Source: Austropuccinia psidii
Taxonomy: Eukaryota; Basidiomycota; Pucciniomycetes; Pucciniales; Sphaerophragmiaceae
Assembly: GCA_023105745.1 (NCBI GenBank)
Contig: JALGQZ010000007.1
Span: 55,657,569 to 55,721,568, forward strand
Direction of reading: 5' to 3'
Length of the DNA stretch: 64,000 nucleotides
The notes beneath the pieces were generated by a model. That model saw only the letters and a list, made by a program, of their open reading frames with translations, had not been told where the DNA came from and searched no databases. The position numbers and the translations under genes are program-made. Of this stretch, positions 1 to 64,000 are shown piece by piece (the first letter of the stretch is position 1; every line of letters begins with the position of its first letter).

Positions 1-776
1 TGAAAGAATGGCCAACATTCACAGGAGAAGGTGAATATGACCACATGTCATTTCTTAAAACAATTGACATGTTACAAGAAGACTATGAAATACCAGATGG
101 ATTAATCACTGCAATATTACATTCATTGTTTGAAAAATATGCAAAAAGATGGTATTATGGCATAAGACAAACAAATGGCAAAAATACCTGGTCTTGGTGG
201 AAACAAGAAATAATCACCAAGTGTGCAAATGATGCCTGGAGGTACAAAATAGAAAATGCATTTGAAAATTCTTTCTTTGACCCAGACAAAGATAAACCTT
301 TAACCTGGTTCTTAAAACAAGTTGAAAGACTTAATGCATTGTACCCAGAAATGTCACAAAAAATGGTGCATATGAAAATACTCTAGGAATATGGAGGAGA
401 GCTAGAACATGCCCTAAGAAGTAGGTGTATAGAACCATGCTCCACAGAAGAGTACATTAATGCACTGGAAGACATAGTGACAAGAGCAAAAATTGGCAGG
501 ACTTGGAAGAAATTGGACATTAAAAGCCCAAATAAACCATTTATCAAAAAAGATAAATTAAAAGAATACTTCAAGCCCAGTACATCCAATAATAATAAGC
601 AAAGAAAATACCATAAATGTGGAGGTATTGGACACTTAGCCAATAATTGCCTAAAAAAGGCAAAAATCAATGAAATTGTGGAAACAGAAAGCCACAATGA
701 CAAAGAGGAGGAATCTGACTGTGAAAAAGAAATAGAAGAATCAGAAACTTCTGAAAGTGATGAAATCAATAAGTAA
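1..776 (+). pseudogene. gag 3' part of element 1 (Ty3/gypsy, lineage Y)
   Basis: Structural capsid/nucleocapsid protein of an LTR retrotransposon, cut by the window edge: the reading frame is already open at base 3. It reads WPTFTGEGEYDHM, matching the same region of the element 6 gag (WPKFSGTGEYDHI, about 62.3 kb, minus strand). One in-frame TAG at 384-386 interrupts it. Near the C-terminus is a CCHC zinc knuckle (about 610-655) whose first Cys is Tyr (YHKCGGIGHLANNC), so the knuckle is probably dead. An acidic Glu/Ser-rich tail follows to the TAA at 774-776. The pol frame overlaps its last 20 bases from 757. Confident as gag; inactive. Confidence 0.85.
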
Positions 777-1431
777 TGCAGAAATTAATAATATTGATAT
801 AATTCATGAAGTACTAGATGTCAACTCAAATTTACCACAAGTTGGAACATCTGACACAAACCTGACAAATGTGCAAGATGCCAAACTGTACAAAACCAAA
901 CCTGCAAGAGGAATGGGGTATACAGCTGGAAAATCAAGTATCAGTATTGTCATGGTTAATAACCAAGAAACAAAGGTGAACTTAAGTACAGGAGCATATT
1001 GCACCTGTGTTGTTAAAAGTTATTTAAGTACAATTGTTCCAGACTGGCAATAAAAACTTATACCAATCCAAGGTGTCAAATTTAGTAGTGCAAGTGAAGG
1101 CATGATTCCCCTTGGAATAATTGACTTAACACTTATTTTCCCTCACCCTTCACAATGTATCAGAATTAAAGTGGACTTTGTGGTAATGGACAACTATACC
1201 AGTAATCACTTTATCATTGGAAATGACTACTTATGAATCTATGGTATAGATATCTCTAACCAGAAGGATAGATATTTTACTATAGGAGACAATAAGAGAC
1301 AAAAGTTTGGCTTCTTAAATAATAAAAAACAAATTGCAGTTATTAAAAAGGAAGAAAAGATTCCAGAAAAGGAACTTTTTATATCTGAACAACTTAAAGA
1401 GGCAGAATTCAATCAAGAATTAACAGAAAAA
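757..1431 (+). pseudogene. protease region of element 1 pol, decayed
   Basis: This stretch lies between gag and RT and corresponds to the aspartic protease. The expected D-T/S-G-A active-site motif appears as LSTGAYCTCV near 985-1010, so the catalytic Asp is replaced by Ser. The frame is stopped by TAA at 1051-1053 and again by TGA near 1234, although the flanking sequence still reads like the element 6 protease C-terminus (FIIGNDYL against FFLGTDYQ). It overlaps the end of gag in a different frame. Protease activity is not expected. Confidence 0.7.
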
Positions 1432-2509
1432 ATGAAAGAAAAATTGATTAACCTCTTATTTAAGTACAAAGATGCCTTTGCAACTGACAAAGAGCCACTA
1501 GGTGCTATAATTGGGCATGAAGTAGACATAATTCTTAATGTGGAAAAGCCTTACCTACCCTTACTGAGAAGACCAGCTTACCCAGCTAGTCCAAGGGCTA
1601 GAGAAGCCTTAGAGATACACATTAAAGAATTAATGGACCTTGGAGTATTAAGAAAAGTTGGACATAATGAACAGGGACAAGTTACTACTCCTGTCATTAT
1701 AACTTGGCATAATGGAAAATCAAGGATGGTAGGAGACTTCAGAGCCCTGAACACCTATACCATTCCAGATAGATATCCAATACCTAGAATCCATGAGACA
1801 TTGACACAATTGTCACAAGCTAAGTTCATTACAGTTATGGATGCCTTAAAGGGCTTTCATCAAAATGTCTTAACAGACAATTCCACTACTGAGGATAATA
1901 GTCCACTGTGGAATTTTTGAATACTTAAGAATGCCATTTGGCATAAAAAATGCACCTTCCCATTACCAAAGAATGATGAATACCATATTTCCTGAAGAGA
2001 TATCAGAAGGATGGTTAATTATCTATATTGATGATATCATAGTTTGCTCAGAAACTTGGGAAAATCACCTTAAAAGAGTAGAAAGGGTACTACAGAAAAT
2101 AGTCCAAGTGAATATGAAAATTTCCTTGAAAAAGTGTCATTTTGCATATAGTGAATTAAAAGCACTAGGACATGTTGTATCTGGACTTAGTCTAGGCATA
2201 GACAAAAATAAAGTAGCAGCAGTACTACTTAAACCAATGCCTCAAACCAAAAAAGAAATGCAATCATTTTTAGGATTTGCTGGTTACTATAGACAGCATA
2301 TAAAGGACTTTGCCAAACTTGCCAAATCCTTATATAAATTATGTGACCAACAAACAGTTTATGAAATGACTGAAGAAAGGGTCAAGGCATATGAAGAATT
2401 GAAAAATTCACCAACAAATGCCCCATTTCTTCTAATGCCAGATTGGAAACTACCCTTCAAACTATATATTGATACTTGTGGAGAAGGACTCGGTGCTGCA
2501 CTTCACTAA
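1432..2509 (+). pseudogene. reverse transcriptase of element 1, frameshifted
   Basis: RNA-dependent DNA polymerase that copies the element transcript. Visible motifs in order are the finger region with LGVLRKVGHNE, GDFRALNTYTIPDRYPIP, palm motif [27 protein letters not shown], the catalytic YIDD at about 2026-2037, and the thumb [15 protein letters not shown] frameshift lies between about 1870 and 1930: the first half ends in frame 1 and the second half resumes in frame 2 at FEYLRMPFG. The second part ends at TAA 2507-2509, where element 6 has Gln (LHQRQI), so a C-to-T change probably created the stop. All catalytic Asp residues remain. Confidence 0.88.
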
Positions 2510-2989
2510 ACACAAATTATCAATGATAAACCAGTGGAAGGACCAATTTGTTTCATTTCAAGGCAGATAAAGCCAACAGAAGCAAGGTATGGAGCCAGCC
2601 AAATGGAATGCTTATGCTTAGTGTGGGCTTTAGAAAAACTGCATTATTATTTGGATGGCACAGTATTTGATGTAATCACAGACTGTAATTCTGTGAAAAC
2701 ACTATTAAATATGAAGACTCCAAATAGACATATGCTGAGATGGCAAATTGCTATCCAAGAATACAGAGGAAATATGACTATTGTTCATAAATCTGGTAAT
2801 ATCCTTAAAAATGCAGATGGTCTTAGCAGATGGGCTCTAGAAAATACCCTTGACAATACAGCATAGGTACCACAAGAAGAACACCATATAGAAGGAATAT
2901 GTGTTACAGATATTGGCACAGAATTCTTTAACCAAGTTAAGAAAAGCTATAAGATAGACAAAAATTGCCATATCTTAAGCCAACTTCTA
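2510..2989 (+). pseudogene. RNase H region of element 1
   Basis: Degrades the RNA strand of RNA:DNA hybrids. The domain starts in the preceding RT frame ([15 protein letters not shown]) and continues after the stop in the same frame, with [20 protein letters not shown] (catalytic Glu), [12 protein letters not shown] (catalytic Asp) and the end motif NADGLSRW near 2810-2830. A TAG follows at 2864-2866, in the linker before integrase. Homology to the element 6 RNase H ([19 protein letters not shown]) is clear by eye. Confidence 0.83.
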
Positions 2990-4468
2990 ATGAAAGACTG
3001 CAAAGACCCATCACTTTCCTCAAAACTGGATGAAACATGGAAAAAAGCATATGATGAAGGAATATTCCACCTCCTTGATGAAATCCTTTACCATAGAACA
3101 AAACACACATGTGTTATGGCCTTAACAGATAGAACCCTGATAAACACTATTTTACATGAATGTCATGACAGTGTTGCAGCTGGACACCTTTCAGAAGATA
3201 GAACACTAGGGAGGGTGAAAACCTGCTCTTGGTGGCCAAATTGGAAGAAAGATGCTACAGAATACTGCCAAACCTGTGACAGATGTCAAAAAGCCAACAG
3301 AGCCACAGGAAAGAAATTTGGAATGATGATCCAAATCCAAGAACCAAAATCCCCATGGGAAATAGTTCATATGGATTGGGTAACAGCTTTACCTCCAGGA
3401 GGAGACAGGAGCTATAATGCATGCCTAGTATTAGTTGACAGATACAGTAAAACTCCCATGTTCTTACCATGTCATAAAGATGACACAGCTATGGACACAG
3501 CCATAATGATATGAAATAAAGTTATTAGCCATACAGGCTTATTCCAGAATATTATAAGTGACAGAGACCCAAAGTTCACTTCAGCATTATGGACAAATCT
3601 CCATAACTTATTTGGGACAAAGCTATCATTCTCAACAGCTTACCATCCCCAAACTGATGGTTTAGCAGAAAGAATGATACAGACCTTAGAGGACGTGATC
3701 AGAAGATTCTGTGCTTATGGGCTATAACTCAAAGATTCTGATGGTTTTACCCATGATTTGTGTACACTAATACCAGCTCTTGAACTAGCATATAAGACAT
3801 CAATCCATTTTTCTACTGGCAAAACACCAGCAATGCTAGAAAAAGGTTGGAATCCAAGACTTCCTTATGACACCCTCAAAAAGGACTTAGTGGATATACA
3901 TCCAACAGCAAGCAGCTTTAAAATAATGCTTGAAAAGGCAAGACACCATGCAAACAGATGTATGCAAGATTCTTTCAAATATGCAAAAGAAAGTTGGGAT
4001 AAAAGTCATAAGCCACCTGATTTCAAAATAGGAGACTTGGTCCTAGTATCAACCCTTAATTTCAATAACATAAAAGGCCCAAAGAAATTGAAAGATTCCT
4101 TTGCAGGACCATTTATGATAAAAGCACTTCATGGACCCAATGCTGTGCAATTGGAACTCACAGGTGAACTAATGAACAAACACCCAAATTTCCCTGTAAG
4201 TCTGATAAAACCTTACAGTTCAAGTGACAAGGAGTTATTTCCACTAAGAAATAAACCCCCACTTGAAATCCCCCCCTTGGAAGAAGGAGAATAAAAGAAA
4301 ATAGTAAAAGTCCTTAAAGAAAGAAGGACAAGAAACAAAAAAGAAAGGGAATACCTTGTAAGGTATAGAAATTCAACTCAAGAAGATGAATGGCTACTTG
4401 AGAAAGATATAACAAATGCTGATAAACTACTGAGAAGGTTCAGACATGAAAGAAAGCCAGAAAAATAG
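2990..4468 (+). pseudogene. integrase with C-terminal chromo-like tail, element 1
   Basis: Inserts the cDNA into the genome. The HHCC zinc-binding region is present (HECHDSVAAGHLSEDRT, then CQTCDRCQKAN at 3270-3300). The DDE core has [22 protein letters not shown] and [17 protein letters not shown]. Stops are TGA 3512-3514 (where Trp is expected), TAA near 3724 and TAA 4292-4294. After the last stop the same frame continues as a basic, aromatic tail (REYLVRYRNS, EDEWL) to TAG 4466-4468, matching the RQYLVRF..DKWL tail of element 6. The tail is chromo-like and may target chromatin, which is an inference. Inactive. Confidence 0.83.
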
Positions 4469-4570
4469 AAAAGTTAAGCATTATTGAGCTTCAAGACTAA
4501 CAAAGTCTATTGAAGAGGTAGGACAGTGGATGATACCCTAATTACACATATCAGATTGTGGTACAATCTT

Positions 4571-4586
4571 TTTTGGTGGTAGGGAA
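4571..4586 (+). other. polypurine tract of element 1
   Basis: The bases GGTGGTAGGGAA directly precede a TGTG start of the putative 3' LTR. This is the expected primer position for plus-strand DNA synthesis, at about 110 bp after the end of pol. Confidence 0.5.
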
Positions 4587-6600
4587 TGTGAGCCTTTGAG
4601 ATATGACCACATACCCAATAAGGTCACAAAAAAGAATCAGAATAATTATACCTTTAAGATAATTATAATAAAATTACTTGGAATAATTATACATTAAAAA
4701 TAATTACTTTAAAAATACAAAAATACCATAAATTGGTACAAAAATTGGTTTAGCTTAAAGCCCAATGAATCAAAATGTGAAATAAATTATACCATTGAAT
4801 TCACTATGGTAAAATACACATATACCATTTTTATGGAATATGTGTAAAGTCAATATTTAATGAGTTATAAGGAATAATACCTTATAAAAACCATAAATCC
4901 TTATTTATTTCAAGAACCAATGAAACAACTGGTCAAAGAAATTGTACCATTAGATTCCCCATGAAAATTCACACATAAAACAATTAATGAGCTATTTTCC
5001 AAAGTTAATACTTAAGTAATTAACCTGAATATATGCACTTTTTTGGTCAACGCATATATTCAAGGATCATAGCTAATATCTCTTAAACTATACAAGATAG
5101 AGTGATGAACCAAAAATAAAGTTACCACGTAATTACTGTAAGAACACAGATATAAACTTCATTTTACAAATTATAATCAAGGTTAAAACCTATGATGAAA
5201 TATTGACAAAAATCAACAGAGCTGTTGACCACTTTGTTGTGAAAGTGGTCCAAACTTAAAAAAAAGTACACAGTTGAATTCCACTAGTTCATTAGTGAAG
5301 AATGATGTAATTTGTATTATTAAATTCAGGGTACAAGCCCTTGAAATCATGGCTTGAAGTTTAAAATATTGAATTTCAACAGAAAAGATGAGTTACAAGG
5401 AAAATCATCAAAATTAGAGTTTTGATGATGTAATGAAAAGCTCTTGGTAGAATACTAAGCTTATGTCAGCCTATCAGAATTCACTCTCTGAAGCTCTGTA
5501 GCGTGTAAAACTTAAAAGTTATTAAAGATCAAAGTTTGAGCTCAAATTCAGCAGTTATGATCACCTACTGTAGCCTTAAATTGAGTTTAACAGTTATATG
5601 AGTGATAAAATTGGTGAATACTATTATTTTATGATTAAAACTAATAAAATCCACGAGATTTGGGGTTCTTCCAAGCCTCTGATGTCATCAAACTTAGAGT
5701 TATAGTGATAACTCTAAATAATGGTGTAATAATGATGTAATATGGCTTGATCATGATGTAATCATCCTCAAACCTTAAACAATTGATCAATTCCAGTGGA
5801 TATGATCAGTAAATGTCTACTAAAAGCCTGTTGGACTCTTGGAGGGAGGTATTTACTATAAATAGAGCTCTTTTTACTCTGTTTTCCCCACAGACGCATC
5901 AAAAACATTAAATCAATTAAACCAAAGGTAATTTCTTTATTCTTTATATATAAAGCTATTATATTATTAAAGACCAAAGACCACTTTGCTATAATCATCT
6001 ATTTTGACGTGATTAAATCATTTATTTAATTGTTTTTGTTAAAAATCTCTCTAAAAACTCATTTCCACGGAAAAATCAAGAATATTAGTAATTTTTCTTT
6101 ATTTTTATTGTAAATACAATTTGAAAAGGTTGTATTTATATTTTTGGCGTAAAATATTTCAAAACTATTATATTAAGTGTTAAAAGTAGGTTGTTTTCTC
6201 TTATTATAATAATTTTCTCTTTATTATTATTTGAATAATTCTTTAATTAATATAAATAGTATTTATATTAATTTATAACTTTAATATTGGTAATATTATT
6301 GTTATTAATTGTTTTTTATTAATAAAAAAAACTTTTTACGCCTTTATTATTCGTTTGTAACAATAATAAAGAGCCATTAAATATATTAATTATTTTATAT
6401 TAATATATTTATCTTTATTATATTATATTTTATTATATAAATTATATTATTATATTTATTTAATAATATAACCATTTTACGCCACAATTATAATAATTCT
6501 TTATTATTATAATTATTTTATCTTATTTATTTCATTCATAAGGACGTCAATAGTACAATAAGTAAAATATTAGTAATTTTTACTTATTGTTTCATAGTCA
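4587..6600 (+). repeat. probable 3' LTR of element 1 (3' boundary uncertain)
   Basis: AT-rich, gene-free sequence after the polypurine tract, starting TGTGAGCC. A TATA-like box (ACTATAAATAGAGCTC) sits near 5853-5870. The 3' end is not certain. A candidate is near 6599 (TTTCATAGTCA), but the 5' LTR is outside the window, so no pair can be compared. The family LTR length elsewhere is about 1.44 kb, so the true end may be nearer 6.03 kb with unrelated AT-rich DNA after it. No coding sequence is supported here. Confidence 0.45.
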
Positions 6601-6832
6601 AACCTTACAATATTGCAATTTATATCACCAGTCAAAAGCCAATAATCATGTATCATGCACAAAGATAAAACTCACCTGCCATCTCAAGGTCCTCCAGCCA
6701 GGCCAACATTTTAAGCTCTTTGTTACTGATCACCTTAATACCAATGGGCATGAATGTATGATTAACCTTTGTTGGTAAATTGTCCCATCAATTGTTGTAA
6801 ATACTATTGATATTATCAAGCCCCCTTTTCCA

Positions 6833-7886
6833 TTATTGTTGAGTAATATTGGAATGATAATTCAAAAGGCCTGAAAACTCTTCCATGCAGGATAAAAATA
6901 TTCCTTGAAAATTAGCAGACAATGACACTTTGGGCTCAGGGTCAGGAATTATATCAGTCATATCTCGTCCCATTGTATCATGTTTAATTGTCTCCCTTTC
7001 TTGGGAGGCTTGAATATTTTGAGGAGAGGTTGGAGGGGTTTCATCATGGATTGTTTCATTGAGTATTGGGGGGCTTTCAGTATCTGGAGATTCATCATGG
7101 ATTGTTTCATTGAGTATGGGGGGGGGTTCAGTATGCGGAGGTTAATTATCAATATGGTCCACTTCAACATTGATCATTTCATCACCTTGATCCCAAGAAT
7201 CCTTTACGGCTTCAAAGGTACGGCGTTTTTTGTTTGTTTTTTTGGTTGCATGTATATTTGATCTTTTTCCTAATCCTTTGCCTGGAAATCCAATTACAAC
7301 TCGAGATCCTTCAGGTTGAGATTCTCCCACCTCCACACCTGCCCATATATTGGAAGCAGCTATTTTTATCATTTTTGTTTTGAATTAGTAATGGACTTGC
7401 GGTTCAAATCCATTTTGAGGAGGCTCATGGCTTCAGGATTCTTTTGACGCACATAATCAGGAATTTTACTATCATTTTGAATTTTTTTGAGCCTTGGGAT
7501 AGTTTGAGCAATGTTGGAGAAAAATTGTTCCTTGGATAGAATTTTTACCTCCCCACTGAAAATTACATTATCTTCTGTCGGTGCACAAGGTTCACCAGTC
7601 TTTTCCTTCTCATAGCTTTTAAAATTCGGTTTCTGAGAGCTTGGAGGCTGACCTGAAATAAAGGCTATAACACAATATCAGGTTTTGAGAGATTTAAAAT
7701 ATTAAAGATGAATGCATACTCACATTATGGAAGGACTGGTGGATCTTGATTATCTTCATGTGACTGGATCTCTACTTCAATGCCTAATTCACGACTACTG
7801 GACATATCAGAGATTTCACTTCCCCTCTCTGGGGCTGAAGTTGGTCGTTCATTAAATTCAGTTGAATTTCCCGGGGTTTGGACCAT
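6833..7886 (-). pseudogene. unknown protein gene, two exons plus breaks
   Basis: I do not recognise this protein. Reading the minus strand from ATG at 7886, a first segment (MVQTPGNSTEFNERP) runs to about 7724. A GTGAGT donor (7723-7718) and a TTTCAG acceptor (7655-7653) bound a 71 bp intron, but a TAA lies just before the donor. The second segment (LSKEQFFSNIAQTIPRLKK and so on) loses frame at about 7375, and the third (WAGVEVGESQPEG, with a basic GKRSNIHATKKTNKKRR stretch resembling a nuclear localisation signal) has an in-frame TAA near 7142 but then continues to TAA at 6833-6835. A 51 bp tandem duplication encodes NETIHDE twice. Coding-like composition between breaks suggests a decayed gene, either host or transposon cargo. 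Confidence 0.5.
7040..7117 (-). repeat. 51 bp tandem duplication inside the unknown pseudogene
   Basis: A 27-base block is identical at 7040-7066 and 7091-7117, a period of 51 bases or 17 codons. It keeps the reading frame and so probably arose while the gene was still coding. Confidence 0.8.
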
Positions 7887-8611
7887 AGCAGAGGTAGTTT
7901 ATTAAGCAAATAGAGGGTGACGAGTTGATTGATAACTTGTTTGAAAATTTTAGAATAAAAAGATCCAAATTGAAGAAAAAAGGTGGAAGTAAAATAAGTT
8001 TAAAATAATTGATTCTTTTTGAGGTAATATTGGAGAATTTTGGTCAGTTTGAAAGAATTCAAATATCAATTTAGAACAGTTTATGAGTTATTGAATATTC
8101 TAGAAAAAATACATTTCAGAACCACAAGCTGAAAAAAATAAACCTGCGCATCAACAGACTTGGAACCTTCTATTGAAATTGTATTGCATTTGTAAAATAC
8201 GATTTGTCAGGAAATTTAAGGAGGCAATGTGTTTCAAATTATTTCATCTCATTCAAATGAAATCACTTCCCTGTGAGACATTAAATAAAGTTGACTAGTG
8301 AGAAAACTACTAAATTTAACTTTTGAACTATTCAATGCTCATGAGGTAAGGACTAAGCAAAGTGTTCCATTTGAATGATATGAAATAAAATGGTTTTGTC
8401 AGGGAAACAGGAGACACAATTCTTGTCTTAAATAGTCCACTTATTAGGTTTTAATTTGTGAGTATCATGATTTAAACCCTAAACACAACATTGTGAATAT
8501 ACTGACCAATTTTCCCTTAGGTCCTGTTGGCAGAGAAGGCCACTCAGCATATTTCGGCAATTGCGTTCATCGTGTACGCCAACAAGCCACCATAAACTAT
8601 GGATGTAATAT
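7887..8611. other. gene-free AT-rich sequence
   Basis: No open frame with coding character, no paired LTR ends and no clear repeat are seen here. It separates the unknown pseudogene from the minisatellite. Confidence 0.6.
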
Positions 8612-8865
8612 GGAAGCCTAAGGATAAGTGGTGTCGGAAGCATGTCAGGAGGGCACTCCGCAAGCGTAAAGATGGTAAGCAGTGTCACAAGGGCACTCCG
8701 TGAGGGTAAGGATGGTAAGAAGTGTTGGGAGGGCACTCCGCAAGGGTTAGGATGGTAAGCAGTGTCGGGAGTGCACTACACAAGCGTAAGGATAAGTGGT
8801 GTCGGGAGCATGTTGGGAGGGCATTCCGCAAGCATAAGGATGGTAAGGGCGGGGGTGTGAAAGCG
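8612..8865. repeat. GC-richer minisatellite, about 5 units of roughly 40 bp
   Basis: Imperfect tandem units built on GGGAGGGCACTCCGCAAGC followed by GTAAGGATGGTAAGCAGTGTC. Some units are shortened or carry an extra GGGAGCATGTT. Open frames on the minus strand across it are repetitive Leu/Pro-rich artefacts. The array is clearly richer in G and C than its surroundings and lies upstream of the truncated 5' end of element 2. Confidence 0.8.
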
Positions 8866-9045
8866 TAAGGAGTGGTGAGGAAGGAGATGGGGGGGCAGTG
8901 TCGGAGTCTCATCTGGAGGGCGGTGCGGGCGTGTAAGCATGCTAAGCATCAGGGAGGTGGAAGCCAATGAGGTGAATTTACCTGAAAATTGTGAATAGTG
9001 TTGAAATGGGTTTGGGATTTGAGTGACATTCTCATGTGAAACATG

Positions 9046-9112
9046 TGACGATTGACGTTGTCTTGACGCTGATGTGACGTGACCCACTAAATCCAGTGAC
9101 TATAAAGTGACG
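9046..9112 (+). promoter_or_regulatory. TGACG cluster with TATA-like box upstream of element 2 gag
   Basis: Five TGACG half-sites occur at 9046, 9053, 9064, 9075 and 9108, and a TATAAAG lies at 9101-9107, about 120 bp before the gag ATG at 9227. TGACG is the core bound by bZIP (CREB/ATF/TGA-type) factors. This region is not similar to the leaders of elements 3 and 4. A promoter role is an inference. Confidence 0.35.
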
Positions 9113-9226
9113 CTAACACAACTGAAGCAAGATTTTATACTGACCGTGGTGGGATGTGAAGTCAATTGCCAACGATTGACACAAGATTTGCCCTGGTGCA
9201 TCAATTTATTATTCTAATTCTTCATA

Positions 9227-10567
9227 ATGCCAGTTCAGCATAGCCCACAAGCCAAGAGCACTAGATCTCATAGAAATCCAGCTGTTCTCACTCCTACAGC
9301 AAGGCTTCCTCTTTTCCGCACACCATCAGTTCATCAACTGAGTGCAAACTTGGACAGATGACCACCAATGGAAGGAGCAGCACCCTCAAGAAGAGGTGGA
9401 ATGAAATCTAGAAGATCAAGATCCTTCTCTGGACTTTTGGGTGGCTACCCTGGCATGTCTGAAGGTGCAAGAGCAAGATCAAGAGGGGGAAGAGTCTGTG
9501 GAAGAGGAATATTCTGGGGAGACTGAAGTGGCAGATGCCTTGGCAAATGCTCCAGAGGTGCCGCAGGGCTCTAATCTAGCCCTTTCTAGTCAGCCTCTTG
9601 TCTCCCAAACTGAACAAAGTCTCCTCAAGATGATGGAGCAAATGACTCAATTCATGGAGCAACTAACTCAAGCAGTTACCCCCAGGGACAATTCCAAAGC
9701 CTCTGCTTTCAAGACTCTATCCATGAAGGCACCTGATTCTTTTGATGGTACTCAAGCTCATAAATTGAGAGAATTTATCCAATCCTGTCAATTGATTTTC
9801 CATAATGATCCAGAAAATTTCTTCTCTGACAGGAAGAAAGTTATTTACTCAACTTCTTTTCTCACTGGTAGAGCTGGAAAATGGACTGAACCCTATCTCT
9901 CAAATATTTCCAATGAGATCCTTCCTACCTCCTCAATAATTGGCAGTTATTTGAGACTCAATTATTCACTCTGTTTGGTGAACCCAATGAAGTCAGGAAA
10001 GCTGAACAGGAGCTGGATAATTTGAGGATGAAGGAGAGTGGTCATGTATCCTTGTACATTGCTGATTTCAGAAGCTGAATGTCAAGAATTGGAGATTGGG
10101 GGGAAAGAGCTTATATCCATGTTTAAAGAAGAGGATTGGCATCAAGATTATTGGATCAGTTGGCTTCTCACCCTGCAACCTTTGACACTCTTCAAGAACT
10201 TATGGATGTAACTTTAGAATTAGACACAAGATATAATGAGAGGCAAAAAGAAAAGGGTGGCAATCAAGAGAAGAAGCCTCCTGCTGCTGGGTCCAATCAA
10301 TCTAGGCCTCATCAGAGCTCATCTTCAAAGAGGCCTCACCAGAAGAAGAATAATAAGGGAAAGAAATTTCAATCTTCAAAGGACAAGCCCCATGCTGCTC
10401 TCCTCAATAAGGACAATAAATTAATTGGTTGTGAAAAGGAGAGGAGGATTAAAGAGGGGCTGTGTACTTATTGTGGTGGAAGGAACCCAGTTGAAAAATG
10501 CTTCAAGAGACCTCAGAGCAAGCTTGGGTCATCAAGAGGCTTCCCTAGCAAGCAGGGAAAAGCCTGA
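9227..10567 (+). pseudogene. gag of element 2 (lineage X)
   Basis: Capsid protein of a chromodomain-type gypsy element. ATG 9227 opens MPVQHSPQAK, the same start as element 3 gag (MPVQHSPPAR). Damage includes TGA at 9358-9360, a frameshift near 9478 (deletion of the segment that follows ARAR in element 4), a second frameshift near 9917, and stops at about 10077 (RS*M) and 10122. The capsid core is still readable (AFKTLSMKAPDSFDGTQAHK, LTGRAGKWTEPYL). The C-terminus has a CTYCGGRNPVEKCF zinc-binding motif close to a CCHC knuckle but with Asn instead of His. It ends at TGA 10565-10567. Not functional. Confidence 0.88.
10555..10561 (+). promoter_or_regulatory. candidate -1 frameshift heptamer at the gag/pol junction
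   Basis: GGGAAAA occurs in gag phase G GGA AAA, two codons before the gag stop, and fits the X XXY YYZ slippery rule. The pol frame is -1 to gag here. Elements 3 (GGGGAAA) and 4 (GGGAGAA) have imperfect forms, so this is only a candidate. Confidence 0.35.
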
Positions 10568-11290
10568 GTGGGAATCATGATGTGTTCAATGGTTCTCACT
10601 TATTTACTTGAAGAGCACAATTGTGCACTCTGAATACTAGTGTCAAGAAATCCTTAAAGTTTCTTATTTTTTCTTCTGTCTCTGAAATTTTTTATAGTAT
10701 TCTCATTGATTCTGGCGCTACAAACTCTTTTATTTAAAAGAGTTTTTATCTCAAGTCCTCATTGACTATGTCAGAGATCACTGTAAAGATTCCTCTTTTC
10801 ATTTTGGATTCTAATGAATCCCCTGCGTTGTTCATCACCCATTATACCAAGTGGGTAGTTGACTTGCCTTCCTTCAAGAGCTTTGAATGGGACTTCCTTA
10901 TCATAGATTCACCCAAAGGAGAAGACTTGATATTGGGCTATGATTTCCTTTACCATTTTAATCCTATTATTGATTGGAAAAATGGAATTATCACCTATGA
11001 TTCTAGTCATAAGGGCTCTAGTGGTATTCTTTCTTCTGCAAGTAATTACTTTGCCACTTCTTTCAACAGTGTTTCTCTGTCTGGTGAACTTAAGACACCT
11101 TCCCTTCCTTCTTCTGTCCATATCCCTTCCATCATTCCCTCTCGGTCATTACTTCCATTAAGAGATGAAGTCTTAAAATAGATAAAAGATGTTGGAGAAG
11201 ATGTTGCTTAATCTTCCCTTCATCTCTTTCAAGGGGATATGGACCTTCCTCCCTGGAGGAGCAGTGGGATGAGGAGGAAGAGCCAGAAGA
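10568..11290 (+). pseudogene. protease region of element 2
   Basis: Aspartic protease that matures gag-pol. The motif ILIDSGATNSFI is visible near 10700-10735 with the catalytic Asp intact, followed at once by a TAA-type break (FI*KSFYLKSSL). Downstream the frame reads IPLFILDSNESPALF and SPKGEDLILGYDFLYHFNPI as in element 4. Stops lie at 11179-11181 and about 11209, and a deletion near 11250 removes part of the linker. It sits directly after gag in the -1 frame. Confidence 0.8.
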
Positions 11291-11300
11291 AATTGGAACT

Positions 11301-12230
11301 GTGTTGAAGGTAGTTCCTATTGCTTATCACCAAAGCTTGGATGTATTCTCCAAGGTGAAAGAAGAGAAACTTCCTCCACACTGCGCCTGTGATCATCATA
11401 TTGAATTGGAGGGTCTTCTACCTCCAGTTGGTGTTATCTACTCATTATCAAATCAAGAGTCAGAAACACTATGGGCCTACATTTCAGAGAATGTAGAGAA
11501 AGGTTTCATAAGGCCAAGCTCCTCTTAAACAGGAGCACCTGTCCTTTTTGTTAAGAAAAAGGATGGACGTCTTTGTTTGTGTGGTGACTACCTCAAACTC
11601 AATGCTGTCACTAGGAAGAACAGGTATCCTATTCCTCCTATGAACCAGATTCTTACCTCATTCAACAGCTCCACTATCTTCTCCAAGATAAACCTGCGTG
11701 GTGCATATAACCTTCTGAGAACCAAAGAGGGGGATGAGCACTTAACCGCCTTTAGAACCAAGTATAGTAGTTATGAGTATTTGGTTATGACATTTGGCCT
11801 TACCAATGCTCCAGCTTCTTTCCAGAATCTGGTGAATGATATATTTTCAGATTTCTTGCATATTTTTGTTGTAGTTTATTTAGATGATATTATGTTCTTC
11901 TGAAGTTCTGAGGAGGAGCATGTGAAACATGTGGCCTCTATCCTCTAAAGACTGAGGGACAAGAATTTGTTTGCCAAAGCCTCCAAGTGTGTATTGCATG
12001 CCTCAAGTATGGAATACGTGGGCTACGTTGTTTCAAGTGATAGCCTCAAGATGGATTCTTCAAAGGTTCAGAAAATCCTCAATTGGGCTCAGCCCAAAAA
12101 CATCAAGGCTCTTCAATCTGTTCTTGGCTTTGCCAATTTTTATTTCTGTTTCATAAAAAATTATTCTAAAAAAATCACTGCTCTCACTTCCCTTCTCAAA
12201 AAAAGATTCTCCCTTTATCTTCAATGAGGA
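11301..12230 (+). pseudogene. reverse transcriptase of element 2
   Basis: Recognisable RT with [15 protein letters not shown] fingers (about 11533-11570), [13 protein letters not shown], motif A as [31 protein letters not shown] and catalytic YLDD at about 11877-11888. In motif A the catalytic Asp seen in elements 3 and 4 (DLRGAYN) is Asn. Stops occur at 11526-11528, after YLDDIMFF near 11901, and at 11946. The connection region keeps NIKALQSVLGFANFY. Clearly inactive through both stops and the Asp-to-Asn change. Confidence 0.87.
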
Positions 12231-12700
12231 AGCTCTTAGTCAGTTTCAAGTACTCAAAGAAGCTTTCACCACTGCTCCTATCTTATCTCATTTCAATCCT
12301 TCTCTACCTACTATTGTAGAGACTTATGCTTCTGATTATGCCTTGGGTGCTGTACTGAGCCAGGTGAATGACTCAGGAAAGCATCCCATTGCATTTGATA
12401 GTTGCAAGCTTCTACCAGATGAGATGAACTATAAAACTCATGACAAGGAACGTCTTGGCATAGTTTGGGCTCTCAAGCGCTGGAGAGCATTTCTTCTCTC
12501 TCTTTCCAATTCTTTTGAGGTCTTGACAGACCACTCTTGCCTGCAGTATTTTATGTCTTCCAAAGTTCTTACTCGTCGTCAGGCCCATTGGGCTGAGTTT
12601 CTTTCTGAATTTCACTTCACTATCACTTACCGCCTAGGCAGGCTGGCCACTCTACCAGATGCCTTTTCACGTTGGGACGACGTGTACCCAGAGAGGGGGG
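12231..12700 (+). pseudogene. RNase H of element 2
   Basis: Domain running from EEALSQFQVLKEAFTTAPIL through ETYASDYALGAVLSQVND, where the first catalytic Asp (TDAS in element 3) is Tyr. It continues with HDKERLGIVWALKRWRAFL, LTDHSCLQYF and the end motif RLATLPDAFSRWDDVYPE. A frameshift joins it to the RT part near 12215. The frame from 12343 onward is open through RNase H and into integrase. Confidence 0.83.
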
Positions 12701-14034
12701 TGGACTTCATCAGCAAGCATCCTCAGAATTTTCATAAAATAATTAAGCAAGATGGAATTCAAGAGTCAAGATTCTTTTCAATCAAAGTGGAAATATTTTC
12801 AGATTTAGTTGAAAAGATTCAAAAAGTATGGCAAGAAAAAGAATTTAAAGAAATACTCAAGCAACTAGCAAAAGGTGGATCAGTTCCAGATTATTCTGTT
12901 AAACCTCAAGCCAAGTTGTTATTATTCAAAAATAGAGTGGTAATCCCAAGCAATGAAGAACTTCAACTCAACATTCTTCAAAAGCATCATGACTCACCAT
13001 TGGCTGGCCATCCTGGCCAAGAGAAGACCCTCAAGCTCATCAAGAGGGATTTTAATTGGGCTGGCATGAATCAATTCATCAAGGACTATGTGTCCTCATG
13101 TCAGCAATGTTAAAGAAACAAGAACATCCATCACAAGGAGTTTGGATTACTCAAGCCTCTTCAAATTCCATCTGGTCCTTGGAGTTCCTTATCAATGGAC
13201 TTTATCACTCAATTGCCCTTGTCAAACAACTTTGACTCAATCCTAGTAGTTTTGGACAGGTTCTCAAAAATGGCAATCTTTATTCCAACTTATGTAACAA
13301 TCACTGCTCTGGAATTAGCTCAAATCTTTATCAGCCAGGTCTTTTCCAAAGATGGACTCCCAGTAAGTATTGTCAGTGATAGAGGATCTTCATTTTTTAC
13401 ATCATTGTGGACCAATTTATGTCAGCAGCTCAAGATATCAAGAGATCTTTCAACTGCTTTCAATCCTGAAACAGATGGACAGACAGAGAGGGCAAATCAG
13501 ATTCTAGAACAGTACCTTTGGATGTATGTCAGTTACCATCAAGATGACTGGCACACCTAGCTCCCTCTGTCTGAATTTGCCTATAATAATGCAGAACATT
13601 CATCAACAAAGCAATCACCTTTTTTCACCATTTATGGGAGAAATCCCAGCTTTGACTCAATCCATGTTTCTCAAGACTCACCTGCTGGAAATTTATCAAC
13701 AAAACTCCAATCAGTACAGCAAGTGATCAAAGAAGAATTAGAGTCAGCAATAAGGAGATTCAAGAAGTATGCAGATGGAAATAGGTCAATTCCACCTGGG
13801 GAAAAAGTATGGCTAGCTTCCAAGAATATCAAGACAACAAGACCCACCAAGAAATTATCAGAAAGATGGTTGGGACCTTTTGAAGTTCTGAAGAAGATTG
13901 GCAGCCATGCATATCACCTCAAGTTGCCTCAACAATGGAAATCAGTTCACCCTGTATTCCATGTGTCCTGATTAGAACCAGTGAAGAAATCAGATATCCC
14001 AAATCAACATCAATTTCACCACCACCAGTCCTAG
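12701..14034 (+). pseudogene. integrase of element 2
   Basis: The HHCC zinc domain reads KHHDSPLAGHPGQEKTLK, then CQQC at about 13104-13113, followed by TAA. The DDE core is visible as MDFITQLPLSNN, IVSDRGSSFF and NPETDGQTERANQILEQY. Breaks include TAG 13558-13560 and frame changes near 13726. The SH3-like C-terminal part (KVWLASKNIKTTRPTKKLSE, RWLGPFEVLKKIGSHAYHLK) ends with TGA at 13969-13971. All features match element 4 closely. Confidence 0.85.
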
Positions 14035-14249
14035 TGGAGGAGCAAGAAGAATGGGAAGTGGCTCAGGTTCTGGACTCCAAACTCAAGAGGGGTAAATTAT
14101 GGTATCTTGTAGAGTGGAAAGGATTCAGTGAAGACCCAGAAAGAAACACTTGAAAACCAGCTTCCAACCTTACCAACTAACCAGACCTTGTCAAGGATTC
14201 CCTTTCATTGTATCCAGACAAGCCTGGCCCAAATACCTCAAGAGTTTGA
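14035..14249 (+). pseudogene. chromodomain of element 2 integrase
   Basis: The C-terminal chromodomain of chromoviruses binds modified histone tails and targets insertion. EEWEVAQVLDSK, KLWYLVEWKGFSED and PERNT are visible. The Trp that should follow (TWEP in elements 3 and 4) has become a stop at 14151-14153: TGGGAA has become TGAAAA, two G-to-A changes. The remainder reads PASNLTN, a second stop, then PDLVKDS to TGA 14247-14249. Confidence 0.83.
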
Positions 14250-14258
14250 TTTATGGTT

Positions 14259-14675
14259 CTTGGTGGGGAGAAGAAGTTATGAAAGTGGGTTCCTCTCCTG
14301 GCATGCACCTTCAAGGGGGTATTCTACCCATATGTTGTTGTAAGCATCACCTTGGCCACTTCATGAGCACTTGTCAATTTTTTGGACAGATTCAGAAGGC
14401 CTTACAACATCAATACCCTCCAACTTGGACCTTATCAAGATATGGACCAATCACTTCTTTCTTTTCCTTTTTCTTTCTCTTTATCAATATTTCAATTTAT
14501 GCCAATCATCACTATTCAAGACTTTCATTACTTCAAGCCATTTATGGAAATTTGTTTCATGTTATGATGCTTGGTGGGGAGTGGGAGTTATGAAAGTAAG
14601 TTCCATCTCCTGGTATGCATCCCCAAGGGTTCTACTTCTTGTAAAACATTACCTTGGCCACTCTGGGAGCATCAA
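14259..14675 (+). repeat. duplicated 3' block (two copies) of element 2
   Basis: Two imperfect direct copies of about 110 bp, at 14259-14366 and 14566-14675. Each contains TTGGTGGGGAG, then ATGAAAGTAAGTTCC or a variant, CTCCTGGCATGCA, and CACCTTGGCCAC. The same pair is found at the same place in elements 3, 4 and 5. The block is non-coding and contains a GTAAGT resembling a splice donor. The roughly 200 bp between the copies is unremarkable. Function unknown. Confidence 0.75.
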
Positions 14676-14958
14676 ATTCTTGGTTTTCATTTTTCAGACA
14701 TTCTTGACCAAAAATCAAGCAACTCACTACAAGAAGGAAAAAACATCAGGAATTTCTTTTATCTCTTTTTCTCTACTCTCTTTTTCTCTCTTTTTCTTTC
14801 TTTTCTTTACTTGTATAATTTTGTTTCCTTTTATTTCTTTAAAGCAGCAGCATCCCCTCCCAAGTCATGTATTGGAAGGTTCCATTTATTTTTTCATTTT
14901 TTAGTAGTTATAAGAGTGGGGATAGAAGTCAAACCAAACACAAACAAGGACAAGTAAA

Positions 14959-16281
14959 CTATTTATCTCTACCTAAATCATCAAAGGTTCTCTGAAAGTC
15001 ATTTATCAATTCATATTCATACCAGGCAAATTTTGCAGCCATCTCTTCTGAAGAAGTACCCGGAGTAGTTCTATCCTTTGCATACATAATCACCTCCCTG
15101 CTATTTCTATCAACTCTCCTGAATAATATTACCACAGCTTCTTGGTTTTCACTCACTGCGTTTGGATATTCTCTGGTAATTCCAATAGGCCAATGATCTC
15201 TTCTTTGAAAGACTTGAGCGGCAGGAAACGGCAAAGGAGACATTCCATCTCTTCTGCTACTGGAACTGGCCATGGGTTGGAGTTGTTGGGAGGTGGTTAT
15301 GGGTGAGTTCCTGGGTTGCTGGATGGGTTATGGTCTTACTTCTTGATTCAAGGCAAGCCTGGAATGGGAAGGACTTGGTGAAGAAGGAGGAACTGTAGTA
15401 GGAATGGAAGCAAGAGCTGGTTGGAAGGTTCTGGGAGTACTGGGAATCACTTGGCTTTGGACACTATTGGAAACAGGCTGAGCAGAGGAATTGCTGGATA
15501 GATGGCCAACCAAATGAGGAACAACTTCAGCTTCTTCACCATCCAACTCATCACTACCTTCAGCATCTGGATCAGTTAGGGAATCAGCAATCCTTCTTAT
15601 TGTTTTCACTACCCCTTCAGTATTGATCCTGGAGATTGGGACTTCTGAGCTGGAATATATTGGCCTACCACAAACTGGAATTGGCTCTCCAACATTAGTC
15701 CACCTGGCCACATCCCTCTGCCTGGAACCAGTCACTACATCAAAATATCAGTACCAATTTCAATCAATATATGCAAATCACTCACATTGAGAAAATACTG
15801 AAGTTCCATCAGGAGTAGGTGCCTCAGAGACTGGGAACTCTTTCCCAAAAGGCCCATCTTTTCTACTCCATAAATACCTCCTGACATTAGAAGATGGCAC
15901 CCTGTTACAACGACATGGTTTCTTTCCAATGAAGCAATAGTGGCAATTTATAGATTGAGGATTGTAGTGTTGAAAACAATCCTTACCCTTTGCCAAACAC
16001 TCAGAAAAAGAAGGATCAGGAACTTCAAATGCTCTGTATACGTCATAGGTTTGGGAGGGATCAAAGTGACCAGAAGAAGCCATGGAGGGTGAGGACAATT
16101 GACTGAAGACGCCAGAACCACAAAGAACAGATGGTGGTGGTGCAGAAGGAGAAGATTCAGTAAGTTCAGTCAGTTTGGGACTCATAACTGAATAATATGC
16201 AAGCAGAAGATTCAAGGTGTCAGAATCAGTCGATTCAAAATTAAAAAAATTTGACCTCAAGGAAATGGGGCCATAACTCAT
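14959..16281 (-). pseudogene. antisense two-exon zinc-cluster-like gene carried by element 2
   Basis: Extra gene of the retrotransposon, tail-to-tail with pol. Exon 1 runs from ATG 16281 to 15786. The intron is 15735-15785 (51 bp, GTGAGT...TAG), and exon 2 is 15734-14959. The total is about 423 codons. Residues near 90-125 hold a Cys cluster like that of the element 4 copy, but its first Cys is Phe (DPSFSECLAKGKDC), so metal binding is probably lost. The middle is Ser/Pro-rich. The C-terminal 95 residues (FPAAQVFQRR, RVDRNSREVIMYA, YEYELINDFQRTFDDL) are the best conserved part. One in-frame TAA lies at 15328-15330. The splice sites exist only in the antisense direction, which supports real antisense transcription. 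Function unknown; a regulator is inferred. Confidence 0.8.
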
Positions 16282-16487
16282 TTATGCCCCCCCTCAAAGC
16301 CTCTAAGGTGAGGATTCAAGACCCCTTTGGGGCTGAATTCATCACCCAGGGCCTCCCCTGCAACTTTGGGGAGGCCAGGATCTTGATGGTCCTGGACCCC
16401 CTCAATGGGTCCAGGCCATGTAGGTGAGATTTTGGACCATGGGATCCCTGGGTCCCCAGGAAAAATGGACCCAGGGAGCCTCCAATA

Positions 16488-16533
16488 GCCCCCACAGCCC
16501 GCGGACTGTGGCGTATGGTCCACGGACTGTAGG
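16488..16533 (-). promoter_or_regulatory. decayed CGG/CCG block upstream of the antisense gene, element 2
   Basis: The homologue of the GC-rich triplet block of element 4 lies about 210 bp upstream of the antisense ATG. Several CGG triplets have become CAG or TGG, and intact CCGCGG remains once near 16499. The pattern fits loss of CpG by deamination. Confidence 0.45.
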
Positions 16534-17092
16534 ACCCCAAAGCATCAAAATGGCCAAAATGGCCGTATATCAAAAAAATCAAAAAAATCACCAAAGACCC
16601 AAGAGGGGCCCAAAAGGCCATAAAATCAAGAAATATCCAAAATCACCATAGGAAGGGCCAAAGCCCAAAAACACTATGGGAAGGGACTTTGGGGCATTTC
16701 CAAGGCCAATGGGGACAAGACCCCTTCAAGACTTATTTCAAGACATTTTCAATTGGGCCTTGACAAAGGAGATACATTCATATACTCATTTGGCATCATT
16801 TTTTGAGTACAAGAGCTCATTGGCCATCATTTTGGGATACAACCCAAGGCCATACCCCAAGGATAAAAAGATTCATTGAATAAGAAGAAAAGGAAGCATA
16901 TTTTGAAGTGGAATACTTACTCAAATTGAAAGAAGGGGGAATCAAATTAATTTGACAGGGAAGAATTGAAAAAGGATTTTCAGGATAATGGTCAAGAGGG
17001 AATGAAAATTAAAAAGAATTTTTTTTGAAAAAATGTGGGGATATTGAGATACCACTCAACAGTGGCAGGGTATTATGGTGTTCAGGAGCCCA
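16534..17092. other. non-coding interior of element 2 between antisense gene and 3' LTR
   Basis: This is homologous to 23092-23650 of element 4, including the AACCCAAGGCCATACCCCAA and TTGGCATCATTTTTTGAGTA type segments. No coding sequence is supported; open frames here are short and not shared between copies. Confidence 0.55.
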
Positions 17093-17113
17093 CCAGTTTT
17101 AAGAGGGGGATAC
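17093..17113 (+). other. polypurine tract of element 2
   Basis: AAGAGGGGGATAC directly precedes the LTR start TGTAACAACC. The same tract with the same junction occurs on the minus strand in element 4 at 23073-23090. Confidence 0.8.
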
Positions 17114-17876
17114 TGTAACAACCACTCACCAGGGGCAAGGGTATTCATTAATACACCCACTCAAACACCTCAAATAAGCAGATCCAATATTTGCATTAGC
17201 ATTCAGTTTCAGCAATCTTCCTTGCTGAAACATGCATACAGCTTGGTACTTCTTTACAGCCTCTCAACATCTGTACAGGTTGGATTCACCCAATACAGTT
17301 TGGATACACCATCATGAAACTGTATGATCACTCAACTCCACCACATCTCTTGTACAGGTTCTGTACAACTGTACAGTACCTGTATTAGCCAGACTCAATT
17401 CAATCATTCAATCCTCTCATGAAACTTTTCTCTCTGGATCAGGGCTGGTGATTCTCACATATTCCAGCTCCTCTTTCTCCCCCCTGGGGACTTTTCCCCA
17501 GTTAGTTAATTTAGTTTATTTATTATTTTATGAATATTCTTCTCCTTATTTTGGGTATTATATTTATTCAATATTAAGTTAGTCTTTGCATTTTCTTTCT
17601 TTTCCTGTACAGTATAAGCTGGGTGGCCATATCCTTGTTAACCCTTCTCTCTTCATTCTGACAGGTTGAAACAGTGGACTTGGACTTGTTTGTGGTTGGC
17701 TCTTCTATTTCTTACTCTTATTCTTTTGCAGCTGCTTTTATTATATTTCTTTTATTAGTAGTTCATCTCTTAACACTCTTAAGTGTATTCTTTCTTACAA
17801 TATCCTGAGCCCTCCATAAGTGAGTCCCAGTTTACTGAGTTCCAGGCCCTCATCACTTAGAAGAGCCCCTGTGACA
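17114..17876 (+). repeat. 3' LTR of element 2 (763 bp)
   Basis: Starts TGTAACAACC and ends CCCCTGTGACA, matching the 760 bp LTRs of element 4 along its length. It contains repeated CTGTACAG-type palindromes, the hairpin CTGGGGACTTTTCCCCAG near 17481-17498, and immediately after it AGTTAGTTAATTTA, the proposed transcript start. The matching 5' LTR was not found upstream of 9227, so element 2 is 5'-truncated or rearranged. Confidence 0.85.
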
Positions 17877-18455
17877 TAGAGCTTCATTCAGAAATCTACA
17901 TCAAGACTGGTTGAATGACCTCTTTGAGGTGTATGTGTGGAAAGATGTGGGTCTTGTTTCATTATCAGAAGCCTGAGGCTCATTAATCTACAAGAGGTTC
18001 AGTGATGAGGAATCTTAGTATAATCTACAGGGGAAAGAATATTGGTGCAAGGCCTTACTTTGATGTATGCTTTACATTCCTTGGATTTTTTCTTGATGTG
18101 AGCTTGCCTTATATATTCCTTGATTTTTGCTTTGAGTGAAGTCAATTTCTGGGAATTGATGCACAATTTTCCCTGGTGTTGGTTTTCTTCAGGCAAAGTG
18201 AAGACTTGAGTGCTTTTCAGTCTGTATAAACTTGAAAGACTGGATACTCCAGATAGTAATGGAGTCTCTCTAGGCCCATACTAAAAATGGTTATTATTTC
18301 CAAGTTACTCCATATGTGGCCTCTGAGTATTTAAGATGTCTGGAAATATAAAACACCACTGTTTCTCTAGTTTTAATATAGAATTTGTCTCTGGTGTGGT
18401 TCTGCTCCTCATCCTTTACTACAGGCTGCATCCATGTAGAACTTGAATGGCTGTG
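17877..18455 (-). pseudogene. pol scrap (RNase H region) of a lineage Y element
   Basis: On the minus strand, 18213-18455 aligns by eye with element 6 at about 59650-59890. Shared blocks are CAGTCTGT.TA.ACTT, GGAGT.TCTC...GGCCC, AATTTGTCTCTGGTG, GGCTGCATC.ATGTA and AACTTGAATGG (plus-strand reading). The more upstream 17877-18212 has no clear match. It is interrupted on the right by the start of LTR F. Confidence 0.5.
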
Positions 18456-18801
18456 TTTCACAGGGGCTCATGGGAATAAAAAGAGTGGCTTGGAACTCAG
18501 GAATGAAGAGCTCACTTGGAGGGCTTCAAAGATTAGAAAAATAGTTGAGGAATATATTTCATTAACAAAGAGTAAGAGCAAGTACAAATATGCAGAAGAT
18601 AAGAGTAAGGAAGCCAAAGGCCAAAGACACAACCAGACGAACCCTCAATTCACAGTTTCAACTTTCCAGAAAGAACCATGGGATCAGTAAAGGATATTAC
18701 TACCAATTTAGAATGACAGGAAAAGAGAAAGGGGAAAATGAATGACTTATCAATATCAGTATTTATTTTGAATAATGAAGAGATGAGAGTAATAAAAAAG
18801 A
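18456..18801 (-). repeat. LTR F, first piece
   Basis: Begins TTTCACAGGGGCTCATGG and resembles the start of the element 3 and element 5 LTRs (TGTCACAGGGGCTCTTGG and so on), including GAGCTCACTTGGAGGGC and ATCAGTATTTATTTTGAATAA. It breaks off at 18801, exactly at the inverted end of unit T. Its continuation is found at 42240, 23.4 kb away. Confidence 0.65.
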
Positions 18802-18959
18802 GGTGTTGGTAAGGACACATAAGATTTTAGTAAAAAGCTTAATGCCTTAAGTGGTTTTACCATAAGCTTACATGTTTTTACCAATTTATGGCCAAAACAT
18901 GTAATGTTTGTCTATGAAGCTCTTGATAATAGTAACAATATCAAGAGTACTATGATTTT

Positions 18960-20171
18960 CCTCAGTAGAAAAATATAATATAATAAAATATTATAACCAC
19001 AAATTCAAATATAATTATTAAAAATAATTATAAAGAAAATATTTAATTATTATTATATAAAATAATAATAAGAAAATATAATAATTATAAGAAATTATAA
19101 TTCTTCTATTATTGTTATAGTCACTGACAATTATAACAATAAGAATCGTAAAGCTCTTAATGAGACAATTACATGTGGAAAATATAGATATTTAACCACT
19201 TATAAATGATATATAAATATTATTTATAAAAGAATCAAAACACACACTGGGCAGAAATAATTCTTATAGAAAAATTATATATAAAAAAACTAATAATAGA
19301 TAAAAAAGATATAGAATTTTAAAGAAAACTTACTTATAATAAAAATTTAATACAACAAGTCAAATGCAACAGTTATTATATTAAGTAATTATTATAAGTT
19401 AAAAAAACGCCAAAAATCAATATTTTAAATGATAAAACAACTTTTTATGATAAAAAGCATGATTAAAGAGTTTTTGGGAGGGATTTGTGGATTTAAAAGA
19501 TATTTTAAAGACAATGATTTTATAAAATGAAATATATTATAGGTGATTACAACAATAATCCAATTTCTATGATTTCAATTCCTTAATTTTGAGATTTATG
19601 AAGAATAAAATGCTTAGTAAAAACTTGCATAATAAGATTTTATATATAATAAAACTTTACGTGTTTAAATGTCTAATATGATTGGATTGATAATTGATGA
19701 TGGACAAAAACAATGATGAAAAGACTCTTTTTATGTCTAAAGAGCAGCTCTCATGATTCATAATGGATATAGAGGCCGTGCTCAGGTAAAAACTGAAAAA
19801 ACATGCTTAAAAATAAGGTTCTTAACTCAAGGTAACTTATTTTTAACTCCAATTTAAAGTTACCAGTGTTATTCTTAACTCAGAGTAAATTTAATCCTCA
19901 TTTAAGTCAATTTTTTCAAGTTTTGATATAAAATAAATTTATTTATATTAAAGTTAATCACATGAAAAAATTAAAAATAGAGTTTAAAGCAGAAATATTT
20001 TAAACTCAATTTGGAATTAATTTTTAAAGAAATCTTAATTTTCATGAAGAATAATCAAAAAGGTAAATTTCCAGGCTAATTACCCAGGAATCCTATTTAT
20101 CAAAGATACTTAAAATTAAATTATATATAGATAATATTAAATTGTAAGCTTTGTGCAAGTTTCAAGCAAAT
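18960..20171. other. left interior of T, very AT-rich, gene-free
   Basis: Long runs of A and T with ATAATTATTA-type simple sequence and no coding frame. It ends at the CAAAT target duplication (20167-20171) of element 3. Confidence 0.6.
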
Positions 20172-21696
20172 TGTCACAGGGGCTCTTGGACAGAAATACA
20201 AGAGTGGCCTGGCACTCAGCAATCAGGGAGCTCACTTGGAAGACTCCAAAAGGATAAAGAACAAAAATAATAGAAAATGAATTCCTCTAAAAGATATGCA
20301 GGTACAAGATGAGATGCAAAAGAGGAAAGGGAAGCCAAATGGCCAAAGAGCCAACCAAGTAAGTCCTTAATCACTGTTTCAACCTGCCAAAAATGAATAA
20401 TGGAATTAGTAAGGATATGACCACCAAATATCCATTGACAGGCGAAGAAAGAGAAAGAGAAAGGTGCTAAATGACTGACTTAATAATATCAGTATTTGCT
20501 TCACTAAAATGAAAAGAAAATAAAGATAAAATAAAATCAAAATATATTAATTAACTGGGGAAAACCCCCCAGGGTGGAAAGGGTAGCCGGTATATGTGAA
20601 AAGTTGGGAGCTTGAGTTCTTCAGGCTGAAAACTGATCTGTATTGATCCTTGAGGCTGTATTGATTGTTTTGGGAATTGATACAGCTGACTAATATTGAA
20701 ATTGAATTGGGTTGAATGAATTTCCCATGATTGAAAATGAAATACAGTTCTTGATGGATCCAGACTGTATTGAAATGAATATGGTTGCCAAGATGGATTG
20801 AGTGGAGCTTTGACACTTGACAACTTCTTTTTGGCACTGCCTCTTGAATACACTTGAGAATGAATTGACAGTATTCCCTTGGAAGGAATACCTGGAGTGA
20901 GAATAACCAATGACTGCTTGATGGCGTCATTGGTCTTTGATGCTGAAACACTTGCTCTTGAGCCTTGATGATTCCTCTGAATGATTGGGTGCCTTGATGA
21001 CGTGATGAGATGTTAGAATGTTGAAAAGACTATTTGATATTGCCACCATTGAATTGCTGTTGAAAAATGATGCACAATGATGTATAACATCATTTATGGC
21101 ATATTGGTTGATTGGCAAGAAGATTACGTCCAAAGGTCTTGAGGTGGAAAGGCAGAGGGGAAAAGGATGGATGTGATGGCTTCAGAGCTTGGAAAGGTGT
21201 TTCTGGGCCTTTTGGGGTTTTTGGCCACTTTTGGGTTCTGAGCCAAAAACTGGCCCAAAAGGCGGGAAAGTGTCTTTTGGACACTTTGCGTCAAAGTGCG
21301 CAAAAATGCGCAAAATGCGCAAAAGTGCGCAAATATGCGCAAATGCGCAAAAGTGCGCAAATATGCGCAAATGCGCAAAAGTGCGCAAAATGCGCAAAAA
21401 GTGCGCAAATGCGCATTATGAGCCCAAATGGCCAAAAACAGCCATTTGGGCCATTTCCCCTGGTTTTGAGGGAAATGACCAGAAGTACCCATTTGGGCAT
21501 AAATTGCCGCTATGGGTGCTGGATTGAGGTGAAGGGCCATGAAGGCCCCAAAACACAAATGGCCATAAATGGTCCATAAGATGATGACGTGGCCATATTG
21601 GCCACTGGTGATGGATATGGCCAATTGGCCATAAAAGAACTGTGGCTTGATATGCCATATGGGGATCCAAGGAAGTGAATTGCCATGGTTGTGACA
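20172..21696 (-). repeat. 3' LTR of element 3 (1525 bp)
   Basis: On the plus strand it reads TGTCACAGGGG to GGTTGTGACA. It is 48 bp longer than its partner because of a longer TGCGCAAA array. It contains the hairpin CTGGGG/CCCCAG and the AGTTAATTAATATA motif (minus strand) near 20548-20565. Open frames in it (Cys/Ala/Lys-rich) are products of the array, not genes. Confidence 0.92.
21287..21415. repeat. TGCGCAAA minisatellite in the 3' LTR of element 3
   Basis: Around 13-14 head-to-tail units of TGCGCAAA with 0-4 spacer bases (AAG, TA, A). The 5' LTR copy at 39999-40078 is shorter, and two of its units are TGCACAAA, a G-to-A change at CpG. Confidence 0.85.
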
Positions 21697-22307
21697 GTAC
21701 CCCCCACCTTGAAATGGTGAGCTCCTGAGCACCAATACAAGGTGAAGCCTGTTTAGGCTATTGGAAAGATTTTGAGAGAGTGATTCAAGAGGACTGATTA
21801 AGGTAAAAAATTTGAAAACTGATATTAAGAATTTGACATTTGACGCAGGACTTGCTTGATCTTCTTTTGACATTGGCTTCATGATTTGAATTTAATTTTG
21901 AAATGAATGAAAATTGTTTGACATGATAATTGACGTGATAAGAGAAAATTTAAAATGAAAATAAAATGAAAATAAAATGAAAATAAAGAATGAAAATGAA
22001 AATAAGAAAGAAAAGAGAAAAGAAAAATGAATTGAATCTTGAGGAGGTTCCAATCTTCATCACGGAGGTTGATAACTGATTTTGAAATTGGCCAAGGACC
22101 TGGAAAGAGAAATTTGATGCCAGGTGCTCTCAAAGTGGCCAAGGCGATTTTTTGACAAGATGGTAGACCCCTAAGGGAAGTGCACACCAGGAGAGGAACT
22201 TACTTTTGGTAATTACCACTCCCGCCAGTGCTATAAAAATAAAACAAAAATGTTGAAGGAATGAATTTGAATTTTGAAGTCTTGGAAATGAATTGAAAGT
22301 GAATGGC
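21697..22307 (-). other. 3' non-coding interior of element 3, with polypurine tract
   Basis: Next to the LTR the minus strand reads AAGGTGGGGGGTAC (21697-21712), the polypurine tract. The rest is AT-rich and contains one copy of the shared 3' block (22118-22233). It continues on the far side of element 4 at 32878. No coding sequence. Confidence 0.7.
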
Positions 22308-22312
22308 CCATT

Positions 22313-23072
22313 TGTCACAGGGGCTCTTCGAAGTGAAGAGGGCCTGGCACTCAGTAAACTGGGACTCACTTATGGAGGGCTCAAAGATAAGATAAAAGGG
22401 GATACACTTAAGAGTGTTAAAGATAAATTGCTAAAGAATAAATATAAGAAAAGCAGCAACAAAAGATAAGAGTAAAAGAATAGAAGAGCCAACCACAAAC
22501 AAGTCCAAGTCCACTGTTTCAACCTGTCAGAATGGAAAGAGAAGGGTTAATAAGGATATGGCCACCCAACTCATACTGTACAGGCAAAGAGAGAAATGCA
22601 AAGACTAACTTAAGATTAAATAATTATAATACCCAAAATAAGGACAAGAGTAATTATAAAATAATAAATAAACTAAATTAATTAACTGGGGAAAAGTCCC
22701 CAGGGGGGAGAAAGAGGGGCTGGTATATGTGAGAATCACCAGCCCTGATCCAGAGGAAGAATTTTCATGAGAATAATTGATGATTGAATTGAGTCTGGCC
22801 AATACAGGTCCTGTACAGCTGTACAGAACCTGTACAAGAGGTGTGGTGTATTTGAGTGATCATACAGTTCCATATTGGTGTATTGAAACTGTATTGGGTG
22901 AATCCAACCTGTACAGGTATTGACAGGCTGTATTGATGTACCAAGCTGTATGCATGTTTCAGAATGAAGATTGCTGAAACTGACTGCTGATGCAGATACT
23001 GGATTTGCTGATTTGAGGTGTTTGAGTGGGTGTATGAATGAATACCCTTACCCCTGATGGATGGTTGTTACA
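22313..23072 (-). repeat. 3' LTR of element 4 (760 bp)
   Basis: On the plus strand it reads TGTCACAG to GTTGTTACA. It contains CTGTACAG palindromes at 22577, 22811, 22819 and 22909. TAAATTAATTAACT at 22674-22687 is directly followed by the hairpin TGGGGAAAAGTCCCCA. On the coding strand this puts the hairpin just before AGTTAATTAATTTA. Confidence 0.95.
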
Positions 23073-23090
23073 GTATCCCCCTCTTGAAAC
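23073..23090 (-). other. polypurine tract of element 4
   Basis: The minus strand reads TTTCAAGAGGGGGATAC immediately before the LTR start TGTAACAACC, the same as in element 2. Confidence 0.85.
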
Positions 23091-23656
23091 TGGTGGGCTC
23101 CCGAACACCATAATACCCTGCCACTGTTGAGTGGCATCTCAATATCCCCACATTTTTTCAAAAAATTTTCTTTTTAATTTTCTTTTCCTCTTGATCATTA
23201 TCCTGAAAATCCTTCATTCCTTCTTCCCTGCCAAATTCAATTGATTCCCCCCTTTTTCCAAGCTTAAGTGAGTATTCCTTCCAGAATATGCCATTCTTTT
23301 CTTTTGATTCAATCAGCCATGCCTTGGGATGTGGCCTTGGGATATATCCCAGAATAAAGGCCATTGAGCACTTGTGCTCAGAAATTGGGGTCCAATGAGT
23401 ATATGACTTGTACTCATTGGCCCAGACTTAATCCAATGAATGAATGAAACTTTCCTCCAAGGGGTCTTGTCCCCATTATCCAAGGAATTGGCCTCAGACA
23501 GCCCTCCAAGTGGGTTTTGGGCTGTGGCCTCCATCCTGAGTGATCTTGATGAAATTTGCTTTTTATGGCCTTTTAGGCCTTTTTGGGTGTTTTAGTGATT
23601 AGGGCATTTTTGTTGATTTCTGGCCATAATAGGCCTTTTTGAGTCTTTGGGATCCT
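23091..23656. other. non-coding interior between 3' LTR and antisense promoter, element 4
   Basis: No coding sequence is supported. It matches the same region of element 2 (16534-17092) and probably forms the far-upstream region of the antisense gene. Confidence 0.55.
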
Positions 23657-23710
23657 ACGGTCCACGGTCCGCGGTCCGTGGGCCGTACGCCGCGGTCCGC
23701 GGTCCGTGGG
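23657..23710 (+). promoter_or_regulatory. CGG/CCG palindromic block upstream of the antisense gene
   Basis: A dense set of CGG and CCG triplets in an otherwise AT-rich element. The unit CGGTCCG recurs, with CGG at 23658, 23665, 23672, 23693 and 23700, and CCG at 23669, 23676, 23683, 23690, 23697 and 23704. Inverted CGG/CCG triplets are the known class of site for Zn2Cys6 proteins, and the gene about 300 bp downstream encodes a protein with that Cys spacing. Autoregulation is an inference. GC-rich DNA continues to about 23940. Confidence 0.45.
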
Positions 23711-24004
23711 GGCTATTGGAGGCCCCCAGGACCAAAATGGAGCCCCTGGGCCCAAATTTGCTGGGGACCCAGGGTGACCAAGGGGTCCAGAAATGGCCCT
23801 TACCCATCTTTTACCCTACATGGCCTGGACCCATTGATGGGGTCCAGGACCATCAAGATCCTGGCCTCCCCAAAGTTGCAGGGGAGGCCCTGGGTGATGA
23901 GTTCAGCCCCAAAGGGGTATGAACCTTCACCTTAGAGGCTTTGAGGGGGGGCATAATTGAGTTATGGCCCCATTTCCTTGAGTCAAGTTCCCTTTTTTTT
24001 TGAT

Positions 24005-25299
24005 ATGGAGTGGATTGATTCTGACGTCTTGAATCTTCTGCTTGCATATTCTTCAGTTATGAGTTCCAAACTGACTGAGCTCACTGAATCTTCCCCTTCT
24101 TCACCGCCACCGTCTATTCTTCATGGTTCTGGCGTCTTCAGTCGATTGTCTTCTCCTTCTATGGCGTCTTCTGGCCATTTTGACCCCTCCCAAACATATG
24201 ATGGGTTCAGAGCAGTTGAAGTCCTTGATCCTGCCTGTACTGAGTGTTTGGCCAGGGGTAAGGATTGCTTTCAACATTACAATCCTCGATCGTCAAAATG
24301 CCATTTCTGCTTTATTGGGAAGAAGCCATGCCGCCGTACCGGATCAACTTTGTCCCGGGTCAAGAGACACTTGTGGAGTAGGAAGGATGGGCCTTATGGG
24401 CAGGAATTCCCCATTCTTGAGGAGCCTACCCCTGATGCCACTTCTGGATTTTCTCAATGTGAGTGCTTTGCATATTTTGATTGAATTGGTGCTGATATCT
24501 TGATGTAGTGACTGGTTCCAGGCAGAGGGATGTGGCCAGATGGACTAATGTTGGAGGGTCCATTCCAATTGGTGGTAGGCCCATCCACTACAGCTCAGAA
24601 ATTCCAATTTCAAGGACCAATGCTGATGGAGTGGTGAAAGTAGTGAAGAAGCTAAGAAGAATTGTTGATTCCCCATCAGATCCAGATGCTGAAGGAAGTG
24701 ATGAGTTGGATGGTGAAGAAGTTCAAGTTATTCCCCATTAAAGTGGCCATCCATCCAGCAATTCCTCCTCTCAACCTCTTGCCAACACCAGATTCCAAAG
24801 TCAAGTCATTCCCAGTACTCCAAGAACCTTTCAACCAATGCTTGCCTCTATTCCTACAACCCTTCCTCCTCCTTCACCAACTACTTCCCATACCACCAGG
24901 CCTGCCTTGATTCCAGCAGTAAGACCATCACCAGTTCAACAGCCTAGAAACTCACCCATAACCACCTCCCGTCAACTCCAACCTGTGGCCAGCTCCAGCA
25001 GAAGAAGAGATGGATTATCCCCTTTGCCGTTTCCTGCCGCCCAAGTCTTCCAAAGAAGAGAACGTTGGCCTATCCGGGTTACCAGAGAAGATCCCAACGT
25101 GGCTAGTGAGAATCAAGATGCTGTGGCCAGATTGTTCAGGAGGGTTGATAGAAATAGCAGAGAGGTGATTATGTATGCCAATGACAGGACTATTCCAGGT
25201 ACTGCTTCTGAAGAGATGGCTGCAAAATTTGCCTGGTATGAGGATGAGTTGATAAATGACTTCCAGAGAACTTTTGATGACTTGGGTAGAGATAACTAG
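24005..25299 (+). pseudogene. antisense two-exon Zn2Cys6-like gene carried by element 4
   Basis: Encoded opposite to gag-pol, tail-to-tail with pol. Exon 1 is 24005-24458, the intron 24459-24508 (50 bp, GTGAGT to TAG, with a GCTGAT branch-like site), and exon 2 24509-25299, giving about 414 codons. The ATG used by the element 2 copy is TTG here (23957), so the first ATG is 24005. Residues 78-109 have six Cys spaced C-x2-C-x6-C-x10-C-x2-C-x6-C, the Zn2Cys6 consensus of fungal transcription factors, with R and K between the second and third Cys. A Ser/Pro-rich linker follows, then a conserved C-terminal domain of about 95 residues. One in-frame TAA lies at 24739-24741. The family is unknown to me apart from recalled rust hypothetical proteins. 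Regulatory function is inferred. Confidence 0.82.
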
Positions 25300-26079
25300 T
25301 TTCCTTTTCCTTGTTTGTGTTTAGTTTGGCTTCTATCCCCACTCTTATAAATACTAAAAAATAAAAAATAAAAAAGATAATGGAACCTCCCAATACATGA
25401 TTTGGGGAGGGGATGCTGCTGCTTTAAAGAAATAAAAGAAAGAAAATTATACAAGTAAAGAAAGAAAGAAAAATAATAAGAGAAAATGAGAGTAAAGAAA
25501 GAAATAAAGAAAAATCCTGATGGTTGGTCCTTCTTGTGGTGAGTTGCTTGATTCTGGCCAAAAAAAAAGTGTCTGAAAAGTGAAAACCAAGCATTTTGAT
25601 GCTCACAGAGTGGCCAAGGTGATGTTTTACAAGAAGTAGAACCCTCAGGGATGCATACCAGGAGATGGAACTTACTTTCATAACTTCCACTCCCCACCAA
25701 GCACCATAAGACTGAAATAAATTGCCATAAATGCCTTCTGAAATGATTTGCCATAAATGACTACTGAAATGAATTGCCGTAAATGACTTGAAGTAATGAA
25801 TGTCTTGAATTATGATGATTGGCATAAAATGAAATGATAATAAAGAAAGAAAATGAAACATAAAGAAAGAAAGAAAATATTTGGCCATATCTTGATAAGG
25901 TCCAAATGGAGGGTATTGATGTTGTATGCTTCCTGAACCTGTCCAAAGAATTGACAAGTGCTCACAAAGTGGCCAAGGTGATGCTTACAACTACATATGG
26001 GTAGAATACCCCCTTAAAGGTGCATGCCAGGAGAGGAACTTACTTTCATAACTTCTTCTCCCCACCAAGCACCATAAAA
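25300..26079 (-). repeat. 3' non-coding region of element 4 with duplicated block
   Basis: Lies between the stop of the antisense gene and the stop of pol. It contains the two copies of the shared block (25598-25710 and 25956-26072), each with GTGGCCAAGGTGATG and GGAACTTACTTTCATAACTT on the plus strand. A purine-rich AAAGAAAGAAA tract (25436-25515) lies next to the antisense gene. The region must hold the end of both convergent transcripts. Confidence 0.75.
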
Positions 26080-28192
26080 TCAAACTCTTGAGGTATTTGG
26101 ACCAGGCTTGTCTGGATACAATGAGTGGAAATCCTTGACAAGGTCTGGTGAGTTGGTAAGGTTGGAAGCTGGTTCCCAAGTGGTTCTTTCTGGGTCTTCA
26201 CTGAATCCTTTCCACTCTACCAGATACCATAAATTACCTCTTTTGAGTTTTGAGTCCAGAACCTGAGCCACTTCCCATTCTTCTTGCTCTTCCACTAAAA
26301 CTGGTGGTGGCGGCAATTGATGATGATTTTGGATAGTTGAATGCTTGACTGGTTCTAATAAGGACACATGGAATACAGGGTGAACTGTCTTCCATTGCTG
26401 AGGCAACTTGAGGTGATATGCATGGCTGCCAATCTTCTTAAGAACTTCAAAGGGTCCCAACCATCTTTCTGATAATTTCTTGGTGGGTCTTGTTGTCTTG
26501 ATGTTCTTGGAAGCTAGCCATACTTTGTCCCCAGGTTGGAAATCAGGTGGAATTGCCCTATTTCTATCTGCATACTTCTTGAATCTCCTTATTGCTGACT
26601 CTAATTCTTCTTTGACAACTTGCTGTACTGATTGGAGTTTTGTTGATAACTTTCCAGCCGGTGAGTCTTGAGAAATATGGATTGAGTCAAAGCTGGGATT
26701 TCTTCCATAAATGGTGAAAAAAGGTGATTGCTTGGTTGATGAATGTTCTGCATTATTATAGGCAAATTCAGCCAGAGGGAGCCAGGTGTACCAGTCATCT
26801 TGATGATAGCTGACATACATCCAAAGGTACTGTTCTAGTATCTGATTTACCCTCTCTGTCTGTCCATCTGTTTCAGGGTGAAAGGCAGTTGAAAGATATC
26901 TTGATATCTTGAGCTGCTGACACAATTGAGTCCAGAATGATGAAACAAATAAGGATCCTCTATCACTGACAATACTGACTGGGAGTCCATGCTTGGAAAA
27001 TACATGGCTAATGAATATTTGAGCTAAATCCAGAGCAGTGATTGTTACATAAGTTGGAATGAAGATTGCCATTTTTGAGAATCTGTCCACAAATACTAAA
27101 ATTGAATCAAAGTTGTTGGAAAGTGGCAATTGAGTGATAAAGTCCATTGATAATGAATTCCAAGGACCAGATGGAATTGAAAGAGGCTTGAGTAATCCAA
27201 ACTTCTTGTGATGGATGTTCTTGTTTCTTGAACATTGCTGACATGAGGACACATAGTCCTTGATGAATTGATTCATGCCAGCCCAATAAAAATCCCTCTT
27301 GATGAGCTTGAGGGTCTTCTCCTGGCCAGGATGGCCAGCCAATGGTGAGTCATGACGCTTTTGAAGAATATTGAGTTGAAGTTCTTCATTGCTTGGGATT
27401 ACCACTCTATCTTTGAATAATAATAACTTGGCTTGAGGTTCAAGATAATAATCTGGAACTGATTCACCTCTTGCTAGTTGCTTGAGTATTTCTTTATAGT
27501 CTTTGTCTTGCCATACTTCTTCTTGAATCTTGTCAACTAAATCTGAGAAAATTTCCACTTTGATTGAGAAGAATCTTGACTCTTGAATTCCATCTTGCTT
27601 AAGTACTTGATGAAAATTCTGAGGATTCTTGCTGATGAAGTCCACCCCCCTCTCTGGGTACACGTCGTCCCAACGTGACAAGGCATCTGGTAAAGTGGCC
27701 AGCCTGCCTGGGCGGTAAGTGATAGTGAAATGAAATTCTGAGAGAAATTCGGCCCAACGGGCCTGACGACGAGTAAGAACTTTGGAAGACATGAAATATT
27801 GCAAGGAAGAGTGGTCTGTCAAGACCTCAAAAGGATTGGAAAGAGAAAGAAGAAATGCTCTCCAGCGCTTGAGAGCCCAAACTATGCCAAGGAGTTCCTT
27901 GTCATGAATTTCATAGTTGAGCTCAGCTGGTAAGAGCTTGCGACTATCAAATGCAATGGGATGCTTTCCAGAGTCATTCACCTGACTCAGTACGGCGCCC
28001 AATGCATAATCAGAAGCATCAGTCTCTACTATAGTAGGTAGAGAAGGATTAAAATGAGATAAGATAGGATCAGAGGTGAAAGCTTCTTTGAGTGCTTGAA
28101 ACTGACTAAGAGCTTCCTCATTGAAGATGAAGGGAGAATCTTTTTTAAGGAGGGAAGTGAGAGAAGTGATTTTTTTAGAATAATTTTTATGA
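26080..28192 (-). pseudogene. pol 3' part of element 4: RNase H, integrase, chromodomain
   Basis: The frame is open from the segment break to the stop at 26080-26082. RNase H: ETDASDYALGAVLSQ, HDKELLGIVWALKRW, LTDHSSLQYF. Integrase: HHCC (KRHDSPLAGHPGQ, CQQC) and DDE core (MDFITQLPLSNNFD, IVSDRGSLFV, HPETDGQTERVNQILEQY). These are followed by the GDKVWLASKNIKTTRPTKK region and a full chromodomain (EEWEVAQVLDSK, LWYLVEWKGFSEDPE, TWEPASNL). All catalytic residues expected of the family are present. It is separated from RT by the insertion at 28193-28551, so it would not be made as one polyprotein with RT. Confidence 0.9.
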
Positions 28193-28551
28193 TGAGGAAT
28201 TAAAGGAAAAATAAATTGGAAAAATTAAATTTGGGGGGGAAAAGGAACTCCAGCTCTAAGGGGGAGCTAGACCCCCAAAATCCTTGCTGACAGGCGTGGG
28301 ATTTCAAACTTCACACAAAATTTCATCACTTTTGTCCTGGACTTAAGTTACAGGGTCTGTGGACTCAATTGATGATGAGGTTTTGATACCAATTGGGGTA
28401 GTTTTAGCTGTTGCCAAGAGGGTAAAACTACCCTTAAGATAAAAGAATCATAGTAAAAATGGATTTAACTGGTTTCTAAGCCTCTTACACACATTCCGAC
28501 GTGTTTTGAAGGCTCTAGAACTGGTATTGCTTTAGTAATGGCTGATTTAAA
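28193..28551. other. 359 bp foreign segment in the pol of element 4
   Basis: Elements 2 and 3 are continuous here (LQSFLGFANFYRRFIKN), but element 4 has lost about 34 bp encoding LGFANFYRRF and gained about 359 bp unrelated to either. It contains a perfect 11 bp inverted repeat, GGGTAGTTTTA (28396-28406) and TAAAACTACCC (28423-28433), and two direct GATGAGG-like words. No target duplication or terminal repeats are seen. It may be a replacement during reverse transcription (template switch) or a small transposon. Confidence 0.7.
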
Positions 28552-30108
28552 AGATTGAAGAGCCTTGATGTTTCTGGGCTGAGGCCAATTGAGGATTTGC
28601 TGAACTTTTGAAGAATCCATCTTGAGGCCATCACTTGAAACAACATAGCCCAAGTATTCCACACTTGAGGCATGGAATACACACTTGGAGGCTTTGGCAA
28701 ACAGATTATTGTCCCTCAGTCTTTGGAGGACAGAGGCCACATGTTTGACATGTTCCTCCTCAGAACTGGAAAAGACCATAATATCATCTAGATAAACCAC
28801 AACAAACACATCCAAAAAATCTGCAAAGATATCATTTACTAGATTTTGGAAAGAAGCAGGAGCATTGGTCAAACCAAATGGCATGACCAAATACTCATAA
28901 CTGCCATATTTGGTTCTAAAGGCAGTTAAGTGCTCATCCCCCTCTTTGATTCTCAGAAGGTTATATGCACCACGCAAATCTATCTTGGAGAAGATAGTGG
29001 AACCGTTGAATACGGTAAGGAGCTGGTTCATAGGAGGAACAGGGTATCTGTTCTTCCTAGTGACAGCATTGAGTTTGCGGTAGTCAACACACAAACGAAG
29101 ACCTCCATCCTTTTTCTTGACAAAAAGGACAGGTGCTCCTGTTGAAGAGGAGCTTGGTCTAATGAAACCTTTCTCTACATTCTCTGAAATGTAGGCCCGC
29201 AGTGTTTCTGACTCTTGATTTGATAATGAGTAGATAACACCAATTGGAGGTAGAAGACCCTCCAATTCGATATGGTGATCACAGGCGCGGTGTGGAGGAA
29301 GTTTCTCTGCTTTCACCTTGGAGAATACATCCAAATATTGGTGATAAGCAGGAGGAACAACCTTCAACACAGTTTCAATTTCTTCTGGCTCTTCCTCCTC
29401 ATCCCACTGCTCCTCCAGGGATGCATGAAAAGATAAGGGAGGAAGGTCCATATCCCCTTGGAAGAGATGAAGTGAAGATATGGCAACATCTTCTCCAACA
29501 TCCTTTATCTCTTTGAAGACTTCATCTCTTGATGGAAGTAATGACTGAGAGGGAATTATGGAAGGGATATGGACAGAAGAAGGGATGGAAGGTGTCTTAA
29601 GTTCACCAGCCAGAGCAACACTGTTGACAGCAGTGGCTAAGTCATTACTAGTAAAAGGAATAATACCACTAGAATCCTTATGATTAGAATCATAGGTGAT
29701 CAATCCATTTTTCCAATCAATAATGGGATTGAAATGGTAAAGGAAATCATAGCCCAATATCAGGTCTTCTCCTTTGGGTGAATCTATGATAAAGAAATCC
29801 CATTCAAAGCTTGGGAAGGAAGGCAAGTCAACTACCCACTTGGTATAATGGGTGATGAACAAGGCAGGGGATTCATTAGAATCCAAAATGAAAAGAGGAA
29901 TCTTTTCAGGGAGCTCTGACAGAGTCAATGAGTACTTGAGAACAAAATTCTTTGCAATAAAAGAGTTTGTAGCACCAGAATCAATGAGAATACTATAAAA
30001 AATATCAGAGACAGAAGAGAAAATAAGAAATTTTAAAGATTTCTTGACACTAGTATTCAGAGTGCACAATTGTGCTCTTGAAGGAAATAAGTGAGAACCA
30101 TTGAACAC
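28552..30108 (-). pseudogene. pol 5' part of element 4: protease and reverse transcriptase
   Basis: The frame opens through FNGSHLFPSRAQLC at 30108 (a GTG codon; no ATG is in frame nearby) and is -1 to gag. The protease active site ILIDSGATNSFIAK is intact. RT has the complete palm: [31 protein letters not shown], and [17 protein letters not shown] with YLDD. It runs to NIKALQSF and then enters the foreign segment, which adds about 27 unrelated residues before a stop at 28465-28467. The connection and thumb start are lost. Confidence 0.9.
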
Positions 30109-30122
30109 ATCATGATCCCCAC

Positions 30123-31484
30123 TCAGGCTTCTCCCTGCTTGCTAGGGAAGCCTCCTGATGATGACCCAGGCTTGTTCTGAGGTCTCTTGAAGAATTTTTC
30201 AATTGGGTGCTTGCCACCACAATAAGTACACAACCCTGCTTGAATCCTCCTCTCCTTTTCAGAACCGATTAATTTATTGTCCTTATTGAGGAGAGCAGCA
30301 TGGGGTTTGTCCTTTGAAGATTGAAATTGCTTGCCCTTCTTATTCTTCTTCTGATGAGGCCTCTTTTGAAATGAGTTTTGAGGAGGCCTAGATTGATTGG
30401 ATCCACTGACTGGAGGCTTCTTTTCTTGATTGCCACCCTTTTCCTTTTGCCTCTCATGATATCTTGTGTCTAATTCTAAAGTGACATCCATAAGTTCTTG
30501 AAGAGTATCAAAAGTTCCAGGGTGAGAAGCCAACTGATCCAATAATCTTGATGCCAATCCTCTTCTGTAAACATGGATATAAGCTATTTCCCCCCAATCT
30601 CCAATTCTTGACATTAAGCTTCTGAAATCTGCTATGTACAAGGATACATGACCACTTTCCTTCATCCTCAAATTGTCCAACTCTTGTTCAGCTTTCCTGA
30701 CTTCATTGGGGTCACCAAACAGAGTGAATAATTGAGATTCAAACAATGGCCAATTATTGAGGAGGCAGGAAGGGTCTTCATTGGAGATATTTGAGAGGTA
30801 AGGCTCAATCCATTTGCCAGCTCTACCAGTAAGAAAAGAAGTTGAGTACAAAACCTTCTTCCTGTCAGAGAAGAAGTTTGGTGGATCATTATGGAAAATT
30901 AGTTGACAGGATTGGATAAATCCTCTCAACTTATGAGCTTGAGTACCATCAAAAGAATCAGGTGCCTTCATGGATGGAGTCTTAAAGGCAGGGGCTTTGG
31001 AATTGTCCCTGGGGGCAACTGCTTGAGTGAGTTGTCCCATGAATTGAGTCATCTGCTCCATCATCTTGAGGAGACTTGGATCAGTTTGAGAGACAAGAGG
31101 TTGACTAGAAAGGGCTAGATTAGAACCCTGAGGCACCTCAGGAGCATTTGCCAAGGCATCTGCCACTTCAGTTTCCCCAGAATCTTCCTCTTCCACAGAC
31201 TCTTCCCCCTCTTCATCTTCAACTTCCCCTAATCTTGCTCTTGCACCTTCAGACATGCCAGGGTAGCCACCCAAAAGTCCAGAAAAGGATCTTGATCTTC
31301 TAGATTTCATTCCACCTCTTCTTGAGGGTGCTGCTTCTTCCATTGGTGGTCCTCTGTCCAAATTTGCACTCAGTTGATGAACTGATGGTGTGCGGTCAAG
31401 AGGAGCCCTTGCTGTAGGAGTGAGAACAGCTGGAATTTTCTGGGATCTAGTATTCTTTGCTGGGGGGCTATGCTGGACTGGCTT
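30123..31484 (-). pseudogene. gag of element 4 (start codon lost)
   Basis: Capsid protein, open from about 31484 to TGA 30123-30125. The codon matching the initiator of elements 2 and 3 (ATG, MPVQHSP) is AAG at 31482-31484, so the first available ATG (near 31346) would lose about 46 residues. There is an acidic stretch (EDEEGEESVEEEDSGETE), the capsid core with SMKAPDSFDGTQAHKLRGF and LTGRAGKWIEPYLSN, a basic KKNKKGKQ region, and CTYCGGKHPIEKFF in which the last Cys of the knuckle is Phe. Confidence 0.88.
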
Positions 31485-32097
31485 TATGAAAAGAATTAAA
31501 ATAACTTGATGGTATTAAGAAGAATAATCAGGCTTGGCCAAATCGATCACAATAAAATCTTGATGAATCTTGAGGAATCAATTCAAATCTTGAGGAATTC
31601 AATAATCAATCAATATTCAATCACTAATCAATCAATAAGTGTCTTCAATATGAAATCAAGTCTTGAGGAATCAATCAATCAGTTCAAAATCTTCAGAAAT
31701 CAATTCAATATCTTGATGAGTCAAATCAAATCAATAATCAAAATCAATTCTTGAGGATCAATCAATATCTTGAGAGTTCAAAGTCAATAAATCCAATAAA
31801 TCCTGAATCAATAACCCAAATGAATCCCAATGAGTAATCCAATCAATTAAACCAATCAATAATTCCTGAATAAGACCTGAATAAAAACACAGAAAAAATT
31901 TGATTGATAAAAATAAAATGAAGTGATGAAATGGTCAGCAATGATTAAGAAAGGAAAAAGAATCAATTTTCATAAGAATGAAAAGAATGAGATGAAAATT
32001 GATGAGTGAGAAAATTTCATAGAAAATCATAAAAAGGTCATAATTGATGAATGAGAGGAAATGAATATAAATGAATGAAGAGAAAGAATCAAATATG
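31485..32097 (-). repeat. leader of element 4 made of degenerate repeats
   Basis: The 5' untranslated leader between primer site and gag. It is built of degenerate units like CTTGAGGAATCAATCAA (plus-strand reading), most obvious at 31556-31780. No ORF. The leader of element 3 has the same style without close identity. Confidence 0.65.
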
Positions 32098-32111
32098 AGT
32101 TAATTAATTTA
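32098..32111 (-). other. primer-binding site of element 4, complementary to its own LTR
   Basis: One base inside the 5' LTR the coding strand reads TAAATTAATTAACT, the exact reverse complement of AGTTAATTAATTTA in the LTR (32474-32487, coding strand). It does not start with the TGG expected for a tRNA 3' end. It fits Tf1-type self-priming. Confidence 0.65.
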
Positions 32112-32112
32112 A

Positions 32113-32872
32113 TGTCACAGGGGCTCTTCGAAGTGAAGAGGGCCTGGCACTCAGTAAACTGGGACTCACTTATTGAGGGCTCAAAGATAAGATAAAAGGG
32201 GATACACTTAAGAGTGTTAAAGATAAATTGCTAAAGAATAAATATAAGAAAAGCAGAAACAAAAGATAAGAGTAAAAGAATAGAAGAGCCAACCACAAAC
32301 AAGTCCAAGTCCACTGTTTCAACCTGTCAGATTGGAAAGAGAAGGGTTAATAAGGATATGGCCACCCAACTCATACTGTACAGGCAAAGAGAGAAATGCA
32401 AAGACTAACTTAAGATTAAATAATTATAATACCCAAAATAAGGATAAGAGTAATTATAAAATAATAAATAAACTAAATTAATTAACTGGGGAAAAGTCCC
32501 CAGGGGGGAGAAAGAGGGGCTGGTATATGTGAGAATCACCAGCCCTGATCCAGAGGAAGAATTTTCATGAGAATAATTGATGATTGAATTGAGTCTGGCC
32601 AATACAGGTCCTGTACAGCTGTACAGAACCTGTACAAGAGGTGTGGTGTATTTGAGTGATCATACAGTTCCATATTGGTGTATTGAAACTGTATTGGGTG
32701 AATCCAACCTGTACAGGTATTGACAGGCTGTATTGATGTACCAAGCTGTATGCATGTTTCAGAATGAAGATTGCTGAAACTGACTGCTGATGCAGATACT
32801 GGATTTGCTGATTTGAGGTGTTTGAGTGGGTGTATGAATGAATACCCTTACCCCTGATGGATGGTTGTTACA
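32113..32872 (-). repeat. 5' LTR of element 4 (760 bp)
   Basis: Same length as the 3' LTR, with about four single-base differences by eye (for example at 32174, 32257, 32336 and 32445). It holds the promoter for gag-pol. The TAAATTAATTAACT motif at 32474-32487 next to the GGGG/CCCC hairpin is the proposed transcript start. Confidence 0.95.
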
Positions 32873-32877
32873 CCATT

Positions 32878-33074
32878 GTCCCAAGTGAGAATGGCCATAA
32901 GATTGGAAATGAAGTTGAAAACCATGCCAGAGATCTGTGTCCAAAATTGCAAAGTGCTCACAGAGTGGCCAAGGTGATGCTTACAACAAAACAGAGTAGA
33001 ATACCCCTAAAGGTGCATACCAGGAGTGGGACTTACTTTTGGTAATTCCTCTCCCCACCAAGCACCATAAAAAA
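32878..33074 (-). repeat. 3' non-coding part of element 3 next to pol, with shared block
   Basis: Contains the first copy of the shared 3' block (32950-33066), with GTGGCCAAGGTGATG and GGGACTTACTTTTGGTAATT. It is continuous with 22307 if element 4 is removed. Confidence 0.75.
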
Positions 33075-36000
33075 TCAAGCTTTTGAAGAATTTGGCCCAG
33101 GATTGTCAGGATATAATGAATGAAAATCTTTGACAAGTTCAGGACAATTCTTGAGGTTTTCGGTTGGTTCCCAAGTGGATCTTTCTGGGTCTTGACTGAA
33201 ACCTTTCCATTCCACCAGATACCATAATTTTCCTCTCTTGAGCTTTGAGTCCAGTATTTGAGAGACTTCCCATTCCTCTTCTTCTTCAATGGTGATTGGA
33301 GGAGGAGGCTCTTGATGCCTATTTGGGATTGTTGACGTCTTGACTGGTTGCAAAAGGGAAATATGGAAAACTGGGTGGATGGATTTCCATTGAGATGGAA
33401 GCTTGAGGTGGTAGGCATGAGTGCTGACTTTCTTCAAGATTGGAAAAGGACCCAGCCATCTTTCAGACAGCTTTTTGGTGGGTCTGGTTGATTTGATGTT
33501 CTTGGAAGAAAGCCATACCATGTCACCAGGATTGAAAACAGGTGGACTTGCTCTACTTTTATCTGCATACCTCTTAAACCTGTTTATGGCAACTTCAAGT
33601 TCTCTCTTGACATCTTGCTGTACTGATTGGATTTTTGTTGATAACTTTCCAGCCGGAGTGTCTTGAGTGATGTGAACTGAGTCAAAATGAGGATCTCTTC
33701 CATAAACAGTGAAAAACGGTGATTGCTTTGTTGAAGAGTGGTCAGAGTTATTGTAGGCAACTTCAGCCAGAGGGAGCCAGGTGTTCCAATCATCTTGATG
33801 ATAACTGCCATACATCCGAAGGTACTGTTCTAGTATCTGATTTACCCTCTCTGTCTGTCCATCAGTTTCTGGATGATAAGAAGTTGACAAGTCTCTTGAA
33901 ATCTTGAGCTGCTGACAAAGGTTGGTCCAAAAGGAAGAAACAAAAAGAGAACCTCGATCACTAACAATGCTTGAAGGAAGGCCATGCTTTGAGAAAATAT
34001 TCTTGATGAATAAATGGGCCAAATCTAATGAAGTGATTGAAGCTATTGTTGGAATAAGAACCGCCATTTTTGAGAATCTGTCCACTATGACTAAAATTGA
34101 ATCAAAGGAATTGGACATTGGTAATTGAGTGATGAAATCCATTGAAAGACAAATCCAAGGACCACTTGGAATTGGAAGAGGCTTGAGGAGTCCAAACTTC
34201 TTGTGATGAATATTTTTGTTTCTTGAACACTGTTGACAGGATGATACATAATCCTTGATAAATTGAGTCATGCCGGACCAGTGGAAATCCCGCTTGACAA
34301 GTTTGAGAGTCTTCTCTTGGCCAGGGTGTCCAGCTAGAGGAGAGTCATGCCGCTTTTGAAGTATATTGAGTTGAATTGTGGGGTCATTTGGGACCACCAC
34401 CCAATCTTTGAAAAGGAGAAGTTTGGAAGAGGAATCAAGAGAATAATCTTGGACAGATTTACCTTTACCCAAATCTTCAAGGACACTTCTATATTGAGAA
34501 TCTTACCACACTGCCTTCTGAATTGAATCAATCAAGTTTGAAAATGAATCCACCTTGACTGCAAAAAACTTTGAAGCTTGAATTTCATCTTGCTTAATTA
34601 TCTTCTTATAGTTCATTGGATTCTTGCTGATGAAAGCCTCCCCCCTCTCCGGGTAAACGTCGTCCCGACGTGACAAGGCATCTGGAAGGGTGGCCAAGCG
34701 GCCAGGGCGGTAAGTGATTGAGAAATGGAATTCAGATAAAAATTCAGCCCAGCAGGCTTGACGGCGAGTGAGAATCTTGGAAGAAATAAAATATTGAAGA
34801 GATGAATGATCGGTGAGAACTTCAAAAGGGGAAGAAATAGAAAGAAGAAAAGCTCTCCAGCGCTTGAGAGCCCAGACTATGCCAAGGAGTTCCTTGTCAT
34901 GAATCTCATAATTGAGCTGAGCTGGGAGAAGCGTGCGGCTATCAAATACAATGAGATTTTTTCCTGAGTCAGACACTTGACTCAGTACAGCACCCAAGGC
35001 ATAATCTGATGCATCGGTCTCTACAATGGTGGGTAGAGAAGGATTGAAATGAGAAAGGATTGGAGCAGTGGTGAATGCCTCTTTGAGTTGATGAAACTGT
35101 CTAAGAGCTTCCTCATTGAGGGGAAAACGGGAATCTTTCTTGAGGAAACTAGTGAGTGAACTAATCTTCTTTGAATAATTCTTGATGAAACGGCGGTAAA
35201 AATTGGCAAATCCAAGGAATGATTGAAGAGCCTTGAGGTTTCTTGGAGGTGGCCAATTGAGAATTTGCTGGACTTTTGCTTGGTCCATCTTGAGGCCTTC
35301 AGAAGAAACAACATAACCTAAATATTCCACACTAGAAACATGGAATAGGCATTTGGACGCCTTAGCAAAGAGGTTATTGGCTCTGAGTCTGGAAAGAACA
35401 GTGGACACACGAGTGACATGTTCTTCCTCAGATTTGGAAAAGACCATAATGTCATCCAAATAAACCACAACATAAGCATCAAGAAGATCATAAAAAATAT
35501 CATTGACAAGATTTCGAAAAGAAGCAGGAGCATTGGTAAGCCCAAATGGCATAACCAAGTACTCATAACTACCATATTTGGTTCTAAAACAAGTCAAATG
35601 TTCATCACCTTCCTTGATTCTGAGCAGGTTATATGCACCACGCAAGTCAATCGTGGAGAAGATAGAAGAACCATTGAAAACAGTGAGAAGCTGATTCATA
35701 GGAGGAACAGGATACTTGTTCTTCCTAGTAACAGCATTGAGCTTGCGGTAATCAACACACAAACGGAGGTCACCATCTTTCTTTTTGACAAAAAGAACAG
35801 GTGCTCCTGTAGAAGAGGAGCTTGGCCGGATGAAACCTTTATCTACATTCTCTGAAATGTAGGCCCTGAGTGTATCTGACTCTTGGTTTGATAAAGAGTA
35901 GATCACCCCAACTGGAGGTAGAGACCCCTCCAGCTCGATATGATGATCACAGGCGCAGTGAGGAGGAAGTTTTTCTTCTTTCACCTTGGAGAATACATCC

Positions 36001-36776
36001 AAGTACTGGTGATAAACAGAAGGAACAACCTTTATCACGGTTTCTATTTCTTCTGGCTCTTCCTCTTCAACCCTCAACTCCTCCAGGGAGTCATGATAAG
36101 ATGAAGGAGGAAGGTCCATATTCCCAAAGAAGAGATGAAGTGAAGATACAGAATTATCTTCTCCAACATCTTGAATCTCTTTGAAGACTTCATCTCTAGA
36201 TGATAGTAATGACTGATGGGAATTAAGGGAAGGAATATGGACAGAAGACGGAAATGATGGTGTTCTAGAATCACCAACCAGAGCTGCACATGATTTGGCA
36301 GAAGAAAAGTCATTACTGAAATAAATTGAAGGATCATTATAGTCCTTATGATCAGAATTAAAGGTGATCAATCCTTGCCTCCAATCAATAAATGGATTAA
36401 AATGATTAAGAAAGTCAAAGCCCAATATGAGGTCTTCTCCCTTGGGAGTATCAATGACTAAAAAGTCCCATTCAAAGCTTGGGAAGGAAGGGAGCTCAAC
36501 CATATATTTAGTATGGTGAGTCACAAATAAAGAAGGAGACTCAGAGGAGTCAAGAATAATAAGGGGAATCTTCTCCGGGAGTTCTGACATGGTCAAAGAA
36601 TACTTGTGAACAAACTGCTTTGCAATAAATGAGTTAGTAGCACCAGAATCAATGAGAATACTGTAAAACATATCAGAGAGAGAAGAAAAAACAAAAAAAT
36701 TAAGAGAATTTTTGACACCAGTATTCAGAATGCACAATTGTGCTCTGGATGGCAAACTGTGAAGACCATTGAACAC
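33075..36776 (-). pseudogene. pol of element 3, full length with one nonsense codon
   Basis: Protease, RT, RNase H, integrase and chromodomain in one frame, about 1234 codons, -1 to gag, opening through FNGLHSLPSRAQLC (GTG at 36776). The only break seen is TAA at 34503-34505 between RNase H and integrase (KAVW*DSQYR); element 4 has Gln there (EVWQDKDY), so a single C-to-T change explains it. Catalytic residues are present: ILIDSGATNSF; STIDLRGAYN and [22 protein letters not shown] and LTDHSSLQYF; KRHDSPLAGHPG with CQQC; MDFITQLPMSN, IVSDRGSLF, HPETDGQTERVNQ; EEWEVSQILDSK, WYLVEWKGFSQDPE. It is the best-preserved pol of the window and could act in trans only if readthrough occurs. Confidence 0.93.
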
Positions 36777-36790
36777 AACATGATCTTCAC

Positions 36791-38107
36791 TCAGGCTTTC
36801 CCCTGGCTGGGAAATTTGCCTGACGGTTGGGTAAGCTTGTTTTGAGGCCTTTTGAAACAGGACTCAAGACTATGCTTCCCACCACAATAGGTACAAAGAC
36901 CCTCCTTGATTCTTCTTTCTTTTTCAGAGTTCATGAGCTTGAAATCTTTATTCAACAAAGACGAATGGGGCTTGTCCCTCTTCTGAAAATTCTTCTTCTT
37001 CTTATGACTTGAACTTGAAGAATTTTGAGGATGAGAAGAACTTGACTTTGAGGCTTCTTGCTTCTTCTCTTGATGATGACTCTTTTCATTTTGCCTCTCA
37101 TGGTACCTGGTATCAAGTTCCAGGGTATCGTCCATTAAGTCTTGAAGAGAGTCAATTCTTGAAGGATGGGAGGCCAATTGATCCAAAATCCTGGATGGCA
37201 ATCCCTTCCTGAAATGATGGATGAGAGCTCTTTCACCCCAATCCCCGATTCTTGAGACTAAGCTTCTGAAATCAGCAATGTATAAGGATACATGCCCACC
37301 TTCTTTCATTCTTAAACAATCCAACTCAGCTTCTGCTTTTCTGACTTCATTCGGGTCACCAAATAGAGTGAAGAGTTGAGATTTGAACAAAGGCCAAGAA
37401 TTGAGAAGGTAATTTGAATCTTGATTGGTGAGATTGGAAAGATAAGGCTCAATCCATTTTGCAGCCCTGCCAATGAGAAATGAAGTGGCATAAAGGACCT
37501 TCTTTCTGTCTTGAGCGAAGTTTGCCGGATCATTATGAAATATCAATTGACAAGACTGAATAAAGCTTCTAACTTTGAAGGGCTGAGTCCCATCAAAGCA
37601 TTCCGGTGCCTTCATAGATGGAGTCTTGAAGGCTGCTGGTCTTGATGCTTCAGAAGATGAAGCTGCTTGAAGATTGGCCATAATCTGAGTCATTTGCTGC
37701 ATGTTGGCCAATAAAGATGGTTCAGACTGATGAGAGACAGGCTGATTAGACTGGGCTAGAGTTGGCCCTCCAGTACCTTGGGATGCCTCCACCGGAGCAG
37801 GGACACCTTCAGTACCATCAGACTCTGCCTCTTCCACAGAATTCTCCTCCTCCTCTTCACCATATTCACCTGGACCTTTGAAAGTAGTCCTTGAAGTTCC
37901 TGGAAATCCACCAACTACTCCTGAGAATGAACATGATCTTCTTGGCCCTCTTCCTTCCTTCCTGGATGGTGCTGCTCCCTCCATGCGGAGTCCTCTATCT
38001 AATTGGGCCCTCAGTTGAGGAACTGCTGGGGTGCCATCTAGAGGAGCTCTTGGAGTTGGAGTGAGAACAGCTTGAGCTCTGGCCGGAGGTGAGTGTTGAA
38101 CAGGCAT
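36791..38107 (-). CDS. gag of element 3, apparently intact
   Basis: 438-residue capsid/nucleocapsid polyprotein from ATG 38107 (MPVQHSPPARAQ) to TGA 36791-36793, with no internal stop. It has a basic N-terminus with Ser/Arg patches (RRSCSFSG), an acidic stretch (EYGEEEEENSVEEAE), the capsid core (KTPSMKAPECFDGTQPFK, LIGRAAKWIEPYLSNL, LFTLFGDPNEVRKAEAELD), a lysine-rich region (SHKKKKNFQKRDK) and a knuckle-like CTYCGGKHSLESCF (C-x2-C-x4-H-x4-C). The pol frame follows at -1. It is the only gag here without visible damage and would form particles. Confidence 0.93.
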   Translation of the reverse strand: MPVQHSPPARAQAVLTPTPRAPLDGTPAVPQLRAQLDRGLRMEGAAPSRKEGRGPRRSCSFSGVVGGFPGTSRTTFKGPGEYGEEEEENSVEEAESDGTEGVPAPVEASQGTGGPTLAQSNQPVSHQSEPSLLANMQQMTQIMANLQAASSSEASRPAAFKTPSMKAPECFDGTQPFKVRSFIQSCQLIFHNDPANFAQDRKKVLYATSFLIGRAAKWIEPYLSNLTNQDSNYLLNSWPLFKSQLFTLFGDPNEVRKAEAELDCLRMKEGGHVSLYIADFRSLVSRIGDWGERALIHHFRKGLPSRILDQLASHPSRIDSLQDLMDDTLELDTRYHERQNEKSHHQEKKQEASKSSSSHPQNSSSSSHKKKKNFQKRDKPHSSLLNKDFKLMNSEKERRIKEGLCTYCGGKHSLESCFKRPQNKLTQPSGKFPSQGKA

Positions 38108-38865
38108 GATATCAGGAATAAAATGAAATAAATGAATTAAAAATCAAAATTTGCTTGAAGTGAAAAGAGTCAACAATCAAATCTTGAGGAAAATCAATGA
38201 ATCAAAATGAAAATCTTCAATTACGTCAATAAATCAAAATCAAATGAAGTCTTGAAGTCAAATCAAATCAATGTCTTGAAGTAAATCAATGAATCAAAGC
38301 CAAATGAGATCTTCAAGTCAATAAATCAATCAATCAAATCAATCAAAATCAAAATTTTGCAAAAATCAATCAATCAAATGAAATCTTGAAGAAAAATCAA
38401 TTTATGTCAAAATTCTTGATGTGAAAAAATCAGCAAAATCAATGAAATCTTCAGGTCAATCAATTTTCTTGAGGTCAAAATCAAATATGTCAAATCAATC
38501 AATCAATCAAAATCAAGTGAATTATTCTTTAAAAATCAAAATTCTTGAAGAAAAAATCAATTATGAATCTCGATGTGAATAACGTGTCTGAATATCTTGA
38601 TGAAAAATTTGAGAATCAAAGAAAATCAAGATGAAGCCTGAATTATGAATGAAAATGAAAATTTGATGATTTGAAAAAGATTTTAAAAAGAATAACAAAA
38701 TAAAAAATGGGTCAGCTTTCAATTTTCAAAATGAAGAATGAGTGAAAGAAAATTGAGAGGTGACGATGAATCATTAAGTTCAAAAGGGTAAAAGAATCAT
38801 AATTTCGATGAAATGAGTGAATGAAATTATAAAGAAAGAATGAAAAGAATGAAAAAGAGATTATG
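38108..38865 (-). repeat. leader of element 3, degenerate repeats
   Basis: About 760 bp of low-complexity AATCAATCAA and CTTGAAGTCAAATCAA-type sequence (plus reading). No coding frame. Confidence 0.65.
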
Positions 38866-38879
38866 AGTTAATTAATATA
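38866..38879 (-). other. primer-binding site of element 3, complementary to its own LTR
   Basis: The coding strand reads TATATTAATTAACT one base inside the LTR, the exact complement of AGTTAATTAATATA in the LTR (39252-39265, coding strand). The difference from element 4 (ATA in place of TTT) occurs on both sides of the pairing. Confidence 0.68.
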
Positions 38880-38880
38880 A

Positions 38881-40357
38881 TGTCACAGGGGCTCTTGGAC
38901 AGAAATACAAGAGTGGCCTGGCACTCAGCAATCAGGGAACTCACTTGGAAGACTCCAAAAGGATAAAGAACAAAAATAATAGAAAATGAATTCCTCTAAA
39001 AGATATGCAGGTACAAGATGAGATGCAAAAGAGGAAAGGGAAGCTAAATGGCCAAAGAGCCAACCAAGTAAGTCCTTAATCACTGTTTCAACCTGCCAAA
39101 AATGAATAATGGAATTAGTAAGGATATGACCACCAAATATCCATTGACAGGCGAAGAAAGAGAAAGAGAAAGGTGCTAAATGACTGAATTAATAATATCA
39201 GTATTTGCTTCACTAAAATGAAAAGAAAATAAAGATAAAATAAAATCAAAATATATTAATTAACTGGGGAAAACCCCCCAGGGTGGAAAGGGTAGCCGGT
39301 ATATGTGAAAAGTTGGGAGCTTGAGTTCTTCAGGCTGAAAACTGATCTGTATTGATCCTTGAGGCTGTATTGATTGTTTTGGGAATTGATACAGCTGGCT
39401 AATATTGAAATTGAATTGGGTTGAATGAATTTCCCATGATTGAAAATGAAATACAGTTCTTGATGGATCCAGACTGTATTGAAATGAATATGGTTGCCAA
39501 GATGGATTGAGTGGAGCTTTGACACTTGACAACTTCTTTTTGGCACTGCCTCTTGAATACACTTGAGAATGAATTGACAGTATTCCCTTGGAAGGAATAC
39601 CTGGAGTGAGAATAACCAATGACTGCTTGATGGGGTCATTGGTCTTTGATGCTGAAACACTTGCTCTTGAGCCTTGATGATTCCTCTGAATGATTGGGTG
39701 CCTTGATGACGTGATGAGATGTTAGAATGTTGAAAAGACTATTTGATATTGCCACCATTGAATTGCTGTTGAAAAATGATGCACAATGATGTATAACATC
39801 ATTTATGGCATATTGGTTGATTGGCAAGAAGATTACGTCCAAAGGTCTTGAGGTGGAAAGGCAGAGGGGAAAAGGATGGATGTGATGGCTTCAGAGCTTG
39901 GAAAGGTGTTTCTGGGCCTTTTGGGGTTTTTGGCCACTTTTGGGTTCTGAGCCAAAAACTGGCCCAAAAGGCGGGAAAGTGTCTTTTGGACACTTTGCGT
40001 CAAAGTGCGCAAAAGTGCGCAAATGCGCAAAGTGCGCAAAAATGCACAAAATGCACAAAAGTGCGCAAAATGCGCATTATGAGCCCAAATGGCCAAAAAC
40101 AGCCATTTGGGCCATTTCCCCTGGTTTTGAGGGAAATGACCAGAAATACCCATTTGGGCATAAATTGCCGCTATGGGTGCTGGATTGAGGTGAAGGGCCA
40201 TGAAGGCCCCAAAAAGCAAATGGCCATAAATGGTCCATAAGATGATGACGTGGCCATATTGGCCACTGGTGATGGATATGGCCAATTGGCCATAAAAGAA
40301 CTGTGGCTTGATATGCCATATGGGGATCCAAGGAAGTGAATTGCCATGGTTGTGACA
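38881..40357 (-). repeat. 5' LTR of element 3 (1477 bp)
   Basis: Pairs with 20172-21696; about a dozen substitutions and a 48 bp length difference in the TGCGCAAA array. On the coding strand it starts TGTCACAACC and ends CCCCTGTGACA. Hairpin and self-primer motif are at 39252-39282. Confidence 0.92.
39999..40078. repeat. shorter TGCGCAAA array in the 5' LTR of element 3
   Basis: About eight units, two of them TGCACAAA. It is the counterpart of 21287-21415. Confidence 0.85.
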
Positions 40358-40362
40358 CAAAT

Positions 40363-41589
40363 CCATTAAGAATAGGATTTTTAATGAATTTTTGAAGTTA
40401 TTACTATTTTTCTATGTAAAATAGCAATACACACCAAATCTTAACTTTTGATAAGGTTTTAATGCTTGTAACCTTGAAGATTTAAGCTTATTTAAGCTTT
40501 GAAAGGTCTCAAAACTTTAATTTCAAGCCTTCATATTGGGATTTACCCTTTGGCAGCTTAAGATTCCTGTCCAAATCGGGTTAAAACCAGTTTAAACCTC
40601 AAGGTTGGATCAAAGTCTAATCTTAAAGTTTAAATAAGGTTGAAAATCCTCCAATACAGGTAAACAATCTTAATTGAATCCTTTCAGATCCAAAAAGTTG
40701 GGTACCCCAGGTCTGTTTGGTCTTTTTCCTTTGTCCCACCTTTTTGCATGGATTTTGCCCTTTTATTGATTTAAAGCCATACTATGGCCTTAAACCCTTT
40801 TAAATTGAGCTCACGCAGGGTTTACATTCTGTATGGCAAATCCTCAGCCAACTCAGTAAATATACACAACACCTCAATTTTAACTAAAATTTTGGTACAT
40901 TTGCATAAACCTTATGCAACTTTTAATTTAAGCTTATTTAAGCTTAAATTTAACAATTTTAAAAAAATGTTAAAAAATTTACATTAGTACTGTGAGATTC
41001 TTAAATCTTCCAATAACATAAGAAACAAGCCTTTTTGGGAATGACACCCTATGGGTGTACCCTAGGTCATTTTTGGTGTATAATGCAAAAATGACACAAT
41101 ATTTATGACTTTGTTTATCCAAAAAAAATTTATACTTATTTTTTATTATTTTTCATCTTAAGTTTAATTGAAAAGTCTGTTGAAGACTAAATCAACTGTA
41201 TATAAAGTCATTTGTGGCCTTATGGGTATGTTATAAATACCTCGCAGACTCACAAAACATGTAACTGGCCTTTTTGGAGAAAATTCCTCAGGCTTAATTT
41301 TGAGTGTTTTTTTTGTTTTTTTGCCATATTTTTCTAACATGGGATGTCAAGATCCCCAAATTTTTTCAGATTTGTTTTTGACAAATTTCTCCAATTTCTC
41401 CATTTTGGCAAAATGGCCTATTTTTTTGAAAAAAATCATTAAAATTGCTTTGACATATCAATTTCCATATTTTTTTTGAAATAGAGGGAAGAATCTTGAA
41501 AATCATAACTTAGAAACCCAAAATGTTTGGTTTTTTTGGGTGGGACAATTGTAGGCCAAAAAAGTGCTTTTTTGTTTTTTTTTTCATGT
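40363..41589. other. right interior of T, gene-free
   Basis: AT-rich sequence with scattered AAGCTTATTTAAGCTT-type palindromes and a small cruciform ACACCC-TAT-GGGTGT at 41044-41058. No coding frame is supported. Confidence 0.55.
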
Positions 41590-42115
41590 TTGGAAGTAAG
41601 TTCAAAATGCCATTTATGACATCAATGGAGTTAAAAGTGTAAATTATGGCATTAATGAAATGAAAAAGTCCATTTATGGTATTAACAGTGCAATTCATGG
41701 AATCAAAAATGACATAATAATGCCATAAATGGCATAAAAGGTTCCATTAATGGCACCAAGAAGCTTCATAACAGTGACATTTAGAACATTTATGGAATTT
41801 CTTAAAGTGCCATGAATGGAATTAAAAAAAGCATAAAAATGCCATTTATGGTATTAAAAGTCCCATTTATGGCATTAACAGTGCCATAAATGGCATCAAC
41901 GACAGAATGATAGTTCCATAAATGGTCTTGAAAATGACATGGCAATGCAATAGATGGTATAAACAGTACTGTTGATGGAATCAACAGTGACATAAAAAAT
42001 GCCATAAATAGCATCAAAAATAACATATAAATTCTATTTATCGCATTAATAAAGGCATTTATGCCATTCATAGGATTCAAGATGCCATAAATGGCATCAA
42101 AAATGGTATTAACAA
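41590..42115. repeat. array of palindromic GCCATTTATGGC-like units in T
   Basis: About twenty imperfect units such as TGCCATAAATGGCAT, ATGCCATTTATGGTATTAA and TCCATTTATGGCATTAAC occur in both orientations every 20-35 bp. Open frames across it (Asn/Ile/Phe-rich) are repeat artefacts. Confidence 0.7.
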
Positions 42116-42239
42116 TTCCAGGAATGGGATTTTGACCAATACAGGTGTCTCTAGCTAAATTTTAATGAAAAAACACCTTATGTGTTTTTACCAATTTATG
42201 AAAAAAACACATAAGGGCTTTCATCTTTTTACCAACACC

Positions 42240-42511
42240 ATAAAATGAATCAACAAGATTGATGAATTGGGGAAAAAGCTCCAGGAGATGAAAGAGTGGC
42301 CAGTATGTGTGAAACATTGGAATTCTGATCCTGGAGGATTGAGAATCCAGCTGGACAATTGGTGTGCAGCTGTATTGACTATTTTGGAAAAATAGAGCTT
42401 AAGAATTCTGAGAAATGAAGCTGTGTGGATTAAGCTCCCACAGTATATTAATGAATAGACCAAAAATTTCAATGACATACAGGTTGTTTGATTCAGCCTG
42501 TATGGTTCAAT
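42240..42511 (-). repeat. LTR F, second piece
   Basis: Resumes where 18801 stopped: ATAAAATGAATCAACAAG, then ATTGGGGAAAAAGCTCCAGG (decayed form of the CTGGGG hairpin), GTGGCCAGTATGTGTGAAA and so on, in parallel with the element 5 LTR at 44505-44745. It is interrupted at 42511 by a solo LTR. Confidence 0.65.
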
Positions 42512-43949
42512 TGTCAGCCTGTGACTCAAAACCAGAGCACAAGCATGACAGCCAAAATACCATAAACCAATGGTATAGCCAAGATACCACCAAAACATGG
42601 AGCTGAGCCAAATCAGCGCAAAAGGTATCAAAAGAAAGAAAAAACTCACCTCTTTCTGAAAATATAAGTCCCATCACCATAGGACAAAGAATAACAAAGT
42701 TATTCCTGCTCAAAGTTATTGCTGAGCATAAACCTTGATTTTCACCTCTCATCTAAAATCTAGAAGGAGAGGCTTAACCCCATCAAATGGGTACTAAACA
42801 TGAAGCTCTAAGCCAGGGCTATCCAATGGTACCAGGCAAGCTGAGCTAGCACCAATATTACTGGAGTTATGGTCAATTTCAGGCCAAATAAGGGTGAACA
42901 AAACATTCACCTCTCATCTAACTTCTACAGTTTTAGTGTGAGATACTTGAAGTGGGGTCTTTTTGGAAAGATCAAAATCAGGGCTATCTCATGGTGTCAT
43001 CCACTTCCCCATATCTCAACTACAGCAGAAGTTATGGGGCAAACAAGCTCAATACAGCTTTTTGCCTAAATCACGCCTATGTAAAAATATCTTGTACATG
43101 GCATAACTTTGCCATATTTAATGATAACCATATCAAATAAGGTACAATTGTGTAGAACACATACAGGGCTACACACCGGTTCAGTTTTAAGGTTGATATC
43201 TTGAGAACTGACAAAGTTATAGCTGTTTTAAGGACAAAATCCCACATTCTGACCAATACAGCCTTACCATGGTATAATATCCCATAACCATGGATATGAG
43301 GTGTCAAATAGACAAAGAAGCTTGTTTTTACTTCAATACCTCATATGTCAGTCAATACTGGGGTCCCATACAGCTTCTGTACGGCACTCTACACCTCATA
43401 CACGTCAGAATCAGGCTGTGCGGTCCCCAGATGAAAATTTTCACCCTGTATTGGTGAAACCTGCCCAGATGTGGTTTCAAAACCACATCTGAGCCCAATA
43501 CAGGTTATACAGGCTTTTTGCAAACCACAAGCCAGTACTAGAGAGTGAGGAATCTTCACTTCCTCTACGTGGAAAGGTCCAGCACCCTTTCCACCCCATG
43601 TCAGGATAAAAAGGAGGCTTTTCACAGCGAGAATTGTCTCCTCATCCTGCTCTTGAATAACCTACGTAGTAAACTTTCAGAAAAAGTTTTACTCTTGGTT
43701 AATAATCAGGTATAATTATAAATCTTAATTATTGTAGTCTTTTATCATTGTAACCCAACAGATAAAGCTGCACCCAGGGCTTTCAACAGCGCTCAACACC
43801 ACTATACTATATATAGTAAAGCCCTTTTAATATTAGATTAAATCATCTTTAACCCTTATAAATCTTTTTTTAACCATTTTACCGTGTCACAAACATAGTT
43901 AAAGTTGTACTTAGTCTATTTACACCTTTATCATAGTTTCATCCTGACA
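42512..43949 (+). repeat. solo LTR of the element 6 family with target duplication TCAAT
   Basis: 1438 bp, TGTCAGCCTGTG to CATCCTGACA, flanked by TCAAT at 42507-42511 and 43950-43954. No internal region, so it was left by LTR-LTR recombination. It contains the conserved hairpin at 43777-43824. Confidence 0.9.
43777..43824 (+). promoter_or_regulatory. conserved LTR hairpin (copy 1)
   Basis: Outer stem GGGCTTT/AAAGCCC enclosing an inner stem ACTATA/TATAGT (43801-43806 and 43812-43817). The outer stem is identical in all four LTRs and the inner one varies with compensation. It may be an RNA structure near the transcript start. Confidence 0.6.
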
Positions 43950-43954
43950 TCAAT

Positions 43955-44168
43955 TGACTTTCCCAAAGAGTGCTGGAGCTCTTGATGCCTTGACAACTAA
44001 TTTAAGAATGAAAACCTCTTGGAATTACCCTTGCAGGAATACTGTTGGAATGGTAAATACTAATACCTTAAGGCCAGGTGATTGTTGTCCTTGAATGGCC
44101 CTCTGAGATTCTCCCATGAGTTGTAAACTTGAGTCCTGGAAAGCCTTCCTTTTAAATGGATTGGTCAG
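43955..44168 (-). repeat. LTR F, third piece
   Basis: Continues F after the solo LTR (GGCCAGGTGATTGTTGTCC, TTGAATGGCCCTCTG) in parallel with 44880-44965 of element 5. It is cut at 44168 by the start of the element 5 LTR. Confidence 0.6.
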
Positions 44169-46859
44169 TTTCACAAGGGCTTTTGATTAAAGAAAGAGCA
44201 GCCTGGCACTCAGGAATTAAGAACTCACTTTGAGGGATACAAAAGAATAAAGGAATAAAAGAAGAGTTCATTTCTTTAGGAGAAAATGAAAGCAATACAA
44301 GATATGCCAAAGATAAGAATGAAGCCAAAGGCCAAAGAGCTAACCAAATTAATCCTCAATTCACTGTTTCAACCTTCCAGACGGAACAATGGAACTGGTA
44401 ATGGATATGACCACAAATATCCCCTGATAGGTGAAGAAAAAGGTGCAAATGACTGACTTAAGATTATCAGTATTTACTCTAATAATGAAAGAAGAACATA
44501 AGGATAAAAATGAATCAAATATATTGATTAACTGGGGAAAAAGTCCCCAGGGAAGAAAGGGTGGCCAGTATATGTTAGAAATTGAAGACTGATCCTGAAG
44601 GGTTGATCACCCAACTGTACTTACTGTTTTGGGTCAATACAGATCTGTACATCTTGAGAATTGAATGGTATGACTGAATTGCCACAGTGGAATATTAATT
44701 GGCCCAAAGGGCCAAGGCCATACAGGTTGCTTGAATACAGCCTGTATGGACCAATTGAGTTGTCCAAGGAATACTGAGATTCTTGATATCTTAAAAACTG
44801 GTTGAATGGTTGATAACTTCTTGAAATTACCACTTGAATAATCCTGAAAAGAAATAACAACTCAACTCCTGCAGGGCCAGGTGGTCGGGGTCCTTGAATG
44901 GTGTTCTGGTAGCCATCAGGGATTGCAAGACTGAATGACTGAACATTCTTCTTTCGAAATGGATGATGGATTTGGGGACTTGAATTGAAATGACATATTT
45001 GGGTCCTGAAAACATCACCATTGGATTGCTGAGCAGAAATGGTGTATAATGGTATATTATACCATAAATGCACCACACCTTGATCCTTTGGTACAGCCTC
45101 CATGAATGAAGGAAAGGTCTTCCCTTGAATTGAGGGAAAGCCTTGCTGGTGACCCCTGGTGCTTTCCAAAGGCCATGGCTTGAAAATGGGGTTCATTGTT
45201 GATTATGGCCAATTTGGGGTGCTGGAGTCCTTTTGGCCATTTTGAAATTTGGGACAAAAATGGGCTCAGGTGGGCCCACCTGGCCTTGGGGGCTGGTGGA
45301 CTGCCCCCTTGGCCCCTTTTTGCCTCATTGGACTTAGGCCAAAAGGGACCCAAAAGGTGCCACAGACTGTGGGCCATAGAGGGCCTAAATGGCCCAAAAA
45401 AGCCATTCAGGGAATAGACCCCCTAATAAAATGGGTGGGGAAAAGCCCTGGTGATGGCAGGAGGGGAAAGAGCCCCCTGGAAGGCATAATGACCCTCAGG
45501 CAAAAAACAAGGATATTGACCTGGGGGTTGGTGGGGCTGAGAATTGGCCAAAGAGGCCAATGATTGCAGGATATGGCCTGAGGTTATAAATGAGATTTGG
45601 CACCATGAGTGGCTAGAAGAAGTGGATACGGCCCAAAGGCCATAAACACTAAAAATGGACAGGCTAGATTTGCCATGAAAACCCATTGGGGAGTTATTAC
45701 ATGTGGTTGGGAGAGTACCCCTCCCTTGAATGGTGAGCTCCTGAGCACCAAACCAAGGTAGAAGCCTGCTGAGTCTGTTGAAAATAATTGGACATAGGGA
45801 ATCCAAAAGTATTGAATTTTAAGAGAATTTTTATAACTGGTAAGAGGTTGGCATATGATATTAGGATGACTTGGTCCTCTTTTAATGTTTGGCTTTGGAG
45901 TTTTTTGAAAAATTGAGTTGATGTAAAGATTTTGGCATTAAGATTATAAGAAAGAAAAGTTTGGAAGAGTATAAAGAAAGAATAATGAAAGGAAACATAA
46001 AAAATAAGAAAAGAAAATAAAGAGAAATGAAATCTTGAAGGGGATTCCAATCTTGATCACAGAAGTTGACAGCTGATTTAAACTGACCAAGGACCTGGAA
46101 AACAATATTTGATGCCAGGGGCTCACAGAGTGGCCAAGGTGATGTTTTGACATATTGTAGACCCCTAAGGGAAAGTGCACACCAGGAGAGGAACTTACTT
46201 TTGGTAGTTACCACTCCCGCCAGTGCCATGAAAATAAAAAATTTTGCTGAGGGAATGAATTGGAAATGGAAAGAACTTGTAAGATGAAATTAATAGTTAA
46301 TGGTCCATTTTCCCAAGTGAAAATGGCCATAAGGATTGAAATTGGTGTTGAAAGGTTGGCCAGAGTCCTGTGTCCAGAAATTGACAAGTGCTCACAGAGT
46401 GTCCAAGGTGATGTTTACAGCAAGAAGGGTAGAATACCTCTAAAGGTGCATACCAGGAGTGGGACTTACTTTTGGTAATTCCTCTTCTCACCAAGCACGA
46501 TATGAAACTCAATATGTTGAAGAATTTGGTCCTGGCTTTTCAGGATAAAAAGAGTGAAAGTCCTTGACAAGTTCAGGGAAATTCTTGAAGTTTTTGGTTG
46601 GTTCCCAAGTAGATCTTTCTGGTTCTTGACTGAAAACTTTCCATTCCACCAAATACCATAATTTTCTTCTCTTGACCTTGGAATCCAGTATTTGAGATAC
46701 TTCCCATTCCTCTTTTTCTTCAATGATTATTGGAGGCGGAGGCTCTTGGTGCTGATTTGGGATTGTTGATGTCTTGACTGTTTAAAGGAGGGAAATGTGG
46801 AAGACTGGGTGGATGTATTTCCATTGGGATGGAAGCTTGAGGTGGTAAGCATGAGTACT
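44169..46859 (-). mobile_element. element 5: 3' end of a gypsy element related to element 3
   Basis: 3' LTR 44169-45714 (starts TTTCACAAGGGC for TGTCACAGGGGC; ends GGTTGGGAGA for GGTTGTGACA), polypurine tract, 3' non-coding region with both shared blocks (46115-46227 and 46383-46500), then the end of pol. It is truncated at 46859 by an element 6 type LTR. The mutated LTR tips show it is older than elements 3 and 4. Confidence 0.8.
46509..46859 (-). pseudogene. pol 3' end (chromodomain) of element 5
   Basis: The minus strand keeps LKLPSQWKYIHPVFHISLL, a stop, TVKTSTIPNQHQEPPPP, then the chromodomain EEWEVSQILDSK, KLWYLVEWKVFSQEPE, RSTWEPTKN and VKDFHSLYPEKPGP to TGA 46509-46511. It is very similar to element 3. 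Everything upstream of the integrase C-terminus is missing. Confidence 0.85.
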
Positions 46860-48305
46860 TGTCAGCCTGTGACTCAAACTCAGAGCACAAGCCTGACAGG
46901 AAAATCCCATAAATAAATGGTATAGCCAAGATGCCACCAAAACATGGAGCTGAGAAAAATCAGCTCAAAAGGTATCAAAAGAAAGAAGAAACTCACCTCT
47001 TTCCAAATATGCAAGTCCCATCATCATAGGAAAAAGAATAACAAAGTTATTCCTGCTCAAAGCTGTTGCTGAGCATAAACCTTAATTTTCACCTCTCATC
47101 TGAAATAAAGAGGAAGAAGCTTAACCCCATCAAATGGGTATTATAAATGAAGCTCTAAGTCAGGGCTATTCAATGGTACTAGCCAAACTGAGCTAGCACC
47201 AGAATTGCAGAAGGTATGACCAAAATAAGGTCAAATAAGGGTGATTAAAATATTCACCTCCCATCTAACTTCTACAGTTTCAGTGTGAGATACCTAAACT
47301 GGGGTCTTTTTGGAAGGACCACAGTCAGGGATATCTGGTGGTGCAATCCATTAAGCCGTATCTCATTTAGAATAAAAGGTATGGGGCAAACAAGCTCTAT
47401 ACAATTTTTAAGCAAAGCATATATATGTACAAAAAATCTTGTACATGGCATAACTTTGCCATACTTAATTATAGCCATATCAAATGAGGTATCATTGTGT
47501 AGAACACAGCCAGGGCTGCAAAATAAGCCAGATTTGAGATTTATATCCAAAAAACTGACAGAGGTATGGAAGCTTTAAGCTCAAAATCCCACAATTAGAT
47601 CAATACAGTCTTACTGTAAGACTGTGGCATATTCTTCCATAGGTGTGATTATGAGGTGTCAAGTAGACAAAGAAGCATTTTCATATGTCAATAACTCATA
47701 ATTCATTCAATACAGGGGTCCCATACAGTTTCTGTACAGCATTCTACATGTCATACATGTCAGAAGAGGGCTATGTGGTACCCAGATGAAAATTTTCACC
47801 CTGTATTGGTGAAACCTGCCCAGATGTGGTTTCAAAGCCACATCTGAGCCCAATACAGAGAATACAGGCACTATGAAAACCACATGCAAGTACCCTGAAG
47901 TGAAAAAGTCTTCACTCCCTCTACGTTGATGGTCTAGAAGGCCATTCCACCCCATTTTAGGATAAAAGGAGGCCTTTTTCCATCAGAAAAGGTTTCCCCA
48001 TCCTGATGTTGAATTCCTATGTATTCCAACTTGGCAAAACAGCTATACCCTTGGAAAATAATCAGGGTATACTTCAAATAATTAAGTATTGTATTTCTTA
48101 TTATAGTAATCCAACTGTAAAGACTGCACCCAGGGCTTTCAATAGCGCTCACCACCACTATTTCACAATAGTAAAGCCCTTAATATTCAATCTTAAACTT
48201 TTATTATCCATTATAAACTTCTTTTAAATTGATTTGACCATGTCAAAGTCATAGTTAAAGCTCTAAATAGCATCATTACACCTTCATCATAGACTCAGCC
48301 TGACA
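46860..48305 (+). repeat. LTR of the element 6 family without matching target duplication
   Basis: 1446 bp, TGTCAGCCTGTG to CAGCCTGACA. The flanks are GTACT on the left and ATACC on the right, so this is not a simple solo LTR. It joins the broken pol of element 5 directly. Hairpin with ACTATT/AATAGT at 48133-48179. Confidence 0.85.
48133..48179 (+). promoter_or_regulatory. conserved LTR hairpin (copy 2)
   Basis: GGGCTTT (48133-48139) and AAAGCCC (48173-48179) with inner ACTATT/AATAGT (48157-48162, 48167-48172). Confidence 0.6.
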
Positions 48306-50040
48306 ATACCTACCTTCAAGGCTAGAAGATTGTTTACAAATGTGAGATTTCTTACAAAAAGGTTATTCTTTAATTCTCATAAGCAACCTTGATCCAATAG
48401 ATATGAAAGTATATCAAATTTGAAAAGAAATTATAAAAAAATTAATTGAAAATGTTTTGAAAAGTTAGTTATTAACATATCCTCAAAACCTCATTCTCAG
48501 AATGAATAGGAAAATTTAATATGAGCTCAGTAAGATAGCTTGTTTCTGATAATTTCTCTTGAGAATATAATAAAATTATTGTCAATATTACTACTTCAAT
48601 CCATGAATCAAGTTCAGTTGTTTCTGACTCCAGTGATGTTAGAAAACACCATATGCTGACTTCACATTATCTTCCAAAAGAGATTTTTCCAGAAAAAGTG
48701 GAATGTTTTGGAAAATTAGACTTTTACAAAAATCAAAAATCTCAAAAATATTTTATATTGATTATAGATTCAAACTCCCACTTTTTCATTTCAAAGAGTC
48801 TACATAAGAATTTTTGAAACATCAAGTCTTTTGAATCAAGGTTTTTAGTCAGGAAACAACTCATTCTTTGCCATATACATTTGAAGAAACCATAATAAGA
48901 TCTTTTATGAGTACTCTCAAATTTAGAAATTAATACATGAGGTTTGTATTTGTGAATTTTAAACTATTTATAAATTATAAACTGAGGAAACTTCAAATTA
49001 AATCATAATTAACTATGTTCATTAGATAATCCTTCCATTCTCAATTTCATACTTTATTAATTGAGAGAAAAGAGGTGATAATCCTATCCCTCATGTTTAT
49101 TTATTTCAGGTAGAAGATCTCTTAAATAACTCCATAATGCATATTTCAATGTGTTTTCTTCTTTATGAAAGAAATACAAGGGATTAAATCTTGATTTGAA
49201 ACAAAAAGTATCAAATGTAATTTTAAATACCCATTTTTTCTTTCTTTTTATTTAATGATAGTTTTATAAAAATCTGAATTACATAAAGCTGATATTGCAA
49301 ATTTGGAGAAACACTCTTGAGATTCCTCACAAAGATACTATAATATTGTTTTAAAATAGAGCTAGTTTCTTTTGTCTCATATTGAATGACAAAAGTAATG
49401 TCTTCCTAATAGATTAAAGCTCTATCCTTCATTGTTTCCATTGATTTGATAATGAATTACATGTTACATATTGACTTTAGAATTAATTTCTGAAATTGAG
49501 GAATTATTTCTGAACAGATTTTTATTTTCTGCAAAGACTTCACCCCTTTTAAATCTTCAAGAATAATCAATGTTTAATTTAGCTATTCAATGTATTTTCC
49601 TGTGTATAATTCTTGTAATTTCTACAATTTTACTGAACATATCAAAGCAATAGACAAAGCTTTGATACAACAATTTTAATATTAAAAATTCAGAATACAT
49701 GTTTTGTCATTCCTCCAATTTTTTTCATATTCAAGAATTGAAAATTGCCTCCATATCTGATCTTCTTTAATTAAAAGTGTATTCAAAGGTTCTATGTACA
49801 CAAAATAAGCATTTGGAAGATTTGAATAAGATAATGGATCCTTTTCTGTATCTGTTTCATTTAGCTTTGTAAATTTTTCAATTTTGAATTAGTATTTTTT
49901 AGAATTTTCTTTCATTGTAATTGCTCTCACCTTCCCAAACTGAAATCATTCTATAAGTGTACTTTCATTCATAAACAATATTTGTGAGTTTCCTATATTT
50001 CTGGTTAAAATTGAAATTATTTTGAAGCTTTATTGAGTTG
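48306..50040. other. AT-rich gene-free stretch
   Basis: No open frame over about 60 codons with coding character and no LTR ends. It may be a decayed transposon, but nothing is recognisable. Confidence 0.5.
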
Positions 50041-50045
50041 TAATT

Positions 50046-51483
50046 TGTCAGGATGAGTCTATGTTGAAGTGGTAATAAAGCTATTTACAACTTAAAGCTA
50101 TGACTGTGACACGTGGAAAATAGTTTAAAAAAGTTTTATAAGGCTTAAGGATGGATTAATTCAATGATAAAAGGGCTTTACTATAATAAATATAGTGGTG
50201 GTGAGCGCTGTTGAAAGCCCTGGGTGAAGCTTTACCTGATGGGTTACAATAATAAAGACTACAATACTTTAAATTAAGAGTATACCTGTTTATTACCCAA
50301 AAGTAAAACTGTTTTTGACAGTTTACTACTTAGGGTATTCAAGAGCAGGATGGGGAGACAATTCTGACTGTGAAAAGCCTCCTTTTTATCCTGAAATGGG
50401 GTGGAAAGGGTGCTAGACCTTTCCACGTAGAGGAAGTAAAGACTTTTCACTCTCTAGGACTGACTTGTGGCTTTCAAACAGTCTGTATTCCCTTTATTGG
50501 GCCCAGATGTGGTTTTGAAACCACATCTGGGCAGTTTTCACCAATACAGGGTGAAAATGTTCATCTGGGGACCTCACAGCCTGGTTCTGACATGTATGAC
50601 GTGTAGAATGCTGTACAGAAACTGTATGGGACCCCAGTATTGACTGACTTATGAGGTATTGAAGTATTAAAATGCTTCTTTGTCTATTTGACACCTCATA
50701 ATCAGAGTACAACTGTATCCTGTCATAATACAGTTGTATTGGTCATACTGTGGGATTATAACCTTCAAATGGCCATACCTCTGTCAGTTTTTGAGATATC
50801 ATGCTCAAAGTTGGTTCATTGAATAGCCCCGTATGGGCTCTACACAATGGTACCCAATTTGGTATGGTTATCATTAAATATGACAAAGGTATCCCATGTA
50901 CAAGGTGTTTGTACATAGGCGTGGTTTGGGCAAAAAGCTGTATTGAGCTTGTTTGCCTCATAACTTTTGTTATAGGTGAGATATGAAGAATTGAATGGCA
51001 CGATCACATATCCCTGATGGTTCTCTTTCCAAAAAGACCCCACTTCAAGTATCCCACACTAAAACTGTAGAAGTTAGATGAGAGGTGAATGTTTTGTTCA
51101 CCCTTATTTGGCCTGAATTTGACCATAAATTAAGTAATACTGGTGCTAGCTCAGTTTGGATGGCACCATTGGATAGCCCTGACTTAGAGCTTCATTTTGA
51201 ATACCCATTTGATGGGGTTAAGCCTCTTACTCTGTATTTCAGATATGAGGTGAAAATTAAGGTTTATGCTCAGCAATAACTTTGAGCAGGAATAACTTTG
51301 TTATTTCTTGTCCTATGGTGATGGGACTTATGTTTTCAGAAATAGGTGAGTTTCCTCCTTCTTTTGATACCTTTTGAGCTGATCTGGCTCAGCTCCATGT
51401 TTTGGTGGTATCTTGGCTATACCATTGGTTTATGGTATTTTGGCTGTGATGCTTGTGCTCTGGTTTTGAGTCACAGGCTGACA
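50046..51483 (-). repeat. solo LTR of the element 6 family with target duplication TAATT
   Basis: 1438 bp, inverted relative to the two LTRs before it (plus strand TGTCAGGATGAG to CAGGCTGACA). Flanked by TAATT at 50041-50045 and 51484-51488. No internal sequence. Confidence 0.9.
50173..50220 (-). promoter_or_regulatory. conserved LTR hairpin (copy 3)
   Basis: GGGCTTT 50173-50179, inner ACTATA/TATAGT (50180-50185, 50191-50196), AAAGCCC 50214-50220. Confidence 0.6.
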
Positions 51484-51699
51484 TAATTAGACCATTTCAT
51501 TAAAACATTCATTCCTATTATCTTAGAGATAGCTAAAATAAGCTTTTGAATACATGGTGTTTTGTTTCAACCCACCCCCAATGAGGCAAAAGTATAAAAG
51601 CTAAATTGATGAAGAATAAAACTAGTCATTTAGCCACCTTTGGAGTTCCTTCTGATTCCATACAAAAGATTTTTGTTAGTCTAGTAGGTTATGATGGAG

Positions 51700-54221
51700 T
51701 CAGTATATTTTCTCAGAAAAACTGTAGAAGCTGTAGCTCTTTAGGTAAAACTGATAATTCATCTTGATTAAAGTATGGATTATTTTCAGAGGAACCTGAA
51801 ATATTGAATCTGGCTCTTGACCTTTCTTCCCTCTCTGGGTCACCTCGTTTCTTATTAAAAGATAGATGCTTTCCAGATGAGCTTTTACTTCGCATAGTTT
51901 GAAACATGAATCTGGTTTCCCTTTCAGGAATGAAGACTGATTATACTTCTTTTCTGTTTCATTTTTTTTGTCATTTGAAGGGATTTGCATTTGCTGGGCA
52001 TAGATCTTTGTAAATATAATCTTTCAGAGAGGTGTAATGGGACATAAGATTTCTGTGTTATCCTTTTTTGAGACCTTTCAAATGATCTTGACTGTTCAGC
52101 TTCCTCAAAACTTGAAGCCTCATCTTCTTTTACTTTGGAGTTTCCTTTACCTTTGGGATCTTCCTCTTGACTTTTTTTCTGGGCTTGCCATTGGGATACT
52201 TTATCCAAAGGTGATGGGGTTTCAAGGCTGATGAGTGGTGGAGATGAAGAAAATGGTATCTTCTTTTTCTTCTTTTTATGATTTTTTTCCCATTTTTAAA
52301 GGCTCTTCTATCATCCTTTTACTTTGTGTCTGTGAATCACTTTTCTGATACCTTGTTCTCTGACTCAAGTTTCTGCCATGAAAGAATTCTTTTTGCTTTC
52401 AATTGCTTTTCCTTCCAGGGGAACTTCCAGGTATCTGGCGCCAAAATCCCTCAGAATACCTAGAAGAAATGTGTGTATGACATCAATTTTAATGGGCTGT
52501 ATTCTATGCCAATGAGGAAGTTTTTGTAATATGAAATATCTTGCACCATGACCTTTTAGAACATTCTTTTGTTGGGAAAGGCTTTTGGAACAGTTCCAAT
52601 TTTCTTCCCATGAAAGATGCTCTTGAAAGGAGTTTGAAGGCCATGAGGTTATCAAAATTTCAAATTTGATTTTGTTGAATGTTACAGTGACAAAAAAATA
52701 CATTTTCTGAATGAGAGGCATAGCCACCAATTTTACATAGTGCAATTGTATCACCAAGAAGAAGTAGGAGTGCAGCTTTAATGGGAAGGCCATTTGGTTT
52801 TTTCAAGATTTTGGGGTAGTGAATTCTATTCCACAGTTCTTGAAGTTCCTCTGCTAGGGGCTTCAGGATATTATTAAGCTGAGGTGAAGTTGTTTCTTTT
52901 GGAGTTGATGTGAATCCATACACAAATCAATTATGAGGCTTGTAGCAAATGTCTAGAGGTATATTGAAGCAAATGAGAAATATAACACCTAATGACACAC
53001 TTTTAGATCCTTGTTTGAGCCCATGAGGATTAATCAAATCCCAAAAAACTTCAAATACAAGATTTCCATTTTTTTGGGTAAATGTTTCCCACTATCATCC
53101 TGATGTTCTTTCCAAATTTCACCATCCCAGATGTCTTGATATGATGGATCTGAGCTTTTTTGAAAAAGACTATATGCTTCTAATTGGTCTTCAAATGTTG
53201 CTAGTAGTATTGATGTAATTTATCTCTTCAAACTATGATGGTTGAACATTTTTATGGGGATGAGATGACATTTATTCCAGTCTTTTTTGTAAATATGAGT
53301 GTTGAAAGATTAATAGAGTCCATAATTCTTTGAAACTGTTGTGTGACATTTGAGGGTATAAGGGAAATCTTTTGTTTGGGGGGTATTCAAAAGGGAAACT
53401 GCAGGTTCCAAGAGTGAAAAGCATTTGGGACAGAAAATCTTTTCTATCAAAGCTGTATTTATGCAGAGAATTTTCTTCACAGTTGTAGCTGATTTTGGTA
53501 TTTGGTGACTGAAATCAAATTTCTTCTCCATCAAAGGGCTGAGGCATATATTCTCATTTTCTAGCTTTAGTGTTTGATTACATAGCTTATCACTAACATT
53601 TTTTTCAATGCTATCATTTGCAACATGAATTTGTGAAATTAATGCAGATGGATGATGAAAATGAAATTGTGTTTTTTGAATTCCTGAAATATCGAAGATA
53701 GGAAGTATCTGTTGCTCAGTTGTTGGTGAGATATTTTCTATTGGATACTGCAATGTACTTTAAGATGGTCGTCTGTGCATAGTTTGGGACTTGATTGTTA
53801 CATATAAAATATCAAGAAAAATTTGTTCTTATTTAATATTCATGAAGATGGAGAAATAAAGTGGATATTATTGAGAAACCTTACTCACCACATATTTGTA
53901 GTAAGATTTGTGTCCATCCTCAATTGGAAATATGATGGCTTCCTGAATAGATGAAATAGTGTTATTCTAGTGATATTTTCAATTCAACAAGGGAAATATG
54001 GTATATGAATTTTCTTTTGAAGTGGATTTTGATTTATATAAGAAGTAAAGTTCACAAAGATTTCTCAAATTTGGATTTGGATGTTTCTTTTTGAAATGAT
54101 TTTTATTTTCCCTTTCTGATCTTCCAACTCCTTGGTATACATTGTTGTGATAATAGCATTCTTTCTTTGCACACTCAGTGCAATTATATATCCATAAATT
54201 TCCAACTTTCAAAACAGGCAT
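51700..54221 (-). pseudogene. Tnp2/CACTA-like transposase remnant
   Basis: The minus strand from ATG 54221 begins MPVLKVGNLWIYNCTECAKK with Cys and His residues (CTEC, CYYH, HFKKKH) like the N-terminal zinc finger of fungal Tnp2-type proteins. Further on are IFCPKCFSLLEPAV (53310-53753), SKSVSLGVIFLICFNIPLD (near 53000), KETTSPQLNNILKPLAEELQ, IKAALLLLLGDTIALCKIGG and YASHSENVFFCHC (52660-52920), then ARYFILQKLPHWHRIQPIK and IDVIHTFLLGILRDFG (52365-52600). The order fits the transposase_21/Tnp2 layout of Agaricomycete and rust CACTA relatives. A basic, charged C-terminal part follows to about 51700. Stops and frame changes between segments show decay; some gaps may be introns. TIRs were not found. 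Confidence 0.65.
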
Positions 54222-56301
54222 TATGAACTATATGATCTAATATATATATCTATATTGTGCATGGTGTTAATTTATATTGATGAATTAATATCATTTTATA
54301 ATTATATTCAAATATTTTGTGCAATTGGGATGGAGATTTGGCAAAATGTACCTGAAGGAGAAAGTGATATCCTGAAATGATTCAATGATGTGATTACAGT
54401 AAAACAGTACTAAAATTGTTAGAGTTTATGAAAATAGAAATATTCTAGGTGGTAAATAATTTAGATTAAATATATTATACACTGAACCATTCTATTTGAA
54501 TGGAAAATGAAAATTTTATAAATTAAAACCATATAGATAAGAATATAAATATTCCTTCTGCTTCACCTACTAGAATATTCTGAATCTATATGCTTTTGCA
54601 AGCCATGTTATCTATTCAATAAATACTTGTAAGCTCTATTTGTTATCTAAATCAGAAATCTCATATATCAAATAATGGAGAAAGGATGCTTCTTCACAAA
54701 TTATATTTTCATGAAAAAATCAAGCATTTAGATATTGAATTAACACGTTATCCTTTATTGATATTATGAATAATCACTGTCTTTCCCCATGCATGATCCA
54801 TAAGGTTTTCTGGTGACCATTACAGTTGTGTTTCTCAAGGATTTGAGTCTTTTATCCAAAAATAAATTCAAAATGTGTAGAAAATTGGCATAAAGACTTT
54901 ACTTTTGGAAGTATTCTTGTGCCAAACCTACATCATCATTATTAATTACAAATTAAATTCAAATAATTTCTGAAAATAAAACATTTGTAGGGACAAACAA
55001 TATCAGGGTGCTTATTGATTTTTGTACTTTAACATCAACTTCTCTGTGGGTATTCTTGAGGAAAATCATTATGCATAATCAAGAAGGTTAATATAACAAA
55101 AAGATGTTTCATGGGAAATTGTGCAAAAATAGATTTAAGGAAAGCGCAATATATAAAAAATTGACAATTAGTAAATTAATTTGGGAATATGATTTTAAAG
55201 AAAATTACTATGTGGGTCCAGGAGCTTAAAATATCTTGGTCAGGGATTTTGACACAATGAATTATATTTTATTCAGTATATTTTGTTGTATTGTGGAATT
55301 AAGAGTATCAAATATTCATGTTGTTTAGAATATTATTATTTGGTTCATAAAGTTCATCTAAGATGAATTCTGCAATAGTTTGTGACTATTATAGAGTGGA
55401 TTACAAATTTGGAAAGGTTAATCTGTTAAGAAAGTTCATTATGGAATTCATACTTATATACATATTTTCAAGTCCTCCTGACATGAAAATTTGGGTGAAA
55501 TTATCAAGAAGAACTGAAACTCCTGTGTCAAAGATGTAGTCCCTAAAGATTGGGAAAAATTGGAATCAATGAGAAATATCCTTCAACCTAATGGGAATAT
55601 AGTTGAGATTATATTTCCATTTATTTTTGGCTTTCTAAGAAATTTGGAACTATTCTCATAGAGACTTATAACACTTCATTATACAATATTGGCTCAAGGA
55701 CATATTTTACTTGGGATATTTATGAATTGCTCATCACAATTATGAGGAATTCATCAATCTCCTAAAGGGAATATGGTGTCAAAAATAAGTTTGAATTTGA
55801 TACAAAAAAGGGAATTATTAAAATTTTGTATCAAAAATTGATAAAAGCTCTGACAGGAAATCTTCATACATCTACATGAAAAGCCCATTAAATTTAAAAT
55901 GGAATATTTAACCATTTGTAATTTTAAATATCAAAAGTGCAGAAAGGAATAGATATAATTTCAAAACTGGACCTGTCAATAATTTTAAATTTGAAGTTTC
56001 AGATGGCATATATTTTTCAAATTTCTATTCAGAATTTGCAATGATTTATATTCCTCTTATCTTATAGAAAATTTAATTCAAGCTATGCCCACAATTATAC
56101 CTCAAAAAAGGTTATAACACCAAGATGTTGTCATTATTTTAATCAAAATAAAGTAGAGTATCTAAAAGTTGCGCTCTTGCTTTTGTGGACTTAACTACTG
56201 CTTCAGACTCAGTGATGCAGGGAAATGATTGGTTATTCAAGGAAATAAATTGTATTTTTAGAAGCTCCTCTTCACAGTGAATGAAAGGCATATATCTCAT
56301 A
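54222..56301. other. AT-rich gene-free stretch upstream of the transposase remnant
   Basis: No supported gene. It probably includes the 5' side of the decayed DNA transposon and unrelated AT-rich DNA. It ends at the element 6 LTR. Confidence 0.5.
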
Positions 56302-57713
56302 TTTCATGCTGAGTCTATTATAAAGTTGTGATAAGGCTATTTACAAATTTAACTATGACTTTGACATGGATAAAAGTATTAAAAAAATAATTTAAATATA
56401 AAAAGGGCTTTACTAATGAGCATTAGTGGTGGTGAGCGCTATTGAAAGCCCTGGGTGCAGCTTTACCTGTTGGGTTACAATAATAAAGACTACAATACTA
56501 ATATCTGTAGTATAAGCTGTTTATTTTACAAGAGTATAGCTTTTTTTGACAGCTGTACTACGTAGGAATTCAAGAGCGGGATGGGGATTCCTTTTCTGAC
56601 AGTGAAAAGGCCTCCTTTTATCCTGAAATGGGGTGAAAAGGCTTCTAGACCCTTTGACGTAGAGGAAGTAAAGATTTTTCACTCTCTAGGACAGTCTTGT
56701 GGTTTTAAAAAGGCCTGTATAGCCTATATTGGTCTCAGATGTGGTTTTGAAACCACATCTGGACAGTTTTCACCAATACAGGGTGAAGGTTTTCATCTGG
56801 GGACCACATAGCCTGATTCTGACGTGTATGATGCATAGAATTCTGTACAGAACCTGTATGGGACTCCAGTATTTAATGAACTATGAGGTATTGAAGTAAA
56901 AACAAGCTTCTTTTTCTATTTGACACCTCATAATCATAGTAATGGGATATTATCCCATGGTAAGGCTGTATTGGCCAAACTGTGGGATTTTGACCTTAAA
57001 GCAGCCATACCTTTGTCAGTTTTTGAGATATAAACCTCAGAACTGGTTTGGTGTGTAGCCTTGTATGTTCTCTACACAATGGTACCTCATTTGATATGGT
57101 TATCATTAAATATGGTAAAGTCATGTCATGTACAAGATTTTTGTACATATGCATGTTTTAGGCAAAAGGCTGTATTGGGCTTGTTTGCCTTATAGCTTTT
57201 GTTCTCGATGCAATATGACAAAATCAAAGGCACAATCAGATTTCCCTGATTTTGGTCTTCCTAAAAAGGCCCCACTTTAGGAATCTCACAGTACAACTGT
57301 AGAAGTTAGATGAGAGGTGAATATCTTATTCACCCTTATTTTGCCTGAATTTGGCCATAACTTCTGTAATACTGGTGCTAGCTCAGTTTGGCCTGTACCA
57401 TTGGATAGCCCTGACTTAGAGCTTCATTTGTAATACCCATTTGATGGGGTTAAGCCCCTTACTCTAATTTCAGATGAGAGGTGAAAATTAAGGTTTATGC
57501 TCAGCAACAACTTTGAGCAGGAGTAACTTTGTTATTCTTTGTCCTATGGTGATGGGGCTTGTATATTTTGAAAGAGGTGAGTTTTCTCTTTATTTTGATA
57601 CTTTTTGAGCTGATTTGTCCCAGCTCCATGTTTTGGTGGTATCTTGACTATACCATTGATTTATGTTATTTGGCTATCATGTTTGTGCTCTGGTTTTGAG
57701 TCACAGGCTGACA
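56302..57713 (-). repeat. 3' LTR of element 6 (1412 bp)
   Basis: Plus strand TTTCATGCTGAGTC (for TGTCAGGATGAGTC) to CAGGCTGACA. Next to it the minus strand has the purine tract AGAGGGAGGGTA (57714-57725), which places it as the 3' LTR of the pol-containing element to its right. Hairpin at 56405-56451. The 5' LTR must lie beyond 64000. Confidence 0.85.
56405..56451 (-). promoter_or_regulatory. conserved LTR hairpin (copy 4)
   Basis: GGGCTTT 56405-56411, inner ACTAAT/ATTAGT (56412-56417, 56422-56427), AAAGCCC 56445-56451. Two stem positions differ from copies 1 and 3 on both sides. Confidence 0.6.
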
Positions 57714-57737
57714 TACCCTCCCTCTAAAAAAGGATAA
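57714..57737 (-). other. polypurine tract of element 6
   Basis: The minus strand reads TTTTTTAGAGGGAGGGTA directly before the LTR start TGTCAGCC. Confidence 0.75.
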
Positions 57738-59490
57738 TCATTGATGAGACTGTTCAGACCTCCTAGAGGCTCTCAATCTCCTTAAATGAAGGTTCCCATT
57801 TGGTATGCCATCTTCTGCCAACCACTTGTCCTTATCAGCTGTCTGGTTCTTGAATCTGACTAAGTACTGTCTCTGATCCTTACCATTAAGTCTTATCTTC
57901 CTGGCCTTGATAATTTTCCTCACAGGTCCAGGGGAGTCCTCCACTTCCACTATTTCTGGTGGGTTGGGGTTCTTCTTCCTGGAGGGGAATTTATCCTCCT
58001 CTGTCTGCAAGTATGGCTTGACTAAACTCACTGGAAAGATTGGGTATTTCCTGGAGAATTCCTCTGTGAGTTTGACTTCCATTGCATTTTTCCCTATCAA
58101 TTTAATGTTGGTGAAGGGCCCTACAAATGAGTCTCTCATTTTCTTAGGTTGTTTGATATTGTTAAAGTTCAGTGTAGACACTAACACTTGGTCCCCTTCT
58201 TTAAAGTCAGGTTCCATGTGTGATTTGTCCCACCTCTGATTATTATATTCTTTTTCCTCAGCTATGCATTTGGCAGCTGTGTCACAAGCTCTCTTCCACA
58301 TTTCACGCAAATATTTGGCTGTGGGGTGGATGGCTAGAAGATTTTTCTTCAAGTGATTCACAGGCAATAGGGGATTCCACGCTTTTTCTACCAGTGCAGG
58401 TGTTTTTCCTGTGGTGGAGTGCTGACTTGTGTTAAAAGCCAGTTGGACTGCTGGTAGAAGGGTAATCCAGTCATGGGTGTAACATTTATGGTACTTATAT
58501 TCCATGCCATAGGCACAGAATCTTCTGAGGATGTCCTCCATTTTCTGGATCATCCTTTCAGCTAATCCATCTGTTTGTGGATGGTAATCTTTGGAAAATA
58601 CAAGCTTGGCTCCAAGCATGTCATACAAGTTTGTCCAAAATTCAGATGTGAACTTTGGGTCCCTATCACTAATGATGATCTTAGGGACTCCACAGGTAGA
58701 TATGATGTTGTTCCAGAATAACAGAGCAGTATCCATGGCTGTTTCCTCCTTGTGACATGGTAGGCACCTCATACTCTTGCTGAACCTATCAACTATGATT
58801 AAGCAGGCATTGAAGTTCTCCTTTCCTCCTGGGAAAGGTCCTGTAACCCAGTCCATGTTGATGGTTTCCCGTGGGTATTTGCGTTCTTCTATGTGTTGAA
58901 GTAACCCATACTTCTTCCCATGTTTTCAATTTGCCTTTTGGCATCTTTCAAAAGTGTTGATGTATTCACTAAACTCTTGTTCCCATTTGGGCCACCAAGA
59001 AGTGCTTGCTACCCTTTAATTGGTCCTGTCTTCACTCATGTGTCCCATATAGGGGCAGTCATGGCATTCCTGCAGGATCAAAGATATATGGTCTCTGTCT
59101 ATTATTGTGAGTGCACTAGGTTGCTTCTCTCTATGGTAGAGCAGGCCATGTATAAGGAAATATTTATTGTCCTTATAGTCACTCAACCAGGGTTTCTCTA
59201 GCTGTGATTCCAGTTCTGGGCTCCTGTACTTTTGTTGACGGAGTTGCAAAAATATGCCGCATTGTTTGTGTTTGGCATATGTCTTCATCACTTCATTAAA
59301 GAATTCATTATGGAGTTCTGAGGAGCTCATTCCCAAAGTGGGAGTTTCTGTTCCTTCTGAGTCAGTGTTTCCACTGTCTGGGGTACCTCGTTCTGGTGCC
59401 CACTCAGAAAATCTGAAGTTTTTCTTCCTGTCTATTTCCATGAAATGGATAGGAATTTGAGCTGCTACTTCAGGGTCATAAGCTGGGTTG
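57738..59490 (-). pseudogene. integrase and chromo-like tail of element 6
   Basis: HHCC domain: LILQECHDCPYMGHMSEDRT, then after a TAA (59016-59018) TSWWPKWEQEFSEYI and ERCQKAN, with a TGA near 58935. The DDE core is intact in the frame from 58856: [30 protein letters not shown] and [20 protein letters not shown]3-like part: [20 protein letters not shown]. Tail: [20 protein letters not shown] to the end RRSEQSHQ at 57738. Only two stops separate it from a full frame. The layout and residues match element 1, so the two define lineage Y. Confidence 0.88.
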
Positions 59491-61316
59491 CTTTTGACAT
59501 TATCCAGCGGCCATCTGCTGAGGCCGTCTGCATTGTTATGACTTTTACCTTCTTTGTATATGATGTTCATGTTCCCTCTATACTCTTGGATGGCTATTTT
59601 CCACCTCAACATGTGTCTATTAGTATTCTTCATGTTTAGTAAAGGCTTCAAGGCTGTGCAGTCTGTGTAGACTTAAAATACTGCACCCTCCAAATAAGAA
59701 TGGAGTTTCTCCAGAGCCCAGACTAAGCATAGACATTCAGTCTGGGAGGCCCCATACCTGGCTTCTGAATCTTTCAGCTGCCTAGAGATGTAACATATTA
59801 CTCCCTCTCTTGGTTCACCATCTACAATTTGTCTCTGGTGAAGGGCTTCTCCTAAGCCTTGGCTACATGCTGCATCTATGTATAACTTGAATGGTAGTTC
59901 AAAGTCAGGAAACATGAGAAAAGGTGCATTTGTGAGTTCATATTTGATCCTCTCATATGCATCCCTTCTTTCCTTGGTAATTTCAAAAACTACATCTTTT
60001 GAACATAACTTGTATGAACTACCAGTTATGTGGGAATTCCTTTTGATGTGGTTTCTATAGTAGCTAGCAAACCCAATGAAAGATTGCATCTCTTTGATGT
60101 TTCTTGGTACTGGCTGTTGCAGTACTGCTGCTAATTTGTTCTGGTCAATTGCCAGACTAAGGCCTGAGACTTTATGTCCTAGAGCTAGTAGCTCTTGTTG
60201 GCCAAAATTGCACTTTTTAAGTGAAATTTTCAGATTTATGGGTGTGCATTTACTTAGCACTCTGTCTATTTATTGCACATGGTCTTCCCATGTCTCTGAG
60301 TATATAATGATGTCATCAATATATACTACCATCCATCCTTCCTATATCTCTTCTTGAAATATGGTGTACATCATCCTTTGGAAGTGGGCTGGTGCATTCT
60401 TTATTCCAAATGGCATCCTGGTGTACTCATATATTCCCATATGACATATGATTCTGAGTAGTTTCATGGAGTTTGGTTTAACTCCATTCTTGGGGAAGCC
60501 TTTCATAAAATCCATTTTGGTTATGTATTTGGCTTTTGCCAGTTTGTCCAAGGCATGAGGTATCCTGGGTATGGGGTACCTGTCAGCTTTGATGTTGTTA
60601 TTCAGAGCTCTGAAATATTCACACAGCCTAGACTTGCCATCATGCCAGGTGATCAGGACAGGAGTGGTAATTTCCACTATTTCATTGTGTTCAATCTTCC
60701 TGATGACATCCATGTCCAGGAGTTCATTGATATGTTTTTCAATTTCCTTCCTGGTTTCCAGACTTTCTGGGAAAGGAGGTCTCCTGAGCATTGGTGGATA
60801 ATGTGTTTCCACATCCAGGTAGAGTTCTATATCGTAGCCTCTAATATTGCCTAATGGTTCTTCACCAATGGCAAACGCTGGTTTATTCTTTCTCAGAATT
60901 TTTAGTAAGCTTAGTTTCTGTTTACTGGTGAGGTTAGTGCTAAACTGTCCCTCTCTGAATTCATTCAGTAGTTCATAAGAAGGATATTGGGCAGATATTT
61001 GGTATATATCAAGTGAAAGTTTCTTTCCCTTGTTGGTACCAATTGTAATGTCCCTGTTTTTACTATTGTAAATATCTATGCCATACAGGCTCTGGTAATC
61101 TGTTCCCAGAAAAAACCATTGGATGTGGGCATCATCCAGCACAACAAACTCTGGGTTAAGTCCGATGTTACCTTTCCTATGGGGTATAATTATCTCTTTG
61201 ATAATTGTCCAAATGGAAGTCATCTTTCCTGATGCACTCTTGAAGTTCTTTGCCTTGGTGGGCAAGAGCTGGTTTTCCCAGTTTGGGAAGTGGTTTTCCA
61301 CATAATTCCTGGCCAC
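59491..61316 (-). pseudogene. reverse transcriptase and RNase H of element 6
   Basis: [93 protein letters not shown] (60342-60344) sits just before VVYIDDIIIYSETWEDHVQ, which holds the catalytic YIDD, followed by a second stop near 60267. Then LGHKVSGLSLAIDQNK and MQSFIGFASYYRNHIK. RNase [34 protein letters not shown], a TAA at 59673-59675, VYTDCTALKPLLNMKNTNRH and [12 protein letters not shown]. In YRNHIKRNSHITGS some conserved residues have changed. Inactive through stops. Confidence 0.88.
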
Positions 61317-61648
61317 TATGGATCAGTGTGCTCCACTGTCAATTATCAATGGATGTTGAGCATTGTAAATACAAACAGTCATTTTTTTGGCTATTCCATG
61401 TATGTATTCCATTCCTTTGGTTGGTTTAACAAGGAATGTTTTGTGTGTTTGCGCAAGTTTTTGTTGTCAGTATCTTGTGGCATGCCTGCTTCCAACTGTA
61501 TGCCTTGGATTGCTAGTGGGGTTTCCTCTTGGTATTCCACTAGGAATTCTTCTCTTGGGTCTTGGTAATCATCAGATTGTTCTCTGATGGCATCACCCAT
61601 AGAGTCTTAGTCAGAATCCTCTGTGGGGGATTCCTCCTCTGGGACTTT
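61317..61648 (-). pseudogene. protease region of element 6
   Basis: After the gag stop the frame continues with acidic linker (SMGDAIREQSDDYQ, DPREEFLVEYQEETPL) and reaches HPLIIDSGAH followed by TGA near 61320. Asp, Ser and Gly of the aspartic protease motif are intact. The gag knuckle and this motif are about 300 bp apart. Two further stops lie at about 61580-61650. Confidence 0.75.
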
Positions 61649-63338
61649 CTAAATGGAATAGAATTTTTTCTTCTCCTTTGGACATTTATTGGCATAGTGG
61701 TCTTTGGAACCACATTTGTGACAAGAATTTCTCTTCTTTGCCACTTCTTCCACCCTTTCTCTGGGTTTGCCTTCAAACTCCACCCTGAAAGGTTGTTTCT
61801 CTTTGAGCCCACTGCTTTTATATGGGGTGTTCTTCCCTATATTAGTTATTTTCCTTATATCTTGTAAGGTATTTGAAATGTCATCTAGAGTGCAATTGTG
61901 GTTGCATATGAACTTCACTGCATGCTCTAGTTCTCCTGGCATTTGTGTAAGGAGTTTTTGGTTCCTCATCTGAATATTCATTTGAGTATCAATGGCTTTG
62001 AGTCTTTTGGACTGTCTAAGACACCACTCATATTGATTATTGTCCACAGAGTATTTTTCATTTTCAATTGACATGGTATTCTTCCATATCCAAGTACCAT
62101 TGCTGTAATTTTGGACAATCTGACTCTTCCACGATGGCCAGTTTCTACTGCCATGGATTTCCTTCATCTCTGTGTACAATATACTATCAGTAATCCAGTA
62201 GTCTGGTATGCTTGTTACATCAATGAAGAGTCCATCAATATGATATATGGGTTCTATATGATCATATTCTCCAGTTCCAGAGAATTTGGGCCAGCTTGAG
62301 GCCTCAGGAAGCTGTTTCAAGGCTTCCTTCTCTGAATAAGACATATTATCTCCATTCTGGTATTGTGATGAAGATCTTGCCTTATTCATCAACATGGCAT
62401 CTGGTTTGATGTAATCTTGTTGATATTTATTATCCATAACATGGCCTTGTGGTTGGGGCTTCATGTTATGGTAGACACTAAAAGGTTTATTTATGTCTTG
62501 AGCGAGACGATCCCTGTGCCTTTTGCTGTGGTTTTGTTCTTCAAAGACTAGATTCAGTCTTTGGTTGGTTTCTTCAGAGGCTTTTCTCAATTGAGCATGT
62601 CCCTCTAGAAGGGTTTTAACAATTTTGTCCATGGAGGCTGTCAATTTTTTCATCCTCTCATGGCTTGCTTTAAGTTCTTCAAACTGCTTTTGAGTTTTCT
62701 CAGCATATTGAGACCGTTGTAACCACAGTGCATCACTGTTTAGGGTAATCTCAGGTGTGAAAACATTATGTTCAATCTCAGTGAGTGTAATATTTCCATT
62801 AATGGGACTCCTGATTCTAGAGCTATGTAAAACTACTTCTGGTTCTTGTGCACTTCTTTCACAAAATCCAACAGCTTCTGTATCATTGGGTCTGACTCTC
62901 TCTTCCTTTGGCTGAAGGTGGTCTTGTTCTTGCCCTTGTATCATTTTCTTCTCCTGGTATTGTGAGGAATGGTGACTCTTGCCCACTGATCTTTTGGTTT
63001 CTGAATGGTATGAAGCCACTGGAGAGCTGGTTTGGCCTGCTCCTTGTGAGCATGAAGGAATCTGAGTATGCCCTGTCTGGGTCAGCTGTTCTTTCATAGC
63101 TTTGATAGTGGCTTGATTCTCCCTTATCCTGTTTGCCCTCACCTCCAGGAGTCTGAACTACCTGGTGGCATTCCAACCTTTGGTGATTACCATAAGGTCT
63201 TTGAAGTCTATCTCTTAGAGACATATCTTTTGGAAACTTGCTCCAAGCTCTGCCCAGTGGGATGCCAGGTTGAACCTCTTGTTGTCCATGCTCCATTAAA
63301 ATGAATCTTTGAGGAGTTGGTGGTGCTGAAGAACTCAA
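61649..63338 (-). pseudogene. gag of element 6
   Basis: Long open frame 63142-61649 with a preceding open frame 63338-62883 in another frame, overlapping, so there is a frameshift near 63100. First ATG in the upstream frame is near 63296 (MEHGQQEVQPG). Features are a Ser/Gln-rich N-terminal part, a probable coiled coil (KTQKQFEELKASHERMKK, then HAQLRKASEETNQRLN), the capsid-like region (SWPKFSGTGEYDHIEPIY, YEWCLRQSKRLKAID), and an intact CCHC knuckle CHKCGSKDHYANKC near 61720. TAG ends it at 61649-61651. It is homologous to the partial gag at 1-776. Confidence 0.85.
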
Positions 63339-64000
63339 TCCATGTCATTTCAGTCCTCTGGTTTAAGGTTCCTGTTGAATTGGAAAGTGAATGGCAGGGT
63401 GGGTATGATTTCCCTCAGTGTCTTTCCATCCACCACTGTGTCAATGGTGTCCTCTTCCAGGTATTCTGTTTCTGGACAAGCCTTCTCTGTCCTCTGGTTG
63501 GTTCCTTTGGAATCCAAGGTTTCTGAGGTGTACAGGTGACATATCAGTGTTTGCAAGCAGTCAAAAACTTCATGTTCTTAAGGTATTTTACCTTTGAATG
63601 TGCCCTGTACAAATTTGTTGTCTTCTGATTTTGGCAACTTACCTTTAGAGGTTACAACTGGGTTAATTATGGTAATCTTCCCTGTGCAAGTTGTTAAGGT
63701 TGGTTTACCTTGTATTGAAGCAGAGTTTCATGGTTTTCTATTCCTCTGAGTGGCAATGGTTGTCCACCTTTTTGCTGTAATCAGGCCTTCACTGTGCCTC
63801 TTTCCCTTTCCCTTGCTTCCCTCTGGTTCTGAGGGTGTCACTTGTGTGTTGGCCTGTGATGGGTATCAAGTGGTATGTAGTTTTCTTCCACTTAATCAAA
63901 CAGGAAAAGAGGGATTAATTTCAGTTAAGACTTCTTAAAATACTGTTTGCATGTCTAAGAATGGCCTCTGCGCTTGTATGTTACTACACTATTCCCTTGT
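63339..64000 (-). other. leader or upstream region of element 6, no gene supported
   Basis: Sequence 5' of the element 6 gag on the minus strand. Open frames here are short and I recognise none. The element 6 5' LTR and primer site are not reached. Confidence 0.5.

What the first reader, a model, noticed from the sequence alone, without database searches (positions are those of the whole stretch)
24005..25299. A gypsy retrotransposon carries a spliced antisense gene with Zn2Cys6 spacing
Elements 2 and 4 both hold, between pol and the 3' LTR and on the opposite strand, a two-exon gene with a 50-51 bp GT-AG intron that works only in the antisense direction. The protein of element 4 has six Cys spaced 2-6-10-2-6, the spacing of fungal Zn2Cys6 (Gal4-type) transcription factors, plus a conserved C-terminal domain of unknown function. 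Antisense extra ORFs are known for some plant gypsy elements. One encoding a zinc cluster in a rust element would be a new kind of self-regulation or host-regulation module.
Basis: partly seen in the sequence, partly recalled or inferred. Interest (0 to 1): 0.88.

Follow-up and report, generated by a model that had tools for sequence, protein, structure and literature searches.

The report
Antisense zinc-cluster-like gene inside rust retrotransposon
A jumping gene that is abundant in the myrtle-rust fungus genome carries, on its opposite strand, an extra intron-containing gene that evolution has kept as a protein, possibly a small zinc- and DNA-binding regulator of the element itself.

Summary
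In Austropuccinia psidii (myrtle rust), a Ty3/gypsy chromovirus (window 22313-32872) carries, between pol and the 3' LTR and on the opposite strand, a two-exon gene (24005- or more likely 24059-25299; intron 24459-24508). Layout, splice signals and six-cysteine spacing recur in other copies. The window gene against 14 other copies gives dN/dS 0.13-0.31, while seven pairs of old copies give 0.49-1.00: master lineages were selected for the protein and dead copies drifted.

A distant sister gene (32% protein identity) keeps the cysteine spacing, intron site and antisense position, although the neighbouring pol is still 83-87% identical. Gene plus upstream region therefore look like an exchangeable cassette. 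In young copies a CpG-rich heptad array, (CGGTCCG)n, lies ~350-290 bp upstream in an otherwise CpG-poor element.

Membership in Zn2Cys6 (PF00172) is not shown: below Pfam's cut-off, not clearly better than cysteine-keeping shuffles, structure models uninformative. Best reading: a zinc-cluster-like DNA-binding regulator of the element (confidence 0.5); anti-silencing is the boldest open version. The closest known design is the antisense ORF of plant Retand elements.

The parts
22313..32872 (-). Element 4: Ty3/gypsy chromovirus with both LTRs, sense strand is -; nested in another gypsy element (LTRs 20172-21696 and 38881-40357)
   Evidence: LTR pair 99.47% identical over 760 bp; 5-bp flanking duplication CCATT; Pfam RVT_1, RVP_2, gag, RNase H, integrase, SH3_Tf2-1, Chromo
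22313..23072 (-). 3' LTR of element 4
32113..32872 (-). 5' LTR of element 4
26080..31361 (-). gag (30123-31361), protease/RT (28465-30108), RNase H/integrase/chromodomain (26080-28002)
   Evidence: no CCHC knuckle in the gag or RT ORF
23641..23720 (+). CpG-rich tract with tandem heptads of the CGGTCCG type (array from 23658), about 350-290 bp upstream of 24005
   Evidence: 12 of the element's 64 CpGs in 80 bp, CpG o/e 1.25 against 0.02-0.18 in LTR, gag and pol
24005..25299 (+). Antisense gene of element 4 (start more likely 24059); in-frame stop at 24739-24741 in this copy
24005..24458 (+). Exon 1, with the six-Cys motif (residues 78-109)
24459..24508 (+). Intron, GTGAGT...CTGATAT...GTAG
   Evidence: no RNA evidence
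24509..25299 (+). Exon 2, with acidic and proline-rich middle part and C-terminal part predicted helical
14959..16239 (-). Antisense gene of element 2 (intron 15735-15785; Met19 equivalent at 16185); one in-frame stop, first Cys replaced
16487..16529 (-). CpG-decayed counterpart of the heptad tract in element 2
   Evidence: identified by eye from the aligned position

Best explanation
The element carries its own regulatory gene. Transcription from an internal antisense promoter (probably at the CpG-rich heptad tract next to the 3' LTR) gives a short spliced mRNA for a ~400-residue nuclear protein with a six-cysteine, two-zinc-cluster-like module, a basic stretch, an acidic and proline-rich middle and a C-terminal helical pair that could dimerise. 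It most likely binds DNA of the element (LTR or the region around its own promoter) and tunes transcription of its family, in trans as well. Shown here: gene structure, antisense position, conserved splice signals, purifying selection, conserved Cys spacing, a gene block more diverged than its flanks. Inferred: expression, splicing in RNA, zinc binding, DNA binding, nuclear site, target, sign of regulation, trans action and cassette exchange.
For: Protein-level selection: the window gene against 14 other copies dN/dS 0.13-0.31, six-Cys region 0-0.29, last 85 codons 0.03-0.19; the other printed pairs that involve L028, EL2 or L042 give 0.21-0.52; seven pairs of old copies 0.49-1.00. Frame control on six pairs: the other frames 0.85-2.57 except the wobble-aligned reverse frame, 0.19-0.40, which holds 17-27 stops. 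Splice signals: 51 of 53 copies start GT, 50 of 53 end AG, while the intron middle diverges. Context: of 50 oriented loci (two pairs are the same place; two are the window's own) pol is seen downstream in 34, always on the opposite strand, and the LTR upstream in 44 (11 of the 16 without pol are 3-kb loci whose flank ends too early, 5 are misses). Distant sister: 32% identity to P0004, same intron site in 6 of 6 copies, all six Cys in 3 of 6 and five in the other 3, antisense beside pol that is 83-87% identical to element 4's in 5 of 6 (no pol hit in L079). Gene more diverged from element 4 than the adjacent pol in 23 of 23 divergent copies (means 78.2% and 90.6%; LTR 84.1% where measured); 22 of these were fetched with one query, P0118, so they are not 23 independent events.
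Against: No PF00172 match above cut-off; profile comparison with nine recalled Zn2Cys6 domains reached by 8 of 100 shuffles; AF2 models at pLDDT 45-47 and no Foldseek match at E 0.001. The six-Cys core is not the most conserved part: 44% of its sites carry a shared replacement, against 19% in the C-terminal part, and Cys-to-Phe occurs in 4-7 of 53 copies at four of the six sites. P0138 and the element 2 copy lack the first Cys; P0137, another distant homologue, lacks the motif (its front looks like reverse transcriptase, perhaps a fused gene model). The heptads also sit in a gypsy family where no match to the element 4 exons was seen nearby and are absent upstream of six sister genes. The six sister copies give dN/dS 0.49-0.98 over 15 pairs. 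No RNA evidence.
Confidence: 0.5

Rival explanations
1. Anti-silencing factor: the protein binds the CpG-containing heptad array (or similar cis sites) and keeps the element's promoters free of DNA methylation, as VANC proteins do for VANDAL elements in Arabidopsis.
For: A. psidii methylates CpG in TEs, younger TE families more (PMC12774611, passages). Element 4 has CpG o/e 0.02-0.18 in LTR, gag and pol but 1.25 in the 80-bp tract. Of the 10 young copies not fetched by the motif (gene identity above 90%), 9 keep intact CGGTCCG. The upstream region diverges together with the gene. VANC targets are same-orientation tandem short motifs in noncoding regions that diverge fast (PMC5735166, passages).
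Against: The array also lies in another gypsy family with no such gene seen nearby (12 of 22 distinct places); six sister loci have no such array. Old copies have lost it (1 of 29 intact), so any protection is not permanent. No methylation data of these copies were read here.
Confidence: 0.15
2. Canonical Zn2Cys6 (Gal4-type) transcription factor captured from the host.
For: Spacing fits CX2CX6CX(5-12)CX2CX(6-8)C (rule recalled); 3 of 27405 spacings would fit if six Cys fell at random in 32 residues with fixed ends. Weak PF00172 match of two sister copies.
Against: The PF00172 half match (profile 18-34 or 18-32 of 39) and the profile alignment both put the first CX2CX6C onto the second half of the known domain; the basic run between Cys 2 and 3 of known members (recalled) is not there. 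The middle and C-terminal parts match no Pfam family.
Confidence: 0.2
3. Zinc-binding RNA chaperone or packaging helper that stands in for a missing nucleocapsid knuckle.
For: No CX2CX4HX4C in the gag or RT ORF.
Against: The gene is antisense with its own intron, which separates it from gag expression; other chromoviruses manage without a knuckle (recalled).
Confidence: 0.12
4. Only the antisense RNA matters (small RNA source or transcriptional interference); the ORF is incidental.
For: Antisense position next to the 3' LTR.
Against: dN/dS 0.13-0.31 with third-position excess, 47/48/123 differences by codon position between elements 4 and 2; ORF, Cys spacing and intron site kept at 32% identity.
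Confidence: 0.04

Closest known systems
Plant Retand (and Grande, RIRE2) gypsy elements with antisense ORFs between pol and 3' LTR (PMC11963269; passages and discussion read)
   Same: Antisense accessory gene in the same place, predicted DNA binding, tandem repeats in the same region, present in recently active families, function unknown
   Different: Retand's main antisense protein has the TRP28 domain (PF04195) in plants, and 'intron' and 'zinc' do not occur in that paper; here a fungal chromovirus, intron-bearing gene, six-Cys module, no Pfam match
VANC proteins of VANDAL transposons, Arabidopsis (PMC5735166, passages; PMC10398659, abstract)
   Same: Possible mode of action: fast-diverging element-encoded protein plus fast-diverging noncoding cis region with tandem short motifs in a methylating host
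   Different: VANDALs are not LTR elements (recalled); VANC binding and demethylation are shown there and only a hypothesis here; no sequence relation was tested
Fungal Zn2Cys6 binuclear cluster, PF00172
   Same: Six Cys with compatible spacing
   Different: Not above Pfam's cut-off; half match only; no canonical basic run; unrelated rest of protein
Antisense genes of HTLV-type retroviruses (named in PMC11963269)
   Same: Regulatory protein gene on the antisense strand of a reverse-transcribing element, as a concept
   Different: No sequence relation tested or implied

Membership tests
Ty3/gypsy chromovirus (element 4 itself) | gag, PR, RT, RNase H, integrase before chromodomain, LTRs, short target duplication | tested here: met
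   Pfam domains, LTR pair, 5-bp duplication; frame integrity not tested
Fungal Zn2Cys6 (PF00172) | Six Cys with spacing CX2CX6CX(5-12)CX2CX(6-8)C | tested here: met
   2-6-10-2-6 in element 4, in 44 of 138 fetched proteins and in 3 of 6 sister copies, five Cys in the other 3; range of the rule recalled
Fungal Zn2Cys6 (PF00172) | Profile score above Pfam gathering cut-off (21 bits) | tested here: not met
   No match for element 4-type pieces, 54 members of A1 or four further proteins; 11.4 and 10.3 bits for two sister copies
Fungal Zn2Cys6 (PF00172) | Profile similarity beyond the cysteines | tested here: not met
   hhalign score 23.1 over 15 columns; 8 of 100 Cys-keeping column shuffles reach it (the nine reference domains were recalled)
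Fungal Zn2Cys6 (PF00172) | Two-zinc thiolate fold | tested here: inconclusive
   AF2 pLDDT 47 and 45, no Foldseek match at E 0.001
Antisense accessory gene of gypsy elements (Retand-type design) | Gene antisense to gag-pol, between pol and 3' LTR, recurring in many copies of a family | tested here: met
   pol on the opposite strand downstream in 34 of 50 loci, LTR upstream in 44 of 50; one of 22 heptad places is an element 4-type copy without the gene (L038)
Retand lineage | TRP28 domain (PF04195), non-chromovirus plant lineage | tested here: not met
   No PF04195 in the Pfam scans; element 4 has a chromodomain
VANC-like anti-silencing | Protein binds tandem motifs in the element and removes methylation | not testable with these tools
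   Only sequence correlates

The most novel reading that the evidence does not exclude
A fungal LTR retrotransposon family carries an exchangeable antisense 'licence' cassette: a spliced gene for a new type of zinc-cluster DNA-binding protein together with its own cognate CpG-containing heptad array, which keeps young copies transcribable in a genome that methylates CpG in transposons. Cassettes with different protein and cis specificity are swapped between elements, so that families escape silencing and avoid cross-control. That would be a VANC-like anti-silencing system evolved independently in fungi and in a retrotransposon.
Probability: 0.13. Interest if true: 0.92.

Novelty: new variant of a known kind. 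Interest (0 to 1): 0.74.

Why it matters
The A. psidii genome is just over 1 Gb, more than 90% covered by transposons, predominantly gypsy (PMC8063080, passages), and how such bursts outrun silencing is open. A selected, element-encoded, possibly DNA-binding protein with a candidate cis tract gives a concrete actor to test, and RNA-seq and nanopore methylation data of the species may suffice. It also shows the plant Retand design (antisense DNA-binding-type gene plus tandem repeats before the 3' LTR) in a fungal chromovirus, with a different protein module, which argues for a repeatable function rather than a plant oddity.

Tried and rejected
Structure prediction: two AF2 jobs (and 58/61) gave mean pLDDT 47.2 and 45.2. 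Only the C-terminal helix pair (326-353, 359-386 of P0004) does better (ten-residue block means 54-81), so no fold claim is made; Foldseek on both gave nothing at E 0.001.

GATA-type reading (CX2C-X17-CX2C also fits Cys 78/81/99/102): hhalign probability 1.4% against three recalled GATA fingers; Cys 88 and 109, which a GATA finger would not need, are kept in 49 and 51 of 53 copies, the others in 41-48.

Heptads as proof of self-regulation: rejected as proof, since 12 of 22 distinct heptad places fetched belong to another gypsy family and six sister loci lack them. The 22 places were picked by a CpG-containing motif, so their CpG content is no evidence; the gene-picked set L001-L008 was used for that.

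Homologues in other rusts: one search lists 120 of 812 hits, and those 120 are A. psidii. With longer padded queries, proteins of 440 aa or more: 4 hits, all A. psidii; of 386 aa or more: 31, all A. psidii. Absence elsewhere is not shown, because shorter proteins flood the list and only relatives that share exact words are found.

Intron loss by retro-copying (L039-L042 matched in one piece): L040 and L042 keep only 27 nt between the splice sites (a shared deletion), L039 lost the donor and L041 keeps a 51-nt intron. Not clean intronless retrocopies.

Literature: no paper on this gene stood out in the listings of searches (no paper held all terms) and 88; 'antisense' occurs 0 times in PMC8063080, PMC12210899 and PMC12774611 (find; passages only). 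Subscription papers and preprints are not covered.

Full report
WHAT IT IS. The window lies in a 1.015-Gb assembly (G000:C7), and the 120 listed homologues of the gene are annotated from Austropuccinia psidii MF-1, so the host is taken to be myrtle rust. Element 4 is a Ty3/gypsy chromovirus on the minus strand: LTRs 22313-23072 and 32113-32872 (99.47% identical), target duplication CCATT, with gag, protease, RT, RNase H, integrase, SH3_Tf2-1 and chromodomain matches. It sits inside another gypsy element with LTRs 20172-21696 and 38881-40357. Between the pol end (26080) and the 3' LTR lies a block with a plus-strand gene.

THE GENE. Exon 1 24005-24458 (likely start Met19 at 24059), intron 24459-24508, exon 2 to the stop at 25297-25299. 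Residues 78-109 hold six Cys spaced 2-6-10-2-6. In this copy an in-frame stop at codon 229 (24739) cuts the protein. None of the 52 other rows has a stop there, and 6 of the 7 other nearly identical full copies (L002-L008) are open over all 415 codons. So intact copies exist and the window copy is a young, broken one. 89 of 120 annotated MF-1 homologues show the spliced junction by a loose pattern; at least one (P0117) reads into the intron. Whether those gene models rest on RNA is unknown.

IS IT SPLICED? 53 copies were aligned (L001, L018 and L033 dropped as duplicates of other rows). 51 start the intron with GT, mostly GTGAGT, and 50 end with AG. The branch-like CTGATAT stretch is kept in most rows while the middle of the intron differs freely between subfamilies. 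Intron length is 50 or 51 in 49 of 53; L039, L040, L042 and L062 have 27-33. This is the pattern of a functional intron, but no read was seen.

IS IT A PROTEIN? Nei-Gojobori dN/dS of the window gene against 14 other copies is 0.13-0.31; for the six-Cys region 0-0.29; for the last 85 codons 0.03-0.19. Other printed pairs with L028, EL2 or L042 give 0.21-0.52. Old copies compared with each other (L048 against seven) give 0.49-1.00, as expected after insertion. On six pairs, shifting the frame gives 0.85-2.57 in all but the wobble-aligned reverse frame, which is low (0.19-0.40) but full of stops (17-27). Pol between elements 4 and 2 gives 0.21-0.34, the antisense gene 0.22 for the same pair, so it is about as constrained as pol. 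The distant sister family gives weaker evidence: six copies, 15 pairs, 0.49-0.98 (its in-frame intron was included).

A BLOCK WITH ITS OWN HISTORY. Between elements 4 and 2 the LTR windows are 88-91% identical and the pol windows 88-95%, but the stretch 23313-25312 falls to 74-85%, apart from 23813-24062 (93%). dS is 0.54 in the gene against 0.18-0.22 in pol. In 23 of 23 divergent copies the gene is less similar to element 4 (mean 78.2%) than the adjacent pol (90.6%); the LTRs average 84.1% where measured. 22 of the 23 came from one query (P0118), so they are related, not independent. The strongest case is a family found through P0138: its protein is 32% identical to P0004 (L078), yet the DNA from about 88 bases after the gene (25387) through the pol end is about 82% identical and the pol protein 83-87% in 5 of 6 loci (no pol hit in L079). 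Upstream, clear similarity resumes at 23061-23113, at the LTR edge; inside the gene only 48 bases match as DNA. The gene and its upstream region therefore seem to move as one block, most simply by template switching or recombination between elements (inference; very fast divergence is the alternative). Across that distance the six-Cys spacing (all six Cys in 3 of 6 sister copies, five in 3), the intron at the same junction (TGTGRGT...TTCAG|TGACTGG, 6 of 6) and the antisense position are kept.

CONTEXT IN OTHER COPIES. Of 50 oriented loci (L017/L018 and L032/L033 are the same places; L001 and EL2 are the window's own), pol is found downstream in 34, always on the opposite strand, and the LTR upstream in 44. 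Eleven of the 16 without pol are 3-kb loci whose flank ends too early; five (L049, L052, L057, L065, L068) are misses at this threshold.

THE ZINC QUESTION. Each Cys is kept in 41-51 of 53 genomic copies and in 91-110 of 120 annotated proteins, 39 of which have all six. Losses are mostly Cys to Phe. The rare-variant spectrum shows C>A and G>T nearly as frequent as G>A and C>T, so this is probably mutational. The six-Cys core has shared replacements at 44% of its sites, more than the C-terminal part (19%). The spacing would fit the Zn2Cys6 rule in 3 of 27405 random placements. But Pfam does not find PF00172 in element 4-type proteins. In two sister copies it finds 11.4 and 10.3 bits (cut-off 21), placing the first CX2CX6C on the second half of the known domain, and hhalign does the same with a score reached by 8 of 100 cysteine-keeping shuffles. 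The order of the two halves may thus differ from Gal4-type clusters. I call it zinc-cluster-like and do not file it as Zn2Cys6. AF2 models are poor apart from two C-terminal helices.

THE CpG TRACT. Just upstream of the gene lie tandem heptads of the CGGTCCG type (from 23658). In element 4, 12 of 64 CpGs fall in these 80 bp (o/e 1.25), against o/e 0.02-0.18 in LTR, gag and pol; exon 1 is intermediate, 0.41-0.54. In the eight copies L001-L008 (L001 is the window copy), fetched by gene similarity, the tract has o/e 0.51-1.16. Intact heptads occur in 9 of 10 young copies not chosen by motif (L001-L008 and L042, not L040), in 20 of all 21 young rows (11 of them chosen by the motif) and in 1 of 29 old ones; intact-or-decayed forms are above shuffles in both groups (4.33 against 0.14; 1.24 against 0.13). 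The double heptad occurs 2095 times in the genome and 0 times read backwards. Against a simple self-regulation story: of 22 distinct places fetched by the motif, 9 have the gene on the same strand 295-450 bp downstream, one (L038) is an element 4-type copy without the gene, and 12 share another gypsy-type sequence in which the array lies in what looks like an LTR; in at least four of these (L011, L016, L021, L023) a pol end precedes it in the sense orientation (the listing was cut). Six sister loci have none. The array is best seen as a promoter-type element that more than one family uses (inference).

HOW IT MAY WORK. The host methylates CpG in TEs, more so in younger families (PMC12774611, passages). 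An element-encoded DNA-binding protein made from an antisense promoter next to the LTR could activate or repress the LTR, or protect promoters from methylation. The VANC precedent (PMC5735166, passages; PMC10398659, abstract) shows that such protein and cis-motif pairs evolve fast and in tandem arrays. The plant Retand survey (PMC11963269, passages and discussion) shows a similar anatomy in plant gypsy elements, with tandem repeats and a putative DNA-binding antisense protein of unknown function. My order of belief: selected protein 0.95; spliced 0.9; zinc-binding 0.6; DNA-binding regulator of the element 0.5; anti-silencing 0.13-0.15.

NOVELTY. Antisense accessory genes before the 3' LTR are known in plants. 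An intron-bearing one with a six-Cys module in a fungal chromovirus did not show in the listings of the searches made. Hence a new variant of a known kind.

Noticed in passing
window 23313-25387 against element 2 and loci L074-L079: Antisense gene plus upstream region form a far more diverged block inside otherwise similar elements, suggesting cassette exchange between retrotransposons.
   Followed up: partly
loci L009-L014, L016, L019, L021-L025, L031, L034-L037: The same CGGTCCG heptad array lies in what looks like the LTR of another gypsy family; about 100 bp around it in L014 resembles the element 4 tract.
   Followed up: partly
L038: An element 4-type copy with LTR, heptads and chromodomain but no match to the antisense gene (about 1.2 kb seems missing).
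   Followed up: no
53 gene copies: C>A and G>T transversions are nearly as common as G>A and C>T among rare variants; many Cys-to-Phe changes are of this kind. Cause unknown.
   Followed up: no
window 30123-31361: No CCHC zinc knuckle was found in gag of element 4.
   Followed up: no
G000:C2:52679626-53524400: Six antisense-gene hits with near-equal scores lie 143-176 kb apart on one contig, suggesting a segmental tandem duplication or an assembly artefact; the copies were not compared.
   Followed up: no
P0124 (1342 aa): An annotated A. psidii protein with a PF07727 match (a copia-type polyprotein domain, recalled) ends in the antisense protein's C-terminal domain; a natural fusion or an annotation artefact.
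   Followed up: no
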